A stretch of DNA of 64,000 nucleotides from NCBI GenBank assembly GCA_027080775.1, contig JALWPV010000032.1, positions 62,001 through 126,000 of the forward strand. Direction: 5' to 3'. Shown here piece after piece: positions 1-64,000 of this stretch (within the stretch, counting starts at the first letter, position 1; the number at the start of each line of letters is the position of its first letter). The stretch comes from Acidilobaceae archaeon (GTDB lineage: Archaea > Thermoproteota > Thermoprotei_A > Sulfolobales > Acidilobaceae). The notes below the pieces were generated by a model, which did no database searches, was not told the DNA's origin, and worked only from the letters and a program-made list of their open reading frames with translations. The position numbers and the translations under genes are program-made.

Positions 1-1326
1 TTCACGCTGGGAGCTCTAGCGAAGAGCGCCCAGTTCCCATTCCACGAGTGGCTCGTCACGGCCATGACGGGCCCCACGCCGGTCTCGGCGCTGATACACG
101 CCGCCACCATGGTTAAGGCCGGGATATACCTGGTCCTAAGGTTCGCCCCGATATTCTACTATGGAGCCATAAACTCTCCGGCTCCGCTACACGCCGTTGT
201 AGTCCACGACACCTACCAGTTCTTCACCCTCGTAGCCGGGCTGGGGGCAGTAACAGCCTTCATGCTCGGCACGATGGCACTCGTCTCAAACGAGTTCAAG
301 CTAATACTAGCATTCTCGACTGCGAGCCAGATAGGGTACATGTTCCTAGCCGCTGGCGCGGCGGGCATGCTGGTGACGGAGGTGAACAACGTTGGCTTCG
401 CCATGGGAGTGCTCGCTGGCCTCTCACACCTAATGAGCCACGCAGTCTTCAAGGCAGCGCTCTTCCTAATCTCGGGCTGGGCCCTCCACGTGGCCCATAG
501 CAGGTTCATCGACAAGATGGGGAACTACGCAAAGTACATGAAGTGGACCGCGCTCTCAATGTGGCTCGCCGGCTTGAGCCTGATGGGTATACCACCCCTG
601 AGCGGGTTCTTCAGTAAGGAACTCACCCTACACGCAGCCGAGGAGGCCCATTTCGGCTGGGGCTTCATACTCGGCGCCCTCGCCGCCCTGCTAACGGCTG
701 GCTACACGACGAGGCTGATAGTCAGGGTCTTCCACATGCCGCCTTACGAGGAGCCGGAGCACGAGCCCCACGAGGCGCCGATACTAATGCTCGGGCCCTA
801 CCTGATACTAGCCCTAGCGGCTCTGGCCATAGGCATAGCGTGGGGCCCCATGACGCACGTGCTAGCCAAGGCCGGCCAGCTCACGAGGGCCGGCGCACTA
901 GTACTAAAGGTCCCGCCGAGCGATCTGATGATACACATCACCTCGACTGTAGCCACGATACTGGGAGGAGCCATAGCAGTTATACTATTCGTCTGGTACC
1001 TCTACAAGATAGCAAACGTGAACTTCAGGGCCATACTGGCAAGGAGCGCACTGGCCAAGGCGACATACGACTTCCTCTTTGACAGGTGGTACATAAACGC
1101 GATAATATACATACTGCTCGTCTACGGCTTCGCCGGCTTCGCCGCTGCCCTAGCAGGGGTCGACTTCGGTATAGACTGGTTCTACCACGTCGGCCTACTC
1201 GCCTTCTTCGGCGCGAGCAGCTTCGCCCTGAGGGCGCTCCACCGCGGCCGGCCAGACTACATACTAAGCATGTACCTCTACATGGCTGGAATAGTACTGC
1301 TACTCGCCTATCTCTTCTGGAGGTGA
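1..1326 (+). CDS. nuoL: NADH-quinone oxidoreductase subunit L (NuoL-like), 5' truncated by window edge
   Basis: This is a proton-pumping antiporter-type membrane subunit of respiratory complex I. The reading frame is open from base 1, so the start lies outside the window; the Met codon at 64 is internal, because the preceding codons read AKSAQFPFHEWL, the NuoL signature. It continues with GPTPVSALIHAATMVKAG and STASQIGYM, both hallmark stretches of the Mrp/NuoL fold, and a second buried lysine in SHAVFKAALF. Many hydrophobic helices follow, with a long C-terminal membrane extension. The gene stops with TGA followed by TAA, and nuoN begins 6 nt later, so the two are cotranscribed. Whether the electron donor is NADH, F420H2 or ferredoxin cannot be told from these subunits. 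Confidence 0.92.
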   Translation, partial: FTLGALAKSAQFPFHEWLVTAMTGPTPVSALIHAATMVKAGIYLVLRFAPIFYYGAINSPAPLHAVVVHDTYQFFTLVAGLGAVTAFMLGTMALVSNEFKLILAFSTASQIGYMFLAAGAAGMLVTEVNNVGFAMGVLAGLSHLMSHAVFKAALFLISGWALHVAHSRFIDKMGNYAKYMKWTALSMWLAGLSLMGIPPLSGFFSKELTLHAAEEAHFGWGFILGALAALLTAGYTTRLIVRVFHMPPYEEPEHEPHEAPILMLGPYLILALAALAIGIAWGPMTHVLAKAGQLTRAGALVLKVPPSDLMIHITSTVATILGGAIAVILFVWYLYKIANVNFRAILARSALAKATYDFLFDRWYINAIIYILLVYGFAGFAAALAGVDFGIDWFYHVGLLAFFGASSFALRALHRGRPDYILSMYLYMAGIVLLLAYLFWR

Positions 1327-1332
1327 TAAGCC

Positions 1333-2766
1333 GTGAGCCTGGCTACAGCGGGTGTTATAGAGGGGCTCCTCTATGGAGCCCTCGCGGCGGGTCTGCTGGT
1401 ACCCCTAACGCCCCGGGAGAGGAGCCGCCCAGCCCTAGCGCTGGCGTGGATAGGCGTGCTGCTCTACTCGGCCGCCTCAGCTCTAACACTGGCCTACACT
1501 CTCTCGCACGGGCCCCTAGAACTATACTCCAGACTCGTAATATATGATAGGTTCGCTGCCTTCATGGCCTCCATAGCAGGCCTAGCAGCGATCCTAGCCC
1601 TACTCTCCATAGGATCCCAGGCTGCGGAGTGGCCCAGCCACCCGGCCTACTACAGCCTGCTCCCCATCATACTCTTCGGGGTCTACATGATAACAGGAGC
1701 GGCCAATGCCGTGATGGTGCTCGCGGTATGGCTGCTGGTCTCGGTGGCCAGCTACGTCGTGATAGCCCTGCCAGGCGACGCCGAGAGTAGGGCAGCCGCT
1801 GTCAGGTACATACTCATGGGCGCCATTGCAACGCTGTTCTTGGCGTTCTGGGTCGCAGTTCATGCAGTCGCAACTAGCAGTGTCGCCCTAGCCCCGCCTA
1901 GGACCGACATGTTCGACTTCAGCCTCTACCCCCAGGCTAGCATAGGGGCGCTCGCCATAACGCTCTTCCTAGCGGCGCTCGGGTTCAAGCTGGGCGTAGT
2001 GCCCTTCCACTGGTGGCTACCGAACGTGTACGCCCGTGCCGACGGGCGTGCGGTTAGCGTTGTCGCTGGCGTGGCGAAGGTCGGGTTCATAGCTGTCACT
2101 GCGAGGCTGATATACTATGCCGCGAGCCCCGCTAACGCGAAGGCGCTAGCGCTACTCCTCGCCGGGCTAGCCGTGGTGACGATGACCTATGGTAATATAG
2201 CGGCGCTCACCACGAGGGACCTGCAGGCGATACTGGCGTATAGCAGTATAGCACATATTGGCTACATTCTAACTGCCCTCGCGGCGGTGGCATACCTCAA
2301 GGGTTACGCTGGCGCTACAGCCGCTGAGGCCGCCCTCGCGGCGATAGCGATACACACCTTAGCGTATGCCACCTCCAAGTCACCCCTCTTCGCGGCGATA
2401 GGAGCTAAGCCTGAACCCGGCTTCAGGAGCCTGAGGGGCCTGCTAAGGACAAGCCCCGGCGCCGCGCTCGCGGTGGCGGTACTACTCCTGAGCCTCCTAG
2501 GCGTCCCGCCCCTCGTGGGCTTCTGGGGGAAGCTCTACATGTTCATGGCCGCTATAAAGTACTCCATACCACTAGTTGCGATAGCCCTCGTGAATAGCGG
2601 GATAAGCGCCGTCTACTACGTCATAGCCATAAGGGAGCTGGCGGCGCCCGAGGAACCCGTGGAGGCGCCTCCCGCGAGCGTGGTCGCAACGCTAACGGCC
2701 GCGGCGCTGATAGTACTAGTGGTGGGCCTAGCGGCTCCCTATCTCTACTCACTAATCATACCCTGA
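1333..2766 (+). CDS. nuoN: NADH-quinone oxidoreductase subunit N (NuoN-like)
   Basis: This is a second antiporter-like subunit of the complex I membrane arm, 477 residues and almost entirely transmembrane helices. Recognisable motifs are FKLGVVPFHWWLPNVYARA (the helix carrying the proton-path lysine), ILAYSSIAHIGYI and LSLLGVPPLVGFWGKLYMF, which is typical of NuoN/NdhB. The start is GTG, 6 nt after the NuoL stop, making it the last gene of the operon visible here. A pyrimidine-rich stretch follows the TGA stop at about 2767-2810 and may act as terminator. A NuoM or Mrp-type D subunit is the main alternative, but length and motifs favour NuoN. Confidence 0.9.
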   Translation: MSLATAGVIEGLLYGALAAGLLVPLTPRERSRPALALAWIGVLLYSAASALTLAYTLSHGPLELYSRLVIYDRFAAFMASIAGLAAILALLSIGSQAAEWPSHPAYYSLLPIILFGVYMITGAANAVMVLAVWLLVSVASYVVIALPGDAESRAAAVRYILMGAIATLFLAFWVAVHAVATSSVALAPPRTDMFDFSLYPQASIGALAITLFLAALGFKLGVVPFHWWLPNVYARADGRAVSVVAGVAKVGFIAVTARLIYYAASPANAKALALLLAGLAVVTMTYGNIAALTTRDLQAILAYSSIAHIGYILTALAAVAYLKGYAGATAAEAALAAIAIHTLAYATSKSPLFAAIGAKPEPGFRSLRGLLRTSPGAALAVAVLLLSLLGVPPLVGFWGKLYMFMAAIKYSIPLVAIALVNSGISAVYYVIAIRELAAPEEPVEAPPASVVATLTAAALIVLVVGLAAPYLYSLIIP

Positions 2767-2848
2767 GCTACTCTTTCTACCCTGTCGTCTATCCTTACTC
2801 CTTATCTGACGGCCTTCAAGCTAAACCCAGGTGCTCCCCTCTCCGGCA

Positions 2849-2856
2849 TTATATTA
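2849..2856 (+). promoter_or_regulatory. TATA element of the PLP decarboxylase gene
   Basis: TTATATTA lies about 38 nt before the ATG at 2891 in an otherwise GC-rich gap. A start site 26-27 nt downstream (about 2879) would leave a leader of about 12 nt that contains GAGGAG just before the ATG. Confidence 0.5.
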
Positions 2857-2890
2857 AGCTCGGCCAAGGAGGGGTTCGACTCGAGGAGTC

Positions 2891-4000
2891 ATGGCCGGCC
2901 TAGTCGAGGAGATCGTATGCGGCTCTCCGGGGCCCTCGAGGGCTAGCCGCGTCATAGGAGGCATGATACCCGAGCCTCCCTCCTGTGCCCTAGAAGAGGC
3001 GTTGCGCTGGGCTGGCGTGAACCTAGGCGACCCCTATTCTCACCCTGAGGTCCTAGAGGCAATCAAACTTGTCGTGGGCTTTGCCTCCCGCTCGGCCCTT
3101 GGGCGCCTCTACCCGGGCTGGGTGACTAGCGGTGCTACTGAATCCAACATACTAGCCGTGCTACACGCTAGAGAGGAAGGCTACAGGAGAGTGGTCTACT
3201 TCCCCAACGCCCACTACTCGGTAGCCAAGGCGGCCCGCATGGCTGGACTCGAGGAAATAGTTGTCAGGGCTATCGATGGGTACGCGCCGGACCTCGCCGC
3301 CCTAGAGGTGGTGCTAGAGGAGAACCCGGGCTCCCTCATCGTGGCCACCCTGGGCACGACCGAGACGGGCTACCTGGATCCCGTAGAGGCCATAGCACGG
3401 GTGGCTAGGAGGTACGACTCAATAGTGCACGTGGATGCGGCGTTTACCGGGCCCCTCCTCGCCTACCTCGGGAACCCCAAGGCCCCCAGGGCTCTTGACT
3501 CCACGATTAGAACAATGGCTCTCGATATGCACAAGATCCCTGAGGCCCCCATTGGGGTAGGTGTGCTGCTCGCGTATGACGAATCAGTCATAGAGGACCT
3601 CTGGTTCGAGGCGCCCTACATACCAGGCGGTAAGCAGTTCGGTCTCCTGGGCACGAGGCCCGCGGCGCCCCTCATGGCCGCGGCCTTCATAGTCGAGAGA
3701 CTCGAAACCGCCATGCCCCGCCTCACGGAGGAACTCATGAGAGCCGCCTCGAGGGTCTACAGAGAGCTGGTAGAGATGGGGCCCTACGGGTCCCCACACC
3801 CCCCTGAGAGCCCCGTGGTTTGCCTAACCCATCCTAGGCATTGGAGTATTCACAGGGAGCTACAGGCTCGAGGCTATAGGGTCTACAGGTGCCCCAGCTT
3901 TGGGGGTGTGAGGCTGGCGATAATGCCGCACACCCTCGGAGGTGTACTCGAGGAGTGGCTAGAGAACCTGGAGGCAGCGGCGCGAGGAGTTTCAGGCTAG
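2891..4000 (+). CDS. mfnA: Pyridoxal-phosphate-dependent decarboxylase (MfnA-like aspartate/tyrosine decarboxylase family)
   Basis: This is a group II PLP decarboxylase of 369 residues, close to archaeal MfnA length. In other archaea such enzymes make beta-alanine from aspartate (for coenzyme A) or tyramine from tyrosine. Visible motifs are TSGATESNI near the N-terminus, HVDAAFTGPL with the cofactor-binding Asp, and ALDMHKIPEAPIG, where Lys 215 should form the Schiff base. The ATG at 2891 has GAGGAG immediately upstream and a TATA element further up. The 3' end overlaps the next gene by 46 nt, suggesting translational coupling. In a non-methanogen, the aspartate to beta-alanine role is the more likely one, but substrate cannot be read from sequence alone. 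Confidence 0.8.
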   Translation: MAGLVEEIVCGSPGPSRASRVIGGMIPEPPSCALEEALRWAGVNLGDPYSHPEVLEAIKLVVGFASRSALGRLYPGWVTSGATESNILAVLHAREEGYRRVVYFPNAHYSVAKAARMAGLEEIVVRAIDGYAPDLAALEVVLEENPGSLIVATLGTTETGYLDPVEAIARVARRYDSIVHVDAAFTGPLLAYLGNPKAPRALDSTIRTMALDMHKIPEAPIGVGVLLAYDESVIEDLWFEAPYIPGGKQFGLLGTRPAAPLMAAAFIVERLETAMPRLTEELMRAASRVYRELVEMGPYGSPHPPESPVVCLTHPRHWSIHRELQARGYRVYRCPSFGGVRLAIMPHTLGGVLEEWLENLEAAARGVSG

Positions 4001-4698
4001 CCCTGCTGAGGTATAGGAGCCTAACAGGCCCCAGCGTCGATGTAGACACGGCGGTCGAGGTCGAGAGGCTAGAGGAGGAGATAGCCTCGCGAGTAAGGGA
4101 TGCAGCCGAGTCAGCCGCGGCTCAGGGGGAGGGTATTAATGCCCTCGCCTCGAGGCTATGGGAAACTGGTGTGATACAGGAGCTCTACGCTTACACGCTG
4201 AAGAGGCTGGGTCTGGAGGGTGGAGACCCGCTCGAGGCATACGAGAGGCTCCTCGAGGGAGACTACGACTCTCCAGGGGCTCAGGCGATGTTCATAGTCA
4301 TGCAGGCTATAGCTAGGGCTTACGCTGACGTGTTACTTGAGAGGGACGGTGTGAAGACTATCTTAACCCACGTGTGCCCCGTATGCGGGGTAGAGTCAGA
4401 CGTAATGGTGGCGGAGCCCGACGGTGGCTATAGCATGGTATGCCCCTTCTGCTACTATAAATGGCGGCTGCCCGGTAGGGGACTAGTATGCCCGAGGTGT
4501 GGGTCGCGCGATAAGTTCTCCCTCGGCCTATATATGGATAAGAGTGATAGGAGGGTTGCGCTGCTCCACTGCCAGGAATGCGGCTACACCGCTAGGGTCA
4601 TAATGGATGCCTCGATAACAGAAGGCGTTCCCAGGAGTGTGTTACCCCTCCTAGCATTAGGGGCGGATAGGTTCAGGGGGCTCCTCGGGGAGGGCTAG
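3955..4698 (+). CDS. FdhE-like zinc-ribbon protein
   Basis: A 247-residue protein with a helical N-terminal half and a C-terminal half carrying four CxxC pairs (CPVC, CPFC, CPRC, CQEC) spaced as in FdhE, the formate dehydrogenase accessory protein. FdhE proteins bind metal through these pairs. The open frame extends upstream to 3889, but GTG at 3955 has GGAGGTG about 10 nt before it and is the better start; it overlaps the decarboxylase gene by 46 nt. No formate dehydrogenase gene is in the window, so its client is unknown. The gene meets the convergent MBL-fold gene on a shared CTAG, in which each strand reads a TAG stop. Confidence 0.6.
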   Translation: MAREPGGSGARSFRLALLRYRSLTGPSVDVDTAVEVERLEEEIASRVRDAAESAAAQGEGINALASRLWETGVIQELYAYTLKRLGLEGGDPLEAYERLLEGDYDSPGAQAMFIVMQAIARAYADVLLERDGVKTILTHVCPVCGVESDVMVAEPDGGYSMVCPFCYYKWRLPGRGLVCPRCGSRDKFSLGLYMDKSDRRVALLHCQECGYTARVIMDASITEGVPRSVLPLLALGADRFRGLLGEG

Positions 4699-5687
4699 GG
4701 GAGGGCGAGGGCCGGGATACCCAGCCTCCTCTCTATGTATTTGGCGGTGAAGCGCGCCTCTCTCCCCCTGTAGGCGTCTACAATCACGAGGCCTGGCTTG
4801 GCTTCCTCGACGTATTCGATCACCTCCTTGAATGAGGCGTGATCGCTAAAGGAGACGTTGAACACGTTCTCGGATACCCTCACAACGATGCCGCGGAGTT
4901 CCATACCGGTGAGCCTTATGTGAACTCCCGGTCTCCTCCTCATGGAGCGGAATCGGTTGGTGTGCGCGAAAACTACGACTGGCTCTCCGTCGACCATGCT
5001 ATCGTAGCCTATGAGCGGCTCTACATTGACCGAATAAAACTCGGAGGCCACCCTCGCCAGCTGGATGGTTCTTGGATCGGCTGCGAATGGTGCTGTGACG
5101 CCTCTGAGGCGTAGTTCCACCATGACCTCCTGTAGCTTCCCGTTGAACCCGTAGATGTAGACGGTGCCTCTCCTGAGCCCCTCCTCGACTAACTCGAGGA
5201 GGGCAGCTAGAGCGTCCCACTCTCCCCATCTCCTCTGGCTGGCCGGGCTACCGTAGGTTGCATCTATGACGAGCACGTCGAGGCCCCTCATGGGCTCCGT
5301 GCCAGGCATCTTGAAGTCCCCTGTATAGCCCACCCTATACTTGGGGCCCTCCACCTCGACCTGGGCACTCCCGGCTATGTGGCGGGCCTCGTGTAGCGTT
5401 ATCGTCTCCTCCTTCACCGAGACAGGCTGCTCGTAGGGGAGCGGGAGCCTCTTGTGCTCGGGGACGCTCCTTCCAAGGATCTCGAGGAACCTGAAAGTGG
5501 TGGGCGTCGCAGCCACGAAGAGGGCTCTCCTAACGCTGCTCGAAAGGCCTCCCAGGTGATCGTCGTGCGCGTGGGTCACAACTCTGACGAGGCGTCCCGC
5601 GAATCCATCGGCCTCAACGAGCCTGCCGAGGAGGACCGCGCCCCTCCTCGTAATACTAGCAAGCCTGAGCGCCTCGGCCTGCTCCAA
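4695..5687 (-). CDS. MBL-fold (beta-CASP-like) metallo-hydrolase, RNA-processing exonuclease family
   Basis: A 330-residue metallo-beta-lactamase-fold protein. THAHDDHLGG near residue 38 is the HxHxDH metal motif, HIAGSAQVEV and GYTGDFK are the next metal-binding motifs, and FSDHAS near the C-terminus resembles the terminal motif of the CPSF73/beta-CASP group. The middle part carries a beta-CASP-like insert. Relatives process RNA 3' ends or degrade RNA; a DNA nuclease of the Snm1/Artemis type is the alternative. The start is TTG with GGTG upstream. It runs convergent to the FdhE-like gene. Confidence 0.7.
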   Translation of the reverse strand: MEQAEALRLASITRRGAVLLGRLVEADGFAGRLVRVVTHAHDDHLGGLSSSVRRALFVAATPTTFRFLEILGRSVPEHKRLPLPYEQPVSVKEETITLHEARHIAGSAQVEVEGPKYRVGYTGDFKMPGTEPMRGLDVLVIDATYGSPASQRRWGEWDALAALLELVEEGLRRGTVYIYGFNGKLQEVMVELRLRGVTAPFAADPRTIQLARVASEFYSVNVEPLIGYDSMVDGEPVVVFAHTNRFRSMRRRPGVHIRLTGMELRGIVVRVSENVFNVSFSDHASFKEVIEYVEEAKPGLVIVDAYRGREARFTAKYIERRLGIPALALP

Positions 5688-5742
5688 GGGAGCACCGGAC
5701 CCCCAAGCCTAGGGGGCCCGCCCGGTATAAGGGGTGACGCAC

Positions 5743-6516
5743 CTACGCCCATGGACCCCGAGGGAGGACAACCACTATCGCGCGTGGCCTCTTCATGAAC
5801 GCTATGATTGCGGCCACGGTCACAGCTACTGCGCCTCCACCCAACAGTATTCGGGTCTTCGAGGTGATCTGTGGAGCGCCACAGGGGGGTTGGCCCCTGA
5901 CAAAGCGCGTGACGGCGTCTACGTGAATGGTAAAGCCCCTCCCCTCAATGACGGCCTTCACGGCGAGCGGTGTGGATCCTCTAGCATCAGTGTAAGCCGT
6001 AATCGCGCCGCCTGTCACCCCGCCGCCAGGGGCGAGGCTGGCCACCCAGCCGCGGGCATTACACTTGTAGACCTCCTGCCCTTGCTCCGTGCTCGGTGCT
6101 ACAACGAAGACGATGCTCTTGCTCTCGCTCGTGGGCCTCCAGGCCCTACCTACAGCGGGAGGCTCCTCCATGACGCCCTTAATCAGGGAGACGGCCTTCG
6201 AGAGAAGCTGGCTCTCAACGTAGCCCCACAAGCTCGTAGCAGTTATGATCCCAGGAGACGCGCTTACCACATAAACCCTCTCCAGGCTCCCGCCCTCAAA
6301 CACTAGTATAAGCCTAGCATAGACTGTGTAAACCCCGAGCCTAGCCAGGGGACCGCTGATCTCGTGCGCTGTAACGTCAGCGTAAACCCAGAGTACCTCG
6401 GAAGTGGGGGCCTCCAGTAGATAGCCCTCCTGGGCGCGCGCGGCAACAGGCGCTAGCATTAGGGCCAGGAAAAGAGCCAGGGCTGCCAGCCTGAGGCTCC
6501 TCACCAGCCGCGGCAC
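5743..6516 (-). CDS. Secreted or membrane-anchored protein of unknown function
   Basis: 257 residues, no family recognised. The N-terminus has a basic stretch and a hydrophobic core ending in AARA, a plausible signal peptide with cleavage near residue 28. The C-terminus has one hydrophobic segment (LLGGGAVAVTVAAIIAFM) followed by basic residues, so the roughly 200-residue middle domain is predicted to sit outside the cell, anchored at the C-terminus. One Cys occurs in the middle domain and another near PPCGAPQ. It lies 19 nt downstream of the pyrophosphatase stop and is probably cotranscribed with it. The GTG at 6516 is the first possible start; a second GTG follows five codons later. Confidence 0.6.
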   Translation of the reverse strand: MPRLVRSLRLAALALFLALMLAPVAARAQEGYLLEAPTSEVLWVYADVTAHEISGPLARLGVYTVYARLILVFEGGSLERVYVVSASPGIITATSLWGYVESQLLSKAVSLIKGVMEEPPAVGRAWRPTSESKSIVFVVAPSTEQGQEVYKCNARGWVASLAPGGGVTGGAITAYTDARGSTPLAVKAVIEGRGFTIHVDAVTRFVRGQPPCGAPQITSKTRILLGGGAVAVTVAAIIAFMKRPRAIVVVLPRGPWA

Positions 6517-6535
6517 CTCGAGGGCCTCGCGGGGG

Positions 6536-7078
6536 CTAGTGCTGCTTTGAGTACCTCTCTATGGCTCTCTTAATCTGCTCCTTAGCCTCAGTTGCGCCCC
6601 TCCAACCGGTTACCTTGACCCACTTGCCGGGCTCTAGTTCCTTGTAGTGCTCGAAGAAGTGGCGTATCTTTTCCTTGATGGGCTCAGGTATGTCTCCCAC
6701 GTCCTTCCAGTCCCTGTAGAGGGGGTCGAGCTTCGGCTTTGGCACAGCCACTATCTTGGAGTCGGGTCCCTCCTCGTCTTCCATGTCGAGGACAGCTATC
6801 GGCACGACCTCTATGATTGAGCCCGGTGCCACTGGCTCCCTGCTTATGACTAGCACGTCCACCGGGTCACCGTCTTCTTCCAGGGTGCCGGGTACGAAGC
6901 CGTAGTTGAAGGGGTAGTGCATGCTCGTATATAGGAACCTGTCAACCCTCACCAGACAGGCCTCCTTATCGAACTCGTACTTCACGCTGCTCCCCATCGG
7001 TATCTCTATAACGGCATTAACGATCTCGGGCGCGTCCTTCCCAGGCCCAACCTTGTCGAGGCAGCCCACTCTAACCAC
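6536..7078 (-). CDS. ppa: Inorganic pyrophosphatase
   Basis: A soluble family I pyrophosphatase that hydrolyses PPi and pulls biosynthetic reactions forward. The sequence shows [26 protein letters not shown] and the metal-binding signature [10 protein letters not shown], all standard for the family. The frame is open up to an ATG at 7102, but the TATA element TTTATAAA sits at 7104-7111, directly against that ATG, so transcription should begin near 7081. Leaderless TTG 7081 or GTG 7078, or GTG 7069 preceded by GGTGG, are therefore better starts; they give about 177 to 181 residues, typical for archaeal enzymes. Confidence 0.93.
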
Positions 7079-7103
7079 CAAGCCACCACAGGCCTTGAGC
7101 ATC

Positions 7104-7111
7104 TTTATAAA
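7104..7111. promoter_or_regulatory. Symmetric TATA element between ppa and rpl7ae
   Basis: TTTATAAA reads the same on both strands and is the only AT-rich element between the divergent ppa and L7Ae genes. On the minus strand it lies 27-30 nt from the TTG/GTG starts of ppa. On the plus strand it would start transcription near 7133, 38 nt before the L7Ae ATG. Confidence 0.6.
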
Positions 7112-7170
7112 CCTGGGATGAGGCGTCCGCCTGACCGGACGACCCTAGGTGTAGGGGAGGAGGATGAGGC

Positions 7171-7554
7171 ATGAGCAAGCCGTTCTATGTTAGGTTCGAG
7201 GTGCCGGAGGATCTAGCCGAGAAGGTCTACGAGGCCGTGGCGAAGGCCCGCGAGACGGGTAAGATAAAGAAGGGGACCAACGAGACGACCAAGGCGTGTG
7301 AGAGGGGCCAGGCGAAGCTAGTCATAATAGCCGAGGACGTTGACCCACCGGAGATCGTGGCGCACCTACCACTACTCTGTGATGAGAAGAAGATACCGTA
7401 CGTCTACGTTCCCAGCAAGAAGAGGCTCGGCGAGGCAGCTGGCATAGAGGTAGCCGCTGCCTCAGCAGCGATACTAGAGCCCGGCGACGCCGCTAGTCTC
7501 GTAAATGAGATCATAGAGAAGGTTAAAGAGCTACGCGCCAAGGCAGGCGTGTAG
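7171..7554 (+). CDS. rpl7ae: Ribosomal protein L7Ae (eL8), kink-turn binding protein
   Basis: 127 residues. L7Ae binds kink-turns in 23S rRNA and is also a core protein of archaeal C/D and H/ACA guide RNPs and of RNase P. The sequence shows the RNA-binding loop [15 protein letters not shown] and the conserved [24 protein letters not shown] and [12 protein letters not shown] blocks. The ATG at 7171 is preceded by GGGGAGGAGGATGAGG, a strong ribosome-binding site. It is transcribed alone, divergent from ppa. Confidence 0.97.
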
Positions 7555-7690
7555 CCCCACTGAAAAGCCGCGGCCCCAGGAACTCTCAAGCCCCTCCTAT
7601 TGCTATTTTATCGCGTAAAGCTCGACGCGCCAGCCCTCCTATGGCTTGTGCCTCCTGCCCCCTTGGGGCTGGAGGCTTCGCTCGTTGCCG

Positions 7691-7698
7691 TTTAATTA
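7691..7698 (+). promoter_or_regulatory. TATA element of the ProRS-like gene
   Basis: TTTAATTA centred near 7694 predicts transcription from about 7720, 7 nt before GTG 7727, which also has GGCGGTGAGGC upstream. Confidence 0.5.
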
Positions 7699-7726
7699 TG
7701 GGTATACCCGGGAGTGGCGGTGAGGC

Positions 7727-9091
7727 GTGGGGCTCATGAGTGAGGGCCGGAGCGCTTTCAATAAGATAGTGGAGGAGGCCGGCGTAATCTTCGTGAGCTA
7801 TCCTGTCGGCGGCGTGTATCCCTATCTTCCCTTCGGGGCGAGGATGTTCAGGAAGCTGCAGCGGATGCTAGAGGGGCTCCTAGAGGAGACCGGGCACGAG
7901 CCCATACTCTTCCCCAGCCTCATACCGCTCAGCCTCTTCAGGAGGGAGGTCGACTTCTTCGAGGGCTTCTCGCCGGAGGCCCTCCTCGCCGAGAAGACGC
8001 TTAGCGGGAGGGAGCTTGACGAACCCTTAGTACTCAGACCCACGAGCGAGGTGCCTATCTACTACGTGTTCTCGCAAATAATAAAGTCGTGGAGAGACCT
8101 TCCACTCAAGGTCTACCAGAACGTCACGGTCTACAGGATAGAGACGAAGGCAACGGCCCCCTTCTTCAGGCTCAGGGAGGTCACGGGCTTCAGCGAGGAG
8201 CACGCCTTCGCCAGGGACGAGGAGGAGGCCAGGCGCATATTCGAGGAGGCCGTGAGGCTCTATTCGAGATTCATAGACTCCCTGGGCCTCCCCTATCTCA
8301 TAGTGGAGTCGCCCGCGTGGGACCTCTTCCCCGGCGCCAGGAGGAACTGGGACTTCATAACCATACTACCGGACGGCAAGCTACTAGAGCTAGCCTCCGT
8401 GATAGACTTAGCGCAGAAGTTCGCTAGAGCCTTTGAGATAATGTACCAGGACCGCGAGGGGGTTAACCGCTACGTGAACCAGGTCACATACGGCATAGGC
8501 CTCGACAGGATCCTCGGCGCCCTCCTATGGCTGGCGATGGACGAGAGGGGCCTAGTGCTCCACCCGAGGATCGCCCCCATAGACGTTGTGGTCGTCCCCA
8601 TATACTACAGCGAGGCCGATAAGAGGGTGGTAACGGAGTATCTAGAATCTAAGGTACTACCCGCACTCTCCTCGGCCGGGCTCCACTACCACGTTGACAC
8701 CCGTGAGAGGACGCCGGGCTACAAGTACTACTACTGGGAGAGCCGGGGCATACCCTTCAGGGTAGAGGTCGGCAAGAGGGAGGCCGGCGAGGGCCTCGTC
8801 ACCCTCTTCAGGAGGGACACACTCGAGAAGAAACAGGTGCCCGCAGGCGACCTCCCAGGCGAGATAGCCCGGGCCTCAGCCGAGTACGCCTCAAACCTCG
8901 CATCGAGGATCAAGGACAAGGCATCCGAGCTCCTAGAGAGGCACACCCTCCAGCTGGACGTGCCCTTCGAGAGGGAGGAGTGCCTACGCGTCGAGGAGGA
9001 GAGGGATGTAACCACTATAGGGAGGATAGTGGAGGTCAGGGGCTTCGATGAGGGCCTAGTCGGTAGGATCCTCTTCGGCCGCAAGTACTAG
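7727..9091 (+). CDS. Prolyl-tRNA synthetase-like class II aminoacyl-tRNA synthetase (divergent paralogue)
   Basis: 454 residues with clear homology to archaeal ProRS. Motif 1 lies in the N-terminal third, LRPTSEVPIYY is near residue 103, the motif 2 region FRLREVTGFSEEHAF is near residue 147, and PGYKYYYWESRGIPFRVEVG is in the anticodon-binding region. Two features differ from ordinary ProRS. Where the family has the GTxHxLGxxF amino-acid pocket motif, this protein has ELASVIDLAQKF, with the His absent. The C-terminal cysteine-rich zinc region of archaeal ProRS is also missing. It may be a second ProRS or a paralogue of altered specificity. Start is GTG 7727 (ATG 7736 possible). It ends on a CTAG shared with the convergent dehydrogenase gene. 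Confidence 0.7.
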   Translation: MGLMSEGRSAFNKIVEEAGVIFVSYPVGGVYPYLPFGARMFRKLQRMLEGLLEETGHEPILFPSLIPLSLFRREVDFFEGFSPEALLAEKTLSGRELDEPLVLRPTSEVPIYYVFSQIIKSWRDLPLKVYQNVTVYRIETKATAPFFRLREVTGFSEEHAFARDEEEARRIFEEAVRLYSRFIDSLGLPYLIVESPAWDLFPGARRNWDFITILPDGKLLELASVIDLAQKFARAFEIMYQDREGVNRYVNQVTYGIGLDRILGALLWLAMDERGLVLHPRIAPIDVVVVPIYYSEADKRVVTEYLESKVLPALSSAGLHYHVDTRERTPGYKYYYWESRGIPFRVEVGKREAGEGLVTLFRRDTLEKKQVPAGDLPGEIARASAEYASNLASRIKDKASELLERHTLQLDVPFEREECLRVEEERDVTTIGRIVEVRGFDEGLVGRILFGRKY

Positions 9092-10071
9092 GGCTTAACT
9101 ATCACCCTGAACGTGTCACCCTCCAGGCTCCTCTCGAACGCCTCGACCGCCTCATCCAGGGGGTAGGAAGCGTCCACCACGGGCTCAACGGGCCCCCTAC
9201 CCAGTAGCTCCAGCGCCTCCTCGAACTCCCTGAAGGAGCCGCACCTAGAGCCCACGAGCCTCAACTCCTTGACCACGGCCTCGGTGAGGGGTAGGGGCGC
9301 CTCACCCCCGGGCGTCGACTTTAGGTGTATGACTCCGCGGGGCCTGGCAAGCCTGACAGCGAGGCGCACACCCTCGTTGCTGCCCGTCGCCTCAAATACC
9401 ATGTCAAAACCCAGGCCGCTCCACGTCTCGGTCGAGCCTATCTCCAGCGCCTCCTCGAAGGATACGACCCTGAAGCCCATACCCCTGAGCCTAGAGGCCT
9501 TCCTCGACCCGCTCCTAGCCACTATGACGGGCTCGAAGCCCCTAAGCCTCAAGACCTGGGCTGCTAGTAGCGCTATGAAGCCCGTGCCAAGCACGGCCAC
9601 GCTCCAACCCTCACGCGGGGGCTCCTGGTAGAAGGCGTTCAACACAGCAGCCAAAGGCTCGGCAGCAAAGGCCACCTCATGCCTCAACCCATGCCGGTGA
9701 AGCGCCCAGGCAGGCGCCACAAAATACTCTGCCATACCACCATCGAAGTCTATCCCCAGCGTCCTCCTATGCGGACAATGCGTGTAGAGCCCAGCCCTGC
9801 AAACCCGGCACCGCAGGCACGAGAAGTTGATCTCACTAACAACACTGGCTCCAACGAGGTCCCCAGGCCCCTCCTCTACAACACCGCTAACCTCGTGCCC
9901 GGGAATCAAGGGCCTCTTAAACAGGGGATAAGTGCCACGATAGAAGGCCTTATCAGTACCACAAATACCGACAACACGGCTCCTAACTAGAACCCAATCC
10001 CCACTCCTCCTAGGCCTAGGCACGTCCTCGACCCTCAAATCCCCGGGCCCATAGAGGACCGCAGCTCTCAT
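9088..10071 (-). CDS. Zinc-dependent alcohol/polyol dehydrogenase (MDR family)
   Basis: A medium-chain dehydrogenase of about 327 residues. It has GICGTDKAFYRG with the catalytic zinc Cys, PGHEVSGVVEE with the zinc His and Glu, a four-cysteine structural zinc lobe (CLRCRVCRAGLYTHC) and the nucleotide-binding motif VLGTGFIALLAA. LGIDFDGGMAEY is typical of glucose or threonine/sorbitol dehydrogenases, so it may oxidise a sugar or polyol with NAD(P)+. The open frame extends to 10152, but the family N-terminus MRAAVLYGPGDL begins at ATG 10071, which is chosen here. It has its own upstream TATA-like element at about 10135 and shares a CTAG stop overlap with the ProRS-like gene. Confidence 0.82.
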   Translation of the reverse strand: MRAAVLYGPGDLRVEDVPRPRRSGDWVLVRSRVVGICGTDKAFYRGTYPLFKRPLIPGHEVSGVVEEGPGDLVGASVVSEINFSCLRCRVCRAGLYTHCPHRRTLGIDFDGGMAEYFVAPAWALHRHGLRHEVAFAAEPLAAVLNAFYQEPPREGWSVAVLGTGFIALLAAQVLRLRGFEPVIVARSGSRKASRLRGMGFRVVSFEEALEIGSTETWSGLGFDMVFEATGSNEGVRLAVRLARPRGVIHLKSTPGGEAPLPLTEAVVKELRLVGSRCGSFREFEEALELLGRGPVEPVVDASYPLDEAVEAFERSLEGDTFRVIVKP

Positions 10072-10130
10072 AGCCAAGGCACCCCGCACCAGACCTGCAC
10101 GGACAAGCGAAAAAGAAGCAGCAATCCAAA

Positions 10131-10138
10131 CATTAAGC
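10131..10138. promoter_or_regulatory. TATA-like element between the dehydrogenase and tRNA-Arg
   Basis: CATTAAGC lies 36 nt before the tRNA-Arg 5' end on the plus strand. Read as GCTTAATG, it lies 64 nt before the dehydrogenase ATG on the minus strand. It is the clearest AT-rich element between them. Confidence 0.4.
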
Positions 10139-10170
10139 CAGCCACAGCCCATAAGCTAAGCCTGGACGGC

Positions 10171-10248
<78 letters not shown>

Positions 10249-10282
10249 CCTATATACCCCCTATATAGGTCTTTCCCTTCTT
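10249..10282 (+). terminator. Hairpin plus pyrimidine-rich tail after tRNA-Arg
   Basis: CCTATATA (10249-10256) and TATATAGG (10262-10269) form a perfect 8-bp inverted repeat with a CCCCC loop, starting one base after the tRNA CCA end. TCTTTCCCTTCTT follows. It may terminate the tRNA transcript; it could also be an arm-type recombinase site of the former element. Confidence 0.5.
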
Positions 10283-10370
10283 CCAAGGCAAGGCTGTGGC
10301 TTCTAGTTCAGATAAGAACAGGATGATTCTAGCTTCATTCCTGATGATCTCAGCGGATAATCTTGACGGA

Positions 10371-10823
10371 CTAGGGCGCAACTTTTAGCCAGGGAATCCT
10401 CTTAAAGTCTTCATCGAAGGCTATGATAGTGTCTATGTCATTGCGTTTACATGTCAGGGCTATGATTGCATCGCTTGGCAGGAGTTTTAGTTGGCTAGCG
10501 GTCTCTATCATGTCTTGGTATTCCACGTTTTCTACTAGGACTTTTACCTCAAGGTCTTCCAGCAAATTCTCTATGCCGTCGACTATGAATTTTGGGTATC
10601 CCTTGTTCACTATTAGTTTTCTTAGGCTGTATGGTCCTTTGAGTTCTTCCGTGGCCTGGTAATATTTCCTTGTGGATATGTAGAGTAGTTCGTTTATCAC
10701 TGTTAGACTGGTGTAGAACTTGTTTTCCTCGTAATCCTCTAGCAGCTTCCGGGCCTTGCGTGTGAGGCTGGTCTCGAATAATATATTGTAGAATATATTA
10801 GTGTCTATGAAGACTTTGTTCAC
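10371..10823 (-). CDS. vapC: PIN-domain ribonuclease toxin (VapC)
   Basis: 150 residues with the full PIN active-site set: Asp 7 in FIDTN, Glu 45 in INELLY, Asp 118 in LPSDAIIA, and acidic residues in FDEDF near 137-139. VapC toxins cleave specific RNAs in a metal-dependent way and are held inactive by VapB. Its GTG start overlaps the TGA stop of the upstream antitoxin gene by 4 nt, the standard coupling for such pairs. The gene is noticeably AT-richer than its neighbours and lies inside the block bounded by tRNA-Arg repeats, which suggests acquisition with a mobile element. Confidence 0.88.
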   Translation of the reverse strand: MNKVFIDTNIFYNILFETSLTRKARKLLEDYEENKFYTSLTVINELLYISTRKYYQATEELKGPYSLRKLIVNKGYPKFIVDGIENLLEDLEVKVLVENVEYQDMIETASQLKLLPSDAIIALTCKRNDIDTIIAFDEDFKRIPWLKVAP

Positions 10824-11020
10824 TGTGCTTGAGCCTCCTCTTCATATTCCCTGAGCTCCTCTATAGAGGCCTTACCGAATATTCCAACATATTTGTCGAG
10901 TACTTCGCTCACTCTGTGCTTGCGTATGAAGACTACTACCTCCTCTCCCTCGTGGAGTTCCACTGGCTCCAAAGGCTTCAGCACGCCTCTTTCATATCTA
11001 ACCCGTATAACCTTGGACAC
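10820..11020 (-). CDS. vapB: VapB-type antitoxin (DUF104/AF2212-like)
   Basis: 66 residues. The N-terminus KVIRVRYERGVLKPLEPVEL matches the small beta-rich DUF104 antitoxin family, and the helical C-terminus (SIEELREYEEEAQAQ) would wrap the toxin. It is upstream of vapC with a 4-nt overlap. The start is GTG with GGGGCT before it. AT-rich elements that could serve as promoter lie at about 11034-11064. Such antitoxins usually repress their own operon. Confidence 0.82.
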   Translation of the reverse strand: MSKVIRVRYERGVLKPLEPVELHEGEEVVVFIRKHRVSEVLDKYVGIFGKASIEELREYEEEAQAQ

Positions 11021-11130
11021 TTCCTAGCCCCAAGTATATGCTTAGGGCATCGAGGCAATTAGCCTTTCCTGTAGGCTGGGTGTTTCCAGCTTATCAAAGA
11101 TGATATCTTAAAGGATAACCCTTTGTGAAG

Positions 11131-11156
11131 CGTGTTTCCAATCTATGGTTTCCGCT
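11131..11156. repeat. Short GTTTCC/GGAAAC inverted repeats inside the tRNA-bounded block
   Basis: GTTTCC-GCT-GGAAAC forms a small hairpin near 11140-11155, and TGTTTCCA occurs twice more just upstream (near 11090 and 11133). These may be recombinase or regulator binding sites of the former element, or chance. Confidence 0.3.
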
Positions 11157-11179
11157 GGAAACGTGGTTTATAAGTCCTG

Positions 11180-11228
11180 GGCCTTCGGAGCCGGTGGTCC
11201 CGGGCTAGAAATCCCGGCGGGCCCGCCA
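11180..11228 (+). repeat. Degenerate 3' half of tRNA-Arg (attachment-site remnant)
   Basis: It aligns with 10201-10248 of the intact tRNA-Arg from the anticodon stem through CCA. Differences are one C-to-T change in the variable region and a T-loop reading CTAGAAAT in place of TTCAAAT, one base longer. The damaged T-loop and missing 5' half mean it cannot be a functional tRNA. A TATA-like TTTATAAG at 11167-11174 is too close to drive it. Confidence 0.8.
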
Positions 11229-11309
11229 TAATTACAAGTGTGGCGAATCAAGCCTGTGCCCTAGGCCGTTATTTTCCGCGGCTTACTATGGAGTCGAGGG
11301 GGTTAGGGA

Positions 11310-13136
11310 GTGGAGCATCCCTATCTTTATTTAGAGGATTTATTTGATCCTAAAACGGAGGAATTCGTGGAGAGGCATAGGAGGAGGCTCTACGCCTTCC
11401 TTGGCAGTCTACCGGATAGATTGTATCCGGAGATCCTCAGGTTTCAGGGGGTATGGCAGGTTTACTCTTACAACCCCTGCCGGGATAGGCTGTATGCCGT
11501 CCTGAGGGGTGGCGAGGGCTTCCGCGTTGTAGAACTACCCTCCGGTAGGGTCGTGTTGGAAAGGAGGGATGCTGTGGTCTGGGGGGTCTATCCCTCGCCT
11601 GACTGCAGCCTTGTGGGGGTGGGTTATAGTCCGGGCTCGGATCTGGGGACAGTGGATATATTAGACGTTAACAGGGAGAGCGTCGTTGATAGGGTAGAGG
11701 GGTATATACACGGTATCGCCTGGAGGAGTGACGGACGCTACTATTATGTAAGAATGTATAGGGATGGGCCTCCACCCGACGGCGGAGGAATCCCTTGTGA
11801 GAGGGTAGTCCTGCGGGATCCTGAGAGGGGGAGCGAGAGGATAGCCTGGGGGGAGGGGCTGCCGGAGGGTTATATGATATCCATGACCCCGATTTACGAG
11901 GAGGGCTCCATGGTATTAGCCGTATCTAAGGGGTGGAGCACCACACAGATATACGGTGGCCCCCTGGATGAGCCTGACGAGTGGAATCTCATTCTAGACC
12001 CTAGGGCCTACGCTAGGAGTGCGGGGGTAGTCGATGGGAGGTTCTACGTAATAGTCTACGACGGCCCTGGCACGGGGAGAATAGTCGAGGCCGCCGACTC
12101 TAGGCGGGAGATCGTTGCTGCGCACGAATTGTACCCCATTGAGGAGGCCGTTGCTACGGACGCTGGAATAGTGGTTGATAGGCTCGTGGACGCTAAATCG
12201 GTGGTGGAGGTGTACGGATACGATGGAAGGCTCATCGAGTCCATCGAGCCTGAGGAACCCTCGACGATAGTGTTCATGAAGAGGTGGGGGGACCGGGTAG
12301 TTGGGATGGTTGAGACGTTCAACAGGCCTATGGGGTTGGCTAGAGTAGAGGGCCTCAAGCCCCTGTACGCCGAGCCTGTGCACTTGGGCCTGGATGTGAG
12401 GGAGGAGTGGGCTCGAAGCTACGATGGCACGCCAATACACTACTTCGTGGTCGGCGAGGGTGACTGGGCCGTGGTATATGGCTATGGCGGCTTCCGCTTG
12501 AGCCTCACCCCCTGGTACTTAGGCCACCTAAAGCCCCTGCTAGATGAGGGGTTCTACTATGTAATGGCTAACACCAGGGGAGGAGGGGAGTATGGCGAGA
12601 GGTGGCACGAGGCCGGGAGGAGGAGGAACAAGCACAACGTATTCGAGGACTATAAGGCCGTTGCCCGGAGGGTGAAGGAGGGTAACACTAGGATAGCGGG
12701 CTGGGGGGCCAGCAATGGAGGCCTCCTGATAGCGGCGGTCCTAGTACAAGAACCGGATCTGCTCGACGCGGCGGTTATAGGCTACCCAGTCATAGACATG
12801 CTCCGCTTCCACAAACTCTACATAGGCAGCCTATGGGTAGACGAGTACGGGGACCCCGAGAACCCCCGGGACAGGGAATACCTCGCCAGCTACAGCCCCC
12901 TCCACAACGCTAGGCCCGCCAGGTACCCGCCAACACTGATATACACGGGTCTCCACGACGATAGAGTCCACCCAGGCCACGCACTACGTTTCACCGCAGT
13001 CCTCGAGGATCTAGGAGCCCCTGTCTATCTGAGGGTAGAAGCTAGAGCCGGCCACATGGGGGCGGACCCGAAGGTAAAGGCGGCGGAGCTAGCAGACATA
13101 GAAGCATTCCTCCTCCGCGTAGCGGGGAAAGGATAG
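11310..13136 (+). CDS. Prolyl oligopeptidase family serine peptidase (S9A)
   Basis: 608 residues. The N-terminal 390 or so residues look like a beta-propeller; the C-terminal alpha/beta hydrolase domain holds the catalytic triad: Ser 468 in GWGASNGG, Asp in LHDDRV near 550, and His near 582 in RAGHMG. The oxyanion region NTRGGGEYGERWHEAG is typical of prolyl oligopeptidase. There is no signal peptide, so it acts in the cytoplasm on short peptides, cutting after proline or a related residue. The start is GTG with GAGGGGGTTAGGGA upstream. It begins just outside the tRNA-bounded block. Confidence 0.9.
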   Translation: MEHPYLYLEDLFDPKTEEFVERHRRRLYAFLGSLPDRLYPEILRFQGVWQVYSYNPCRDRLYAVLRGGEGFRVVELPSGRVVLERRDAVVWGVYPSPDCSLVGVGYSPGSDLGTVDILDVNRESVVDRVEGYIHGIAWRSDGRYYYVRMYRDGPPPDGGGIPCERVVLRDPERGSERIAWGEGLPEGYMISMTPIYEEGSMVLAVSKGWSTTQIYGGPLDEPDEWNLILDPRAYARSAGVVDGRFYVIVYDGPGTGRIVEAADSRREIVAAHELYPIEEAVATDAGIVVDRLVDAKSVVEVYGYDGRLIESIEPEEPSTIVFMKRWGDRVVGMVETFNRPMGLARVEGLKPLYAEPVHLGLDVREEWARSYDGTPIHYFVVGEGDWAVVYGYGGFRLSLTPWYLGHLKPLLDEGFYYVMANTRGGGEYGERWHEAGRRRNKHNVFEDYKAVARRVKEGNTRIAGWGASNGGLLIAAVLVQEPDLLDAAVIGYPVIDMLRFHKLYIGSLWVDEYGDPENPRDREYLASYSPLHNARPARYPPTLIYTGLHDDRVHPGHALRFTAVLEDLGAPVYLRVEARAGHMGADPKVKAAELADIEAFLLRVAGKG

Positions 13137-13403
13137 CCGGTATCCCAGCATCGTATGGACTACTAGTAGACTGCACTAGAGGGCTGTCACTCCCCTCTTC
13201 CTCGGAGGCACAGCCTATCTTACCTCCTAGCCTACCACACTGTGCTGTACCGCCTCAAAGTAGGGATCCTGCCTGAGGGCTAGGCTGCACGGTCTCTATA
13301 GTGGGTGCAGATCGGGCGCGCCGCACCTTCAAGGGAGGTTTCGGGCCCGGGATTGGGAGTGTATTAGGCGCCCTTCCCTGCGCGAGGCTTAGGGGAGGCT
13401 AGT

Positions 13404-14147
13404 ATGGGGGGCCTGCTTGTACTGAGCGATATACACGGTAATGCCTGTGCTCTGAGGGCGGTTCTCGAGGATGCCAGGGGCTGGGATGAGGTTCTAGTGC
13501 TGGGTGACATAGTGGACTATGGACCCTCACCCGGCGAGGCCCTAGACATTATCAGGGGGTTAGGGGCCAGGGTTGTGAGGGGCAACCACGACCACGCCGC
13601 TGCCTATGGCGTTGACTGTAGGTGCGGCGAGGCTACGCGTTGGCTAAGCCACTGGACCCGGGAGAACATAACCCTAAGGCAGCTATCCAAGCGGGACCTC
13701 GAGTACCTCGCCTCGCTCCCCGTGAGGGTAGATCTCGACCTAGGGAACCTAAAGCTCACTGCAGTCCATGGTAGCCCCGCGGATCCCCTATACGATTACC
13801 TCAACCCGGCACTCCCCGACGCCGAGCTGCATCGTAGACTCGGGGAACCAAAGCCGGGAACCCTATACCTTGTGGGCCACACGCACCTCCAGTTCTACCG
13901 AGTCCTCCATGGGACTCGCCTGGCAAACCCTGGCAGCGTGGGCCAGCCCCGCGACGGCGATCCAAGGGCGGCCTACGCCATCATAAAGCCCGAAACGGGC
14001 ACTGTAGAGTTCCATAGGGTCAAATACGATGTTGACAGAGTAGTATCGAAGCTTGAGGAGATGGGTGTACCCGAGCCCTACCTAGGCGGTCTCGCCTACC
14101 TGATAAGGAAGGCGGAAGCCCCGCCAAGGCCGTCAAGACCCGCCTAG
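13404..14147 (+). CDS. Metallophosphoesterase (YfcE/MJ0936-like, calcineurin-like fold)
   Basis: 247 residues with the complete two-metal motif set: DIHGN at the N-terminus, GDIVDYGPSP, GNHDHA, AVHGSP and GHTHLQF. Members of this archaeal/bacterial group are cytoplasmic phosphodiesterases whose natural substrates are often unknown. NPGSVGQPRDGDPRAAY is also a family signature. The ATG at 13404 follows GGGGAGGCT. The 267-nt gap before it holds no recognisable gene. Confidence 0.88.
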   Translation: MGGLLVLSDIHGNACALRAVLEDARGWDEVLVLGDIVDYGPSPGEALDIIRGLGARVVRGNHDHAAAYGVDCRCGEATRWLSHWTRENITLRQLSKRDLEYLASLPVRVDLDLGNLKLTAVHGSPADPLYDYLNPALPDAELHRRLGEPKPGTLYLVGHTHLQFYRVLHGTRLANPGSVGQPRDGDPRAAYAIIKPETGTVEFHRVKYDVDRVVSKLEEMGVPEPYLGGLAYLIRKAEAPPRPSRPA

Positions 14148-14240
14148 TCCCCATCTCTTCTGCGATTTGGGGCTCGGCCTTGCGTCTAGAGACTTTTACA
14201 TAGGGCTCCACGTTATGATAATCGGGAAAACACTTAATCA

Positions 14241-15014
14241 GTGGTAACCCCTGATGCCATTGGTGCCCCGTGCTTGGCTCCCGGGAGGGTTGTCGCTGCA
14301 ATACTAGCTGGCGGTGAGGGCAGGAGGTTCAGGCCCTATACAGAGATAATACCTAAGCCCATGATGCCCGTAGGCCCCGAGGAGAAGCCCATCCTCGAAC
14401 ACATAATACAGTGGCTTTCCCGCCACGGCATACGCGATATAATACTCCTAGTCGGTTATAGGTGGAGGCAGATAAGGAACTACTTCAGGGATGGCGGCTA
14501 CTGGGGCGTAACCATAAGGTATAGCGTCGACACAGACGAGTATAGGGACACGGGTGGCGCCCTTGTGAACGCTTACCGGAGAGGGCTTATCGAGGGTTAT
14601 GATAGAGTCCTGGTGTGGTATGGCGATATATTAGCATCAGTCAACGTCAGCGATCTTCTATCTAGGCACGAGGAGTGGGGGGCCGATGCCACACTCGTCT
14701 TGGCTAGCAGGTACCAGGTGCCAGTAGGGGTTGCTGCCCTCTCCCCTGAGGGCGACATTGTAGAACTCCAGGAGAAGCCCTGGCTCGACCTCAAGGTGAC
14801 TATAGGAGTACTAGTCCTGGAATCCGACGTGATTCCTAGGTCACACCGGGCCCTTGGCAACAGCTTTGACATAATGAGCCACATGATACCGTGGATGATC
14901 AGGGAGGGCATGAAGGTTAGGGCTTACATCTACGAAGGGCCCTGGTATGATGTGGGTAGCATGGAGAGATATGCCAAGTTCGACCCGGCAATCCTCCAGG
15001 GCTTCATATCCTAA
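14241..15014 (+). CDS. NDP-sugar nucleotidyltransferase (nucleoside-diphosphate-sugar pyrophosphorylase)
   Basis: 257 residues. AAILAGGEGRRFRPYTEIIPKPMMPVG is the nucleotide-binding and catalytic N-terminus of this family (G-G-x-G-x-R ... K-P), and YGDILASVN holds the metal Asp. It would activate a sugar 1-phosphate with an NTP to feed glycan or glycoprotein synthesis. It has only the catalytic domain, with no left-handed beta-helix. GTG 14241 is taken as start; TTG 14274 is the nearest alternative. No glycosyltransferase lies nearby to indicate the sugar. Confidence 0.83.
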   Translation: MVTPDAIGAPCLAPGRVVAAILAGGEGRRFRPYTEIIPKPMMPVGPEEKPILEHIIQWLSRHGIRDIILLVGYRWRQIRNYFRDGGYWGVTIRYSVDTDEYRDTGGALVNAYRRGLIEGYDRVLVWYGDILASVNVSDLLSRHEEWGADATLVLASRYQVPVGVAALSPEGDIVELQEKPWLDLKVTIGVLVLESDVIPRSHRALGNSFDIMSHMIPWMIREGMKVRAYIYEGPWYDVGSMERYAKFDPAILQGFIS

Positions 15015-15070
15015 GCGGTCTCGGAAGCATTTATCGAGCCCCGGCCCTTCGGGCTCTCGGTGCCGATCCC

Positions 15071-16453
15071 TTGGATCGCAGCACCCAGGGCCTTGAAGCA
15101 CTCAGGGCCCGCTTGGAGGGGGAGTATACGAGGAAGACACCTGGTTCGAGGGCTCTCTTCGAGAGGGCTAGAACTGTTCTCCCCGGGGGAGTCACATACC
15201 ACATTAGGTACCTGAGGCCCTACCCACCCTTCATAGAGAAGGCCGAGGGCACCCGCGTAATAGATGTTGATGGTAACGTCTATGACGATTACTGGATGGG
15301 CCACGGAGCCCACATACTCGGCCACACACCGGACTTCGTGAGGGAGGCCGTATGCGAGGCCTCTAGGCTCGGCAGCCACCTAGGCTACGAGAACCCCCTG
15401 GCAGTCGAGTATGCCGAGCTGCTCGCGAGGATTGTACCCAATATGGAGATGGTTCGCTTCACCAGCAGCGGGACCGAGGCCAACATGTACGCCGTCAGGC
15501 TCGCGAGGGCCTATACTCGCAGGAGGTACGTAGTCAAGATGGAGGGTGGCTGGCACGGGGGCTACGATGGCCTCCACACAGGCGTCACCCCGCCCTGGCG
15601 TGGGCCCGAGTCCCTCGGGCTGCCGGAGGAGTACCTCAAGTACACGCTAGTAGTCCCGTACAACGACGCGGACTCCTTAGAGGCTGCGCTCAAGAAGCAT
15701 GATGTGGCGGCAGTGGTACTGGAGCCTGTCCTCGGAGCTGGGGGTTGCATCGAGGCTGAGAGGGAGTACCTCAGGGAGGCCAGGAGGCTGGCCAGCGAGT
15801 ACGGCGCCCTTCTGATATTCGACGAGGTGATAACCGGCTTCAGACTCGCCCTCGGAGGCGCCCAGGAGTACTATGGTGTAGACGCTGACATAGTCGTATT
15901 GGGCAAGGCTGTGGCTGGGGGCTATCCCGGAGCCGGGGCCTTCGGAGGCCGGAGCGAGTACATGGAGATGCTAGACCACATAGCCAGGCCTAATCCTAGG
16001 GAGAGAAGCTTCCATGGAGGCACATTCTCAGGCAACCCAGTCTCGATAGCGGCTGGGAAGGCCCTAGTCGAGTACCTAGCCGCCAATAGGGGAATATACG
16101 AGGAGGCCAACAGCCTCTGGGAGTGGTTCCGCAGGAGAATAGACGAGTCATGCGAGGCGCGCGACAGGCCGTGCTGGGCCACCGGAGCTGGCAGCATGGT
16201 TGGGATACACTTCACACGCTCAAGACCCCGAAGCGCGAGGGAGGCCCATGAGGCGCGCTGGGGCACCGGGGTGGAGTCGCTGGCCAACCTCTACATGAGG
16301 GTGAGGGGAATCCTATACCTGACGGAGCATACGATGCACCTTCTCCCATCGCTTAGGCACACAAAGAAGCAGGCCAGCGCATTCCTAGAGGCATTCGAGG
16401 CTTTTCTAGATGATCTCGAGGAGGCGCTGGGCGGCAGGCCCTGGACGACTTAA
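15071..16453 (+). CDS. Class III PLP aminotransferase, glutamate-1-semialdehyde aminomutase-like
   Basis: 460 residues. It has ARTVLPGGVTYHIRY near the N-terminus, FTSSGTEANMYAVRLARA, LLIFDEVITGFR and the PLP lysine (Lys 279) in VVLGKAVAGGYPGAGAFGG. It resembles HemL, but the HemL stretch YHGHAD is replaced by GGWHGGYDGL, more like the beta-amino-acid aminotransferases, and no haem genes are nearby. It is followed by a DapB-like dehydrogenase on the same strand, 39 nt away but with a TATA-like element between. A role in diamino- or beta-amino-acid metabolism is inferred. TTG start with GGTG before it. Confidence 0.72.
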   Translation: MDRSTQGLEALRARLEGEYTRKTPGSRALFERARTVLPGGVTYHIRYLRPYPPFIEKAEGTRVIDVDGNVYDDYWMGHGAHILGHTPDFVREAVCEASRLGSHLGYENPLAVEYAELLARIVPNMEMVRFTSSGTEANMYAVRLARAYTRRRYVVKMEGGWHGGYDGLHTGVTPPWRGPESLGLPEEYLKYTLVVPYNDADSLEAALKKHDVAAVVLEPVLGAGGCIEAEREYLREARRLASEYGALLIFDEVITGFRLALGGAQEYYGVDADIVVLGKAVAGGYPGAGAFGGRSEYMEMLDHIARPNPRERSFHGGTFSGNPVSIAAGKALVEYLAANRGIYEEANSLWEWFRRRIDESCEARDRPCWATGAGSMVGIHFTRSRPRSAREAHEARWGTGVESLANLYMRVRGILYLTEHTMHLLPSLRHTKKQASAFLEAFEAFLDDLEEALGGRPWTT

Positions 16454-16492
16454 ATCTAGGCGCGCCTCCAGGCTGCGGGCGAGGCGGGCCCC

Positions 16493-17479
16493 ATGGGGCT
16501 CAGGGTTGGCCTCTACGGCTTCGGCTCGATAGGCAGGCTGATAGCCAGGATGGCACTCGAGAGGGGCCACGAGATCTCGGCTGTAGTTGACATTGACCCC
16601 AGCCTCCAGGGTAGGGACGCCGGGGAGATCCTAGGGCTCCCCGAGCCTCTGGGAGTGGGGATCTCGAAGGAGCCGGCCGAGCTGCGTGGTGTCGACGTCG
16701 TACTGCATGCCACGGGCTCCTACCTCGATAGGGTGTATCCCCAGATACTAGCAGCCATAGACGCTGGCGCCGACGTGGTGTCGACCTGTGAGACCCTCGC
16801 CTATCCCTACTACCGGTACCCCAGGCTAGCCCGGCTAATCGACGCCCACGCCAGGAGGCGGGGCGTGAGCGTGATTGGAACCGGGATAAACCCCGGCTTC
16901 CTCCTCGACAGCCTCGTCGTCACGCTAGCTTCCAGCCTCGGCGTCGTGGACTCGGTGAGGGCTGTTAGGAGCCTGGACGCCGCCAGGAGGAGGCTACCGT
17001 TCCAGAGGAAGATAGGCGTGGGCATGGATCCCGGCGAGGTTAGGGCGAAACTGGAGAGGGGAGAGCTCACGGGGCACGTAGGCTACGCTGAGTCAGTGCT
17101 CCTAATAGCGGAAGCCGCGGGCCTCAGGCTCGAGAGGGTGGAAGAGTCCCAGGACGTCGTACCCGCAGAGATGGATGTTGAGTCCCACGGCGTGAGGGTG
17201 GAGAGGGGCCGCAACCTAGGCATCAGGGGCTATGGGGCAGGCTACGCCAGCGGCCGGGAGGTCGTGAGGGTCGAGTTCCACGCCTACGTTGGCGCCGAGG
17301 AGTACGAGGAGATACGCGTGGAAGCCGGCGAGAACAGGGTTACCTGGAGGAGCACAGGCACCCCAGGGGATCTAGGCACAGCCGCCGTCATACTAAGCAT
17401 AGCCGAGGACATAGGTGGCCGGAGGCCCGGGCTCCTGCTAATGACGGATCTCCTGCCATTCCACCCACGCTTCCGCTAG
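16493..17479 (+). CDS. DapB-superfamily NAD(P)-dependent dehydrogenase (2,4-diaminopentanoate dehydrogenase-like)
   Basis: 328 residues. The Rossmann motif GLYGFGSIGR is at the N-terminus and GTGINPGFLLDSLVV is the signature of the diaminopentanoate dehydrogenase-like branch of the dihydrodipicolinate reductase superfamily. In ornithine-fermenting bacteria the namesake enzyme deaminates 2,4-diaminopentanoate oxidatively. Here the partner is the aminotransferase just upstream. A TATA-like CTTAAATC at about 16449-16456 suggests its own transcript. ATG start. Confidence 0.65.
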   Translation: MGLRVGLYGFGSIGRLIARMALERGHEISAVVDIDPSLQGRDAGEILGLPEPLGVGISKEPAELRGVDVVLHATGSYLDRVYPQILAAIDAGADVVSTCETLAYPYYRYPRLARLIDAHARRRGVSVIGTGINPGFLLDSLVVTLASSLGVVDSVRAVRSLDAARRRLPFQRKIGVGMDPGEVRAKLERGELTGHVGYAESVLLIAEAAGLRLERVEESQDVVPAEMDVESHGVRVERGRNLGIRGYGAGYASGREVVRVEFHAYVGAEEYEEIRVEAGENRVTWRSTGTPGDLGTAAVILSIAEDIGGRRPGLLLMTDLLPFHPRFR

Positions 17480-17499
17480 CGTGCCTCCTCCCGGGCGTC

Positions 17500-18387
17500 C
17501 TACTCCTCCAAGACTCTTTTCACAAATTCTCTGTGGATCCTGGAGGCCTCACTCTCAGCCTTGGAGCCCCACTCCACGAGGCCCCCGGGGGTTAGAGCGG
17601 CAGTCACGAGGCTTGGTGGGGTCTCGTCGAATACTGGAACCACCTCGTCTCCCCATCCCTCTATCCTTACTGTCCACCTCTCCACAGGGACCTCGCCGCA
17701 TCGCAGGCGCGGGTGGACCTTGTAGGGCTCGAAGACGACGAGCGTTTTGACCCCTCTGCTCCTCGCCGCCTCGGCGAGGAGCCTGGTACCGACCTTATTC
17801 ACTATGCAACCGTCCCTGGTAACGGTGTCGGCCCCGAAGGCTAGGAGCGAGGCATTCTCGAGGTAGAGGTGCGTGGCCATGTCGGGGGCCACCCTAACAG
17901 GGAAGCCAGCGCTCCTGAGAAGCCTGGCCAGCTCCACACCCTCACCCCCCGGGAGGGACTGGGCAACGACTACCTCGACCTCGCCCCTCCACGCCCTCAG
18001 GGCGGCCTCCACGCTGCTGCTGTAGCTCACCGTCACCACAAGGACCCCCACGCTCAGGGACCTAGCGGCCTCGATCAACTCCTGCCTATACCTAGAGAGT
18101 ACGTCGACGAGCCTCCTCATGGCTGAGTCCAGGATCCCCCTTTCACATGCGAGTCGAAGTATGTGGGCTACATTGGCAAGACTGGCCATGCTGGGGTTCG
18201 CTGCCTCTATGGCGTTAGCCGCGGCCCCCGCTAGGGCGCAGGGATCCCTGCCAGCCTCGAGGTCGTCTAGGACGCCTACAGCGGCCCTATACGCCGCCCA
18301 CGCTGCCCCACGGACTCTCTCCCTCCTAATCTCATCCACGGCCTCCCTGATACCGGGAAGGCCTTCGATACCGGGGCTCACCGGCAC
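17500..18387 (-). CDS. eIF2B alpha/beta/delta-like protein (translation factor or sugar-phosphate isomerase family)
   Basis: About 295 residues of the eIF2B/MtnA superfamily. The helical N-terminus leads to a Rossmann-like domain with VTVSYSSSVEAALRAW and LLAFGADTVTRDGCIVNKVGT, the hallmark loop of this superfamily. Archaeal members include ribose-1,5-bisphosphate isomerase and methylthioribose-1-phosphate isomerase as well as proteins named after eIF2B, so the function is open. The frame is open to 18417, but a TATA-like element centred at 18434 predicts transcription from about 18407, so GTG 18387 with GGTGGTGGCGAG before it is preferred. It is divergent from the NSUN6-like gene. Confidence 0.72.
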   Translation of the reverse strand: MPVSPGIEGLPGIREAVDEIRRERVRGAAWAAYRAAVGVLDDLEAGRDPCALAGAAANAIEAANPSMASLANVAHILRLACERGILDSAMRRLVDVLSRYRQELIEAARSLSVGVLVVTVSYSSSVEAALRAWRGEVEVVVAQSLPGGEGVELARLLRSAGFPVRVAPDMATHLYLENASLLAFGADTVTRDGCIVNKVGTRLLAEAARSRGVKTLVVFEPYKVHPRLRCGEVPVERWTVRIEGWGDEVVPVFDETPPSLVTAALTPGGLVEWGSKAESEASRIHREFVKRVLEE

Positions 18388-18430
18388 CTCGCCACCACCC
18401 GCGGTCTCGTAGTGCACCTAGTCCCCCCAC

Positions 18431-18438
18431 ATTATAGG
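18431..18438. promoter_or_regulatory. TATA-like element between eIF2B-like and NSUN6-like genes
   Basis: ATTATAGG on plus, CCTATAAT on minus. It is the only AT-rich element in this divergent gap and is centred 47 nt from GTG 18387 (minus) and 36 nt from GTG 18470 (plus). Confidence 0.5.
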
Positions 18439-18469
18439 CGCCTCCCCAGCACAGGCACCCCTACCGGGG

Positions 18470-19651
18470 GTGCCCGGGGGCATGGGGGTTTGCGGCACAC
18501 CGCTCGACTATGATGCCGGACTCATGGAGAGGCTTGAGCCCCTGCACGGAGGCCCGGGGGTTTTATGCAGGGAGCTGCGGGCCCTCCTCGGGCCCCCGCC
18601 TAGACTGTACGTGAGGGTTAACACAGTCAAGGTTAGGGTAGAGGATTACCTACGCCTCCTGAGGGAGACGGGCCTCAGGTTCGAGAGGGATCCAGACATA
18701 CCCGAGGCAATCTGGCACCCCGTAGAGGGGCCATTCGAAGTCCCGGTCTACGATTTGAAGATCGTCGTTGATAAGAGGGCCGCGGAGAGCGTAATGATGG
18801 GCAGCGACCTATACGTCCCCGGCATCCTATGGGCCCCCAAGAGCCTTAGGAGGGGGTCCAGAGTCACCGTGGTGGCGGAGAACGGCGTGGCAGTCGGCAG
18901 CGGAGTATCGCTCGTGTCCTTCGAGGACCTCAAGGCACTTAGGAGGGGCCTAGCCGTTAGGATAACCGAGCCCCGCTATAGGGCACCGAGGGTCACAGAG
19001 TTACCCGGCTACGCTGATGGACTTATCTACGGCCAGAGCCTCCCCAGCATGGCCGCTGTGAGGCTCCTTGATCCAAAACCCGGGGAAGTGATAGTTGACC
19101 TCACAGCAGCCCCCGGGGGTAAGGTGGGCTACGCCGCCCAGCTAGCGGGGCCCAGAGCCAGAGTCATAGCTGTTGACAGGAAGAGCAAGAAAGCCTCCCT
19201 ACGAGCGACGCTCTCAAGGCTAGGCCTGGGGTGGGTCGAGGTTGTGGCCGGAGACTCCCGCCGCCTGCCGGGCCCCCTATCAGGCCTCACAGGCAGGGTC
19301 GACGCCGTGATTGTTGACCCGCCCTGCACGAACATAGGCGTCAGACCCAAGGTCTACGATAGGAGGAGGCTGAGGGACTCGATAAGCGCCTCCAGGTACC
19401 AGAGGGGCTTCATCAGAGCGGCCGCTAAGCTCCTCCAGAGAGGTGGCAGGATCCTGTATAGCGTTTGCACCCTCACTTGGGACGAGGGCCCTCGCAACGC
19501 CCTCTGGGCTATAGAGGAGCTAGGCCTCTCCGAGGCCGACCCGCCAGCCTGGCTCACCAGGAGAGCCATGCGGGAGGAGGTGGGTGTATCCTTCAGGCCC
19601 TCCATCCACGGCACCCCAGGCTTTTACATCGCGTTACTGCAAAAACCCTAG
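18470..19651 (+). CDS. RNA cytosine-C5 methyltransferase, NSUN6-like (NOL1/NOP2/Sun family with PUA insert)
   Basis: 393 residues. The N-terminal part carries YVRVNTVK typical of this family; residues about 90-165 look like a PUA domain (VVDKRAAESVMMGSDLYVPG..), as in NSUN6. The SAM-binding motif LTAAPGGKVGYAAQL follows, then DPPCTNIGVRP with one catalytic cysteine and ILYSVCTLTWDEG with the other. The product would be m5C in tRNA or rRNA. Start is GTG 18470 or ATG 18482, both behind G-rich sequence. An out-of-frame overlapping frame at its 3' end is not thought to be a gene. Confidence 0.86.
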   Translation: MPGGMGVCGTPLDYDAGLMERLEPLHGGPGVLCRELRALLGPPPRLYVRVNTVKVRVEDYLRLLRETGLRFERDPDIPEAIWHPVEGPFEVPVYDLKIVVDKRAAESVMMGSDLYVPGILWAPKSLRRGSRVTVVAENGVAVGSGVSLVSFEDLKALRRGLAVRITEPRYRAPRVTELPGYADGLIYGQSLPSMAAVRLLDPKPGEVIVDLTAAPGGKVGYAAQLAGPRARVIAVDRKSKKASLRATLSRLGLGWVEVVAGDSRRLPGPLSGLTGRVDAVIVDPPCTNIGVRPKVYDRRRLRDSISASRYQRGFIRAAAKLLQRGGRILYSVCTLTWDEGPRNALWAIEELGLSEADPPAWLTRRAMREEVGVSFRPSIHGTPGFYIALLQKP

Positions 19652-19728
19652 CCGGGAAAGGTTTCGATCCATCGAAAGCCTCTCCTAGCCGCGCTGAGAG
19701 CTGTGAGAGCCCTCCAGGCCACGCTGGG

Positions 19729-20352
19729 TTATGCTAGGGGCCACGCCGCGAGCCTCAGCCTCCTCCGGGCCTGGCGTCTCCTGAGCAGGTAGGGCTTGAG
19801 ACATACACCGTCCCAAGCGTCCCTCGCCGCCCTGAGGTCTCCGGCCCCAATGTGGGAGAGGGCACCCGGAGTGACCTCCTTGTACATCACTATATCGTCC
19901 TCGTAGGCGCAGGCCGCCATCTCCAGGGCCTCCAGAGGTGCCGGGCCGAGCCTTCGCTCGAGGGAGTCCCAGGACTCGACCCTATAGCCCATGGAGTGGA
20001 ATAGCTTCCTGGAGGCCACGTTAGACTCGCTGGTGGTTGCAACGTAGATGTCGGAGCCATCCATGACCTCCTCGGCGGAGGCAACAAGGATCCTGCCAAG
20101 CCCTAAGCCCCTGTAGCGGGGTAGCACGGCTACATAGTAGACCACGCCTATCCTCGCGTGGGGCGTCTCCACGGTATAGTAGACCACGGAGCCAGCGGGC
20201 CTGCCATCGGCTAGGGCGACGAGGCCTCCACCGCAGTGCTCGGCTGCCCAGCCAGCGTAGTAGCCGTGGTATTCTCCCATCACGGAGGATACTATGTGGG
20301 AGGCGAGCCTCCAGTCACTTACAACCCTTATACTTCTCGGGGAACGTTCCAT
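19729..20352 (-). CDS. GNAT-family N-acetyltransferase
   Basis: 207 residues. YYVAVLPRYRGLGLGRILV is the acetyl-CoA pyrophosphate-binding loop, and VATTSESNVASRKLFHSMGYRVES is the family's C-terminal strand-helix region. About 60 extra residues follow. The acceptor is unknown; protein N-termini or small amines are possible. AT-rich elements at about 20401-20415 can serve as promoter on the minus strand, with a leader of about 30 nt to ATG 20352. Confidence 0.78.
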   Translation of the reverse strand: MERSPRSIRVVSDWRLASHIVSSVMGEYHGYYAGWAAEHCGGGLVALADGRPAGSVVYYTVETPHARIGVVYYVAVLPRYRGLGLGRILVASAEEVMDGSDIYVATTSESNVASRKLFHSMGYRVESWDSLERRLGPAPLEALEMAACAYEDDIVMYKEVTPGALSHIGAGDLRAARDAWDGVCLKPYLLRRRQARRRLRLAAWPLA

Positions 20353-20601
20353 GCGCCGCAGGGCACCTCTGCACTCGCTAGTATGGGCTCTCTGGGAGGG
20401 GTTAAAACCTTAAATTTGAGATAGAAGTTTTATTTCATAGCATAACTACGCACCTAGGCCTCCAAATAGCACAAAAGCCCCGAAGCCTCTAGGAGGGATG
20501 GCCCTGCCCCGCGGACACCCCCGGGGCGCCGGGGGAGCGTGAGGCGGGGGTCCCGTCGTGCGCGTCTCCAACCCCCTAGGGCAACGTTAGTTGCGGGCCG
20601 G

Positions 20602-20892
20602 ATGCCCTATATGCCTAGGGACAGCCTAAGCGCTCGGGGGGCTCCGCGCTTGGCTGAAGTGGAGGCGGGAGAGGTTAAGAGAAGGGTGGTCGAGGTCCTG
20701 CGCAGCGCCGGCAGGCCACTGGAGGTAGGCGAGATAGCGGAGGCCCTAGAGTGGAGGGGCGATCTGAGGCCCCTGCGTAGGGTGCTTGCCGGCTTAGTTA
20801 GGGAGGGCGTTGTCTTGAGGGTTCCCGATTATGAGAGGAGGCGCATGGTCTACATGCTGGCTGGAGGTGGAGGCAGTGGATCCCAGGCTTGA
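20602..20892 (+). CDS. Small winged-helix DNA-binding protein
   Basis: Residues encoded from about 20660 form a predicted winged helix: VKRRVVEVLRSAGRPLEVGEIAEAL, then a recognition helix region LRRVLAGLVREGVVLRV and a basic wing YERRRMVYML. The frame is open from GTG 20539, but the N-terminal part is arginine-rich and poorly structured. ATG 20602 is used here, and TTG 20650 (behind the TATA-like CTATATG at 20607-20613) would give a clean 80-residue domain. The start is therefore uncertain. It probably acts as a transcription regulator and is followed by an overlapping small gene. Confidence 0.5.
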   Translation: MPYMPRDSLSARGAPRLAEVEAGEVKRRVVEVLRSAGRPLEVGEIAEALEWRGDLRPLRRVLAGLVREGVVLRVPDYERRRMVYMLAGGGGSGSQA

Positions 20893-21073
20893 GGTAGTCG
20901 AGCACTATAGGCTCCTTGGGGAGCACAGGTGGAGGATACGTGTCGTCGGTACTAAGATAGTTGTCAACGTAGCGGCTGACAGCGAGGAGGAGGCTCTCGA
21001 GAAGGCGGGGGAGATCCTGGGCAGGGTGGGCATAGCCGACCTGATTAAGGGGGTGGGGTCTAGTCGCTCTTGA
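20876..21073 (+). CDS. Small protein of unknown function, coupled to the winged-helix gene
   Basis: 65 residues (VDPRLEVVEHYRLL...). Predicted strands (HRWRIRVVGTKIVVNVAA) are followed by a helix (SEEEALEKAGEILGRVG), a small alpha/beta fold I cannot place in a family. An upstream in-frame ATG exists at 20831, but GTG 20876 has GGAGGTGGAG directly before it and is preferred. It overlaps the winged-helix gene by 17 nt and the convergent MoaD-MoaE gene by 14 nt. Confidence 0.55.
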   Translation: MDPRLEVVEHYRLLGEHRWRIRVVGTKIVVNVAADSEEEALEKAGEILGRVGIADLIKGVGSSRS

Positions 21074-21842
21074 GTGCATCCTCGGGGATCTCTCGGTCCC
21101 CGACGTGGTAATAGGTCCTGCCCCCACGGCGCTCGGCCTTCCATATCAGGGCCTCCCTCTTGACTCTGTCGACAACCCTCTGAAGGGTTCTGAAGGCCTC
21201 CCTGCGGGTCGAGGCGCCCACGGCCACTATCATAGTCCTCTCCCCGGGAGCCCTCCTTCCAACGTAGTGGTAGACTACAACGCCCCCCACGCCAGGGGCC
21301 GCCGCCTCCTCCGCGGCTATCTCCTCGAGACTCTTAGGTGTTAGCTGAGGGTCATAGTCGTATTCTAGGTACTCCACCTCCTCCCCTTCGTTCGGGCTCC
21401 TAACTATACCCACGAAGATAGCGATAGCACCGATGCCGGGCGCCGAGAGGCGCGCGGCCAAATCGTCGAGATCAACGTCCTCACCAGGCTCGAGGACTCC
21501 TGCCTCAACGAGCGGCCTTGAGCCCCCGCTGGCGGGAGGCATAACATTCATTACACTCCCCCCAGCCACGGGGGAGTCGAGGGAGGCTCTCCTGCCATCG
21601 AGGATCACTATCACATCCCAGTCAAGTGCATCTAACGCCCTTCTAAGACCTGCTCTAGCGCTTGAGGCCCTCTCGAGCACGCACCTGACACTAGAGCACC
21701 CACTGACGTCGACCTCAACCTCTCTAGTGCCTGCAGCGCTAGCCAGGAGCCCGTAGAGCCTAACGAGGACGCGCTCCAACCCCCTAGCACCGGGTGAGCT
21801 AGTGCTGCGGAGGCTATAGATGCTAGGCAATGCATCGCGCAT
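21060..21842 (-). CDS. moaDE: Molybdopterin synthase, MoaD-MoaE fusion
   Basis: 260 residues joining both subunits of molybdopterin synthase, which puts the dithiolene sulfurs into precursor Z for Mo/W cofactor. Residues about 25-107 are MoaD-like (ubiquitin fold) and end in PPASGG at Gly 106-Gly 107, which in free MoaD is the C-terminus that carries the thiocarboxylate. Residues about 110-260 are MoaE: GAIAIFVGIVRS, the long helix with ASTRREAF, and the active-site lysine in LIWKAERRGG (Lys 235). The fused order means that the Gly-Gly is internal, so activity should require proteolytic cleavage, as known for mycobacterial MoaX. ATG 21842 is used as start. Confidence 0.88.
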   Translation of the reverse strand: MRDALPSIYSLRSTSSPGARGLERVLVRLYGLLASAAGTREVEVDVSGCSSVRCVLERASSARAGLRRALDALDWDVIVILDGRRASLDSPVAGGSVMNVMPPASGGSRPLVEAGVLEPGEDVDLDDLAARLSAPGIGAIAIFVGIVRSPNEGEEVEYLEYDYDPQLTPKSLEEIAAEEAAAPGVGGVVVYHYVGRRAPGERTMIVAVGASTRREAFRTLQRVVDRVKREALIWKAERRGGRTYYHVGDREIPEDALKSD

Positions 21843-22175
21843 CTGCTGGTTTCTCGAGTATTTGCTATGGCTACTTACAACTAGAGGCTCGAATCCTAGT
21901 TGAGTTGCTCCAGAGTAGTTATTGCCTCAAACCCCGCCCCTGTACCCATCTTATCGAAGTGCGCTCCACACACCCTTCATGCAGCATATGCTCTGTGGCC
22001 GTGATGACTCCATATTTCGCTTCTTGCACAGCCGCCTAGCCGAGGCCCCGTAGCCAACGCATATCTGTTCTCGTTAGACGCACTAGCCTTCCACGGCGTC
22101 TGGGCACTTATTAGGGGGGTTGAGGAAATAATTAAGGAAATAAAGAAGAGGGAATATGAGAGACCCGGGATCTCC
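21843..22175. other. 333-nt non-coding gap between moaDE and the C11 protease gene
   Basis: No convincing gene. It holds a 7-bp hairpin (CAACTAG ... CTAGTTG, 21879-21904) upstream of moaDE that may be regulatory, and, near the protease end, an AT-rich tract described separately as terminator. Confidence 0.5.
22125..22162 (-). terminator. T-rich terminator of the C11 protease gene
   Basis: On the minus strand, just after the TAG/TGA end of the protease gene, the sequence runs through repeated T tracts (CCCTCTTCTTTATTTCC, then TTAATTATTTCC), typical of archaeal transcription termination. Confidence 0.55.
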
Positions 22176-24524
22176 TTAGGGGCTGGGCTTCCTTAGAGCC
22201 CCGTAGGCCGCTATGGCGGCTATTATGAGTACAATAACTACCAGGGCTAGCGTGGCGTCGAGGAGCTTGGCCTGCGAGTTTAGCTTGCTGTTGAGGCTGC
22301 TCATGTTGGCTTCTAGGGTTGAGAGCCTTGAGTGTATGCTGGAGATCTTCTGGTTTACGCTGTTGAAGTTCTCCTTCTGGGAAGCCTTGAGGTCCGCGAG
22401 GCTCGCGTTAATTACACCAAGACTCGTCTTGACTACGGCGAAGTCTCCCTCGAGCGCCTTCACTTCCCCACTTAGGGAGCCGAGTGTGGTCTGGACTGTT
22501 GCTATTCCATCCTCTATCTTCACTATTCTAGGCTTCAACTGTGCCACGCTTACGTTTACCTCTCCTAGCACGGTCTTAATGGTTGCCACGCCGCCTCTGA
22601 TGGACTCGATCACAGGCTTTAGGGAGTCCAGTGTGGCCTTGACCTCGCCGAGGCTGGTCTTTACGACGGCTACATTATCCTTTATATCGACTATTTCGGG
22701 CTTCAGGCTGTCTAGGCTAGCCTTGACCTCGCCTATACTCGTGTTAAGCACTGCTACTCCATTCTCTATCTTAATTATCTCTGGCTTGAGCTGCCCAATG
22801 CTCACGTTTACCTCTCCTAGCACGGTCTTAATTGTTGCCACGCCGTTACTCACGTTCTCTAGTACGGCTCCGTACTCCTCTACTATGGCTCTAAGAGCTG
22901 CTACGCTCGAGGAGATCTGGGGTATTGTCGCCAGCTCCCTGCTAGCATAGAGCACGGCACCGTCATCCGCCGCTAGGAACCAGTAATAGGCCCTGGCCCT
23001 CACCATGTAGGTCTGCGACGCGTTCGCGGCTGGCACGTGGATTGTGGCCACGTAGACTCCAGGCTCAACGGGCTGGGCGCCCGCGGTCTCTGCGTAACCG
23101 TTGGGTCCAATGAGGCTAACATCCAGCTCGTCAACGTATATATCGGCTTTACCGTAGCTTGTGAGTACATAGACCGTGACATTGCTGTCAGGGCTCACCA
23201 TAGGCGGTGCCACGACCTTCACCTTGAGGTGCTCGGTGGGCTTCATTGTGTGGAAGTAGTAGTCCAGGAATATGCCCCACCACGTGTCGACAGCAAAGGC
23301 CACTTGCTCGAAGTATTCGTACCTCTCCTCCAGGTACCAGTCCACGTCGGGTGGGAAGTATATTGTCACACCGTGACCTCCAGCGGATGACGGCCCGGCG
23401 TAATTCGCTATTACCGAGGCGTTGAGGTCGCTTAGTAGCCTTGAGGCAGCTGGCCTGGGATCATAGGGGAACCCCTGTGTGGAGTTAATGGCCTCCGCGA
23501 AGCCGTATAGGTCTATATAGTCGCCTGAGCCGAACTTCTTCGCCTCACTCCACGCCTTATGGACTGCGGTGGCGTTGTTCGGGTAGAAGAAGACGTCGTA
23601 GGTTAGCAGCATAGCCATACTGTCAATGTCTCTTACGACGTTCTGGAACGCAGTAAGGTTTATGGCTGAGAGCGTCACCCAGTCGAGGGGTTCCACCTTA
23701 GTGTAGTAGTACTCGTAGGACTCGACTATCTTGGCGGCGAGCTGTGCTGGCGTCATATTCGGGTTTAGTATTAGGGGCACCAGGAAGCCCGAGTAGTACC
23801 AACCGTCCCAGGGCTCGTACTCCTCAGACGCGACCACTATGCTGGCGGTGCCCATGAGGTCATATGCTACCTCGGTCATCTGCATGAGGCAGGCGTCGAA
23901 GCCTACTATATCGAGGTGCACGCCCATGCTCGAGAGCTTCTCCATGACGTCCCTGAGCTCAGTCTCGGTTAGGTGGTCATTGTCGGTGTAGTCCCAGCAG
24001 CATCCCCTGAGTGGCATTACGTGGCCACTCCTCTTCCACCCATTACCGTGGTCCCAGAATATGAGGGCGTAGTGGTCTGCGGGAAAGTTGTGCACTGTAT
24101 AGTTCACGAAGTATAGGACCGTTGAGGGATCACCCATGTCGACCTCCCCGAGGTCGAGGAGTAGCTTGGAGTGTATGGTTTGATTGTCGGTGTCGTGTTG
24201 CACTAGGTATATCCTGGCATCAGTCCAGTTGCCGTTCGTGGAGTCATAGCCCGGGATCCTATCCATGAGCACGAGTATGGCTACGTCCTGCGTGGAACCG
24301 GCCACTTCCATTTCGTTGAAGTCACTTATGCCCGCGTCCTCCAGGTTGTTGTCAGCGTCCATGTAGACCATTATGGTCCACTTATAGTGGTGGACGCCCT
24401 GCCTATCAGCGAGCGTCTTGACGAGCCCGTTCAAGGGGAGGGCTGCGGGTACTACTAGGAGGGCGAGTATTATGACCGCTGCTAGGAGGGCCTTAACCCT
24501 CACGTTGGCCCCCCATGAGGACAC
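22176..24524 (-). CDS. Membrane-anchored C11 (clostripain-like) cysteine protease with coiled-coil stalk
   Basis: 782 residues in five parts. (1) A signal peptide or anchor, residues about 8-32. (2) A C11 peptidase domain, about 45-410, with WTIMVYMDADNNLE, catalytic His 159 in WDHGNGW and Cys 212 in FDACLMQM. (3) A beta-rich domain, about 415-545. (4) A stalk, about 555-715, built of 28-residue repeats with perfect 3-4 hydrophobic spacing, followed by more heptads. (5) A C-terminal membrane helix and basic tail. The protease should sit outside the cell on a coiled-coil stalk. GTG 24524 lies 25 nt after TATA TTAATATATT, so the mRNA is probably leaderless. Clostripains often self-process. Confidence 0.87.
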   Translation of the reverse strand: MSSWGANVRVKALLAAVIILALLVVPAALPLNGLVKTLADRQGVHHYKWTIMVYMDADNNLEDAGISDFNEMEVAGSTQDVAILVLMDRIPGYDSTNGNWTDARIYLVQHDTDNQTIHSKLLLDLGEVDMGDPSTVLYFVNYTVHNFPADHYALIFWDHGNGWKRSGHVMPLRGCCWDYTDNDHLTETELRDVMEKLSSMGVHLDIVGFDACLMQMTEVAYDLMGTASIVVASEEYEPWDGWYYSGFLVPLILNPNMTPAQLAAKIVESYEYYYTKVEPLDWVTLSAINLTAFQNVVRDIDSMAMLLTYDVFFYPNNATAVHKAWSEAKKFGSGDYIDLYGFAEAINSTQGFPYDPRPAASRLLSDLNASVIANYAGPSSAGGHGVTIYFPPDVDWYLEERYEYFEQVAFAVDTWWGIFLDYYFHTMKPTEHLKVKVVAPPMVSPDSNVTVYVLTSYGKADIYVDELDVSLIGPNGYAETAGAQPVEPGVYVATIHVPAANASQTYMVRARAYYWFLAADDGAVLYASRELATIPQISSSVAALRAIVEEYGAVLENVSNGVATIKTVLGEVNVSIGQLKPEIIKIENGVAVLNTSIGEVKASLDSLKPEIVDIKDNVAVVKTSLGEVKATLDSLKPVIESIRGGVATIKTVLGEVNVSVAQLKPRIVKIEDGIATVQTTLGSLSGEVKALEGDFAVVKTSLGVINASLADLKASQKENFNSVNQKISSIHSRLSTLEANMSSLNSKLNSQAKLLDATLALVVIVLIIAAIAAYGALRKPSP
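22552..22593 (-). repeat. Near-identical 42-bp repeat, copy 2 (stalk repeat unit 4)
   Basis: Differs at one base from 22804-22845. The spacing of 252 bp equals three 28-codon units, so the copies encode stalk repeats 1 and 4. Confidence 0.85.
22804..22845 (-). repeat. Near-identical 42-bp repeat, copy 1 (stalk repeat unit 1)
   Basis: Partner of 22552-22593. The protein encoded in both begins VATIKTVLGEVNVS. Units 2 and 3 between them are more diverged. Confidence 0.85.
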
Positions 24525-24543
24525 CTAACTCTCATCGGAGGTG

Positions 24544-24553
24544 TTAATATATT
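24544..24553 (-). promoter_or_regulatory. TATA element of the C11 protease gene
   Basis: TTAATATATT on plus (AATATATTAA on minus), centred 25 nt before GTG 24524, giving a leaderless transcript. Confidence 0.6.
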
Positions 24554-24629
24554 GGAGCCAATAACTTACCCTAATAGAGTCTTCGAGTTTTTAATGGCGG
24601 GCTTTGCTCTGCGGTGACTACTGTATAGC

Positions 24630-24872
24630 CTAGATTATTTTTTTCGCCCTCTCCTCGCGGGCCCTCCTGGCCTCCTCTAACTCGTTAACTAGCTCCTTGA
24701 GCACTTTCCTTGCAGTGTTGTCGTCTAGCCTCTCTAGGAGTAGCTTGAGGAACTTCGTGGCGCACCTCCTGCTATGGAAGTGTAGGACGATGCCAGCCTT
24801 CTCTATTATTATGCCCTGACCCTCAGGGAACTTCCGGCCGCATACGATGCAGGTGTAGTACCTCTTCGCCAC
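24630..24872 (-). CDS. Small zinc-finger protein, ribosomal protein L24e-like
   Basis: 80 residues. YTCIVCGRKFPEGQGI and GIVLHFHSRRCATKFLK match the zinc-binding L24e/TRASH fold: CxxC, then His and Cys in place of the usual second Cys pair. A charged helix follows (LEEARRAREERAKK). It may be the eL24 ribosomal protein or a related RNA-binding protein; the altered last metal ligands favour a relative over canonical eL24. The start is GTG with GGTGGACGCGGA before it. Confidence 0.65.
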   Translation of the reverse strand: MAKRYYTCIVCGRKFPEGQGIIIEKAGIVLHFHSRRCATKFLKLLLERLDDNTARKVLKELVNELEEARRAREERAKKII

Positions 24873-24905
24873 TCCGCGTCCACCGGGGCTCGTTTGCTAG
24901 TAAAG

Positions 24906-24913
24906 GTTTTAAC
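24906..24913. promoter_or_regulatory. TATA-like element between L24e-like and Lhr-type helicase genes
   Basis: GTTTTAAC on plus, GTTAAAAC on minus. It is centred 37 nt from the L24e-like GTG and 75 nt from the helicase ATG. Confidence 0.45.
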
Positions 24914-24984
24914 TTGTTGCACTCACCTCTCCCCGGGTCTATGCGACGCGCTGATGCTCATACTGAGTGGCAGGGGATGCGCTG

Positions 24985-27834
24985 ATGTCTAGTGGAGTCA
25001 TCGGAATGCTGTCGCCGAGGGTGGCAGACCTCGTAGCTGAGAGAGGCTGGACCAGGCTGACGAGGGCCCAGGAGGAGGCGATACCGGCAATACTCAGGGG
25101 CGCTAATGTGCTAATCATGGCTCCGACTGGCGCTGGAAAGACGGAGGCGGCCCTCCTCCCAGTGCTGTCCATGATGGAGTCCCTAGGTTCCGTTGAGCCG
25201 GTGTCACTCCTCTATGTGACTCCAATGAAGGCGCTGATAAACGATCTCTATAAGAGGATAAGATGGTGGGCCCAGCGTCTGGGCCTGAGGGTGTCGAGGA
25301 AACACGGGGATACCCCTGCGAGTGAGAGGAGCAGGAGGCTCCGCCTAACCCCTCACATACTAATAACGACGCCGGAGAGCCTCAAGATAGACCTTGACTG
25401 GTCGCCCCGTTTTAGGGTGTACTTGCACAACCTCAGATGGGTCATTGTGGATGAGGTACACGAGCTAATGTCGAGCAAGAGGGGCGCGCAGCTAGCCCTG
25501 CTCCTTGAGAGGCTCCAGAGGCTCGCTGGGAGGGACCTCCAGAGGATAGGGCTCTCGGCCACCATAGGGGATCCTGAGAGGGCCCTCGAGGCCCTCTCCG
25601 GCTCTAGTAGGAGGCCGCGCGTCGTGGTCAACGCTATGGAGGAGAGGCGGACCAGGCTCAGAGTGCGTTACATCCGCGAGGGCGTGAGGAGGCCCTGGAT
25701 AGACTCGGCGAGAGTAGTCATGGAGGAGATAGAGCCGCCTAGCCTCGTCTTCGTTAACAGCAGGTACACGGCTGAGAAACTAAGGGAGGCCCTGGAGGCC
25801 CTAGGCGTCGACGATGTCTTCGTGCACCACTCAAGCGTGTCAGCCGAGCTGAGGCACGAGGCTGAGGAGAGGCTTAAGAGGGGCGAGTTGAAGGCCATAG
25901 TATGCACGAAGACCCTAGAGCTAGGCATCGACGTCGGCCAGGTAAGGAAGGTCATACAGTACCGGGCCCCCGGCAGCGTGGCCAGCCTCCTCCAGAGGGT
26001 AGGCAGGAGCGGCCACGTGGTGGGCGGCATCTCTGAGGGTGCCATAGTAGCGCTGGGCCCCATCGACTTCCTCGAGGCCCTGGCCGAGGCGAGGCTCGCC
26101 GTCGAGGGCAGGGTAGAGGCCACGACTATAGCCAGGGCGCCCCTTGACGTTGTGGCGAAGGAGATTCTAGGTGCGGCCCTAGCCGCGAGTAGGGGAGAAG
26201 ACTCCGGCTGGATCGACCTTAACGCTGTCTACGATTACCTAAAGTCGACGCCCCTCACGAGCTACCTCTCCCATGAGGAGTTCAGGCGCCTCGTCGAGTA
26301 CCTCGAGTATAGGGGACTCCTGCGGGTCGACTGGCCCCGGGCCAGACTCGGCCCAGCTTTCTTCCGGGTCTGGAGGTTCCGCTCCCACTCAGGGGAGAGG
26401 GCCTGGTGGGGAAGGGAGTTCAGCGAGTTCTTCTCAACCATCCCCAGCCGGGACTCCTTTACGGTGAAGCACGGTGACAGGGTAGTCGGTTACGTTGACT
26501 CCGCATTCGTCTACAGGTACCTCAGAGCGGGGGACGCCATACGACTCGCTGGCAGGGCCTGGATCGTCAGGAGGATAGACGAGAGGGCGCTCAAAGTCGA
26601 GGTTGAGCCAGCGGAGGCTATAGCAGAGGTCCCACTCTGGCGCGGCGAGGGACCACGGAGGCACCGCATGGTAGCGGTAGAGGCGGGTAGGGTACTCGCC
26701 GACCTCGACGCCGGCCCGGTAGTCGTCGATGAAGAGGGCTTGGCGGATCTAGCCAAGCTGGCCGAGGGCTATAGGGCCCGTGGGCTCCCACTGCCCTCAT
26801 GGGACACCGTAATATATGATAACTATGAGGGGGAGCATGTATTCACGGCGCTGCTGGGCTCCGGGGCCTCCGAGGCCCTAGCGATGGTGCTCACCTATCT
26901 AGCCTCTAAGGCGGTCGGGCTCAACGTCCACTATAGGTCGACATTCTACGGCTTCAGCGTAAAGGCCCCTCAGGTAGATGTTACTGAGATGCTCTTGGAC
27001 CTGGATCCAGAGAGATTCTGGGATCTCGTGTGGCAGGCGATAGAGAGGAGCCCCCTCTTCTACCAGGTCCTAAGGGAGATACAGGTAGACTTCGGCATAC
27101 TGGGGAGCGCCGACCCGGAGGAGGATAGCATAGTGTATGAGGAGGCTAAGAGGCAGGTGGTCGAGTACTACCTAGACCTAGAAACAGCCGAGGAGTTCCT
27201 GAGAGGACTCAAGCGGGGCGAGATCAAGATAGTCAAGAGTAGAGGCCCCGGTGTTAGCCCCCTAGCAGCAGAGATACTCGAAAGCCCCCCTATCAGGCCC
27301 TGGCTACCCGATCTCGCCGGCAGGATAGCCAGGCTGCTCGAGGACAACGCTCTCACAGTGATGGAGATAGCCGACATACTAGACCTATCCGAGAAGACTG
27401 TGGAGAACAAGCTGCTCGAGATGAGGAAGCCGGAGTATGGAGACGAGAGGGTGGCGGCGTTTATAGATATAGACGAGGGAGAAATACGCTGGACCCTCGC
27501 GAGGAGCCTCGAGTACATAGCGAGCTCCGAGGAGTTCTCCACGAGCTTCCAGCCTGAGAACCCCAGGGAGCCGTTGAGGGTGACTATAAAGGCTGGGAAG
27601 GGGGACAAGGGGCACGAGATAATAGTTACCCCCAAGGCTCTCAGGGATAAGTGGGACGAACTAAAGAGGCTGCTACCCGAGGAGGTCTATATGGCCAGGG
27701 TGGAGTCGGCATATAGTATGGGCGGCAGGGAGGAGCCGAGGGTGACCATATACCATGCCAGCAGGGAGAGCCTCCGCTGGCTCCTCCTAAACGCCGCAAA
27801 ATACATAGAGACGAGACTCTCAAGCCTATACTAG
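24985..27834 (+). CDS. lhr: Lhr-type superfamily 2 DNA/RNA helicase
   Basis: About 950 residues. Helicase motifs in order: RAQEEAIPAIL (Q-motif region), MAPTGAGKTEAA (Walker A), TPMKALINDL, TTPESLK, VDEVHEL (DEVH box), LSATIGD, and in RecA domain 2 VFVNSRYTAE, LELGIDVGQV and LLQRVGRSGH. A long C-terminal region follows with a winged-helix-like stretch, as in archaeal Lhr, which remodels branched DNA and RNA-DNA hybrids during repair. ATG 24985 has GGGGATG upstream; GTG 24967 is possible but has no such site. Length is normal for the family. Confidence 0.88.
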   Translation: MSSGVIGMLSPRVADLVAERGWTRLTRAQEEAIPAILRGANVLIMAPTGAGKTEAALLPVLSMMESLGSVEPVSLLYVTPMKALINDLYKRIRWWAQRLGLRVSRKHGDTPASERSRRLRLTPHILITTPESLKIDLDWSPRFRVYLHNLRWVIVDEVHELMSSKRGAQLALLLERLQRLAGRDLQRIGLSATIGDPERALEALSGSSRRPRVVVNAMEERRTRLRVRYIREGVRRPWIDSARVVMEEIEPPSLVFVNSRYTAEKLREALEALGVDDVFVHHSSVSAELRHEAEERLKRGELKAIVCTKTLELGIDVGQVRKVIQYRAPGSVASLLQRVGRSGHVVGGISEGAIVALGPIDFLEALAEARLAVEGRVEATTIARAPLDVVAKEILGAALAASRGEDSGWIDLNAVYDYLKSTPLTSYLSHEEFRRLVEYLEYRGLLRVDWPRARLGPAFFRVWRFRSHSGERAWWGREFSEFFSTIPSRDSFTVKHGDRVVGYVDSAFVYRYLRAGDAIRLAGRAWIVRRIDERALKVEVEPAEAIAEVPLWRGEGPRRHRMVAVEAGRVLADLDAGPVVVDEEGLADLAKLAEGYRARGLPLPSWDTVIYDNYEGEHVFTALLGSGASEALAMVLTYLASKAVGLNVHYRSTFYGFSVKAPQVDVTEMLLDLDPERFWDLVWQAIERSPLFYQVLREIQVDFGILGSADPEEDSIVYEEAKRQVVEYYLDLETAEEFLRGLKRGEIKIVKSRGPGVSPLAAEILESPPIRPWLPDLAGRIARLLEDNALTVMEIADILDLSEKTVENKLLEMRKPEYGDERVAAFIDIDEGEIRWTLARSLEYIASSEEFSTSFQPENPREPLRVTIKAGKGDKGHEIIVTPKALRDKWDELKRLLPEEVYMARVESAYSMGGREEPRVTIYHASRESLRWLLLNAAKYIETRLSSLY

Positions 27835-27847
27835 TCCAGCTTGCCTC

Positions 27848-27890
27848 GGGGCGGCTGTGAAGAGGAATCCGGGATCGGAGCCCCGGGATT
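27848..27890 (+). terminator. Hairpin after the helicase gene
   Basis: AATCCGGG and CCCCGGGATT at about 27868-27893 can pair, with a small bulge, in the 97-nt gap between two convergent genes. Terminator or structured RNA; no clear T tract follows. Confidence 0.3.
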
Positions 27891-27931
27891 CGGCTGGGGC
27901 GGTGAAGGGGCGTAACTTCGCTGAGCCGCTC

Positions 27932-28324
27932 CTAACCCATGTGGGCCCTCATGATACAGAGTGCGTTGAGAACGGGGCCCGTGGAGCCTATCACTGCTGC
28001 TAGGGCTAGTATTATCTTTGATATCCCGCGAACACCGTAGGCCTCTATCATAGCTTTCTCAAGGCTCGTCAGCCGCCTCGCTCTCCTGAGGCCCCACTCG
28101 AGGGCCGCTGGTAGGTAGATACCCAGCAGAATACCTAGCGTGATGGTCAGCATGCTCCAGAGAGCTAGTCCCTCGGCTCTCCCGGCCCACTCGAGGACGC
28201 GGCGCACTATGGCGTTTAGCTCGACGCCTCCCAGGCCTAGTATGTGGTAGGTGAGGACGGCGTCCGCGGCCCTTTCTAGCGTCCAGAGCATTATGAAGGC
28301 TCTCTGGTAGGGTTCCAACCTCAA
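27932..28324 (-). CDS. Small integral membrane protein of unknown function (DUF5658-like)
   Basis: 130 residues with about three hydrophobic segments (near 10-30, 52-75, 103-122). RAADAVLTYHIL followed by ELNAIVRR resembles small DUF5658-type membrane proteins, where a conserved Asp and Glu-Leu-Asn lie in the first loop. It is the last gene of a minus-strand operon, and its ATG overlaps the stop of the FAD oxidoreductase gene by 4 nt, so it may be a membrane partner for that enzyme. This link is inference. Confidence 0.6.
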   Translation of the reverse strand: MRLEPYQRAFIMLWTLERAADAVLTYHILGLGGVELNAIVRRVLEWAGRAEGLALWSMLTITLGILLGIYLPAALEWGLRRARRLTSLEKAMIEAYGVRGISKIILALAAVIGSTGPVLNALCIMRAHMG

Positions 28325-29745
28325 ATGGCTCCCCTCAGAGCCCGCCTGGGTAGGAGGGTGTGGGTGGGTCTTACCCCCGCGTCCAGCAGGGCTCTCATGG
28401 CCGCGTTGTGGCCGGGGATCCCTGTGACCTGTCCCCCGGGGTGGCTGGAGGCCGAGGCGTGGTAGAGACCCTCTATGGGTGTCCTATAGTCGGCCCAGCC
28501 GGGTAGGGGCCTCCTGTCGAGTATGTGGTCCCTAGTCATGGGTATGTGGTTCGGGGCCCCGTTGGGGTTACAATACTCCCTCTCCAGCACGCTCCTGTCC
28601 ACTGCTTCAACCTCGAGAGCCTCGACGCCTGATAGCCTCCATGCCAGCTCTCGGGGCTCTAGGCTTGTCGCGCCAGAGAATACCATTGTATGCGGCCCCC
28701 CCGTTGGGGGCTCGTAGAGGCTTGGGTAGACTAGCTCGCCGGAGAGGCCCCTCTGCTCGACTACGAGTATCGGTGGCGGCCTATAGTCTACGGGCACGAC
28801 GGGCTCTCCGGCGAGGGCGAAGTTGAACCTATCAATGGCGGCGTCGCTCGAGGCCAGCTCCTCGAGGGCCAGCCTGTCCTTCTTGTCTAGGAACCGCTCG
28901 TAAGCCTCGGGGGGCAGGACTCGGGGGAGGCAGAGTATGCTGGCGGCCAGCACTACGCCTTTACGGGCTCTTATAAAGCGGGACTCGCCTATGACGACGC
29001 CCTCAGCTCTCTCCTCCCTCACCAGGACCCGGGCCCGCGTGCCGTAGAGCACCTCCGCCCCGGCCCTGCGGGCGGCAGCCTCTAGCTCGTGCGCTAGTAT
29101 AGTGAAGCCCCTCCTAGCCGGGCCCCACACTGCACCGTTGAGGTTGAAGTAGAGCGTCACATACCCCGGCTCCCAGAGGAAGACGGGGTATGTGAGGGCA
29201 TCGGCTATCTCCTTCCCCACGAGGCCACCCGCCCAGCGTATCCACGGCTCCCTAACGGCGTCCCCGAGGCCCTCGCTGCACCTATCAAGGATCTCGGCAG
29301 CTTCTTCTAGGCTCGGGGGCTTGACGGTGTATAGGATTCCCTCGCTGCTCGCGCATCGCCTGAACTCCGCTATCACCCGAGAGAGCTCCCTCCAGCCCTG
29401 TTCGACGCCGTGCCCACGCATCTCCGATGCGAGCCTCTCGGGATCGCGCCACCACTCGAGCCACACCTCCCCGTCAGCTAGGAGCACCCAGGAGGGATCC
29501 ACCCAGTACGCGGAGCCATCGAGGTCGAGGCCCAGGAGACTGGCTAGCTCGCGTGGCAAGAGCCCGAGGGCATAGGCTACCCTGGGGTACCAGGATCCCC
29601 TGAAAGAAGCGCCGGAGGCCTCGCCCCCCGGCGTCTCCCTCGCCTCGACGACTAGAACACTGGCGCCGTTGAGCGCTAGGAAGGCCGCTGCTGTGAGGCC
29701 GTTGTGGCCCGCGCCCACTACTATGTAGTCGTATGAGGCCTCCAT
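28321..29745 (-). CDS. FAD-dependent oxidoreductase, phytoene desaturase/PYROXD2-like
   Basis: 474 residues. The N-terminal dinucleotide-binding motif YIVVGAGHNGLTAAAFLALNG is followed by LVVEARETPGG, and the C-terminus has GLYHASASSHPGGQVTGIPGHNAA, the second FAD-binding signature of the carotenoid desaturase/retinol saturase group. No carotenoid genes (crtB, crtY) lie nearby, so a role in isoprenoid or lipid desaturation or saturation is possible but unproven. It is preceded by rpl38e (15 nt) and followed with overlap by a small membrane protein gene. Confidence 0.75.
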   Translation of the reverse strand: MEASYDYIVVGAGHNGLTAAAFLALNGASVLVVEARETPGGEASGASFRGSWYPRVAYALGLLPRELASLLGLDLDGSAYWVDPSWVLLADGEVWLEWWRDPERLASEMRGHGVEQGWRELSRVIAEFRRCASSEGILYTVKPPSLEEAAEILDRCSEGLGDAVREPWIRWAGGLVGKEIADALTYPVFLWEPGYVTLYFNLNGAVWGPARRGFTILAHELEAAARRAGAEVLYGTRARVLVREERAEGVVIGESRFIRARKGVVLAASILCLPRVLPPEAYERFLDKKDRLALEELASSDAAIDRFNFALAGEPVVPVDYRPPPILVVEQRGLSGELVYPSLYEPPTGGPHTMVFSGATSLEPRELAWRLSGVEALEVEAVDRSVLEREYCNPNGAPNHIPMTRDHILDRRPLPGWADYRTPIEGLYHASASSHPGGQVTGIPGHNAAMRALLDAGVRPTHTLLPRRALRGAI

Positions 29746-29760
29746 GATGCTGTGGGCCCC

Positions 29761-30006
29761 TCACTTGCTTGGCGCGGCGACTTTAATCTCCTTGCCCGTG
29801 TCTACGTCAATGACCTTCTTGCACTTAACCTTGGATAGAACCTCGTCGAGCTTGTCCTCGCTCGTCTTGTATGTGTAAAGGTACCTCTTGGTCCTAGCCT
29901 TCACCTTCACGACACCCTTCTCGCGACGCGACCTCTTGACGCGGCACTCCGATGCCCTCTCGGTTATCTTGATGAACTCGTCCAGATCCCTGATTTCTAC
30001 GGGCAT
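29761..30006 (-). CDS. rpl38e: Ribosomal protein L38e (eL38)
   Basis: 81 residues, matching eL38: MPVEIRDLDEFIKITERASECRVKR at the N-terminus (shown here as start MPVEIRDL), then KVKARTKRYLYTYK and a C-terminal KVKCKKVIDVD. Among archaea, eL38 is largely restricted to crenarchaeal lineages, which supports the assignment of the organism. Its ATG is one base beyond the stop of an upstream membrane-protein gene, so it is embedded in an operon with an ABC exporter. Confidence 0.92.
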   Translation of the reverse strand: MPVEIRDLDEFIKITERASECRVKRSRREKGVVKVKARTKRYLYTYKTSEDKLDEVLSKVKCKKVIDVDTGKEIKVAAPSK

Positions 30007-30007
30007 C

Positions 30008-30643
30008 CTACTCCACCCCCCTACCCGCCCCGAGCCTCCGGGTTTTAATCTTGAGCACCGCGAGCCAGAGGAGGCCCAGGCTCGCCACCCCCGTGCCGAG
30101 GCCTATCAGCTGTGTCGTCGAGAGCCTCTCGTAGCCGGTCACGTGGAACGTCACGTTGTACCTGACTGGTTCCCCGTACTTGGCTGGTATGAGTATGAGG
30201 ACTAGGCTCTCGCCCTGGGGCAGGCTATAGGCGATGCTCGAGTCATTGGCCCTCGATAGCTTCTTCGAGATGTAGATAAGTGTTAGTGGGTCGAGCCTCA
30301 CCCTAGCTGAGGCGAAGAATACGCCACTTCTTATATCATGGCTCATATCGATGGCCTCAGCGTGGACTCCGAATGCACTGGCGTTAGTGAAGAAGCCTAT
30401 GGGGTCGCCCTTCACTATGGTGTAGAGAATCTCTCCGACACCACGCGCTTTCACTGTGACGTTGCCGGATGTGCTCATGGCCCAGATGGTGATTCCTACT
30501 ATCTCCCCATTCATAGGCGTCCTCACTCCGTTGTAGGTGGCGATCATCTTGGGGCCAGCGTAGGCCGAGGCTATGCCTGCTATTATTATCGAGAGCCCGA
30601 GCACGACTAGGAGCCTAGCCGGTAAGCTGCGTAGACCCGTCAT
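30008..30643 (-). CDS. Membrane protein with large extracytoplasmic domain, ABC-transporter associated
   Basis: 211 residues with one hydrophobic helix at each end (LLVVLGLSIIIAGIASAYAG near the N-terminus; LIGLGTGVASLGLLWLAVL near the C-terminus) and about 140 residues between, predicted to face outwards and carrying several possible N-glycosylation sites (NVT, NAS, NDS). No family recognised. The frame is open to 30727, but ATG 30643 overlaps the TGA of the permease gene by 4 nt and is the natural start. It probably works with the ABC transporter as a partner or substrate-capture subunit. Confidence 0.68.
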   Translation of the reverse strand: MTGLRSLPARLLVVLGLSIIIAGIASAYAGPKMIATYNGVRTPMNGEIVGITIWAMSTSGNVTVKARGVGEILYTIVKGDPIGFFTNASAFGVHAEAIDMSHDIRSGVFFASARVRLDPLTLIYISKKLSRANDSSIAYSLPQGESLVLILIPAKYGEPVRYNVTFHVTGYERLSTTQLIGLGTGVASLGLLWLAVLKIKTRRLGAGRGVE

Positions 30644-31398
30644 GGCGGCTCGAACCTCCACCTCATATAGGCTAGGTAGACGATGAAGAGGGCCACGAGG
30701 AGGCCTGGCACGAATAGTAGCTGCCAAGCGCTAACCGCTACACCGGGGCTGCTTAGCTTTAATGAGACCACGCTATAGAACGTCATAGCCATTGCTATCT
30801 TATGGAGCGTATAGGATCCCCTGGCGGTTGCCATAACGTTTAGTAGTAGGTACACGCCTTCGTAGAGGAAGTATATGGCGAGGCCCGCGACGGCGCTCGT
30901 ACCGCTATTCTTAGAGGCGACGCCTACGAGGCCGAAGAGGGTGCCGAGGAACGTCAGGTAGACCACGTAGGCCCCATAGGCCTCCAGATACGCCAGGGGG
31001 GCACCAGCTATGACGTGGGGCACTATGGCGGCGGCGACAACGAGGGGGGCCCCGACGAGGACCAGGACCGGGAGGAGTATGCGGCTCAGGTAAAGCGCTA
31101 ACGCTACGCCCACCCTTCCCAGGGGGTAGGAGAGATATAGCTGGAGGAGCCCGCTAGAGGCCAGCGAGGCCAGGCCAGAACTGGCCCTCATCGCTAGGTA
31201 GAGGCTAACCGCGAATACCACAGCCGGGTCCAAGGCAGCGTCCGCCACCGAGGCAGGGTTAGTCGTTGGCTCTATGGAGGCCAGCGCTGCAGCTATCGCT
31301 GAGACTACGAGTAGCATGAAGTCGAATGTAGGCGCCTTCAAGCTATCGGCGGAATCCACCATAACTAGGGGTGCCAGCCTAGGCCGCCTCTCCGACAC
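30640..31398 (-). CDS. ABC-2-type transporter permease
   Basis: About 252 residues with six hydrophobic segments, the size and arrangement of an ABC-2 permease. It directly follows an ATPase gene, overlapping it by about 20 nt. The open frame begins at TTG 31404, but GTG 31398 has GGAGGTG 7 nt upstream and is preferred. ABC-2 systems mostly export lipids, polysaccharides or toxic compounds, or regulate secretion; the substrate here is unknown. Confidence 0.75.
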   Translation of the reverse strand: MSERRPRLAPLVMVDSADSLKAPTFDFMLLVVSAIAAALASIEPTTNPASVADAALDPAVVFAVSLYLAMRASSGLASLASSGLLQLYLSYPLGRVGVALALYLSRILLPVLVLVGAPLVVAAAIVPHVIAGAPLAYLEAYGAYVVYLTFLGTLFGLVGVASKNSGTSAVAGLAIYFLYEGVYLLLNVMATARGSYTLHKIAMAMTFYSVVSLKLSSPGVAVSAWQLLFVPGLLVALFIVYLAYMRWRFEPP

Positions 31399-32293
31399 GA
31401 CCAAGCACCTCCTCGAGCCCGGCCTCGACGAAGTCTATATCATAGACTTGGACATGGTCTACTATATCAGCTAGCGTCCTGAGGAGCCCCCCGGCCCCAC
31501 CCTCACCCAGCCTTACTATCACGCTGAGACCACGCACCTCGGCCTTGAAGCCCGAGGCCCTAAGGTGCTCGGCTAACCTATCGGGGATCGGCGTCCTGAT
31601 CCTCACTATCCTACCTATCATACTCGACACCTCGTCTATGGAGCCACTAGCCACCACGCGGCCGGAGTAGAGGATGACCACTCTATCAGCTACCCTTACG
31701 ATCTCGTGTAGCACGTGGCTAGTTAAGAGGAAGGCGACGCCCTCCCCGCGTGCGAGCCCGGAGATCGTGTCGAGGATCCTCACCCTCTCCACAGGGTCGA
31801 GATTCGAGGTGGGCTCATCGGCCACGACCAAGCGTGGCTTTGCTAGGAGCGCGTGTGCTAGCGCGGCCCTCTGCTTGAGGCCGGCGCTGAGCTGGTTGAA
31901 GAACTTGTGCTCATGCCTCTCCAGCCCGGAGGCCCTTATCGCCCAGTCAACTCTGCCGGCTGGGACCCCTAGTATACTGGCTGCGTACTCGAGGAACTCG
32001 ACCACCGTCAGGCCTGCCGGCATGACGGGTCTCTCGAATACAACTCCGACGCCCCTCCTGGCCCTGGGGTCCCTGAAGGGGTCCCTCCCCATGAGTTCCA
32101 CTATACCCGAGTCCCTCCTGAGCAGCCCTAGGAGCACCCTGATCAGGGTGGTCTTCCCCGCCCCGTTGGGGCCTACTATGCCAACGACCTCGGCTTCACT
32201 CACCTCGAGGCTGACACCGTCAAGCACTCGGTGTCCAGCGAAGCTCTTGACTACGTCCCTGGCGCGGAGTAAGGGCAACCTCCAAGCCCCCAC
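31379..32293 (-). CDS. ABC transporter ATP-binding protein
   Basis: 304 residues: Walker A GPNGAGKTT, ABC signature LSAGLKQR (a variant of LSGGQ), Walker B RLVVADEP and TSHVLHEI with the switch His. About 80 extra C-terminal residues form a small alpha/beta domain (VRIRTPIPDRLAEHL..), common in ABC-2 exporters. It is the first gene of a six-gene minus-strand operon. GTG 32293 is the first start; given the TATA element centred at 32315, TTG 32278 with GGAGG just before it may be the real one. Confidence 0.9.
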   Translation of the reverse strand: MGAWRLPLLRARDVVKSFAGHRVLDGVSLEVSEAEVVGIVGPNGAGKTTLIRVLLGLLRRDSGIVELMGRDPFRDPRARRGVGVVFERPVMPAGLTVVEFLEYAASILGVPAGRVDWAIRASGLERHEHKFFNQLSAGLKQRAALAHALLAKPRLVVADEPTSNLDPVERVRILDTISGLARGEGVAFLLTSHVLHEIVRVADRVVILYSGRVVASGSIDEVSSMIGRIVRIRTPIPDRLAEHLRASGFKAEVRGLSVIVRLGEGGAGGLLRTLADIVDHVQVYDIDFVEAGLEEVLGRVGEAA

Positions 32294-32311
32294 TAGCCAG
32301 TGGTTCGAGAG

Positions 32312-32319
32312 GATAAAGC
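32312..32319. promoter_or_regulatory. TATA-like element between ABC ATPase and DUF432 genes
   Basis: GATAAAGC on plus, GCTTTATC on minus. It is the only AT-rich element in a 65-nt divergent gap, 44 nt from TTG 32359 and 22-37 nt from the ATPase starts. Confidence 0.45.
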
Positions 32320-32358
32320 TTCGCGCCCAACCCCGCCTCTACATCGGGAGGATGCCCA

Positions 32359-33048
32359 TTGCCAGCGGCACTGCCAACCACCCTAGCCCCGGGCGCGGAG
32401 GTGCGAGTCGGCACGGCTAGCGTGAGGAGGCTAGCCGACGGCACCGTGGAGGGATGCGACGCGCATGGATGTAGCCGCGTGAGGGTGCCCCCCAGCGTGG
32501 AGGCCAGGGTACTCCCGGCCCCCGCCTCGCGCCGCCTCCTCCGCGTGGACTACGTCTACGTGGAGTTCGAGGAGCCCATCCACGCGAGCCCCGGTGACCT
32601 CATATGGTTCCACGCCCCCCTAGAGTTGGAGGTAACCCTAGGTGGGGTCCCGGCGTTGAGGCTCTCCACGTCCAGGGTCAAGTACACGCTCGTAGGCGAC
32701 ATAGTCGACGGCGTCATATGTCGTTACCACAAGAGCCCCGTGTACCTCGGAGACCCGCCTCCACGCATGGAGGGCCTCGCACTCGCGGCGGTAGAGGTAG
32801 ACGGGGACCCGGGTATCCTACCGGGTGCTGGAGTAGGGCTGGCAGTCTCAACCCTCTACCGGGGCGAGGACGGGTCGATATACTATAGCCTTCAGAGGCT
32901 TGAGATCGAGGGGGGTACCGCGACGCTCCGAAGCACGCGGAGGCCGCCCAGGAGGGGGCTCGTGGAGGTGAGGAGGCCCCCTAGGAGGAGGCCAGCACTA
33001 CACCAGGCCCTGCAGCCATTGATCCTCAGGCTTGTGGAGGCGGGGTGA
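32359..33048 (+). CDS. DUF432 family protein
   Basis: 229 residues resembling the archaeal DUF432 family: a beta-rich domain with VDYVYVEFEEPIHASPGDLIWFHAPLE in the middle, an Arg/Pro-rich tail (RRPPRRGLVEVRRPPRRR). Function is unknown. It lies 6 nt before a mechanosensitive channel gene, so a role in channel regulation or membrane stress is an attractive guess from context. TTG start with GGGAGGATG before it. Confidence 0.62.
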   Translation: MPAALPTTLAPGAEVRVGTASVRRLADGTVEGCDAHGCSRVRVPPSVEARVLPAPASRRLLRVDYVYVEFEEPIHASPGDLIWFHAPLELEVTLGGVPALRLSTSRVKYTLVGDIVDGVICRYHKSPVYLGDPPPRMEGLALAAVEVDGDPGILPGAGVGLAVSTLYRGEDGSIYYSLQRLEIEGGTATLRSTRRPPRRGLVEVRRPPRRRPALHQALQPLILRLVEAG

Positions 33049-33054
33049 CGAGTC

Positions 33055-33891
33055 TTGCCGGTTTCCAACATACTGGCTGGGCTACGCGTTGTAGACGTCC
33101 TCTCAGCAGTCGCCATACTCGTTGTGGGAGTCATATTCGCGTATATAGTAAGGCTGTTAATGAGGAGGAGTGTGGCGGCACGCCTACCGCCGGGGACTTA
33201 TAAGCCCCTCGAGAACCTGGTGTTCTACTCGATAGTGGCGACGGCCATCGTACTGGCCCTCTACCCACTCGGCCTCAACCTCTCGAGCCTCGTCGTCGCC
33301 GGGGGCCTTGCGAGCCTCGCGGTAGGCCTGGCGGCGCAGAACTCCCTGGGCAACCTGATAAGCGGGGTCTTCCTACTAATAGAGCAGCCCCTCCGCGTGG
33401 GTGATCCTGTGGCTATAGGCGATGTATCCGGAGTCGTCGTAAACATAAGCCTCCTCTCCACGACAATCAGGACATGGGACGGTACGCTCGTCAGGATACC
33501 GAACAACACTGTCTTCGGCGGGGAGATAGTTAACTTCTACAGAACCCGCGCCAGGCGTGTGGAGTTCACCATAGGTATACACTACGCTTCCAGCATAAAG
33601 ACCGCTGTCGACGCAATAATGAAGCTAATGGAGGAGCACCCATACTGCCTCGTGAATCCTAAGCCCGAGGTGTTTGTGGAGGAATACGCTGACTCTAGCG
33701 TCAACCTCAGGGTGCGATGCTGGGCCCCACCTCAGGTCTGGTTCTCCACCAAGGTGGAGCTGCAGACCAGGCTAAAGGAGACACTCGAGGCTGCCGGGGT
33801 GGAGATACCCTACCCGCAGCTCGACCTCCACATCAAATCAGCCGAGGAGCCCGTGAGGGTCAAGCTAGAGGGAGGCGGGAGTCCAGCTTAA
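33055..33891 (+). CDS. MscS-family small-conductance mechanosensitive channel
   Basis: 278 residues. Three hydrophobic segments (about 13-33, 55-75, 80-108), the last a glycine/alanine-rich pore helix (VAGGLASLAVGLAAQNSLGNLISG), followed by the MscS beta domain (GDPVAIGDVSGVVVNI, TWDGTLVRIPNNTVF) and a C-terminal alpha/beta domain. It releases solutes on membrane tension and protects against osmotic downshock. TTG start, 6 nt downstream of the DUF432 gene. Confidence 0.9.
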   Translation: MPVSNILAGLRVVDVLSAVAILVVGVIFAYIVRLLMRRSVAARLPPGTYKPLENLVFYSIVATAIVLALYPLGLNLSSLVVAGGLASLAVGLAAQNSLGNLISGVFLLIEQPLRVGDPVAIGDVSGVVVNISLLSTTIRTWDGTLVRIPNNTVFGGEIVNFYRTRARRVEFTIGIHYASSIKTAVDAIMKLMEEHPYCLVNPKPEVFVEEYADSSVNLRVRCWAPPQVWFSTKVELQTRLKETLEAAGVEIPYPQLDLHIKSAEEPVRVKLEGGGSPA

Positions 33892-33942
33892 TTACCCCTC
33901 CCACGCCAGTGGGTCACACACCGGTGGAGGGGCCTGTCACCC

Positions 33943-34338
33943 TTGGCTGGAGGCGAGCCCGGCCTGAGCCGGGAGGCCCGGATCAGGCTCCTGAGGGACA
34001 TGATAGGCGAGCTCGAGGTACTCAGAAACAGGATACCCGAGAGCGTCGCGGACGGCACCCTAGAGGAGGCGCTAGCGGAGGTCAGCCACTACGTGCCCTC
34101 AGCCACGCCCCTCGTGGCCGGGGTCTACAGGAGCCTCTACACAAGCCTAGCAACAGAGGCTGGCATGCTAGCCCAGCTGGCCGCGGCCATGAGGGTCAGG
34201 ATGCTCAAGACTGGCACACCCTACATATCCGGTGTAGACTACATCAGGAGAAGGCTGGACGAGTTCTTAGAGAGGCTGAACGCCTACGTCGCGAGCCTCG
34301 CCGCCGAGCAGCCCGGGAGAAGGCTATACCACCTGTGA
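33943..34338 (+). CDS. Helical protein of unknown function
   Basis: 131 residues, predicted mostly helical (LSREARIRLLRDMIGELEVL.., DYIRRRLDEFLERLNAY), with no signal peptide or membrane segment. No family recognised. It lies 51 nt after mscS on the same strand and its end overlaps the convergent thiL-like gene by 15 nt. TTG start preceded by GGGGCCTG. Confidence 0.5.
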   Translation: MAGGEPGLSREARIRLLRDMIGELEVLRNRIPESVADGTLEEALAEVSHYVPSATPLVAGVYRSLYTSLATEAGMLAQLAAAMRVRMLKTGTPYISGVDYIRRRLDEFLERLNAYVASLAAEQPGRRLYHL

Positions 34339-35262
34339 AGCGAAGCTATCCCAGCCCCGCCTCGGCAGGGGCTTTCCCCTATAGTACACCCCCGGCTCCC
34401 CCCTCTCCACTCTCCCTACAACCAGGCACTCAACCCCCGCCTTCCTGCAGGCGGAGAGCGCGCACTCAGCACTCTCCGAGTCAATGGAGAGGAGTAGCGT
34501 GTAATCCTCCGCGCTGCTGGCAACAGCCAGGGGATCCAGGAGCCCGAGGGCCTCTAGAATCCCTCGCACATCACTGCTCGGATCGAGGGAGTCTATGAGG
34601 AGCCTCACCCGTGAAGCCTCGGCCATCAGCCAGAGGGTCTCAGCCCACCCATCACTGTTGTCGACCCCGGCCCTCGGGGGGCAGCCCTCTAGGGCGAGGG
34701 CCAGCGGGAGGCCTAGCGGCGGCCGGGGCCTCCGGGTGTAGTCAAGTATATTGCCCGGGATTAGGTCTAAAACGTTCTCATCCTTAAGTGCCGCGGCCGC
34801 TAGAACTCCATAACCTAGGGGCCCAGCCCTCACCAGGACGTCACCTGGCCTGGCGGCCCAGCGCGGGCTCCAGTAGAGCCTCCTGCCTATGACGGTTACG
34901 TCGACCCAGGCATCGCCGCACCTACAGGAATTCATGTCGCCCCCCAGCACTGTGGCCCCCATCCAGGCGGCTGCCTCGCCCACGCCTGCGGCTACCTCGA
35001 CGCCGACGCGGGGCTCGGGAGCCCCCACGCTGACTAGCAGGGCCCCCACGCTCCCGCCTGAGGCCGCCACGTCGCTGGCAGCGGCGACCGCGGCTTTCCA
35101 GCCCCAGTCTCTCCACGTCATCCAGGGTAGCCTACTCTCGGCTGCTGAGTAGCCGTCAACCGCCGCTAGGAGGCCGTGCCAGGGGCAGGAATCGCTCTCC
35201 ACACACTCCCCGGGGACCCCTGAGGCCCTTGCGGCCTCGAGGGCTGCGTCCCTCTCGCTCAC
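34324..35262 (-). CDS. thiL: Thiamine-monophosphate kinase-like protein (ThiL/AIR synthase fold)
   Basis: 312 residues. SDVAASGGSVGALLVSVG and VLGGDMNS correspond to the ThiL metal/ATP motifs SDxAAMGA and GGDT, GVDNSDGWAETL to the DxSDG motif, and SSAEDYTLLLSI to GGEDYELL. ThiL phosphorylates thiamine phosphate to the active cofactor. Several motif residues differ from the consensus (for example Met-Asn in place of Asp-Thr), so a related kinase of the AIR-synthase superfamily remains possible. The frame is open to 35286, but GTG 35262 overlaps the upstream stop by 4 nt and is chosen. Confidence 0.7.
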   Translation of the reverse strand: MSERDAALEAARASGVPGECVESDSCPWHGLLAAVDGYSAAESRLPWMTWRDWGWKAAVAAASDVAASGGSVGALLVSVGAPEPRVGVEVAAGVGEAAAWMGATVLGGDMNSCRCGDAWVDVTVIGRRLYWSPRWAARPGDVLVRAGPLGYGVLAAAALKDENVLDLIPGNILDYTRRPRPPLGLPLALALEGCPPRAGVDNSDGWAETLWLMAEASRVRLLIDSLDPSSDVRGILEALGLLDPLAVASSAEDYTLLLSIDSESAECALSACRKAGVECLVVGRVERGEPGVYYRGKPLPRRGWDSFASQVV

Positions 35263-35597
35263 CAGCCCCCCTCCCTTAGGGCCCATTCTACGTCCCTCCT
35301 AGCCTCGCCTGCCGCCATGGCCATGTCGTCGAGGCCCCTAGCCCTGGCCTCTGCCTCGATGTCCTCTAGCGCGCCCGCTATGACCTGGAGTAGTAGGTCC
35401 TCGGGGATCCTGCCCACGCTATCCAGCAGCTCAGCGAGGCGCCTACAGCCTCTAACCTCGTTGGCCTCGCACATCCTAAGAATCCGCTCGAGGCCCTCAA
35501 CAACCATGGAGACCGCACCCCCTAGCTTGGCCTGTGCATACCAGCGGATAAACGCCTGCCCAGCCGTAGCGGGCGCGGCGGCGCGAGGAGCGTGCAT
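35259..35597 (-). CDS. Small helical protein upstream of thiL
   Basis: 112 residues from ATG 35597 (the frame is open to 35645). Predicted all helical, with acidic and Ala/Arg-rich helices (LGGAVSMVVEGLERIL, DDMAMAAGEARRDVEWAL). No family recognised. It ends on a GTGA overlap with the thiL-like gene, so the two are coupled. Its start region overlaps that of the divergent amidohydrolase gene, with no visible TATA element between them. Confidence 0.5.
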   Translation of the reverse strand: MHAPRAAAPATAGQAFIRWYAQAKLGGAVSMVVEGLERILRMCEANEVRGCRRLAELLDSVGRIPEDLLLQVIAGALEDIEAEARARGLDDMAMAAGEARRDVEWALREGGW

Positions 35598-36557
35598 GTG
35601 GTGGACGGCTTGGCGGAAGGAGGCTACATAGACTTCCACGTGCACCTACCCTGGAGGGAGCATGACCCCAGGGAGGCAGCTAGACGGCTCCTCGCTGAGA
35701 TGGACTCTGCCGGCGTCGAGAGGGCAGTTGTCATCGCGGTCGAGCCCAGTCTGAAGCTGTTCAAGGAGAGGGTTAATGCCGAGACCATTAGGAAGGCGGC
35801 CGCCGACGCCCTAGACTATCTAGTCTACATGAGGATACCCAGGCTGCGCAGAATCCTCTTCTCCCCCGAGGAGAGCCTTAACGAGCATGAGAGGATCCTG
35901 GTGGAGCACACGCGGAGAAGCGAGGACGTACTGGAGGCAGCGGAGGCCTCCGGGGGGAGACTCCTGGCGGTGGCCAGCTACAACCCCGAGCTCGGGCCTA
36001 TAGGCACCCTCGAGAGAATCAAGGGTAAACGCTACCTTGGAGTCAAGCTGTACCCCACGCTACACTTCTGCACGCCCAACGAGAAGAGGCTCAGGCCTCT
36101 CCTAGATTACATGGAGTCGGAGGGGCTCATACTCATAGTGCACACGGGCTGCGACCCCGGCATATGGGAACTCCCCGACCTCTGCAGCGGCGCCAGGCCC
36201 TCCAGCCTGGAGCCCGTGGCTAGGAGGCACAGGGACCTCGTGATAGTCGTTGCCCACCTCGGCAGCTACAGCGCCCTGAAGCCCGGGATATACTTCGACG
36301 AGGCCCTGAGGCTCATCGAGAGGTACGATAACGTCTATGCAGACACTAGCGCCGTTGACTCCTTCCTGGTGGAGCTTGCGGTGGAGAGGGTGGGCTATGA
36401 TAAGCTCCTATTCGGGAGCGACTACCCCTACGTGACGGGGCTCACGATTGCGGACTTCGTGGAGTCGATCCTGCGCATGAATATAGAGTGGAGGGCCAAG
36501 ATGGCCATACTGCGCTGGAACGCGGAGAGGCTCCTCAAGAGGCTGGGCCGCCTCTAG
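35592..36557 (+). CDS. Amidohydrolase-family metal-dependent hydrolase (TIM barrel)
   Basis: 321 residues. It has YIDFHVHLPW (first metal motif), LGVKLYPTLHF, LILIVHTGCDPGIW, VVAHLGSY and LLFGSDYPYVTG (final Asp), the order expected for the amidohydrolase_2/decarboxylase-like group. Substrate unknown: candidates include lactones, decarboxylated aromatic acids or cyclic amides. Start is GTG 35592, or TTG 35610 nearer the barrel. Its stop shares a CTAG with the convergent radical SAM gene. Confidence 0.75.
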   Translation: MHVVDGLAEGGYIDFHVHLPWREHDPREAARRLLAEMDSAGVERAVVIAVEPSLKLFKERVNAETIRKAAADALDYLVYMRIPRLRRILFSPEESLNEHERILVEHTRRSEDVLEAAEASGGRLLAVASYNPELGPIGTLERIKGKRYLGVKLYPTLHFCTPNEKRLRPLLDYMESEGLILIVHTGCDPGIWELPDLCSGARPSSLEPVARRHRDLVIVVAHLGSYSALKPGIYFDEALRLIERYDNVYADTSAVDSFLVELAVERVGYDKLLFGSDYPYVTGLTIADFVESILRMNIEWRAKMAILRWNAERLLKRLGRL

Positions 36558-38098
36558 CCTGGGGGAGAGCGGAGCCTTATCTTGTGCTTGGATATGATCT
36601 TCTCCCACTCGGCCTTATTGTAGATGCACCCGGGATCCGGTGCCAGGGGGTCGCCGTAGTAGGCGTATGCCCTCGCCCTGCAGCCGCCGCATATGTACTT
36701 GTATGGGCACTTACCGCAGAAGCCCTTGAGCAGTTCCCTATTGCGGAGCTGCTGGAAGAGCGGGGCGGTATCCCATATCTCCCTGAAGCTCTTCTCCCTG
36801 ATGTTGCCGACCTTGATCGGTAGGAACACGCATGGCGTCACGTCACCATTAGGCTGGAGGGCCGCGTATATCCTGCCGGCTCCGCAGCCCCCGACGAACT
36901 CGGCTACGGCCTTCACTATCTTGTTATGGCCGACGTAGAAGTGTGTCGGAGCTATCTCCTCTCCACCGCTCATCTGGAGCACTATCCTCCCATACTGTGG
37001 AGCCGTGCTCACGATCTCGAGTTTCCTCCTCCTCATCTCCTTATAGACCATCCTGAATAACTCCTCCCTCTCCTCGGGGCTCAGATCGAGCCAGGCGTTC
37101 TCTTCACCGCGGCCCACGGGGACGAAGTTGAATAGTATCAGCCTTCTAACACCGATCTCCTCGGCTAAGTCTATGATGTCTGGTATCTCGTGTAGGTTGA
37201 GCTTGGTAACGGTAGTAGCCATTCCATTGTTGACGCCAAGCTCGACGGCGTTCCTGAGGGCTTGCACAGCCTTCTCCCAGGCCCCCGGCACGCCCCTGAA
37301 CTTGTCATGCACCTCGGGCTTGGCGCTGTCAACGCTTACCTCGACGTAGCGGAGTCCGAGCTTCACAGCCTTCTCGAGATTCTCCTTCTTAGCGAAGAAG
37401 GTTCCATTCGTCGCCACAGAGACGTAGATCCCCCTATCCGCTAGCTCCTTGACTATCCTGTAGAAGTGGGGGTGTATGGTGGGCTCGCCCCCGCTTAGGG
37501 CCACGCTAGCCACGCCAGCCTTGTCTAGCTGGTCTACGACCATCAACTTCTCCTCCAGCGTCAACTCATCCGGAGTAGGCCTGTCGGCCCTCTGATAGCA
37601 GTGGAGGCACCTGAGGTTACACATGTTGGTGAAGTTCCACACTATAAGGAAGGGTGCAGGCATCTTCTGGGGCACGGTGACACCGTACCTGCCCAGGCCC
37701 TCGAGCACTAGAGCTATGCCTCTCCTGAGGGCCGGATCTTTAAGGGCTTCCCTCGCCTCGTCTATGTTACCCCTGAGAAGCTTCATCCCAGCCTTTATTG
37801 TTGCCCTGAGCATCCAGCTAAGGAACCTGGCGGTTATGGGGCACCCGGTAACCCTGAGGCCCGCGAAGGCGGCGAGCGAGTGGTATATTATGGGGGCGTC
37901 CCATTCCTTACCGTCCTCCACGCATTTAACCCTCTTAGAAGAGGCCTTAAGGTAAGCCCTTGTCATGGGATTATTGAAGAGGAACCTTATCGAGGCCAGG
38001 AAGCTACCTATACCACCAGGCTTCTCGGGGAGCTCTTCAAAAGGCTCCTCGAGCGCCCCTGTCCCGCGGAGCTTCCCGTCGCCGCTTTCATCACCCAA
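36554..38098 (-). CDS. Radical SAM/SPASM-domain protein
   Basis: 514 residues. About 150 N-terminal residues are mostly helical and unfamiliar. The radical SAM core starts at TNMCNLRCLHCYQ (CxxxCxxC cluster), with LSGGEPTIHPHF and VEVSVDSAKPEVHDKFRG. The C-terminus carries a SPASM-like set: CGAG, PCVFLPIKVGNI, CGKCPYKYICGGCRARAYA and PDPGC, for one or two more iron-sulfur clusters. Such proteins modify peptides, cofactors or other molecules. Its neighbour upstream, 31 nt away on the same strand, is a B12-type radical SAM protein, so the two probably act in one pathway. TTG start with GGGGTG upstream. Confidence 0.85.
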   Translation of the reverse strand: MGDESGDGKLRGTGALEEPFEELPEKPGGIGSFLASIRFLFNNPMTRAYLKASSKRVKCVEDGKEWDAPIIYHSLAAFAGLRVTGCPITARFLSWMLRATIKAGMKLLRGNIDEAREALKDPALRRGIALVLEGLGRYGVTVPQKMPAPFLIVWNFTNMCNLRCLHCYQRADRPTPDELTLEEKLMVVDQLDKAGVASVALSGGEPTIHPHFYRIVKELADRGIYVSVATNGTFFAKKENLEKAVKLGLRYVEVSVDSAKPEVHDKFRGVPGAWEKAVQALRNAVELGVNNGMATTVTKLNLHEIPDIIDLAEEIGVRRLILFNFVPVGRGEENAWLDLSPEEREELFRMVYKEMRRRKLEIVSTAPQYGRIVLQMSGGEEIAPTHFYVGHNKIVKAVAEFVGGCGAGRIYAALQPNGDVTPCVFLPIKVGNIREKSFREIWDTAPLFQQLRNRELLKGFCGKCPYKYICGGCRARAYAYYGDPLAPDPGCIYNKAEWEKIISKHKIRLRSPPG

Positions 38099-38129
38099 GG
38101 CATCACACCCCCAGAGGCTAGCCGTAGGG

Positions 38130-39566
38130 CTAGTCCTTGCTCGTCATCCAGCGGAGGGGCCGGGCCATCACGTCCCTGAAGTATGCCAGCATCTCGCGGA
38201 GTAGTATGGCCCCCATATCCTTGAGGTGCCCGCTCTTGAACTCCCTCCAGAGGAAGGCTGGCCTGAGGAAGAACCTCCGGTAGGCATACTTCACCATGCG
38301 TGCTAGGTCCTTCGTGGTCCACGTAAAGCCCCTCATAACAGCCCTTACGGTGGTGTAGTGCTCCCAGTTCCAATCTTCGATCAAGTTGTGCTTCTTCGCG
38401 TACTCGAAGAGGGGTGTGCCGGGGTAGGGTGTTAGGGCCGTGAACTGAGCGTAGTCTGGGTCGAGTTTTATTGCGAACTCCACGGTTCTCTTCATGTCAT
38501 CGATGGTCTCCCAGGGGAAGCCTAGTATGAAGCTGCCCATTGCGTGGCCTCCCAGCTCCTTCTTCCACCTGAAGACCCTGATGGCTTGTTCTATCTTGAT
38601 CTTCTTCCCAATCTTGTCTATTGTGGCCTGGCTGGCGCTCTCAACGCCGAAGTAGAGTATGGCGCAGCCGTTGTCGTAGAGGAACTTCATGAATTCCTTG
38701 TTTACGTGGTCCACCCTGGCGCCGCAGGCGAACTCTATGTCGAGGCCCCTCTCTTTTATCTCCTTGACCCAGTCCCTCACGAACTTCTTGTTAATAACTA
38801 GCTCGTCGTCTGAGAACACGACGTACTTGGCCTTATACTTGTTGTAGAGGTACTCGACCTCATCCGCTACGTCTTTGGCACTCCTGTAGCGTATCCTTCT
38901 GCCCCAGAAGTAGCTGGTCGAGCAGTACATACACCCATAGGGGCAGCCCCTACTGGCCATGACGTGGGCTATCTGTATGGGTTTGTTGAAGAGCCTATAC
39001 TTGTCCATGGGGAGTAGATGCCTGGCAGGCCAGGGTAGCTCGTCCAGGTTCTGTATGAGGGGCCTCGGCTTCGTGACGACCACCCGGCCTTCCCTGGGGT
39101 CCTTGAAGGCTATGCCAGCAACCTCCCTGAGGGCGCTGGGGTCGTAGCCCCTTTCCTCGAGCGTGGCCACTAGGTCCCTAGTGGTATACTCGCCCTCCCT
39201 GAACACTACTATGTCGAAGCCGTTGGAGAGGGCCTCCTTCCACATGGCGGTGGGGTGGGGGCCCCCGGCGACGGTTATGACGTCGGGCATCTCCTCTTTA
39301 AGCCTCCTGGCGGCCTGATAGCCCTTAGGGGCGGTGGGTGTGAGCATCGAGAAGCCCACGACGTCGGGGTCAAAGGATTTCACCTCTCTGAGCCAGTCGT
39401 CGAAGCCTATCTCGAGGGTCGGGGAGTCTATGATCTTAACCTTGTGACCCTCCCTCTCGAGGACAGCGGCGATCCACGCTAGTCCCAGCGGGGGGGCCTT
39501 CATCCCTGCTACCCTGTAGATCTCGAGTCTATGCACGTCGGGGGGTAGTGTGAGAAGCACCCTCAA
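38130..39566 (-). CDS. B12-binding-domain radical SAM protein
   Basis: About 478 residues. The N-terminal half is a cobalamin-binding-like Rossmann domain (PPLGLAWIAAVLEREGHKV, DPDVVGFSMLTP, VAGGPHPTA), followed by ASRGCPYGCMYCSTSYFWG (CxxxCxxC), FGVESASQATIDKI and a C-terminal helical part like that of BchE/HpnP/GDGT-ring-synthase type enzymes. These carry out methylations, cyclisations or rearrangements on unreactive carbons. A lipid or cofactor modification role is inferred only from family. Frame is open to GTG 39599, but the TATA-like CATATAG near 39610 and GGAGGGG before TTG 39566 favour the latter start. Confidence 0.84.
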   Translation of the reverse strand: MRVLLTLPPDVHRLEIYRVAGMKAPPLGLAWIAAVLEREGHKVKIIDSPTLEIGFDDWLREVKSFDPDVVGFSMLTPTAPKGYQAARRLKEEMPDVITVAGGPHPTAMWKEALSNGFDIVVFREGEYTTRDLVATLEERGYDPSALREVAGIAFKDPREGRVVVTKPRPLIQNLDELPWPARHLLPMDKYRLFNKPIQIAHVMASRGCPYGCMYCSTSYFWGRRIRYRSAKDVADEVEYLYNKYKAKYVVFSDDELVINKKFVRDWVKEIKERGLDIEFACGARVDHVNKEFMKFLYDNGCAILYFGVESASQATIDKIGKKIKIEQAIRVFRWKKELGGHAMGSFILGFPWETIDDMKRTVEFAIKLDPDYAQFTALTPYPGTPLFEYAKKHNLIEDWNWEHYTTVRAVMRGFTWTTKDLARMVKYAYRRFFLRPAFLWREFKSGHLKDMGAILLREMLAYFRDVMARPLRWMTSKD

Positions 39567-39664
39567 CGCCCGGCCCCTCCAGGTAATGGAAGGGTTCACT
39601 TGAGGGCTATATGGGGCTCTGTAGATCAGTTACGAGGCCGCTTCATGGTAGGCTGTAGATGGGC

Positions 39665-40135
39665 CTACTGTCTCTCACGCGCTCTCAGCCTTCGCAGCAC
39701 CGGGCTAAGCCTGAGTAGGTCGTCGAGGATTCGTGGCACGCGTGGCAGCACGTTATCTAGGAGGCCATGCCACCCCCTCAGTATCCTAAGTACGGCATTC
39801 TCAACATCACCCCTACCCCAGGCTTGCTTGATTATGGAGCCCTCTAGTTCATCGAGTAGATCCGGGTCCCTCTCGGCTACCAGCCGCAGAAGCCTCTCAG
39901 CATTAACCTTTACTCCGACGCCGCTGAAGCCCCCCTCGACGTAGAGGTATACTGCATGCGCGCTAGGGGCGTACTCGTAGTAGAGACCCTCGGAGTCCGC
40001 GGGATCTATGGGAACCTTAACCTCTACACACTGAACCTCCCTGAGGGGTGCACGCTTGTATACTATTCGAAGCCTGAAGGAAGCCCTACGGAACTTATAG
40101 ATCTCTATCTCGGCAGAGCCTATCTCCTTCATTGC
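39665..40135 (-). CDS. Protein of unknown function
   Basis: 156 residues from ATG 40135. The N-terminal half looks beta-rich (AEIEIYKFRRASFRLRIVY, VYLYVEGGFSGVGVKV), the C-terminal half helical and basic (WHGLLDNVLPRVPRILDDLLRLSPVLRRLRARE). No family recognised. The frame is open to 40324, but a TATA-like GGTATAACC at about 40163-40171 lies some 30 nt before ATG 40135, so the upstream part is probably not translated. Confidence 0.45.
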   Translation of the reverse strand, partial: AMKEIGSAEIEIYKFRRASFRLRIVYKRAPLREVQCVEVKVPIDPADSEGLYYEYAPSAHAVYLYVEGGFSGVGVKVNAERLLRLVAERDPDLLDELEGSIIKQAWGRGDVENAVLRILRGWHGLLDNVLPRVPRILDDLLRLSPVLRRLRARERQ

Positions 40136-40380
40136 GGACCAGAAGGATCTGACCTGGTACTGGTTATACCCCAAACCGTAGAGGAGCGACGAGCTGGCTG
40201 CCGGAGGGTCGCGGCAGTGCAGTCTCAGGTATGAGCAGCACCTGGCAATCCTGAAAGCGGACCTCGTAAGCATTTCGACGTGGACACTCTTCAGGTTGGC
40301 GGCGGTAGGGTTCATGGTGGGCACCCTGCAGGAACGACTAATACCCAGTAATGCTATACCCTGCCAGAATTTAAGGGTCC

Positions 40381-41184
40381 TTATAGAGGCCGGACTAGGA
40401 TCCTGTCGCCAGGGCTCACGCCCAGTTTCTCGGCGGCGCTGCCCTGGTTGACGGCGGCCTCGAGGAAGCCGAAGCTGTTGATGTACAGGAGGCCCTCTCC
40501 AGGCGGTACATCGGAGAAGGTTCTAGCCCTCCTAGCCCTAAGGTCGCCCCGAGGCCCGCTAAGCAGGGCGTCGCCCGCGGGGAGCTTGCGGGTGCTTAAG
40601 GCCACGTTTCCAAAGCTGTCAACGTATAGGACTAGGAGCTCCTCTCCCTCCGGGTGGGGCCTCGAGTACTCTAGAGAAAGCTTGGTCAACTCCTCGGCAT
40701 CCACCTCGACTCCAAGCCTCGAGGGCTCCACGCCCGAGACCGCTAGGGCGGCGGCTGGCAGGAAGACATCCCTCCCATGAAAGGTCGCCGAGAGCCTCCA
40801 CCCCCACGGCGGTCCCTCGCATTGCCTCCTAGCCTCTCTCAGTACCCTCTCGGGATCTAAGGCGTATGCAGCCTCTATGCCATCCTCCAACGCAGCGGGG
40901 TAGGCCACACCGTTATCCGGGGCCGATATGAAGTATCGCCTGCCCGCTATGAGCAGCGCCCTCCTCCTAGAGCCGACCCCGGGATCTACCACTACAGCGA
41001 CTCCACTGCCCCGGGGCAGCCAGAAGATGGTGTTGTAGAGCACGTAAGCCCCTGCTAGAGGCGAGAAGCTTGGCACGCTATGGTCAATATCCACGGCGTC
41101 GACGCCCAGGCACCTAGCAAGAGCCCTTAAAACTCCATCGTAGACTCCCCAACCGAAGTCTGTGACGAGGCCGACCAGAGCCAT
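40381..41184 (-). CDS. S-adenosyl-L-methionine hydrolase (SAM hydroxide adenosyltransferase, DUF62)
   Basis: 267 residues. TDFGWGVYDG at the N-terminus, DIDHSVPSFSPLAGAYVLYN, VVVDPGVGS.RRALLI, PDNGV and TFHGRDVFLPAAA match the DUF62/fluorinase-chlorinase fold. Archaeal members use activated water to split SAM into adenosine and methionine. The biological reason for this is unsettled. ATG start. It is divergent from gdhA. Confidence 0.9.
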   Translation of the reverse strand: MALVGLVTDFGWGVYDGVLRALARCLGVDAVDIDHSVPSFSPLAGAYVLYNTIFWLPRGSGVAVVVDPGVGSRRRALLIAGRRYFISAPDNGVAYPAALEDGIEAAYALDPERVLREARRQCEGPPWGWRLSATFHGRDVFLPAAALAVSGVEPSRLGVEVDAEELTKLSLEYSRPHPEGEELLVLYVDSFGNVALSTRKLPAGDALLSGPRGDLRARRARTFSDVPPGEGLLYINSFGFLEAAVNQGSAAEKLGVSPGDRILVRPL

Positions 41185-41338
41185 CTCGGAGCACCACCAG
41201 TGGATGGGGGGTAGAGGCCCCCGCTCACAGCCCGCCGGAGGCGGTCTCGCGGGGTAGTCGCGGCCCCCATTCCTTAGGCTAGGGAGGCCGTGGCTATAGC
41301 TTTGGGGGGCTAAGCCGTTAACTTGGGCCCACTAGGGT

Positions 41339-41360
41339 TACACTCTGCGATTGTAGTGTA
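41339..41360 (+). promoter_or_regulatory. Candidate operator upstream of gdhA
   Basis: TACACT (41339-41344) and AGTGTA (41355-41360) form a 6-bp inverted repeat with a 10-bp spacer, 16 bp upstream of the gdhA TATA box. Position and symmetry fit a dimeric regulator such as an Lrp-type activator, but no experimental link exists. Confidence 0.35.
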
Positions 41361-41376
41361 TTGCGGGGGCTTAACG

Positions 41377-41384
41377 TTTATATA
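41377..41384 (+). promoter_or_regulatory. TATA box of gdhA
   Basis: TTTATATA preceded by TTAACG, a strong archaeal box. Transcription is expected from about 41407, giving a leader of roughly 23 nt with GGTGAG before the ATG at 41430. Confidence 0.75.
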
Positions 41385-41429
41385 GTTATGTGTGGTTACT
41401 GTAAGCCTGGAGCGAGTGGGTGAGTAGAG

Positions 41430-42692
41430 ATGTCGGTCACCCATGACCCTTATGAGGAGGCGAAGAAGCAGCTCCGCCAGACCATAGACCTCCTAGGCCT
41501 CGGCGATGAGGTCTACGAGGCCCTGGCCTACCCGGAGAGGCTCATACGTGTCAGGCTCCTAGTCAAGATGGATGATGGCACTACTAAGACATTCATTGGC
41601 TGGAGGAGCGAGCACAACAGCGCCCTAGGCCCCTACAAGGGCGGCGTCAGGTATCACCCCCAGACAAACGAGCACGAGGTTATAGCCCTTAGCATGTGGA
41701 TGACCTGGAAGAACGCCCTAGCAGGCCTGCCCTACGGCGGCGGTAAGGGCGGCATCAGAGTTGACCCCAAGAAGCTGAGCCCCGGCGAGCTGGAGAGGCT
41801 CAGCAGGGCGTACTTCGCGGCCATAGCGGATGTAGTCGGTGTTGACCAGGACATACCAGCCCCCGACGTGTACACTAACCCCCAGACCATGGCCTGGTAC
41901 TTCGATGAGTACAGCAGGATCAAGAGGGGCCAGTACTTCGGCGTCGTCACTGGCAAGCCCCTAGAGCTGGGCGGGCTCCAGACTAGGGTGATCAGCACCG
42001 GCTACGGAACCGCGGTCGCCGCCAGGGAGGCCGCCAAGAAGGTCTTCGGCGGCGTTGAGGGCAGAACCGTGGCAGTCCAGGGCTTCGGCAACGCTGGCTA
42101 TTATGCCGCGAAGTTCCTCTCCGAGATGGGCGCTATAGTTGTCGCCGTGAGCGACAGCAAGGGCGGCATCTACAACAGCAAGGGCCTCAACATCGAGGAG
42201 GTGAAGAAGGTCAAGGATGAGACCGGCAGTGTCATAAACTACTCTAACATCGAGAGGAAGATAACCAACGAGGAGCTACTCGAGCTAGACGTCGACATAC
42301 TCGTGCCAGCGGCGATCGAGAACGTGATAACCGAGGAGAACGCCGACAGGATAAAGGCCAAGGTTATAGCGGAGGCCGCCAACGGCCCCACGACACCCGA
42401 GGCTGAGAAGGTGCTAACTAGCAAGGGCATAGTAGTAGTACCCGACATACTAGCCAACGCTGGCGGCGTAATAGTGAGCCACATAGAGTGGGTAAACAAC
42501 AGGATGGGCGGCTGGATCCGCGAGGAGGAGGCCAAGGCCAGGCTAGAGGAGAAGATGGTCAACAACTTCCACGCTGTCTGGGACTACTGGCAGAAGAAGC
42601 TAGACACCAGCAAGTACAACATGAGGGCCGCCGCCTACGCAATAGCAGTCGAGAGGGTCTACCGTGCAATGAAGCTAAGGGGCTGGATCTAA
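41430..42692 (+). CDS. gdhA: Glutamate dehydrogenase
   Basis: 420 residues, a standard hexameric archaeal Glu dehydrogenase that interconverts glutamate with 2-oxoglutarate and ammonia using NAD(P). GPYKGGVRYHP and LPYGGGKGGIRVDPKKLS hold the substrate and catalytic lysines, DIPAPDVYTN the catalytic Asp, and VAVQGFGNAGYYAA the nucleotide-binding loop. EAANGPTTPEA and LANAGGVIVSHIEW complete the family signature. It has a strong TATA box, a candidate operator upstream and a T-rich terminator downstream, so it is probably a highly expressed single-gene transcript. Confidence 0.97.
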   Translation: MSVTHDPYEEAKKQLRQTIDLLGLGDEVYEALAYPERLIRVRLLVKMDDGTTKTFIGWRSEHNSALGPYKGGVRYHPQTNEHEVIALSMWMTWKNALAGLPYGGGKGGIRVDPKKLSPGELERLSRAYFAAIADVVGVDQDIPAPDVYTNPQTMAWYFDEYSRIKRGQYFGVVTGKPLELGGLQTRVISTGYGTAVAAREAAKKVFGGVEGRTVAVQGFGNAGYYAAKFLSEMGAIVVAVSDSKGGIYNSKGLNIEEVKKVKDETGSVINYSNIERKITNEELLELDVDILVPAAIENVITEENADRIKAKVIAEAANGPTTPEAEKVLTSKGIVVVPDILANAGGVIVSHIEWVNNRMGGWIREEEAKARLEEKMVNNFHAVWDYWQKKLDTSKYNMRAAAYAIAVERVYRAMKLRGWI

Positions 42693-42703
42693 CCCCACCC
42701 AAA

Positions 42704-42724
42704 CCTTTCCTTTTAACTTTTAAT
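42704..42724 (+). terminator. Pyrimidine/T-rich terminator of gdhA
   Basis: CCTTTCCTTTTAACTTTT begins about 12 nt after the TAA stop, typical of archaeal intrinsic termination. Confidence 0.6.
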
Positions 42725-42957
42725 TAATAATTTAAAGCCTGTTAGTCCACTCTGTTCTGGCCTAGTAAGGTAGGTAAAGCGAGTAATTGAAAGTATATCC
42801 TTGACACACGCATTCCCCGTAGGGGCCCCGGCCCCGCTCCCGGGCGACCCCGGCCCCGATGGGGTAGTGGATGAACCCGCGGCTTCCCCGGGGCCCCGCC
42901 TTCTCATGGTTGCTTTTAGCTTGGGGGACGGCTTGCATTGAAGGAGGTGACGTGGGG

Positions 42958-43254
42958 GTGTCGGCTCCCTATCAGGCTAATGCTGTGCTCGTTGGACGCA
43001 AGGATACTATGAATTACGTGTTAGCGGCGATCAGGCTCTTCACCGAGGGCGCCAGCGAGGTTGTGGTAAAGGCTCGCGGGAGAAACATCTGCAAGGCCGT
43101 TGACGCCGCCGAGAGGGTGAAGGCCACCCTGAAGGATGTGGTGGTAAGGGACGTTAAGATCTACAGCGATGAGGTTGAGGACGAGCAGGGCAGGAAGAGG
43201 AGAGTCTCGGCAATAGAGATAGTACTCGCCAGAAGCCAGGGGGAGACCCCCTAG
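42958..43254 (+). CDS. albA: Alba chromatin protein
   Basis: 98 residues. SAPYQANAVLVGRKDTMNYVLAAI and the strand-helix pattern through DVKIYSDEVEDEQGRKRRVSAIEIVL match Alba, a dimeric nucleic-acid-binding protein of crenarchaeal chromatin and RNA. The usual Lys-Lys pair at positions 16-17 reads Arg-Lys. The frame is open to 42871, but GTG 42958 follows GGAGGTGA at 7 nt and starts exactly where Alba starts. The 265-nt stretch back to gdhA has AT-rich elements that may be promoters. Confidence 0.92.
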   Translation: MSAPYQANAVLVGRKDTMNYVLAAIRLFTEGASEVVVKARGRNICKAVDAAERVKATLKDVVVRDVKIYSDEVEDEQGRKRRVSAIEIVLARSQGETP

Positions 43255-43326
43255 GATCCTCCCGGGTCCCCCGCGCCTCCACTCCTATAGCTCCCCCCTC
43301 GGGACGCCTCTTCAGGGGAGGGACCC

Positions 43327-44106
43327 CTGAGGACTGCTGGAAGGGCACTAGTCACGGGCGCCTCTAGGGGCGTAGGCTTTCATATAGCTAGGGCGTTGGC
43401 GCGGAGGGGCTACAGGCTGGCGCTAATGGCTAGGGGGCGGGGCAGCCTGGAGCGCGCCGCTAAGAGGCTCAGGGAGGAGGGGGCTCGGGAGGCCCTAGTC
43501 TTGCCCGGGGATCTAAGGGTTGAGGCTGATGTAAGCCGGGTCGTGGGGGAATCCCTCAGGCGCCTCGGAGGGCTCGATGCTGTGGTAATGAGCTATGGCA
43601 ATCCGTCCTGCGAGCCCTGCCATCTCCACGAGGCTAGCTGGAAGGACTGGATGGAGGCTGCCGCCCTCTACCTCGCCTCCACGGGGACCCTGCTTTCGCT
43701 CTTGGTTAGGGAGAACCCCGTTAAGGCTAGCGTGCTTCTAGTATCGAGCGCTACCTACCTCGAGCCTATGCCGCCCCTAGTGGTGGCCGACACCGTCAGG
43801 GCAGGGCTCGTGAAGCTGGCTCGCGTAGCTAGCAGGGCATACCCCGGGAAGCTTAGGGTCAACGTGCTACTCCTGGGTAGCTACGACACGCCTGGGGCGC
43901 GTGAGACCATTAGGAGGCTAGCCGAGAGGGTGGGAGCCCCGGCGGGAGAGCTATGGGAGAGGGAGGTTGTCGCCAGGAGCCCCCTGGGGAGGACCGGCGA
44001 CCCCGAGCGCCTGGGGGAGCTTGCGGCCTGCATCCTGGAGGGGCCGGATTACCTCTCGGGGGCAGCGATACTCGTGGATGGCCTCATGACGCCATGCTCC
44101 CCCTGA
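43327..44106 (+). CDS. Short-chain dehydrogenase/reductase, atypical, apparent CTG start
   Basis: 259 residues from CTG 43327. ALVTGASRGVGFHIARALA is the complete NAD(P)-binding N-terminus, which would be lost if the first ordinary start, TTG 43396, were used. Between the in-frame stop at 43288 and 43396 there is no ATG, GTG or TTG; the only plausible start is CTG 43327, with GGGGAGGG 5-6 nt upstream. The catalytic YxxxK is absent: after the Ser in VSSATY the sequence reads LVVADTVRAGLVKL, with Arg at the Lys place, as in a known SDR subfamily. Function unknown. Its 3' end overlaps the convergent methylthiotransferase gene by 58 nt. Confidence 0.78.
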   Translation: MRTAGRALVTGASRGVGFHIARALARRGYRLALMARGRGSLERAAKRLREEGAREALVLPGDLRVEADVSRVVGESLRRLGGLDAVVMSYGNPSCEPCHLHEASWKDWMEAAALYLASTGTLLSLLVRENPVKASVLLVSSATYLEPMPPLVVADTVRAGLVKLARVASRAYPGKLRVNVLLLGSYDTPGARETIRRLAERVGAPAGELWEREVVARSPLGRTGDPERLGELAACILEGPDYLSGAAILVDGLMTPCSP

Positions 44107-45389
44107 GCCTCCAGGATCCTCCCCCGGAGATCGTAGAACGTGGCGTCCTCCACGTAGACCAGCACCCACGAGCCCGCGAGGCCGGGGCGGTCGGGTATGA
44201 TGACGGGGTAGTAGTTGTCTAGCCTAGCCACAGCGCTACCCCTCCTATACGCCCTCCCGGCCACGAGGGCCCTGACGGTCCTGCCCTTGTAGCGGGAGTG
44301 CCTCTTGAGGCCGACCTGCTCCACCAGCTTCATGAGCCTCCTACTCCTCTCCTTCTTAACACTATCAGGTAGCTGAGGCATGGCGGCGCTCCGTGTATGT
44401 GGCCTCAGGGTGTACTGGGCCACGTGGACTCTGTCAAACTCGAGCTTCTCAACGAGTTCTAGGGTTGCCTGGAAGTCCTCTTCGCCCTCGCCTGGATGAC
44501 CGACTATTATGTCGGTGGCCAGCATGGAGTCGGGGTAGGCCCTCCTAATGGACTCCGCCATAGCCGTGTAGTCTGACACCGTGTACCTTCTATTCATGAT
44601 TCGCAGCACCTTGTCGGAGCCTGACTGGACTGGGATGTGGAAGAACTTGTAGACCCTCTCGTCCCTATAAGCCTCTATGAGGTCGTCTATGAGTTGAAGC
44701 GCCATCTCCGGCGTCATCATCCCAACTCTGATCCTGTAGTCGCCCTCGACCTTGTCAAGGATGCTCCAGAGGAGGTCGACAAGCGTGGGCCTCCCCGGTA
44801 GGTCGACGCCGTAGGCGGCGGTGTCTTGGCCCGTGAGGCGTATCTCCCTCGCACCCCTCCCCACGAGCACCTTAACCCTGTCAACAACGAGGTCCGGGGG
44901 GTAGCTGCGCAGCGTCCTCCGAGCCTTCTTTGTTATACAGAAGCTGCAATCGCCTAGGCACCCCTCTTGGATCATGATCGTTGCAACGGCTCTCTCGATC
45001 CTGGGTAGGGGCATCCACCCGGTGTCCCTAACACCGCCCAGGAGTACAACACGCCCAGTAGACTCCACGGCCTCCCATATCTTATGGGAGTTCTGGGGCG
45101 ACACAAGGCTGGCCCCCGGGGCTATCCTAGCTATTAACCCGGGCCTAGCAGCGGCCAGGCAGCCAGCCACCACGAGCCTCTTACCCGGGTAGAGCCTCTG
45201 TATCTCGACCAGCCTCTTCGCTATCCTCTGCTCGGTGTCGAGCCTAACAGCGCACGTATTAACTATCACAACGTCAGAGTCCTCTATGTCACTCGTAACT
45301 ACGTGGCCTCTCGAGCGAAGCACCGCCTCCATTACCTGGCTGTCGAACTGGGCTAGGGCGCAGCCGTACGTCTCGATGTATACCCTCAA
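44049..45389 (-). CDS. tRNA threonylcarbamoyladenosine methylthiotransferase (MtaB/CDKAL1-like)
   Basis: 446 residues. The N-terminal UPF0004 domain has YIETYGCALAQFDSQ and VNTCAVR with two cluster cysteines; EGCLGDCSFCITKKARR is the radical SAM CxxxCxxC, with FHIPVQSGSDKVLRIMNRRYT in the core and a C-terminal TRAM-like domain. It turns t6A37 into ms2t6A37 in tRNAs for ANN codons. ATG start. The TRAM end overlaps the convergent SDR gene. Confidence 0.9.
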   Translation of the reverse strand: MRVYIETYGCALAQFDSQVMEAVLRSRGHVVTSDIEDSDVVIVNTCAVRLDTEQRIAKRLVEIQRLYPGKRLVVAGCLAAARPGLIARIAPGASLVSPQNSHKIWEAVESTGRVVLLGGVRDTGWMPLPRIERAVATIMIQEGCLGDCSFCITKKARRTLRSYPPDLVVDRVKVLVGRGAREIRLTGQDTAAYGVDLPGRPTLVDLLWSILDKVEGDYRIRVGMMTPEMALQLIDDLIEAYRDERVYKFFHIPVQSGSDKVLRIMNRRYTVSDYTAMAESIRRAYPDSMLATDIIVGHPGEGEEDFQATLELVEKLEFDRVHVAQYTLRPHTRSAAMPQLPDSVKKERSRRLMKLVEQVGLKRHSRYKGRTVRALVAGRAYRRGSAVARLDNYYPVIIPDRPGLAGSWVLVYVEDATFYDLRGRILEAQGEHGVMRPSTSIAAPER

Positions 45390-45439
45390 TAGCGCTCCCT
45401 TGTAGGGCCTGTCTCCCGCTGGGCCTAATAGTGCCTCTA

Positions 45440-46033
45440 CTAATCCTCAAGGCCTAGCCTTGCACGTAGGCTCTGTGGGAGGGCGTGGAGCACGAGGTCG
45501 ACGACCTCCTCTGGGGTGTAGTGGCTCGTCTCCAGTACCAGGTCGAAGACGGAGAGGTCGCTGGAGTCAACGCCGTAGAGGCCCCTGAACCTCCTCCACT
45601 GGCTCTCCTCCCGCGCTATCGTCTCGAGGGCCGCGGCCTTGGGGTCACCCGATTCCCTGCCAGCGATCCTCGCGGCCCTCACGGCCAGGGGGGCTTTTAG
45701 GTAGACGGAGAAGTCGGCTATACCAGCTAGCACCCAGCCCGCCAGGTGGCTGTCGATGACGAGGCCTCCTCGGAGTGCCTCCTCGACAGTCCTCCTATCG
45801 ATCCTCAGGTCAATGCTGGGGTCGCTCTCGGCCATCCTACTCAGCTCGACTATACTGACACCCATGGAGGCCGCTAGCTCCCTGAAGAGTTCGCCGGTGT
45901 AGAGGTAGCGGAGGCCGAGCCTCCGGGCGAGAGCGCGTGCGACAGTGCTCTTACCGCTGCCCGGAGACCCAGACACTACGATGACTGGAGGACGCTCCTC
46001 CTCACCTGCTGCCTCAGGAGCTCCGCCAGGCAT
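45440..46033 (-). CDS. cmk: Cytidylate kinase (archaeal)
   Basis: 197 residues. [24 protein letters not shown] is the P-loop, and [26 protein letters not shown] and [12 protein letters not shown] follow the archaeal CMP kinase pattern; [16 protein letters not shown] is typical too. ATG 46033 lies inside the end of rpl34e (58-nt overlap). A GTG at the rpl34e stop would remove the first strand of the P-loop fold and is rejected. It belongs to the conserved secY-adkA-DUF106-rpl34e-cmk cluster. Confidence 0.92.
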
Positions 46034-46260
46034 GACGGGCAGAGCACCCCACCGTAGGGCCTCTCGGGCCTCTTCGCGGTCTTAGGCAGCGCCCTCAGCT
46101 TCGAGGGCCTGAGCCTTGGCACGCCATTGAGGGGCCTCCCGCAGCGGGCGCACCGGGCGGGCCCCGGGCGCCTGCGCTCGTAGTGCACCACGTGACGCCC
46201 GCCGGGCGTGCGCTTGTGGATCCTCCTCAGGCTCCTACTCCTAAGCGCGGGCCTCACCAT
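45976..46260 (-). CDS. rpl34e: Ribosomal protein L34e (eL34)
   Basis: 94 residues. A basic N-terminus ([19 protein letters not shown]), a zinc ribbon ([12 protein letters not shown] ... [11 protein letters not shown]) and [11 protein letters not shown] match eL34 of the large subunit. It lies between the DUF106 and cmk genes, its usual place in archaea. ATG start. Confidence 0.94.
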
Positions 46261-46298
46261 GCCGGCTGCCCCCTGGCGCTGTGGGGTCTGCTCCCAGG

Positions 46299-46733
46299 CT
46301 ATAAGAGCGTGTCGCGCATCAGTATCAAGGCGTAGAGGTAGCCCAGGAAGTGGAGGACTAGCGCATGCATGTAGGGCGAGCCGCTGTGGGTTAGCGTTAG
46401 CAGGGGTATCCTCGCGGGCGAGGGGAACGCGTACCTAGCGGCCATCGACATGCTGGTGGCGGTGTAGATGCTCGCCACCAGAAGCATCTTGACTATGAGC
46501 GACCTGAAGAGGAGCCCCCTCGCCTCCCTGTAGAGGGGTTCCATGCTCCTCAGCTTCTTAAGCACCCTCTTGCTCCTCCCTTGGGCTTTCAGCTCCTGGT
46601 ACTCCCTCGCGATGCGGAGCGCCTCCTCTATCCTGTGGCGTGGGTAGATGCTCCTATAGGCTAGGGCCGCAACGGCTAGAGCCGGTATGGGGGCTAGGAA
46701 AACCAGGAGCGGGTAGGGATCCACGTGGGACAC
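46299..46733 (-). CDS. DUF106 membrane protein (EMC3/Oxa1-superfamily)
   Basis: 144 residues with a hydrophobic N-terminal segment, a charged helical stretch ([26 protein letters not shown]) and two C-terminal hydrophobic helices. This is the DUF106 family, archaeal relatives of EMC3, TMCO1 and YidC that help insert membrane proteins. It sits next to secY and adkA, as in most archaea. Its ATG is 2 nt after the adkA stop. Confidence 0.85.
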
Positions 46734-46735
46734 CC

Positions 46736-47416
<681 letters not shown>

Positions 47417-48802
47417 CTAGACGCTCTCCCCGAGGAGGCGGCGTAGTAGCGGGTAGGTCTCGAGGGCCCTCTCGTAGGTTATCATCATGTAGTACTGCTG
47501 TATTATGCCTACTGCCAGCAGTATGCCTGTGCCGGTCCCGTAGGCGCCGAAGATGTCTGCTACTATGGCCACGAACGCGACGAGGAGGCTCGAGAGCATT
47601 GTGAGGGGGTAGATATACCTTGCCAATACGCTCTCGAGTATCTTTGGGTTCCTCCTAAGACCGGGTATCTCCAGGCCACTCTTAATCATGTTCTCAGCCT
47701 GGTCCCTGGGGTTGAGGCCGGCCAGCTCGACCCACATGTAGCCGAAGAGCACGGAGAGTATGGTCCAGGAGACCGCGAACGTGGTGGTCCTCAGCGGGTC
47801 TTGGAGCGACATTATGAAGCCCCTGGGCGGCGACATGTAGTATACCATGACCTGGTAGTAGTGGAAGAGCTTGCTGTGAGCCCCCGCCAGGTTAGCGAAC
47901 ATGCCCTCGAAGAGCTGTAGGTCGCCGACTAGTATGGCGACGAGTAGTATGGGTATGTTGGTCACGTACATGAACTGGAGGGGGATCTTGGTCCTAATCC
48001 CGCGCATGCGCGGGCTCGTCACGGGTATCTCGACCCTCATCGCCTGGAAGTAGACTAGTAGCACCACGATTGCTAGGGTGGCGAAGAGGCCTGTGAGGTC
48101 GGGGAACCCGTTGGGCCTTGTTATGAGCAGGCTGCTCGGCCTCTGGATGAGGGCTGGTATGAAGCCATACGCCACAGTACCCGGCACGTAGCCGAAGAGG
48201 CTCCACATCATCTGCTGGGCCACACCGGCCAGTATGAAGAGGCTTATAGCGCTCCCGAGGCCCCACCCCTTCTGGAGCATCTCATCGTATATTATGACTA
48301 GTATGGCGGCGAGGCTGAGCTGGAGTATCACCAGGCCCCTGATGCCCCAGCCGACGGGGCAGTTGTGGAGGGGGCTGCCGCCGGGTGGGAGGGCCCAGTA
48401 CTTGCAGCCGAGGACATACATGCTGGCCTCGAATATTGCGAAGAGGACGGCCAGGCCCTTCTCGGCGGCCGTGAAGAGCCTCTGGTCCTCGGGATCGCTC
48501 AGATCGAGATCTATCAGCTTAGCGCCCACTAGCACCTGGAGGATAAGGCCAGCGGTCACTATGGGGCTTATCCCCAGCTCCATAAGCGTGCCCTGGCTGC
48601 TGGCGAAGATTATCTGCTGTAGGGACACCCTCGTGGGGGCCCTGACCTGCGTGCCGTAGAGTGGAATATTAGCCATTACCAGGTAGAGCACGAGTATAAT
48701 GCCCGTCCAGGCTAGCCTCCTATATAGGCTGGGCTTCTGGGCGGGCTTTGGCACGCCCGGTATCCAGTCGGCGATCTTTGCTAGAGCCTCGAGCACCCCC
48801 AT
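47417..48802 (-). CDS. secY: Protein translocase subunit SecY
   Basis: 461 residues, ten hydrophobic helices. It forms the protein-conducting channel with SecE and Sec-beta. MGVLEALAKIADWIPGVPKP at the N-terminus, LGISPIVTAGLILQ (plug and TM2 region) and LNPRDQAENMIKSGLEIPGLRRNPKILE (cytoplasmic ribosome-binding loop) are diagnostic. ATG 48802 is preferred; a leaderless GTG 48829 is possible, given the TATA element 27 nt further up. It opens the minus-strand cluster ending with cmk. Confidence 0.95.
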   Translation of the reverse strand: MGVLEALAKIADWIPGVPKPAQKPSLYRRLAWTGIILVLYLVMANIPLYGTQVRAPTRVSLQQIIFASSQGTLMELGISPIVTAGLILQVLVGAKLIDLDLSDPEDQRLFTAAEKGLAVLFAIFEASMYVLGCKYWALPPGGSPLHNCPVGWGIRGLVILQLSLAAILVIIYDEMLQKGWGLGSAISLFILAGVAQQMMWSLFGYVPGTVAYGFIPALIQRPSSLLITRPNGFPDLTGLFATLAIVVLLVYFQAMRVEIPVTSPRMRGIRTKIPLQFMYVTNIPILLVAILVGDLQLFEGMFANLAGAHSKLFHYYQVMVYYMSPPRGFIMSLQDPLRTTTFAVSWTILSVLFGYMWVELAGLNPRDQAENMIKSGLEIPGLRRNPKILESVLARYIYPLTMLSSLLVAFVAIVADIFGAYGTGTGILLAVGIIQQYYMMITYERALETYPLLRRLLGESV

Positions 48803-48850
48803 CGAGCGGAGCCCCCAATAAGCCTCCACGACACGCCCCCAGACGCCCCA

Positions 48851-48860
48851 TTAAAAAGAT
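48851..48860 (-). promoter_or_regulatory. TATA element of secY
   Basis: ATCTTTTTAA on minus, centred about 27 nt before GTG 48829 and 53 nt before ATG 48802. Confidence 0.55.
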
Positions 48861-48996
48861 ACCACGCAACCCGAGGGGTAAGAATGGAGTACGCTGATAC
48901 CTTGATAGTAGGTCGGCGGGAATTAGTAGGATGGCGGCTCAGCTAAGTTGAGCGGAGACATGATAGATAAGTAGGGTGACAGAGCTGGAGCCCTTA

Positions 48997-49084
48997 TGGT
49001 GCGGGGGGTGGGATTTGAACCCACGCAGGCCTACGCCATCGGGTCCTGAGCCCGACCCCTTTGGCCAGGCTCGGGCACCCCCGC
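48997..49084 (-). tRNA. tRNA-Leu (anticodon CAG), CCA encoded
   Basis: Acceptor GCGGGGG pairs with CCCCCGC, the anticodon stem TCGGG/CCCGA carries loop CTCAGGA (anticodon CAG), a long variable arm typical of type II tRNAs follows, and the T-loop reads TTCAAAT. CCA is encoded. No intron. A TATA-like CTTTAAG lies at 49129-49135. Confidence 0.95.
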
Positions 49085-49127
49085 ACCGCGCGGGATGGGT
49101 TCCAGGGCCCTACCCTGCTCGGCGGGT

Positions 49128-49135
49128 CTTAAAGA
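49128..49135 (-). promoter_or_regulatory. TATA-like element of tRNA-Leu
   Basis: TCTTTAAG on minus, 47 nt before the mature tRNA 5' end. Confidence 0.4.
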
Positions 49136-49284
49136 GTTCTGCCCTCCCCGCTGGGGGCCTAATGGGTTCGAGGGCGACGTTGGCCTCTAGCCCTAGAAAA
49201 ACGGGTGCCTACCGTTTTAACGAGTCTAACAACATCGTGTTCGATACTAGCCTGTAATGCAGTATGCCCCTAGGGAGTGGGTGA

Positions 49285-50607
49285 ATGGGGTTCTCCGCTA
49301 CGGGAACGCCTAGGTTTGATGTAGTCGTGGTGGGAGCGGGGCCCGCGGGGGCGACAGCGGCGTACCTGCTTGCCAGGGATGGCTTCAGAGTGCTGCTGGT
49401 CGAGAGGGGTAGGGGCGCTGGTAGCAAGACCTTATACGGCGGCCGAGTATATGCGGGGCCCCTGCGCGAGGTGTGGCCTGATCTTGATAGGGAGGCCCCC
49501 ATACATAGGTGGGTGAGGGTTGAGAGGCTATCGATCCTCGAGGGCGAGAGGGGGCTGACGCTCGAGTATAGGACCCCCAAAGCATACTCGTTCACGGCGT
49601 ACCTCCCAGATCTCGTCAAGTGGATGGTCAAGAAGGCCGTAGAGGCTGGTGCGGTCTTCGTTGATGAGGTTCGGGTTGACTCGCTCCTAGTCGAGGGAGG
49701 CAGGGTGAGGGGTATTAGGGCGGGCCCCGATAGGGTCTATGCTGATGTCGTTGTTGACGCTGAGGGGGTTAACAGGCTTCTCCTCGAGGGAGCGGGTATA
49801 GTCGAGCCCCTGGAGGCGTGGAGGGCTCCCGTGGCCCTCGGCGTGAAGGAGGTCATTAAGCTGGGGGAGAAGGCTGTCACCGAGCGGTTTGGACTAGACG
49901 ATGACAGGACGGGCGCTGCCTGGGTAATCATGGGCGACGCGACGGGCGGCCTACCTGGGGGAGGCTTCATATACACATTCAAGGACACCGTATCCCTAGG
50001 CGTAGTCCTGAGACTCGGAGAGGCCTACAGGGAGGCCGGAAGGCCGCCCCTAGACTCGGGGCCCTACGCTTTAGTGGAGAGGCTCAGGCTCCACCCACTC
50101 CTCCAGAGGCTCCTCGAAGGCGGTGACATAGTTGAGTATGGGGCCCACTTAACCATCGAAGGAGGCCTGGCCTTCATGCCGGATCACCTAGCCTACGATG
50201 GGTTGGTCATAGTCGGCGACGCCGCGGGCTTCATACTTAATACCGGCTATACCGTGAGAGGCGTGGACTACGCCGTCTATAGCGCTAAGCTAGCCGCGGA
50301 GGCGATAAAGAAATCGCTCGAGGCAGGCGATACGTCGGCAGAGAATCTACGGCTCTACGAGAAGCTGGTCAGGGAGAGCTTCATCTACCAGGAACTCGAG
50401 AAGCACTGGGCCGCCTCGAAACTGATGGAGGAGTGGGGTACTGCGGGGAAGTACCCCAGTATCGCGCTGCGAGCAGCATCTAGACTCTTCGAAGCGGAGA
50501 GCAGGCACCCAACGCTGTGGGAAGCCTTCCTGGAGGCTCTCCGCGCGTCGAGGGCGACTCTGCTTGACGCTGCTAGGGTCTTCGCTGAGGTGGTGAGGGG
50601 GCTATGA
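49285..50607 (+). CDS. fixC: FixC/EtfC-type flavoprotein:quinone oxidoreductase
   Basis: 440 residues. VVVVGAGPAGATAAYLLARDG is the FAD-binding motif and LVERGRGAGSKTLYGGRVYAG the FixC-type loop; GLVIVGDAAGFILNTGYTVRG is the second FAD signature, and VRGVDYAVYSAKLAAEA follows. FixC/EtfC passes electrons from the electron-transfer flavoprotein to menaquinone, with FixX. It heads a four-gene operon fixC-fixX-etfB-etfA, overlapping fixX by 4 nt. ATG start. Confidence 0.9.
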   Translation: MGFSATGTPRFDVVVVGAGPAGATAAYLLARDGFRVLLVERGRGAGSKTLYGGRVYAGPLREVWPDLDREAPIHRWVRVERLSILEGERGLTLEYRTPKAYSFTAYLPDLVKWMVKKAVEAGAVFVDEVRVDSLLVEGGRVRGIRAGPDRVYADVVVDAEGVNRLLLEGAGIVEPLEAWRAPVALGVKEVIKLGEKAVTERFGLDDDRTGAAWVIMGDATGGLPGGGFIYTFKDTVSLGVVLRLGEAYREAGRPPLDSGPYALVERLRLHPLLQRLLEGGDIVEYGAHLTIEGGLAFMPDHLAYDGLVIVGDAAGFILNTGYTVRGVDYAVYSAKLAAEAIKKSLEAGDTSAENLRLYEKLVRESFIYQELEKHWAASKLMEEWGTAGKYPSIALRAASRLFEAESRHPTLWEAFLEALRASRATLLDAARVFAEVVRGL

Positions 50608-50909
50608 CGGAGCAGAGCTCTCCCGAGAGGGCTAGGGCCTTGAGGTTGGAGGATCTCCTCGGAAGGGATATCTACGACGTTGACGAGGAGCCCCATATAA
50701 CGGTTGACTACGAGAAGTGTAGCAAGTGCGACGCTAAGCCCTGCCTGTACCTGTGCCCTGCAGGGTGTTACACGCTCTCGGGCAACAGGGTTCTATTCAG
50801 CTACGAGGGCTGCCTCGAATGTGGGACGTGCAGGGCGATATGCCCGATGGGCGCCGTTAGGTGGTCCTACCCCAAGAGTGGTCGAGGAGTCTTCTACAGA
50901 TTCACGTGA
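50604..50909 (+). CDS. fixX: FixX/EtfX-type ferredoxin-like protein
   Basis: 101 residues. Cysteines at 39, 42, 47, 51 and 55, then 70, 73, 76 and 80 form a degenerate first set and a complete CxxCxxCxxxCP set for one [4Fe-4S] cluster, as in FixX. DYEKCSKCDAKPCLYLCPAGCY is the family stretch. It carries electrons between FixC and quinone. Start ATG overlaps fixC by 4 nt. Confidence 0.9.
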   Translation: MTEQSSPERARALRLEDLLGRDIYDVDEEPHITVDYEKCSKCDAKPCLYLCPAGCYTLSGNRVLFSYEGCLECGTCRAICPMGAVRWSYPKSGRGVFYRFT

Positions 50910-50925
50910 ACCTAGGGGTGGTATC

Positions 50926-51765
50926 TTGAGGATAGTCGTTGGCGTTAAGTGGGTCCCCAACACGCAGGCCGTGCGGTTTGATCCCAGGACAGGCACCCTC
51001 ATAAGGGAGGGCGTTCCATCCGTGGTTAACCCACACGACCTCCAGGCGGTGGAGTTGGCCCTTCGGCTCAAGGAGTCATATGGGGGCGAGGTAATAGCGC
51101 TGACGATGGCTCCCCCCTCGGCTAGGGAGGGCCTCGAGCACGTTCTAGGCATGGGCGTCGACCTCGGGGTCCTCATAACCGATAGGGTCTTCGCCGGGGC
51201 CGACACGCTAGCGACGAGCTATGTAATAGCGAAGGCTATAGAGAAGATCTCCAGGGAGAGGGGCCCCGTGGACCTCGCAGTCTTCGGCCAGGAGACCATA
51301 GACTCGAGTACGGCCCACATAGGGGCGCAGACGGCCAGCTGGCTCGGGTGGCCCTACATATACTACGTGACAAGCGTCGACGAGGTGGGGGAGGGCTATG
51401 TAAGGGTCGCCAGGTACCTGGAGGATAGAGTCGAGAGGTATGAACTCAGGCTACCGGCAGTCCTCAGCGTGGCGATGAAGACCTTCAAGCCGAGGCCCGT
51501 CAGGCTAGCCTACAAGCTCAGGGCGCGGCTCGAGGAGCCTATACTGGTATGGACCAACAGGGAGCTAGGCCTAGACCCCCGCTGCGTGGGCCTCCGCGGC
51601 TCGCCAACCAGGGTGGCCAAGATAACATTCACGCCTGAGGTGCCGAGGAAGAAGCTCGTCTATAAGCCTAGAGATGCTGATGACGCCGTCAGATGGCTTG
51701 TCGAGCAGCTATTGAAGGATGAGAAGGCCTCCAAGATACTCAGAGCAGTCCTGGGTGGGGGGTGA
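50926..51765 (+). CDS. etfB: Electron transfer flavoprotein beta subunit (FixA/EtfB)
   Basis: 279 residues. VVGVKWVPNTQAVRFDPRTGTLIREG and NPHDLQAVELALRLKE, then LAVFGQETIDSSTAHIGAQTASWLGWP, are classic EtfB. In FixAB-type complexes this subunit binds the bifurcating FAD and NADH. The frame is open far upstream, but TTG 50926 begins at the family N-terminus and has GGGGTGG upstream. Confidence 0.93.
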   Translation: MRIVVGVKWVPNTQAVRFDPRTGTLIREGVPSVVNPHDLQAVELALRLKESYGGEVIALTMAPPSAREGLEHVLGMGVDLGVLITDRVFAGADTLATSYVIAKAIEKISRERGPVDLAVFGQETIDSSTAHIGAQTASWLGWPYIYYVTSVDEVGEGYVRVARYLEDRVERYELRLPAVLSVAMKTFKPRPVRLAYKLRARLEEPILVWTNRELGLDPRCVGLRGSPTRVAKITFTPEVPRKKLVYKPRDADDAVRWLVEQLLKDEKASKILRAVLGGG

Positions 51766-51772
51766 CTCTGGG

Positions 51773-52825
51773 GTGGAAGCGCTCGAGTGTAAGAAGTTGT
51801 GTCCCGAGTGGCCATGCGAGGATCCCAGCGAGTACCGGGGGATTTGGGTCGTCGGAGAGGTTGTGGATGGCGAGCTGAGTGAGGCTAGCCTGCAGATGCT
51901 CACACCAGCCCTCAAGATAGCCTCGAAGCTTGGTGACAGGGTCACCGGGATCCTGGTTGGCCACGGCGTGGAGAGACACGCCAAGCTCTTCATAGAGCAT
52001 GGGGCAGACCGGGTGATAGTGGTTGACAAGCCGGAGCTTGAGGTCTACTACCCCACGACCTATGGCCAGGTCATAGTAGACCTGGCCAGGAGGTGCAAGC
52101 CAGCGCTGATCCTGATACCTGCAACGATGAGGGGGAGGGAGCTTGCCCCCTACATCGCCAACACGCTACGCACGGGTATAACGGCCGACTGCACGGACTT
52201 CGATGTCGACGAGGAGACAGGGGAGGTAGTGATGATCAGGCCCCCCTTCGGGGCCATACTGCTTGCCCACATAAAGACCCCGCATAGGAGGCCGCAGATA
52301 GGCACGGCCAGGCCCAACGTCTTCCCCGTACCCCCGCGCCGCGAGGGCAGGAGAGGCGAGATAGTGAGGGTAGACGACATAGAAATCAGAGATCCGGGGG
52401 CGCGCCTCCTAAGCGTTGAGGTCATACCTAGGAGCGAGAAGCCTATAGAGAAGGCCGAGGTCATAGTCGCTGGGGGCAGGGGAGTAGGGGGTCCCGAGGG
52501 GTTCAAGCTTCTAGAGGAGCTCGCGAGACTCCTAGGGGGAGTCGTCGCAGGCAGCAGGAAGGCCGTAGACGCCGGGTGGATACCCCACGAGAAACAGGTC
52601 GGCCAGACAGGCAAGTCAGTGAAGCCGGTGCTCTACATAGCAGTAGGCATAAGCGGCGCCGCCCAGCACATGTTCGGCGTGAGGGAGGCCGGGGTCATAG
52701 TGGCTATAAACAAGGACCCCGACGCCCCGATATTTCGCCAGGCAGACTACGGCATCGTAGCGGACTATAGAGAGGTCATACCGAGACTCATAGAATACCT
52801 CAGGAGGGCCTCCGCTGCGGGGTAA
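51773..52825 (+). CDS. etfA: Electron transfer flavoprotein alpha subunit (FixB/EtfA)
   Basis: 350 residues. An N-terminal alpha/beta domain is followed by the FAD-binding domain: VIVAGGRGVGGPEGFKLLEELARLLGG, GSRKAVDAGWIPHEKQVGQTGKSVKP and YIAVGISGAAQHMFGV. A short Cys-containing N-terminal extension (ECKKLCPEWPCEDP) could hold a metal or disulfide. GTG 51773 lies 7 nt after the etfB stop behind a G-rich site. With EtfB, FixC and FixX it can form an electron-bifurcating NADH:ferredoxin/quinone complex. Confidence 0.93.
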   Translation: MEALECKKLCPEWPCEDPSEYRGIWVVGEVVDGELSEASLQMLTPALKIASKLGDRVTGILVGHGVERHAKLFIEHGADRVIVVDKPELEVYYPTTYGQVIVDLARRCKPALILIPATMRGRELAPYIANTLRTGITADCTDFDVDEETGEVVMIRPPFGAILLAHIKTPHRRPQIGTARPNVFPVPPRREGRRGEIVRVDDIEIRDPGARLLSVEVIPRSEKPIEKAEVIVAGGRGVGGPEGFKLLEELARLLGGVVAGSRKAVDAGWIPHEKQVGQTGKSVKPVLYIAVGISGAAQHMFGVREAGVIVAINKDPDAPIFRQADYGIVADYREVIPRLIEYLRRASAAG

Positions 52826-52870
52826 TGGGAGTCCATCCAGCCTGCTAACCAGAAGAAGCTACTAGAGCCT

Positions 52871-52887
52871 GTATATTTCGTATATAG
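52871..52887 (+). promoter_or_regulatory. Tandem TATA-like elements before the radical SAM gene
   Basis: GTATATTTCGTATATAG holds two TATA-like boxes 10 nt apart. The second predicts a start near 52910, about 35 nt before GTG 52945. Confidence 0.5.
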
Positions 52888-52944
52888 TACAAGGATATTC
52901 ACTATTCGCAGGATGAATACGTTTACTATAGAGGCGAGGGCCCG

Positions 52945-54597
52945 GTGCCAAGGATAGTTCTTACCGCCGACAGGGCTCTTTTCACGGACTTCTCGGGCCT
53001 CGACGCCCTAGGCTTTGGCTTATGCCTCCCCGTAAGGCTCATGCCCTCCTTTGTGGAGTACAGGATCCTAGCCCCCCGCGCTCCCCTCCGTGGGGGCAGA
53101 GCTGCGTACGCCCCCTACGCCCTAGCTAAGGTGGAGGCTTCACTGTTAGCCGCGGGCTTCACGAGAGACGAGGTAGTAATAGTGCCGCCCGAGCACCTAG
53201 ATGACGTTATAGACGAGGACACCGAGCTCGTGGGTGTACACGTAGTTGATCCCCGCGGGTTGGCCCCTGTATCGTGGACCCTCAGGGTCATGACGGGGGG
53301 TGGCGAGACCTGTACAGCCCACGAGTTTAGGAGGCTCATGGAGAGGGTCTCCAGGCTCAAGCGTAGATACCACTTCAAGGTAGTCGTTGGGGGCCCGGGG
53401 GTCTGGCAGCTGAGGGGCCACACAGGCGAGTATGGTATAGATGTGCTCTACGAGGGCGAGGCCGAGGTTGACTTCCCGCTCCTAGTCAAGAAGATCCTCG
53501 ACGGGGAAGAGACGCCGGGGATTGTTGTCGGGCGCCTCGCTAACCCCGAGGAGATACCCCCCATAGTGACTCCCTCTAGGAATGGGCACGTGCAGATAAC
53601 GAGGGGCTGCCCCCGCGGGTGCCAGTTCTGTAAGCCCACGACCTTCATATTCCGCTCCATACCCCTAGAGACCATACTGAGGGAGGCAGAACTCAACGCC
53701 AGAGCCGGGGCCCCCGAGATAAACTTCGTGACGGAGGACGTCCTACTCTATGGCGCCAAGGGGCTCCACCTCAACGAAGACGCTGTAAAGAGGCTCTTCG
53801 ATGAGACCATGAGGGTCGTGAGGAGATACGGCGTCAGCAAGGTAACCTTTAGCCACGTCACGCTCTCCTCAGCCCTCGTACTCAAGGGGGCGGTCCGCCA
53901 CATCTCAGAGGTAAACAACCTCTCCGAGGGCGATCCCCTCTTCCCGCAAGTCGGCTTCGAGAGTGGGAGCCCGCGCATCGTGGCTAGGTACTTCAGGGGG
54001 AAGCCCTACCCCTGGAAGCCCGAGGACTGGCCCTGGATAGTTGTGGAGGGCAGCAAGCTCCTGAACGACAACTACTGGTACCCATGCCTAACATACATAG
54101 TAGGCTTCCCCGACGCCACACCCGATGATTACGTTAAGACGGTGGAACTTATAGACAGGCTGCGCGATGAGGGCTTCAAGGGTTGGGTCTTCCCCCTACT
54201 CCTGATACCAATCGGGGGCACACGGGTCGAGGGCAAAGCGGGTTTCGCCACCCTAGAGAAGTTGCCTCCCGAGGCCCTAGACGCCATAGTCGCTGGGTGG
54301 GAGTATAGTATAGAGTTCTCCGAGCGAATCTACCCAGTGCTGGTCTCGAAAATTAAGAACCCGCTGGCCAGGAGGATAGTGGATCTCCTCATAGACAAGG
54401 CGCTCAACGCCATGAGAGCCTGGGTCCGCACCATTAGGACAGAGCCGGAGCGCGTGGCCACCGACTACCCTAAGGTGAACATTAGGAACCTAAGAGGCCT
54501 CCTCTCGACGCTTCTCGCCTCGAGCCTGCCAGTCAGGCGCTCTAGGGGGCATCGATGCCAAGCCGGGCATGTGGAGGAGGAAGCGGCGCTGGCTTAG
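52945..54597 (+). CDS. Radical SAM protein with N-terminal B12-binding-like domain
   Basis: 550 residues. The N-terminal 200 or so residues form an alpha/beta domain with VHVVDPRGLAPVS and FKVVVGGPGVWQLRG, like cobalamin-binding radical SAM proteins, though the DxHxxG motif is not obvious. ITRGCPRGCQFCKPTTFIFRSIP holds the CxxxCxxC cluster and QVGFESGSPRIVARYF is the typical core strand. The C-terminus is helical. Function unknown. It follows the etf operon after 119 nt with its own tandem TATA elements. GTG start behind GAGGCGAGGG. Confidence 0.8.
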   Translation: MPRIVLTADRALFTDFSGLDALGFGLCLPVRLMPSFVEYRILAPRAPLRGGRAAYAPYALAKVEASLLAAGFTRDEVVIVPPEHLDDVIDEDTELVGVHVVDPRGLAPVSWTLRVMTGGGETCTAHEFRRLMERVSRLKRRYHFKVVVGGPGVWQLRGHTGEYGIDVLYEGEAEVDFPLLVKKILDGEETPGIVVGRLANPEEIPPIVTPSRNGHVQITRGCPRGCQFCKPTTFIFRSIPLETILREAELNARAGAPEINFVTEDVLLYGAKGLHLNEDAVKRLFDETMRVVRRYGVSKVTFSHVTLSSALVLKGAVRHISEVNNLSEGDPLFPQVGFESGSPRIVARYFRGKPYPWKPEDWPWIVVEGSKLLNDNYWYPCLTYIVGFPDATPDDYVKTVELIDRLRDEGFKGWVFPLLLIPIGGTRVEGKAGFATLEKLPPEALDAIVAGWEYSIEFSERIYPVLVSKIKNPLARRIVDLLIDKALNAMRAWVRTIRTEPERVATDYPKVNIRNLRGLLSTLLASSLPVRRSRGHRCQAGHVEEEAALA

Positions 54598-54616
54598 CGC
54601 TGCGGCCCCGCGCAGG

Positions 54617-54694
54617 TGGTGCCGCGGCCGGGATTTGAACCCGGGTCACGGGCTCGAGAGGCCCGCATACTGGGCCGGGCTATACTACCGCGGC
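54617..54694 (-). tRNA. tRNA-Glu (anticodon CTC), CCA encoded
   Basis: Acceptor GCCGCGG pairs with CCGCGGC, the anticodon stem CGGGC/GCCCG has loop CTCTCGA (anticodon CTC), and the T-arm CCGGG TTCAAAT CCCGG is intact. CCA is encoded. Its 5' end overlaps the end of the upstream same-strand membrane-protein gene by 15 nt. Confidence 0.95.
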
Positions 54695-55183
54695 ACCATT
54701 GGACTCCGTCTCGGGGGGAGGGGTTTTATTTCTTTGTTGGGGCCCCTGTGAGCGGCATAGCCTATAGCGTGAGACCAGGTCCACTATAATGGCTAGCGCC
54801 GCTGGGTCGATTGCGAGGCTCGAGCCCATCCTGTCGGCCTCGATAAAGAAGGGTGGTGCAGCCACCTTCACGTGGCCAGCGGCAGCCAGTGCCCCGGCGT
54901 CCAGGCCTATCAGGAGAGCAGTGAAGGGGAAGCGCGCGGTCGGGTTATCCCAGAGTATGACCAGCGCGACGATAGCGATCACTACCGAGATAGACGTCGC
55001 GGTCCAAAGCCTGCCTATACCTAGCGAGGCGCCTATCAAAAGGAGTAGCAGGGCCGAGCCAGCGCTTAGGCCCCAGTAGGGCCCCGGCAGCCAGCAGGGC
55101 CCCCCCTCGGCCTCCTTGGCGGCCTTGCTGGGCTCGAGCGGCGCCTCCTCCCCAGAAGACTCCCCGGCCTCCACCAGGGGCAC
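54680..55183 (-). CDS. Small membrane protein of unknown function
   Basis: 167 residues with an acidic hydrophilic N-terminus and about three to four hydrophobic segments (near 38-57, 62-80, 85-105, 120-140). No family recognised. GTG 55183 lies 28 nt from the TATA-like element at 55211, so the mRNA may be leaderless. The last codons run into tRNA-Glu: its stop TAG is part of the tRNA sequence. If the tRNA transcript is processed at its 5' end, this mRNA would lose its stop codon, so the true end may be different or the two are separately transcribed. Confidence 0.55.
   Translation of the reverse strand: MPLVEAGESSGEEAPLEPSKAAKEAEGGPCWLPGPYWGLSAGSALLLLLIGASLGIGRLWTATSISVVIAIVALVILWDNPTARFPFTALLIGLDAGALAAAGHVKVAAPPFFIEADRMGSSLAIDPAALAIIVDLVSRYRLCRSQGPQQRNKTPPPETESNGAAVV
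54724..54731 (-). promoter_or_regulatory. TATA element of tRNA-Glu, inside an upstream coding region
   Basis: AAATAAAA on minus, 33 nt before the tRNA 5' end and within the last 20 codons of the membrane-protein gene. Confidence 0.55.
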
Positions 55184-55207
55184 CTCGCCGTCCCCGCGGC
55201 TTCCAGG

Positions 55208-55214
55208 CTTAAAT
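55208..55214. promoter_or_regulatory. TATA-like element between membrane protein and valS
   Basis: CTTAAAT on plus, ATTTAAG on minus. Distances: 28 nt to GTG 55183 (minus), 26 nt to GTG 55237 and 47 nt to TTG 55258 (plus). Confidence 0.55.
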
Positions 55215-55257
55215 GGTGGCCTCGAACCGCCCGCTCGTGCGCGGCTGGTGCGGGGGC

Positions 55258-57705
55258 TTGCCGAGGATAAAGGAGAAGACGTGGAGGATAGAGTGGGAGG
55301 AGCAGCTCTACAAGCTCTGGGAGGAGGAGGGCCTCCACAAGAGCGTCATGGACCCCGATGACCCCCGGGAGGTCGTAGTCATAGACACGCCGCCCCCATA
55401 CGCCAGCGGGAAGTGGCACGCCGGGGGGGCAGCGCACTACGCTCAGATAGACATGATAGCGAGGTACTTCAGGTTGAAGGGCTACAACGTCGTGGTACCA
55501 TTCTACGCCGACAGGAACGGTCTCCCCGTCGAGGTCCAGGTCGAGAAGACCTACGGGATAAGCGCCCACGAGATGGCCAGCACCCCAGAGGGCCGCAGGA
55601 GGTTCCTAGAGCTCTGCAGGAGCTTCCTCGACAAGGCCGAGGCCGAGATAGTCCGCGTCTGGAGGAGGATGGGGTGCAGCTTCGACTACTGGAGGAACGG
55701 CACCGATAGCCCCGAGTACAGGAAGCTCACCCAGGCGACATTCATAGACCTCTTCAAGAAGGGCCTCATCTACGAGGCCGAGAGGCCTGTGAGGTGGTGC
55801 CCCCGCTGTAGGACCACGCTCGCGGAAGCCGAGATAGAATACCGCGAGGAGGAGGGGTACCTATACTACGTGAAGTACACGCTTAAGGACACAGGCGAAC
55901 CCCTCGTCGTCGCCACAACCAGGCCCGAGCTGCTGGCTGCCTGTGCAGCCCTAGCCTACAACCCCGAGGACGAGCGCTACAAGGGCCTCGCTGGCAAGAA
56001 GGCAGTGGCGCCACTCTACGGCCACGAGGTAGTCATAGTGGAGCACCCGAGCGTCGACCCTAACTTCGGAACCGGCCTCATGATGATATGTAGCTACGGC
56101 GACGAGGACGATGTGAGGCTATTCATGGAGCTAGGCCTCAAGCCCCGCGTAATAATCGGTGAGGACGGCCGCATGCTCCCCGAGGCCGGTCCCATAGCGG
56201 GTCTGCCGGTGGAGAAGGCGAGGGAGGAGATAGCTAGGATACTAGAGGAGAAGGGACTCCTAGTGAAGAAGGAGAAGATAAGGCACACCGTGCCAGTCTG
56301 CTGGAGGTGCAAGACCCCCCTCCAGATAATCCATAGGAGGGAGCTCTTCCTCAAGCAGCTAGAGTTCCGCGAGGACGTGAAGAGGATCGCCTCGAAGATA
56401 GAGTTCAGGCCGGAGATGCATAGGAGGAAGCTCTACGACTGGATAGACTCCCTGAAGATGGACTGGCCCATAAGCAGGGACCGTTATTACGGGACCGAGA
56501 TACCCCTCTGGAGGTGCACCAGGTGCGGGGCCCTCCTAGTGCCCGAGCCCGGCCGTTATTACAGGCCGTGGGAGGAAGAGCCCCCCTGGGACCGCTGCCC
56601 AGTATGCGGCGCCCCCAAGGAGGCCCTAGTCGGGGAGAAGAGGGTCTTCGACACCTGGTTCGACTCGAGCATAAGTATGCTCTACGTAACCGGGTGGAGG
56701 AGGAACCAGGCCTTCTACGAGAAGGCGAAGGACAGGGTGCTGAGACCCCAGGGCCAGGACATAATAAGGACGTGGCTTTACTACTCCATACTCAGGGTCT
56801 ACCAGTTAACGGCGAGGCCAGCGTTCAGGTGGGTCCGGATAACTGGCATGGGCCTCGACCCCAAGGGCAGGCCCATGCATAAGAGTCTGGGCAACGTGAT
56901 AGACCCCGAGCCCCTAATAGAGGAGTACGGGGCGGACGCCTTCAGGTTCTGGGCAGCAACCGCCGCCAAGCTAGGCTATGACTACAGGGTCGACTACGGC
57001 AGGCTCCGCACCGGCAAGGGGTTCGTGACGAAGCTCTGGAACCTAGCGCGCTTCGTGAGCGGCTTCGAGAGGCCCAGCCTCGAGGAGTCGAGGCTCAGGC
57101 CCGTGGATAGGGCCTTCCTGGCCCTCCTCGACGAGTACCTCGAGAGGGCCGATAAGGCGTACTCACAGCTCGACGTCTACGAGCCAGCCCTGGCCCTCTA
57201 CGAGTACGCCTGGGACTACTATGCGAGCAACTACGTTGAGATGGTTAAGGAGCGCGCCTACAATAGGAGCGGTAGGTACAGCGTGGAGGAGCAGAGGGGC
57301 GCCTGGTACACCCTCCACGAGATACTGGAGAGGCTCACTATAGCCCTCTCCCCCGTGATGCCCTTCGTCACAGACATGATACACCGCCGCCTCTACGGGG
57401 GCACGGTCCACAGGAGGGAGTGGCCCAAGCCCTTCATAGCAGACCCCCAGGAGAGGGCGGCCCTGGCGGCGAAGGCGAGGCTAGCGGCCAGGGTTAACAG
57501 CGAGGTGTGGGGCTACAAGAAGAGGAGTGGCGTGAGGTTCAAGGAGCCAATACCATCGGCGGTCATCCTGGTGCCTGAGGAGCTAGGCGACCTCCTCGAT
57601 GAGCTACGGGACCTCCACAAGACGCCCTTCAAGACCTACAGGGAGCCCCCGCCCGGGGCGAGGGCCCTGGGCGAGGCGGCCTACCTCCTGGAGGCCCAAG
57701 CCTAA
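55258..57705 (+). CDS. valS: Valyl-tRNA synthetase
   Basis: About 815 residues. DTPPPYASGKWHAGG corresponds to the HIGH region, with Trp-His-Ala-Gly in place of His-Ile-Gly-His; YADRNGLPVEVQVEK and TTRPELLAACAALAYNPEDERYKG (editing domain) identify ValRS over IleRS and LeuRS. Zinc-like CPRC and CTRC..CPVC sets are present; MHKSLGNVIDPEPLIEEYGADAFRFW holds the KMSKS-like loop. The frame is open from GTG 55213, but LPRIKEKTWRIEWEE starts at TTG 55258 behind GGTGCGGGGG; GTG 55237 could be leaderless. Confidence 0.92.
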   Translation: MPRIKEKTWRIEWEEQLYKLWEEEGLHKSVMDPDDPREVVVIDTPPPYASGKWHAGGAAHYAQIDMIARYFRLKGYNVVVPFYADRNGLPVEVQVEKTYGISAHEMASTPEGRRRFLELCRSFLDKAEAEIVRVWRRMGCSFDYWRNGTDSPEYRKLTQATFIDLFKKGLIYEAERPVRWCPRCRTTLAEAEIEYREEEGYLYYVKYTLKDTGEPLVVATTRPELLAACAALAYNPEDERYKGLAGKKAVAPLYGHEVVIVEHPSVDPNFGTGLMMICSYGDEDDVRLFMELGLKPRVIIGEDGRMLPEAGPIAGLPVEKAREEIARILEEKGLLVKKEKIRHTVPVCWRCKTPLQIIHRRELFLKQLEFREDVKRIASKIEFRPEMHRRKLYDWIDSLKMDWPISRDRYYGTEIPLWRCTRCGALLVPEPGRYYRPWEEEPPWDRCPVCGAPKEALVGEKRVFDTWFDSSISMLYVTGWRRNQAFYEKAKDRVLRPQGQDIIRTWLYYSILRVYQLTARPAFRWVRITGMGLDPKGRPMHKSLGNVIDPEPLIEEYGADAFRFWAATAAKLGYDYRVDYGRLRTGKGFVTKLWNLARFVSGFERPSLEESRLRPVDRAFLALLDEYLERADKAYSQLDVYEPALALYEYAWDYYASNYVEMVKERAYNRSGRYSVEEQRGAWYTLHEILERLTIALSPVMPFVTDMIHRRLYGGTVHRREWPKPFIADPQERAALAAKARLAARVNSEVWGYKKRSGVRFKEPIPSAVILVPEELGDLLDELRDLHKTPFKTYREPPPGARALGEAAYLLEAQA

Positions 57706-57750
57706 GGGCCTCCAGCCCCCACCAGGATCCCTCCGGGTGTGGTTCCCGGG

Positions 57751-58821
57751 TTGAAGGTTAGAGTGCTAGACAGGAGGGGCTGGAGGCTCGAGGTTAGGCC
57801 GGAGAGCGAGGAGGACCTCTGGGTCCTAAGGAACACTCTCCGCCCCGGCGACCTGGTCACGGGTAGGACCCTTAGAGACGTGGCGGTCAAGGGGAGTGAG
57901 TCGAAGAGGAGGAAGCCAGTCACGGTGACTATGCGTGTGAAGTACGTCGAGTTCCAGCCCTTCACGGGGAGGCTCAGGATATACGGCGTCATAGTGGAGG
58001 GCCCCGAGGAGTACGGCCTCAAGGGGAAGCACCACGCCATGACAGTCTCGCCGGGGCAGGCTATTATCGTTGAGAGGGAGGGCGGGTGGAGCAGGCGCGT
58101 CGTGGAGAGGCTCGAGTCCTCCGGGCCCCGTGGGAGGGCGGTCGTAGCCGCTGTGGACTACGACGAGTACGCTATAGCCGTGGTGGCCCTCCACGGCTAC
58201 AGGATAGTGGCCGAGGGCTCCACGAGCCTCCCTGGGAAGGACGATCCAGCCAGGGACCAGGCCCTCAGCCACTACGTGGACGCGCTGGCGAGGCTGATAG
58301 TAGAGACGGCTAGCCGCGAGGGCGCCAGGGTAGTCGTGGTGGCTGGGCCCGGCCCCCTCAAGGAGGAGGTAGCCTCGAAGGTGAGGCTCCAGGCCTCCAC
58401 GCTGAAGGTGTACACTGACTCGACCTCGATGGGCGGCACTGCCGGCATAGGGGAGGCCCTCAGAAGGCCCCTCATCAGGGAGGCGCTCAGGGAGTACAGC
58501 CTGGTCGAGGCGGAGGCGTGGCTCGAGGAGGCGATGAAGGTGGCCGCCAGGGAGCCGGAGCGAGTGGCCTTCGGCGTCAACGCCGTACTAGAGGCGGCTA
58601 GGCTCGGCGCCACAGCTAAGGTGCTCGTCGCCGACGAGCTACTCTACAGCATAGAGGACAGCATCAGGGAGGCGGTAGACGAGGCCCTAGCGGAGGCGGA
58701 GAGGAGGAGGGCGGAGATCCTCATAGTCCCGGCGGAGAGTCCCATAGGGGAGAAACTGAAGCCGCTCGGGGGCGTCATAGCTATCCTGAGGTTCCCGCTG
58801 CCCTCCCGGGGGTCAGGCTAG
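57751..58821 (+). CDS. pelA: Pelota/Dom34 ribosome-rescue protein
   Basis: 356 residues. The Sm-like N-terminal domain (LKVRVLDRRGWRLEVRPESEEDLW, RKPVTVTMRVKYVEFQPFTGRLRIYG) is followed by two eRF1-like domains (VVVVAGPGPLKEEVASKV and the C-terminal VPAESPIGEKLKPLGGVIAILRF). Pelota with aEF1A or ABCE1 dissociates stalled ribosomes. TTG 57751 matches the family start and has GGTGTGG upstream; GTG 57739 is possible. Its stop shares a CTAG with the convergent RAM-domain gene. Confidence 0.93.
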   Translation: MKVRVLDRRGWRLEVRPESEEDLWVLRNTLRPGDLVTGRTLRDVAVKGSESKRRKPVTVTMRVKYVEFQPFTGRLRIYGVIVEGPEEYGLKGKHHAMTVSPGQAIIVEREGGWSRRVVERLESSGPRGRAVVAAVDYDEYAIAVVALHGYRIVAEGSTSLPGKDDPARDQALSHYVDALARLIVETASREGARVVVVAGPGPLKEEVASKVRLQASTLKVYTDSTSMGGTAGIGEALRRPLIREALREYSLVEAEAWLEEAMKVAAREPERVAFGVNAVLEAARLGATAKVLVADELLYSIEDSIREAVDEALAEAERRRAEILIVPAESPIGEKLKPLGGVIAILRFPLPSRGSG

Positions 58822-59066
58822 CTCCCTGAGGATATGAGGGTCGTGGTGGACTTCACGCCCGGCATCCCCCTGATCTTGGTTACGACTTCATCGAGTTCCT
58901 TGAGGTTGCCCACAACTATCTTGGCTACGATGTCGTACTCGCCGTAGGTCACGTGAACCTCCTTAACGGCTGGGATCTCCTCCCTTATCCTCCTCGCCAC
59001 ATCGTACTCCATGCCAAGCTCAATAATCATTAGTATAAACGCCGTGACGCCCTGCTCTCCAGGCAA
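58818..59066 (-). CDS. Stand-alone Lrp/AsnC ligand-binding (RAM) domain protein
   Basis: About 82 residues. TAFILMIIELGMEYDVARRIREE, VKEVHVTYGEYDIVAKIVV and MPGVKSTTTLI match the alpha/beta RAM domain of Lrp regulators, but there is no DNA-binding helix-turn-helix. Such single-domain proteins bind amino acids and may modulate full-length Lrp proteins. Frame open from GTG 59090; TTG 59066 with GGTGCGTGGG before it fits the family length better. Confidence 0.8.
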   Translation of the reverse strand: MPGEQGVTAFILMIIELGMEYDVARRIREEIPAVKEVHVTYGEYDIVAKIVVGNLKELDEVVTKIRGMPGVKSTTTLISSGS

Positions 59067-59227
59067 GACCCACGCACCACAGCAGGGCACACGCCGGGGC
59101 TCCCTATTAAAGAGGCCCCTAACCCATAGGTATGGTAGGCCGCCGGCGTGTGAGGAGCGATCTCGGCGCTAGCCGCCCCCTGGGGCGGTGGTGTGCCCGG
59201 GCTGGCGCTGCCGACGCCGGCCCATCT

Positions 59228-59563
59228 CTAGAAGACTAAGGGTATGTAGCCCGCCTTTATGAGCCTGCTCACCTCGCTTCCAACATAGACTACCTCAACA
59301 TGCTCTCTAAGCTTGTCCTCGAAGCCCTCTAATTCGGCTATCCTCTTACATGCTAGTGGCCTCCTCTTGTACTTGGAGAACTCTCTAATGGCGTCTAACA
59401 GCTTCTCATCACCCTTAGCTATAAGTCTCTCGACAGGCCCGAAGAATACTACCTCTACGTCATCGAGCCACTTATACTTGAGAGCGTTAGTGGCGTACAT
59501 TAGGCCCGTAAGTGCCTTGTCAACGTCGCCAGACGATATAATTACTAGCACCTTAGACCCCAT
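59228..59563 (-). CDS. DsrE-family protein
   Basis: 111 residues. KVLVIISSGDVDKALTGLMYATNALKYKWLDDVEVVFFGP is the DsrE/TusD-like alpha/beta start, RRPLACKRIAELEGFEDKL carries a Cys, as in sulfur carriers, and VGSEVSRLIKAGYIPLVF ends it. DsrE proteins often pass sulfane sulfur or act in membrane-bound redox complexes. ATG 59563 has GGGTGGT upstream; ATG 59575 is less likely. An AT-rich promoter element lies at about 59622-59636. Confidence 0.8.
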   Translation of the reverse strand: MGSKVLVIISSGDVDKALTGLMYATNALKYKWLDDVEVVFFGPVERLIAKGDEKLLDAIREFSKYKRRPLACKRIAELEGFEDKLREHVEVVYVGSEVSRLIKAGYIPLVF

Positions 59564-59872
59564 AGTACCACCCATGGGGTAAGGTGCTCGAGTAGCTTCC
59601 GTGTAGGCGAAGGGGATGAGGGTATTTATGTATTATGTGTCAACTCTCCTCTTTAATGTTAGCACATGTTTGGCGGGCTAGAGGCTCGGCCTCTTCCGGG
59701 AGCTTGGGTTTCGATAGTTAGCATGTCGTCCTCGATGTAGAGTACGTTGCCCCCAGCTTTGAAGTCCGGCATGCATTGTACATCGCCAAAGCTCTAGTCG
59801 CGCCTTGCTTGGCTGGTACCCTGGGGGGTCTACACCAATAATGCTCCTTCTCGCTAACTGGAGGCGAAGATT
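59564..59872. other. 309-nt gap between dsrE-like and acylphosphatase genes
   Basis: No convincing gene. It is visibly AT-richer than most of the window and holds the dsrE promoter. A 37-codon frame (59659-59772, minus) starts MPDFKAGGNVLYIEDDM but has no recognisable relative. Confidence 0.4.
59622..59636 (-). promoter_or_regulatory. TATA region of the dsrE-like gene
   Basis: ATAATACATAAATAC on minus, about 60 nt upstream of ATG 59563. A start near 59600 would leave a leader of 35-40 nt. Confidence 0.45.
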
Positions 59873-60148
59873 TTAGTAGTATCTTATCCTGAAGTCCTTG
59901 AATTCTCCTCTGTGCTCGCTGTACTCGATGTGGAGCTCCCTCACCACGGCTTGTAGGGGGCCCCGGAGGCTCCAGCATATGACCCTCTCGACGTCGGCTC
60001 TCCTACCCTCTAGTACGGCTTCAACGCTCTCGCCATCGGGTAGGTTCCTCACCCATCCCTTCACGTTGTACTCCTCGGCCACTCTCTTCATGTTGGCCCT
60101 GAAGAATACGCCCTGGACCACGCCCCTCACTATCAGGTGGGCCCTCAC
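59873..60148 (-). CDS. acyP: Acylphosphatase
   Basis: 91 residues. HLIVRGVVQGVFFRANMKRVAEEYNVKGWVRNLPDGESVEAVLEG contains the catalytic Arg and Asn of acylphosphatase (GxVQGVxFR and GWVxNxxDG). It hydrolyses acyl phosphates. GTG 60148 has GAGGAG 5 nt upstream and the family length; the frame is open to 60187, which would overlap the upstream IMPase gene. It is cotranscribed with that gene, 13 nt downstream. Confidence 0.92.
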   Translation of the reverse strand: MRAHLIVRGVVQGVFFRANMKRVAEEYNVKGWVRNLPDGESVEAVLEGRRADVERVICWSLRGPLQAVVRELHIEYSEHRGEFKDFRIRYY

Positions 60149-60161
60149 CAGCTCCTCGGCC

Positions 60162-60992
60162 CTAGGGTCGCCCTCCACCGCTCCCACCCAGTATGCCTAG
60201 GACCCTCCTGAGCGTCGACTGCTCGGGGGAGGATATCACTGTTCCCACCCTCTCAACGCCATCGAGGCCGGAGTCGAGGGGCTCCCCGCCCTCACCCACG
60301 ATGCTACCCCCGCACTCAACGGTGAGGCCGAGGCCAGCGGCGACGTCGACATTGCGCAGCTTCCCCCTCAGGTCGAGGAATACTTTGGCCCTGCCTAGGG
60401 CGGTGTAGGCCAGCTCCAGCGCCGCGCTGCCTAGGCTTCTAACCTTCAGGCCTCCGAGGCTCTTGGTGACCTCTGCCAGCGCCATGGCAGCGTCGGGCCT
60501 CTCAACGTAGACGAATATGACGCCGGCAGGCTCTTCGAGGGGCTCCACGCGCATGGCTCCTTCGTAGCAGCCCGAGCCCCTCGAGAAGCTCAGTGGTGAC
60601 CCCCAGAACACGGGCGCCACAACCCCCGCGACGACGTCCCTCAGCCTCCGCGAGCCTCTTGGGGCTACGGCTATGGAGACGCTCGACCAGGGGATGCAGT
60701 TGCGGTAGTTCGTGCTCCCGTCCAGGGGATCCACTATGAAGGTGGGCCCCTCACCCCCCAGCTCGACGAGGCCCCTCTCCTCTGTGACGACCCTACCACC
60801 CATCCCCTCAGCCCTCAGAGCATCTATGATGTACTCCTCCGACTCCAGGTCAGCCCTGATGGTCTCTCCTCTGACCACCCGCGTGTGAGACTCAATGCAG
60901 CTAAGGTCCCTCAGAAGCCCGGCGGCCTCGGCCGCGACGCGCAGGATCACCTTCCTATACTCCTCGAAGGATCCCGCCTCCGAAGCCCCCAC
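60162..60992 (-). CDS. Inositol monophosphatase family protein / archaeal FBPase (class IV)
   Basis: 276 residues from GTG 60992. VVTEERG, FIVDPLDGSTNYRNCIPWSSVSIA and LRNVDVAAGLGLTVECGG are the three metal-site motifs of this Mg-dependent phosphatase family; in archaea many act on both myo-inositol-1-phosphate and fructose-1,6-bisphosphate. The frame is open to 61094, but the TATA element at 61021-61027 predicts a start of transcription near 60997, so a leaderless GTG 60992 is favoured. Confidence 0.85.
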   Translation of the reverse strand: MGASEAGSFEEYRKVILRVAAEAAGLLRDLSCIESHTRVVRGETIRADLESEEYIIDALRAEGMGGRVVTEERGLVELGGEGPTFIVDPLDGSTNYRNCIPWSSVSIAVAPRGSRRLRDVVAGVVAPVFWGSPLSFSRGSGCYEGAMRVEPLEEPAGVIFVYVERPDAAMALAEVTKSLGGLKVRSLGSAALELAYTALGRAKVFLDLRGKLRNVDVAAGLGLTVECGGSIVGEGGEPLDSGLDGVERVGTVISSPEQSTLRRVLGILGGSGGGRP

Positions 60993-61020
60993 CCCCCGGG
61001 AGGCTGGCGGTACTCTAAGG

Positions 61021-61027
61021 ATTAAAC
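61021..61027. promoter_or_regulatory. TATA-like element between IMPase and signal peptidase genes
   Basis: ATTAAAC on plus, GTTTAAT on minus. It is centred 32 nt from GTG 60992 (minus) and 40 nt from GTG 61064 (plus). Confidence 0.5.
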
Positions 61028-61063
61028 ACTCGGATGGCAGGCCCATACCCCTGGGGTGCTTGG

Positions 61064-61561
61064 GTGCAGGGGCTGAGGCGCGCGCGGCTAACAATCCTAG
61101 CCTTCACCCTCTCCCTCCTGGTGCTGGCGTCAGTCGCAGCCTCGGCAGGGCCTGGGGGGCGGGGCTCCGATAGGATTGCTGTCGTTAGGGGCCGCAGTAT
61201 GGAGCCCATACTCCATACTGGGGACATAGTGTTCCTCGTCCACAAGGATCCCGGGTCCATCAAGGTTGGGGACGTGGTGGTATACCGTGAGGGGGCCACG
61301 TTCATAATTCACAGGGTCGTTTACAAGTATCGCTACGCCGATAGGTGGTGCTACGTTGTATGGGGCGACAACAACCCCATACCGGATCCGGGGGATCCCA
61401 TGGAGTGCGGGGTAGTCAGCGTCGTCAACCCAGCCACCCACGAGGTTCTGACGGGCGTGAGTGGCATACCATACTCGTGGATAGTCGGCGTGGTCTACAC
61501 GGTCCACGATAGCATATTGAAGATACCCTACCTCGGGGGCCTGGCCCTCCTGGCGAGGTAG
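61064..61561 (+). CDS. Signal peptidase I (archaeal Sec11-like)
   Basis: 165 residues from GTG 61064. A single N-terminal membrane helix (LTILAFTLSLLVLASVAA) is followed by VVRGRSMEPILHTGDIVFLV with the nucleophile Ser, FIIHRVV with the His that replaces the bacterial Lys, and VWGDNNPIPDPGD with the catalytic Asp. It removes signal peptides outside the membrane. The frame is open to ATG 61034, but given the TATA position, GTG 61064 behind GGGGTG is preferred. It overlaps the convergent topA gene by 34 nt. Confidence 0.85.
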   Translation: MQGLRRARLTILAFTLSLLVLASVAASAGPGGRGSDRIAVVRGRSMEPILHTGDIVFLVHKDPGSIKVGDVVVYREGATFIIHRVVYKYRYADRWCYVVWGDNNPIPDPGDPMECGVVSVVNPATHEVLTGVSGIPYSWIVGVVYTVHDSILKIPYLGGLALLAR

Positions 61562-63639
61562 CTCATCAACTCAGGCACCTCGAGGGCCGCCCGGGCCGCC
61601 TCGGAGACCCACCTTCCAGCCTCGCCCCTCCTGGCTATGGCTTCTAGGGCTCCCCGTATGTTGGTACCGAGCCTCGAGGCTATCACGGGCAGCTCGGAGG
61701 CCAGCCTGTCGAGCGCCATACGATGGAGCCTGCAGAGGCCCGCTGGGGCCCCGGGCTCGCTTTCCCGGCCACAGATTGGGCACCTCGACTCCGGCTCTAT
61801 GAGGCCCATACTAACGGCTAGTCTCTCGCCGATCGCGTCTATCCGCGACTTGAAGCCCTCCACAACGTTCCTGATAGCCTGCTTGGCCTCCTCGACCACC
61901 TCCACCCTACTCCTGGCACCCCTCCTTATCGACTCTAGGAGCTCCTCGAAGCGCCTCGTAAGCTCCGGGCCAGCTATGATGGGCACTAGCTCCTCTATGG
62001 TATCGGCCACCGCCTCTCCCAGGCCTGTTACGACCGTGGAGCCGCCCCTCGACTCTAGGTAGCCCCTCTTGAATAGTATCTCAACTATCCTAGCCCTCGT
62101 GGCCTCCGTTCCTATGCCAACGGACTCCATCCACTTCACCAGGCTGGACTTGGAGAGCTGCACGGAGGACCTGCTCCACTCGGTTGAGTAGGAGACGCCC
62201 AGGATCCTCGCCTCCTCCCCCTGCTTGAGGAGGGGCACGAGGCCCTCCCTGGGCCTGGTGTAGTGGTAGTAGGCCAGCCAGCCCTCCTCGACAACCTCGA
62301 CCCCCCGGGCCTCGTACTCCCTGCCCCTAGAGTCCACGAGCACGAGGGTGGTAGACGCCACTCTAGCGGGCCGCGAGAAGGCCGCGAGGAACCTCCTAAC
62401 TATCAACTCGTATATCCTCCACTCATCCCTAGAAAGGGCCCTCCTAGGCAGCTCCCCCGTGGGGTATATGGCGGGGTGCGCGGGGTCATCCTTCCGGCCC
62501 TGCACGGGCCTGAGGGCGCCGCGGGCCTCGGAGAGGAGCCTAGCCGCGAGCCCCCCCAGGCCGCCAGCCTTGAGGGCTGCGAGCCTCGATATGATCCAAC
62601 TATAGTCTATAGTCGGGGGGAGCTTCTGGCTGTTGGTCCTCGGGTAGCTTATGAGGGCCTCGAGGTACAGGTTCTCCGCTATGCTCTGCGTCTTCATCGG
62701 CGAGTACCCGTAGATCCTCGCGGCCTCAGACTGGAGGTCTCCGAGGTTGAAGGCTGGCGGGGGCCTTAGGATCCTCTCGACCGCCCCGGCGGAGGAGACC
62801 CTGAGGGAGGCCTCGGCCCTCAGCTCCGATGCTATCCTAGAGGCCTCCTCCCTAGAGCCCGGCTCCCAGCCCCTCGGGTGGGCCGTGAACTCGACCCCCC
62901 CGGCCTCTAGTCTGAGGCGGAGCCTGAAGCGGGGCTTGGGGACGTGGAGGTTCCTCTCCCTCCACCTCCTCACCGCCTCAACGAGCGTGGGCGTCTGGAC
63001 CCTGCCAGCGCTGAGTATGACCCTCCTACGGGAGGCCCTTCTCACAGCGTCCATAAGGGCCCTGGAGAGGTTTATGCCCCAGAGCCAGTCTAGCTCGTGG
63101 CGGGCCATCCCCGCCTCAACCATCTCGCGGTCCAGGGGCTCGAGCCTCTCGTAGGCGCGCCTGATGTCGAGTGGGGATAGCGTGGAGAACTTCATCCTAC
63201 GGGCCCGGCGGGGGTCCCCCAGCATGTATATTATCATGTAGCCAATCACGCTACCCTCTATGTCATAATCGCAAGCGTTGACGTAAAGCCTAGCCCCCCT
63301 ACTGAGGCGCGCCAGCATCTCATGGAACTTCCTCAGGTGGGCCGAGCCCCTCTCGAACTCCCAGAGCGGCCTCCACTCGTAACTGAAGACCGGGTAGCCC
63401 CGCTCGCCACTATAGGGCCCATAGAGGTGGCCAGCGCTAGGGGCAACCACGAGCGTGGAGCCATCCCTCCACAATACCCAGTAGGGCACCCCCCTCCAGC
63501 GGCACTTCACGGGCCTCCCCTGAGCGAGGGCCCCAGCTATCCTCTCGCCAGCCTTGGGCTTCTCCGCTATGACCAGCACGTAGCCCGGCCTTGGGCTGCA
63601 GGCGCTGGGCTGGCGTGTGGCTCCGCGCCTCGAGCGCAA
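61528..63639 (-). CDS. topA: Type IA DNA topoisomerase (topoisomerase III-like)
   Basis: 703 residues. VLVIAEKPKAGERIAGAL and CDYDIEGSVIGYMI form the TOPRIM domain, SAGRVQTPTLVEAV is core, and ALISYPRTNSQKLP holds the catalytic tyrosine. ESVGIGTEATRARIVEILFKRGYL is also typical. One short zinc-like motif (CPICGRESEPGAPAGLCRLH) is near the C-terminus. No helicase domain, so this is not reverse gyrase. It relaxes or decatenates DNA. TTG 63639 has GGGGGT upstream. Confidence 0.93.
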   Translation of the reverse strand: MRSRRGATRQPSACSPRPGYVLVIAEKPKAGERIAGALAQGRPVKCRWRGVPYWVLWRDGSTLVVAPSAGHLYGPYSGERGYPVFSYEWRPLWEFERGSAHLRKFHEMLARLSRGARLYVNACDYDIEGSVIGYMIIYMLGDPRRARRMKFSTLSPLDIRRAYERLEPLDREMVEAGMARHELDWLWGINLSRALMDAVRRASRRRVILSAGRVQTPTLVEAVRRWRERNLHVPKPRFRLRLRLEAGGVEFTAHPRGWEPGSREEASRIASELRAEASLRVSSAGAVERILRPPPAFNLGDLQSEAARIYGYSPMKTQSIAENLYLEALISYPRTNSQKLPPTIDYSWIISRLAALKAGGLGGLAARLLSEARGALRPVQGRKDDPAHPAIYPTGELPRRALSRDEWRIYELIVRRFLAAFSRPARVASTTLVLVDSRGREYEARGVEVVEEGWLAYYHYTRPREGLVPLLKQGEEARILGVSYSTEWSRSSVQLSKSSLVKWMESVGIGTEATRARIVEILFKRGYLESRGGSTVVTGLGEAVADTIEELVPIIAGPELTRRFEELLESIRRGARSRVEVVEEAKQAIRNVVEGFKSRIDAIGERLAVSMGLIEPESRCPICGRESEPGAPAGLCRLHRMALDRLASELPVIASRLGTNIRGALEAIARRGEAGRWVSEAARAALEVPELMSYLARRARPPR

Positions 63640-63666
63640 CCAGGACCCCCGGTCAGCCGCCTAGGG

Positions 63667-64000
63667 CTAGCTTGGGAGTGGGAGGGTTAGTATGAGGAGG
63701 GCAGCGTAGAGGGCCACGGCTACCTGACCCGCGGGGCTGAGCCTCTCCTGCGGGAAGGCGGGGCCGGGGTGCCTACCACCCGAGAGCAGGTAGAGTAGCA
63801 GCGCCAGCAGGGCGAACCCTGCTAGGTATGGGTAGAAGAGGCTCGCTGCCAGCAGGGCGACTATGAATGCCTTGCTTACGATCGAGTGGCCCCTGTCCCC
63901 TAGGGCCGCCCTCACGACGTGGCCCCCATCGAGCTGGCCTATGGGCATTAGGTTGAGGAATGTGACGAAGAACATGACGTAGGCGGCGAATGCCGGGGGA
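63667..64000 (-). CDS. Site-2-protease-type membrane metalloprotease (M50), N-terminus beyond window
   Basis: C-terminal 110 residues. NLMPIGQLDGGHVVRAALG is the conserved third-ligand motif (N/D-x-x-P-x-G-x-L-D-G-G-H) of site-2 proteases, which cut within the membrane; the HExxH motif must lie outside the window. Several hydrophobic segments follow. The frame is open to the edge at 64000 (ending there with PPAFAAYV), so Met at 63975 is not the start. topA lies 27 nt downstream on the same strand. Confidence 0.85.
   Translation of the reverse strand, partial: PPAFAAYVMFFVTFLNLMPIGQLDGGHVVRAALGDRGHSIVSKAFIVALLAASLFYPYLAGFALLALLLYLLSGGRHPGPAFPQERLSPAGQVAVALYAALLILTLPLPS

Follow-up and report, generated by a model that had tools for sequence, protein, structure and literature searches.

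Gene and domain layout at the locus

The window, the whole stretch of 64,000 nucleotides that was analysed, comes from a thermophilic archaeon of the Acidilobaceae and contains a gene for a membrane-anchored protein with a peptidase C11 head and a repetitive stalk (Table 1). The plus strand of 22176-24524 is full of stop codons, and the open reading frame runs from 24524 down to 22176; an earlier note on this DNA had given this extent exactly, and the strand, which it did not state, is the minus strand. The neighbouring genes in the window, read from their translations as MoaE-like, a helicase and a small zinc-ribbon-like ORF, revealed no functional link. A contig scan gave two close relatives, both from Acidilobaceae MAGs: L041, an orthologue with 96% identity along its full length, and L042 (69%); more distant relatives came from broader genome searches. 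dN/dS was 0.06 against the former and 0.15 against the latter; by this sequence-based measure the gene is under purifying selection and the protein is maintained. The gene was present in three of the four genomes of its own genus, the fourth being 61% complete.

Table 1 Features of the stalked C11 gene; residues refer to the encoded protein
Feature	Position in the window	Strand	Basis or remark
Whole gene	22176..24524	-	782 aa, GTG start, stop at 22176-22178
Predicted signal peptide, residues about 1-34	24423..24524	-	hydrophobic segment around residue 13; N-terminus hydrophobic in orthologues
Peptidase C11 (clostripain) domain, residues 53-422	23259..24368	-	PF03415, clostripain alignment, AF2 fold
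Predicted catalytic His159 (WDHGNGW)	24048..24050	-	equals clostripain His176
Asp210, predicted S1 (Arg/Lys P1) specificity residue, two before Cys	23895..23897	-	equals clostripain Asp229 / PmC11 Asp177
Predicted catalytic Cys212 (GFDACLMQM)	23889..23891	-	equals clostripain Cys231
Ig/filamin-like beta-sandwich between head and stalk, residues 425-535	22920..23252	-	AF2, Foldseek
Canonical coiled-coil lead-in, residues 541-560	22845..22904	-	same heptad phase as repeats
Stalk repeats, residues 561-721	22362..22844	-	four 28-mers, one 21-mer, one diverged unit
Canonical coiled coil after one phase shift, SlaB-like, residues 722-757	22254..22361	-	heptads, AF2 helix, SlaB match
C-terminal transmembrane helix, residues 758-776	22197..22253	-	hydropathy peak 2.89 at residue 759
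Short C-terminal tail	22179..22196	-	basic residues in all orthologues

The head matched PF03415 (Peptidase_C11) with an E-value of 2.2e-57 and 195.7 bits against a cut-off of 25.8, over profile positions 1-358 of 359, and phmmer aligned it with clostripain (9cip, E 5.9e-28). The AF2 model of the head had target-normalised TM-scores of 0.67 against 9cip and 0.72-0.73 against 6n9j, with 6mzo within 0.67-0.73, and the predicted structure displays the alpha/beta/alpha fold of clan CD. The two residues that the earlier note had picked out, His159 and Cys212, lie in WDHGNGW and GFDACLMQM, respectively. Their counterparts in clostripain are His176 and Cys231, and its P1-determining Asp229, like Asp177 of PmC11, corresponds to Asp210 (PMC11296011). 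His159 and Asp210 were invariant among seven aligned stalked C11 proteins and Cys212 was kept in six of them. The second stalked C11 copy in genome G135 (L080:4622-6616) has Asp in place of the catalytic Cys in the alignment and is probably inactive. Five Lys/Arg residues (K164, R165, R173, R191, K196) lie between His159 and Cys212, the interval in which the activation cuts of clostripain (PMC11296011) and globupain fall. Because the S1 Asp matches and Lys/Arg residues are available between His and Cys, self-activation and cleavage after Arg/Lys would be expected of this head.

The beta-rich domain reported earlier was recovered as eight AF2 strands (433-527, pLDDT about 80-90), for which Foldseek returned Ig/filamin-like matches. 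A profile of this linker domain matched C25 stalk proteins (L095, E 5e-11; L099, E 9e-7; L087, E 1e-4) as well as the protease-less stalk protein L067 (E 8e-7), all E-values being computed over a small set of fetched ORFs. Since the domain is found both with C25 heads and without a protease, head and mount are separate modules. The signal peptide and membrane helix proposed earlier agree with hydrophobic peaks at about residues 13 and 759, and the protein contains 15 N-glycosylation sequons. The positive-inside rule is established, and the basic tail suggests a cytosolic C-terminus. The hydrophobic N-terminus, the sequons, the C-terminal transmembrane segment and the basic tail together point to a head outside and a tail inside.

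The stalk follows a heptad pattern and ends like SlaB

The 28-residue repeats lie at 561-588, 589-616, 617-644 and 645-672, with pairwise identities of 13-23 out of 28, and are followed by a 21-mer (673-693) and a diverged 28-residue unit (694-721), so that the four repeats plus two diverged ones counted in the earlier note were found again. Each repeat carries the motif (D/G/N)(G/D/N)-V-A-x-I-x-T-x-L-G in a fixed heptad phase. Over residues 553-755 the heptad score in the best register was 0.75, compared with a maximum of 0.31 in 5000 shuffles; ILVMF occupied 88% of a/d positions and 13% of the others. The 3-4 hydrophobic spacing claimed earlier therefore goes far beyond chance, but it is not fully continuous as had been proposed, being interrupted by one phase shift at about 705-725. 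The hydrophobic period was 3.51, and the 7-residue periodicity resembles that of the SlaB coil.

A single heptad register (528-725) spans the lead-in coil and the repeats; the same was seen in L067 (262-515) and L121 (538-709), the L067 register taking in motif units and canonical coil alike over about 250 residues. The KTxLG motif occupied one and the same heptad phase in nearly every stalk examined. Of 55 motif-to-motif spacings, 43 were multiples of 7, and both 21- and 28-residue units were in use; since many spacings come from related proteins, we take this count as support and attach no probability to it. In an alignment of 73 units from about 20 proteins, positions 2, 5, 9, 12, 16 and 19 were hydrophobic in 88-100%, position 23 in 89% and position 26 in 77%, position 24 was variable and included Glu, and T7, L9 and G10 were partly imposed by the search motif. 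The recurring unit, (D/G/N)(G/D/N)-V-A-x-I-(K/N/Q)-T-x-L-G, turned up in stalk proteins of the S-layer-like, protease and other types. For it no named family was found, and it may represent a stalk motif not described before.

When the unit profile was compared with the PDB, reovirus sigma-1 led (E 4e-6), followed by Ile-zipper GCN4 fusions, EibD, viral fusion proteins and SlaB; no beta-solenoid was recognised among these matches, and the PDB neighbours of the unit are mainly trimers. A search of phage records with the stalk gave no match. Pfam coiled-coil families that matched the stalk were set aside as reflecting composition, not homology.

The end of the protein (residues about 655-779) matched SlaB of Sulfolobus acidocaldarius (8qox_B, E 1e-5 to 3e-5). 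With hydropathy, this match identifies a membrane-anchored C-terminal coiled coil of the SlaB type. SlaB, the anchor of Sulfolobales S-layers, likewise combines one or more beta-sandwich domains, a heptad coil and a C-terminal transmembrane helix, but it has no enzyme head. For the helices at its C-terminus, AlphaFold gave a trimeric coiled coil that was fitted to tomography density, and SlaB sets the height of the S-layer (PMC10903991, PMC6911244). We rejected an identification as SlaB itself: NCBIfam NF040788 gave E 1e-8 but 34.2 bits against a cut-off of 700 bits.

Coiled coil or beta fold in the repeats

The earlier note had named a globular or beta-solenoid prediction for the repeats as the outcome that would speak against a stalk, and the single-chain AF2 model gave a beta prediction of that kind: helix was predicted at 541-551 and 714-777, and beta strands at 553-708 with a pLDDT of about 80-87. 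AF2 placed strands in the repeats of the diverged relative L121 as well, at a pLDDT of 32-61. Fourier analysis alone does not cleanly separate helix from strand, as a 3-4 heptad pattern also gives the 3/7 harmonic, so the fold call relies on the unbroken phase, the 7-residue steps in spacing and comparison with solved structures. We judge the repeats to be a helical coiled coil and the strands an artefact, given the single phase shared with the flanking coil, the variation of units by 7 residues, the single motifs within coils and the helical PDB matches. The possible helix breakers, namely the D/G/N pair, Gly10 and Pro21, are conserved, each once per 28 residues, and are odd for a plain helix.

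Were the repeats instead a compact beta-solenoid or another beta-rich fold, the mount would be a short neck only, with about 3 nm of solenoid and about 6 nm of helix. The strands, at +0/+8/+16 of each repeat with the pLDDT values given above and reproduced at low confidence in L121, speak for such a fold, as do the turn-like (D/G/N)(G/D/N) pair and the Gly at constant positions and the beta-helix predicted beside the membrane anchor in some archaeal S-layer proteins (PMC8640222). We nevertheless consider it improbable. Hydrophobic residues at 2, 5, 9, 12, 16, 19, 23 and 26 of 28 follow a strict 3-4 spacing, not the in/out alternation of strands stacked rung by rung that a beta-solenoid displays; the heptad phase is unbroken across the borders between repeats and coil; a 21-residue unit is tolerated, with spacings quantised by 7; the motif occurs singly in the coil of the S-layer-like protein L037, its copies 140-160 residues apart, where a one-rung solenoid is impossible; and in the PDB the unit matches helical coiled coils. 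For near-perfect repeats, AF2 is known to predict beta-solenoids too often (PMC11795689), although the present repeats are only partly identical. A hybrid stalk, in which the helices of a trimeric coiled coil give way at each KTxLG, every 28 residues, to a small non-helical element like a beta-layer, has a somewhat better chance and is still unlikely. It would account for the strands being placed exactly at the motif and for conserved surface positions that a plain coil does not need (A3 and the D/G/N pair; T7 and G10 partly by unit selection). The heptads, however, pass through the motif without discontinuity, whereas known beta-layers have one. Moreover, sigma-1 carries a similar ISTIESRLGEMD stretch aligned to the motif, in a region that is presumably helical in its structure. 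Preferring the coiled-coil reading, we regard this as an apparent case of AlphaFold2 turning a coiled coil into beta strands.

Stalked C11 proteins are few and patchily distributed

Among about 37 distinct C11 domains, drawn from order and phylum samples and named genomes, eight were followed by the Ig-like domain, a C-terminal stalk and a transmembrane helix. They represent three family-level groups: three genomes of the gene's own genus, group f9 (four proteins) and group f13 (one, elsewhere in the class); the architecture is shared by L041, L042, L013, L023, L024, L121 and the diverged paralogue L029. Seven of the eight formed a clade with support of 100/98, L029 being a long branch. Across 48 genomes of the family the C11 head was confined to the gene's own genus, and the orthologue set is small and patchy.

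The layout was reversed in three C11 proteins of one f7 genus, which have an N-terminal membrane anchor, a coiled coil at about 33-248 and then the C11 domain; this mount, in which the coil precedes the enzyme and follows the signal anchor (L018, L021, L020), apparently arose independently. The remaining C11 proteins of the order carried other C-terminal domains, often with a transmembrane segment and no stalk, or were plain secreted enzymes. Seven C11 proteins of order-mates (L126, L127, L128, L130, L132, L133, L134), of about 1040-1120 aa, had poly-proline tails (PPPPPPP), mostly right after the C-terminal transmembrane helix.

Other stalk proteins carry different heads

The same genome encodes further proteins of this kind. 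L038:4094-7540 (contig C72) is a 1149-aa gingipain-type C25 protease (PF01364, E 2e-36) with a C25 propeptide and a heptad coil at about 1001-1123 followed by a C-terminal transmembrane helix. L165:31-3291 (contig C74) is a 1087-aa S8 subtilisin (PF00082, E 4e-45) with a helical-looking region at about 775-1020, then a Ser/Thr linker and a transmembrane helix; its residues 900-1010 have an 11-residue-like hydrophobic period (3.70), as in tetrabrachion. L037:82-4728 (contig C48), a 1549-aa S-layer-like protein with homologues in other genera of the family, has an interrupted coiled coil at about 1120-1523 and a transmembrane helix. A solute-binding protein (Peripla_BP_2; L040:2139-3659, contig C22) has an N-terminal transmembrane segment and a coiled coil. 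A search of the genome for thermopsin found none.

Of some 30 C25 proteins, about a dozen showed heptads resembling a stalk close to the C-terminus, in most cases ahead of a transmembrane helix. In genome G157 a protease-less gene encoding beta domain and stalk overlaps the start of a stalked C25 gene (L072:6065-7732 and 2295-6068); the beta domains of the pair are 38% identical, suggesting a mixed assembly. The stalked C25 and S8 proteins of the order resemble the C11 protein in having a signal peptide, a protease, a beta-rich region, a helical stalk and a transmembrane helix, some C25 proteins even the same Ig-like domain; they differ in that their catalytic domains are unrelated or related at the clan level only and in their stalk lengths and repeat types.

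If helical, the stalks would measure 32 nm in the C11 protein, 18 nm in C25, 36 nm in S8 and up to 60 nm in L037, lengths that are arithmetic at 0.1485 nm per residue and not measurements. Because the protease stalks would then be shorter than the L037 coil, the proteases would sit beneath the canopy. We tentatively propose that Thermoproteia share a reusable surface-display module, composed of an Ig-like domain, a KTxLG heptad stalk and a membrane helix, which serves S-layer proteins and onto which at least three protease families have been grafted, set at different heights of the quasi-periplasm.

Comparison with known stalk-mounted and C11 proteases

In Staphylothermus marinus, too, a coiled-coil stalk, that of tetrabrachion, fixes the height of a protease, STABLE, within a crenarchaeal surface layer. 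The subtilisin STABLE, a protein in its own right, is bound to the right-handed, 70 nm stalk of 11-residue repeats at a point 32 nm below its branch point (PMC5744192). This places it about 38 nm above the membrane, near the 32 nm estimated for the C11 stalk. The two systems differ in that STABLE is an S8 enzyme, separate from a four-stranded stalk of right-handed hendecads, whereas here the C11 enzyme is fused to a stalk of heptads in 28-residue units, with a hydrophobic period of 3.51. The best reading is that the C11 stalk protein is analogous to tetrabrachion/STABLE and not homologous with it. The earlier note had proposed a stalk-mounted cysteine protease independent of tetrabrachion: the family and the anchoring held, while the mechanism is of another kind, with fusion, heptads and a SlaB-like end, and the protein is not a lone case. 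According to a 2017 review, STABLE on tetrabrachion is the only archaeal S-layer component with reported enzymatic activity (PMC5744192), and in the literature covered, which took in few subscription journals, we found no stalked C11 or C25 protease in archaea.

With clostripain, PmC11 and globupain, the last a characterised archaeal C11 enzyme from Archaeoglobales, the head shares the fold, the His/Cys dyad, the S1 Asp and Lys/Arg residues between His and Cys; a stalk or membrane anchor is absent from the published descriptions of the three that were examined.

Proposed role of the stalked C11 protease

We propose, with a probability of about 0.6, that the gene encodes a stalked, anchored C11 protease on a trimeric heptad coil, with its heads in the quasi-periplasm and mainly serving peptide feeding. 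The product would be a membrane glycoprotein of type I topology that is exported by means of its signal peptide and stays attached through its C-terminal membrane helix. Its chains would oligomerise, most likely in threes like those of SlaB, and wind into a left-handed coiled coil that covers about 217 residues and, if helical throughout, about 32 nm. The Ig-like domain would join the stalk to the C11 head, so that several heads would occupy a fixed zone above the membrane, inside the quasi-periplasm and not outside the canopy, because the coil of the probable S-layer protein is longer (about 400 residues). Self-cleavage after a Lys/Arg located between His159 and Cys212 would activate each head, whose substrates would in turn be cut after Arg/Lys. 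The tether would prevent the loss of enzyme and peptides from the cell. Digestion, in this tethered form, of proteins entering the quasi-periplasm is the most likely role, with trimming of surface proteins as the alternative. Indirect support comes from other archaea that degrade proteins, whose genomes contain clostripain- and gingipain-type enzymes (PMC6461988), and from the transporter-like neighbours of the C11 gene in f9 described below.

The same stalked enzyme might have the maturation or turnover of the cell's own S-layer and other surface proteins as its main job, instead of feeding. STABLE has been proposed to cut the tetrabrachion precursor (PMC5744192), the genome encodes the large S-layer-like stalk protein L037, conserved in the family, and a constant height within the quasi-periplasm would suit an S-layer substrate. 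Relatives that have an S-layer-like protein and lack the C11 gene, however, imply that C11 is not generally needed for that protein, and the C11 gene of two species in one f9 genus lies near genes that read, from their ORFs, as polar amino-acid ABC transporter-like (L081, L082) and thus look like uptake genes; we hold a maturation role to be possible, with the odds clearly against it. Far less probable is a reading in which the hydrophobic helix at the C-terminus acts as a signal for processing and the protease, once mature, is set free into the medium. Some archaeal surface proteins do lose their C-terminal transmembrane helix during lipid anchoring (PMC8640222), but the sequence before the helix contains no PGF-type motif, and SlaB, which has the same end of coil and transmembrane helix, remains anchored.

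On the reading of a tethered, feeding protease, the occurrence of fused, stalked C11, C25 and S8 enzymes across the order suggests that the quasi-periplasm is a digestion zone of set height. The KTxLG unit would be useful for annotating crenarchaeal surface proteins. Tethered digestion in the surface layer looks like a reused design and not an oddity.

Follow-up and report, generated by a model that had tools for sequence, protein, structure and literature searches.

The locus described here raises the question of what is made by two radical SAM enzymes encoded side by side in an Acidilobaceae archaeon (assembly GCA_027080775.1, contig JALWPV010000032.1), within a window of 64,000 nt (the whole stretch of DNA analysed, positions 62,001 to 126,000 of the contig). 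The locus appears likely, with a probability that we put at roughly 0.7, to make and tailor H-shaped membrane-spanning lipids under the regulation of a third, linked protein.

Gene content and layout of the locus

Both radical SAM genes are complete and lie on the minus strand (Table 1). The initial annotation, which recognized an adjacent SPASM and B12-type pair, was sound in this respect, as the closely spaced ORFs each encode a CxxxCxxC motif and the Pfam domains agree. The end that it gave to the pair, position 39566, corresponds to a TTG at residue 12 of a longer B12 ORF, and a start at this codon is plausible because most homologues of the B12 protein align from residue 11-12. A third linked gene, immediately upstream of the pair, had been overlooked. 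Elsewhere in the genome is a gene for Tes, the GDGT synthase (735.6 bits for the equivalog model, whose cut-off is 450; 7tol match at 1.5e-133).

Table 1. Features of the locus (positions in the window)
Feature	Position	Strand	Description
gms	36554..38098	-	514 aa, radical SAM/SPASM, putative GMGT (H-shaped tetraether) synthase
Intergenic gap, B12 gene to gms	38099..38129	-	31 nt
B12-dependent radical SAM gene	38130..39599	-	489 aa, or 478 aa from the TTG at 39566; probable Gmm-type methylase
Third gene	39665..40324	-	219 aa; belongs to an undescribed family, candidate regulator of the gms locus of winged-helix type

The SPASM protein and tetraether cross-linking

The SPASM protein contains Radical_SAM and SPASM domains in Pfam (SPASM 1.8e-12). 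Its CX3CX2C motif, comprising C160, C164 and C167, is kept in 88 of 88 aligned homologues, and the SPASM cysteines C405, C423, C461, C464, C470, C473 and C491 are invariant among the same homologues (87 of 87 for the last); these seven are predicted to be the sites for two auxiliary clusters. In its published description, Gms cross-links both tetraether chains to give H-shaped GMGTs and possesses a six-helix N-terminal domain ahead of the radical SAM core, together with SPASM (Li 2024, PMC11186832). The window protein shares with that description the radical SAM and SPASM domains and the three-cluster cysteine set, and probably a helical N-terminal region. Its N-terminus, which had been called unfamiliar, is alignable from about residue 26-30 with Thermococcus homologues, which would agree with the six-helix domain in that account. 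The family, like Gms as so described, occurs in anaerobic thermophilic archaea, with Thermococci homologues at 55-61% (the comparators include MAG sequences). The same source assigns Gms by identity >30% and E<1e-50 to a reference (METOK_RS04425 or WP_062369926.1) at a network score of 90. By family and published layout, the SPASM protein is almost certainly a Gms-type GMGT (H-GDGT) synthase, and the gene pair thus almost certainly includes a known tetraether chain-linking enzyme. By family and architecture the SPASM gene therefore largely corresponds to an already characterized enzyme, an outcome that the initial annotation had named as refuting its reading, and its product can no longer be listed as unknown, the GMGT synthase product class having been published in 2024. 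Unlike Gms in that account, the sections consulted of which mention neither a B12 partner gene nor a third gene, the window gms shares its operon with the B12 radical SAM gene and with a further gene that is also conserved (cf. Li 2024, PMC11186832).

SPASM enzymes commonly act in peptide maturation or heme synthesis, and TIGR04053, AhbD and NirJ2 are among the top NCBIfam scores of the SPASM protein, which would be consistent with maturation of a peptide (RiPP) or a part in heme or cofactor synthesis. These scores are nonetheless all far under the cut-offs, with AhbD at 267.5 against 500 and AhbC at 187.7 against 650. AhbC/D-like genes and a TIGR04053 SPASM gene stand apart from gms in the same genome, on contig C69, which argues against a heme role, and clustering of 354 small ORFs lying outside genes in the flanks of 89 gms genes revealed no conserved precursor-peptide family. 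The biggest cluster holds seven of the 354, and its four listed members are all from Thermococcus loci. A role in peptide or heme chemistry is accordingly very improbable, and of the two-step modification of a lipid, cofactor or peptide that had been proposed for the pair, the lipid version gains from the presence of a Gms-type enzyme with a conserved B12 partner, while the peptide version loses its footing with the lack of a small-ORF family.

The B12-binding partner and a proposed pathway

The partner protein carries B12-binding and Radical_SAM domains in Pfam and a CxxxCxxC motif at C219, C223 and C226. Among 214 surveyed genomes of the order to which the archaeon belongs, 70 carry the B12 gene and 61 of these also possess gms; in 44 of the 61 the two genes lie within 1 kb of each other, always on the same strand, and the pairing is therefore not due to chance. 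A neighbourhood survey of both families, as suggested in the initial annotation, thus found the pair kept in relatives, the opposite of the other outcome named there as refuting. In Thermococci, a relative of the B12 protein at 37-42% occurs in 14 genomes, 13 of which have gms, adjacent in three and 5-16 kb away in eight. In both Thermoproteota and Thermococci, the clade of the B12 protein is hence associated with gms. An apparent fusion of B12 gene and gms at one locus (L068, a 1309-aa ORF) was rejected, the ORF being out of the gene's frame past the B12 part and gms lying in a different frame. The B12 gene is found without gms in nine genomes of the order, among them genomes of 98% (G145), 93% (G063) and 92% (G147) completeness, and its relative in one genome of Thermococci. 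The nine indicate that the role of the B12 enzyme is not confined to GMGT.

A radical SAM protein termed Gmm is reportedly a GMGT methylase that works with Gms on the core chains. The window B12 protein resembles Gmm in being a radical SAM protein associated with gms, and differs in occurring without gms in some genomes. It is probably a Gmm-type enzyme that methylates GMGT or GDGT chains. Heated marine sediments contain H-GDGTs with one to four extra methyls.

The top NCBIfam models of the B12 protein, BchE (230 bits against a cut-off of 481) and HpnJ (195 against 578), represent enzymes that are not methylases and count against a methylase; ApyD reaches 197 bits, far under its cut-off, and HpnR 125 against 650. 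These matches, even though BchE, ApyD and HpnJ all fall far short of the cut-offs, would suit a cyclase, oxidase or head-group enzyme acting on H-shaped lipids, forming rings as GrsA/B do or a cyclitol ether as do HpnJ and calditol synthase, and hot sediments also contain cyclic H-GDGTs. Moreover, the nearest paralogous clade includes likely ring synthases from a taxonomic family (f9) that we take to be Sulfolobaceae, and these are candidate GrsA/GrsB GDGT ring synthases. The B12 protein is like GrsA/GrsB in combining B12-binding with radical SAM and in a presumed action on archaeal tetraether chains, and shows 31-33% identity to the f9 candidates. In contrast to these, which measure about 530-590 aa, it is shorter, co-occurs with gms and falls in a clade of its own (100/100) apart from the Sulfolobaceae-type paralogues. 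As the association with gms suggests that the enzyme works on the chains, and hot marine sediments are rich in methylated H-GDGTs, a cyclase, oxidase or head-group role is unlikely.

With the B12 protein taken as a methylase, the pathway in the Acidilobaceae archaeon would begin with GDGT supplied by Tes. Gms would use 5'-deoxyadenosyl radicals to form a C-C bond between the two isoprenoid chains of GDGT, giving GMGT. After or alongside this step, the B12 enzyme would place methyl groups on unactivated chain carbons, mainly of GMGT and possibly of GDGT, as would be expected of methylases in class B of the radical SAM enzymes. The third protein, acting as a winged-helix DNA-binding protein, would control gms and the B12 gene, perhaps by sensing redox or metal state through conserved cysteines. 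The B12 gene could then single out genomes whose owners are predicted to make methylated H-shaped lipids, namely hyperthermophiles of the order and part of the Thermococci.

The third protein and its possible role in regulation

What is new in the locus is the third gene. Of the 214 genomes surveyed in the order, 72 have it, and all but two of these also carry gms or the B12 gene (70 of 72); it was also detected in 20 genomes outside the order, all of which carry one or the other; in one carrier within the order (G112) neither gms nor the B12 gene was found. Conversely, 11 genomes possess gms and the B12 gene with no third gene, including G074 and G075, each a one-contig genome with 99% completeness. 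The protein has no Pfam, NCBIfam or PHROGs family match, only weak matches to single members at most, and the best match of its sequence profile in the PDB was a repeat protein (C3HR3_9r_shift4, E 0.0067). A conserved C-x6-C-x-D-x-P motif contains C37, which is invariant, and C30, present in 47 of 48 sequences. Isoelectric point does not discriminate between the third protein and the enzymes (medians 9.11, 8.92 and 9.07).

The AlphaFold2 model has a pLDDT of 93.4 over the full length and 89.6 for the N-terminal part. Foldseek against the PDB returned nothing at E ≤0.001 for either (E above 1 for the N-terminal part), and VIA gave Z values of up to 2.2 for the full model and 4.4 for the N-terminal part; a new fold is not claimed. 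The VIA matches listed for the N-terminal part are mostly DNA-binding proteins, with a weak resemblance (best Z 4.4). In that part the helix-helix-helix-hairpin order is like that of winged-helix regulators, including 1sfx, AbfR2, Rex and GntR among others (Z 2.2-4.4). Unlike them, the third protein has an additional beta and helical C-terminal part, the conserved cysteine motif and no significant Foldseek match. We infer that the third protein is a dedicated regulator of the gms locus and a candidate winged-helix protein. More specifically, it is possible, if doubtful, that it founds an undescribed family of winged-helix sensor-regulators dedicated to tetraether cross-linking and methylation, in which the C-x6-C-x-D-x-P motif would read redox or metal state and thereby set the share of H-shaped lipids in the membrane. 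The weakness of the winged-helix resemblance counts against a regulator, as do G112 and the 11 genomes that lack the third gene, and a different meaning is conceivable for the conserved cysteines.

They would also fit a protein that assists the enzymes as subunit or chaperone, such as one that presents substrate or handles clusters, which deserves consideration as a lesser possibility. The full-length model without a structural match is consistent with such a protein, as is the location of the gene on the strand of the enzymes in 45 of the 52 linked cases within the order. Against it, the gene is divergent in six of these cases and convergent in one, is convergent to the enzyme genes in 15 genomes outside the order and is unlinked to gms or the B12 gene in others. 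Ten copies that depart from the usual layout, either unlinked or that of G112, were checked and had no match to gms, the B12 gene or tes alongside, and no third gene was found near gms in the Thermococci neighbourhoods searched.

Returning to the proposed regulator, none of the papers listed in a literature search dealt with how GMGT or GDGT synthesis is regulated, and the 219-aa protein, if it has this role, would be the first regulator known to act on GMGT synthesis. GMGT (H-GDGT) abundance is used as a signal of temperature and anoxia, and the third gene offers a testable handle on GMGT regulation.

Radical SAM gene pair and its surroundings

The two adjacent radical SAM genes recognised in the initial annotation are real: both lie on the minus strand, 31 nt apart, and the CxxxCxxC motif is complete in both the SPASM and the B12-binding protein. 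The SPASM gene can no longer be described as having no known product, since it is already explained by the known enzyme Gms, and the B12 gene is probably explained as its methylase partner; the earlier guess of a two-step modification of a lipid, cofactor or peptide was correct in kind as regards lipid. What merits attention is the third gene, separated by 65 nt from the B12 gene.

Features of the gms locus
Feature	Position	Strand	Remarks
gms, SPASM radical SAM gene, 514 aa	36554-38098	-	Radical_SAM and SPASM domains (Pfam)
B12 gene, 489 aa	38130-39599	-	B12-binding and Radical_SAM domains (Pfam)
Third gene, 219 aa	39665-40324	-	directly upstream of B12 gene
(R)-S-adenosylmethionine hydrolase-like gene	40381-41184	-	SAM_HAT match
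Amidohydrolase gene	35592-36557	+	Amidohydro_2 match

Separated from the third gene by 56 nt on its upstream side, the SAM_HAT gene did not recur as a conserved neighbour in ORF clustering of the loci; its product perhaps removes damaged SAM in heat. The amidohydrolase gene overlaps gms tail-to-tail by 4 nt at their 3' ends, and this neighbour recurs in loci L011-L013.

Assignment of the SPASM protein

Gms, as outlined by Li et al. (2024, PMC11186832), contains three [4Fe-4S] clusters; its six-helix N-terminal domain is followed by the radical SAM core, a bridging region and the SPASM domain, an order of domains resembling that of the window protein. In an alignment of 88 homologues, the three core and seven SPASM cysteines of the latter are invariant (last cysteine 87/87). 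Homologues from genus-labelled Thermococcus MAGs and one Ignisphaera MAG match at 55-59%, and Thermococci relatives reach up to 61%. The protein scores far below the cut-offs for AhbC, AhbD, NirJ and TIGR04053, and AhbC/D-like and TIGR04053 genes are located elsewhere in the same genome. Judged from sequence, the gene is assigned as gms, by family and architecture rather than by direct alignment to the published reference sequences. The source genome also encodes Tes (735.6 bits, cut-off 450; 7tol also matched), the maker of the GDGT substrate for Gms. A Gms-like SPASM protein encoded at another locus (L117:2787-4088; 31% identity) is alignable from residue 40 on, and therefore retains part of the N-terminal domain.

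Linkage and probable function of the B12 gene

The SPASM protein was used to fetch 80 genome loci, many of them truncated at contig ends; 31 contained a B12 relative, which directly adjoined gms in 30. Across 214 genomes of the order, 82 contain gms and 70 the B12 gene, with 61 having both; rows at 34-42% (gms) and 28-35% (B12 gene) were excluded as paralogues. The two genes lie <1 kb apart in 44 of the 61, always on one strand, with the B12 gene first in 39 and gms first in 5. Among 115 genomes from the phylum of a Thermococcus, gms occurs in 51 and a 37-42% B12 relative in 14, 13 of them with gms; in these 13, the genes touch in three, are separated by ~5-16 kb of a single contig in eight, lie 190 kb apart in one and are on separate contigs in one. 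In a midpoint-rooted tree, the window and Thermococci B12 proteins split from paralogues of families f9, f4 and f3 with support of 100/100.

The B12 enzyme is probably a chain methylase yielding methylated H-GDGTs; Garcia et al. reportedly named a GMGT methylase Gmm in 2024. Nine order-level genomes carry the B12 gene without gms, which argues against an enzyme acting strictly on GMGTs. H-GDGTs with one to four extra methyls are described from heated marine sediments (PMC5572230) and methylated GMGTs from Methanothermobacter marburgensis (PMC10134847).

In L014, L015, L051 and L139, the B12 gene (~53% identity) lies downstream of gms rather than upstream, and their B12 proteins form, with that of L053, a well-supported clade of their own, possibly a second B12 enzyme type. 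Genome G146 (L108, L109) has two B12 genes, 65% and 60% identical to the window's, and in L132 (G180, family f9) another SPASM gene stands alongside the adjoining gms and B12 genes. Near the Thermococci B12 relative lie genes for a membrane protein resembling bile-acid symporters and for a universal-stress-like protein (clusters k1 and k3, 10 loci each: L155, L157, L158, L160, L161, L164-L168).

Occurrence and possible role of the third gene

A profile (A1) built from 30 members detected the third gene in 72 of the 214 order genomes, 70 of which also carry gms or the B12 gene; all nine genomes with the B12 gene and no gms are among these carriers. By hand count, the 40 genera that have gms or the B12 gene include all 27 carrier genera, and the remaining 38 include none (Fisher p 2e-11, with genera as units and deeper ancestry ignored). 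The third gene is absent from eleven order genomes that have both gms and the B12 gene; ten others have gms alone. Of 398 genomes sampled from the phylum, 41 carry the third gene, 20 of them outside the order; partner genes, sought only in the carriers and in genomes G112 and G122, were present in these 20 as gms (20/20) and the B12 gene (16/20). In G112 (94% complete) and G122 (55%), the third gene is present, and neither gms nor the B12 gene was found. In the Thermococci loci examined, the third gene was not found near gms or the B12 relative.

Placement is variable. Within the order, 52 of 72 genomes have the third gene <1 kb from gms or the B12 gene (same strand 45, divergent 6, convergent 1), the remaining copies being unlinked or their distance masked by contig breaks; outside the order it is close to its partners in 20/20, convergent in 15 and on the same strand in 5, as read from coordinates.

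The protein has no Pfam or NCBIfam match. C37 and P41 are unchanged in all 48 sequences compared; C30 and N141 occur in 47 of them and D39 in 46. An AlphaFold2 model of the full protein is confident (pLDDT 93.4, pTM 0.88) and gave no significant PDB match in a structure search; residues 8-102 folded alone show a weak but consistent likeness to winged-helix proteins. The protein may possibly be a subunit; its variable gene placement, together with the modelled winged-helix-like fold, suggests instead a candidate regulator.
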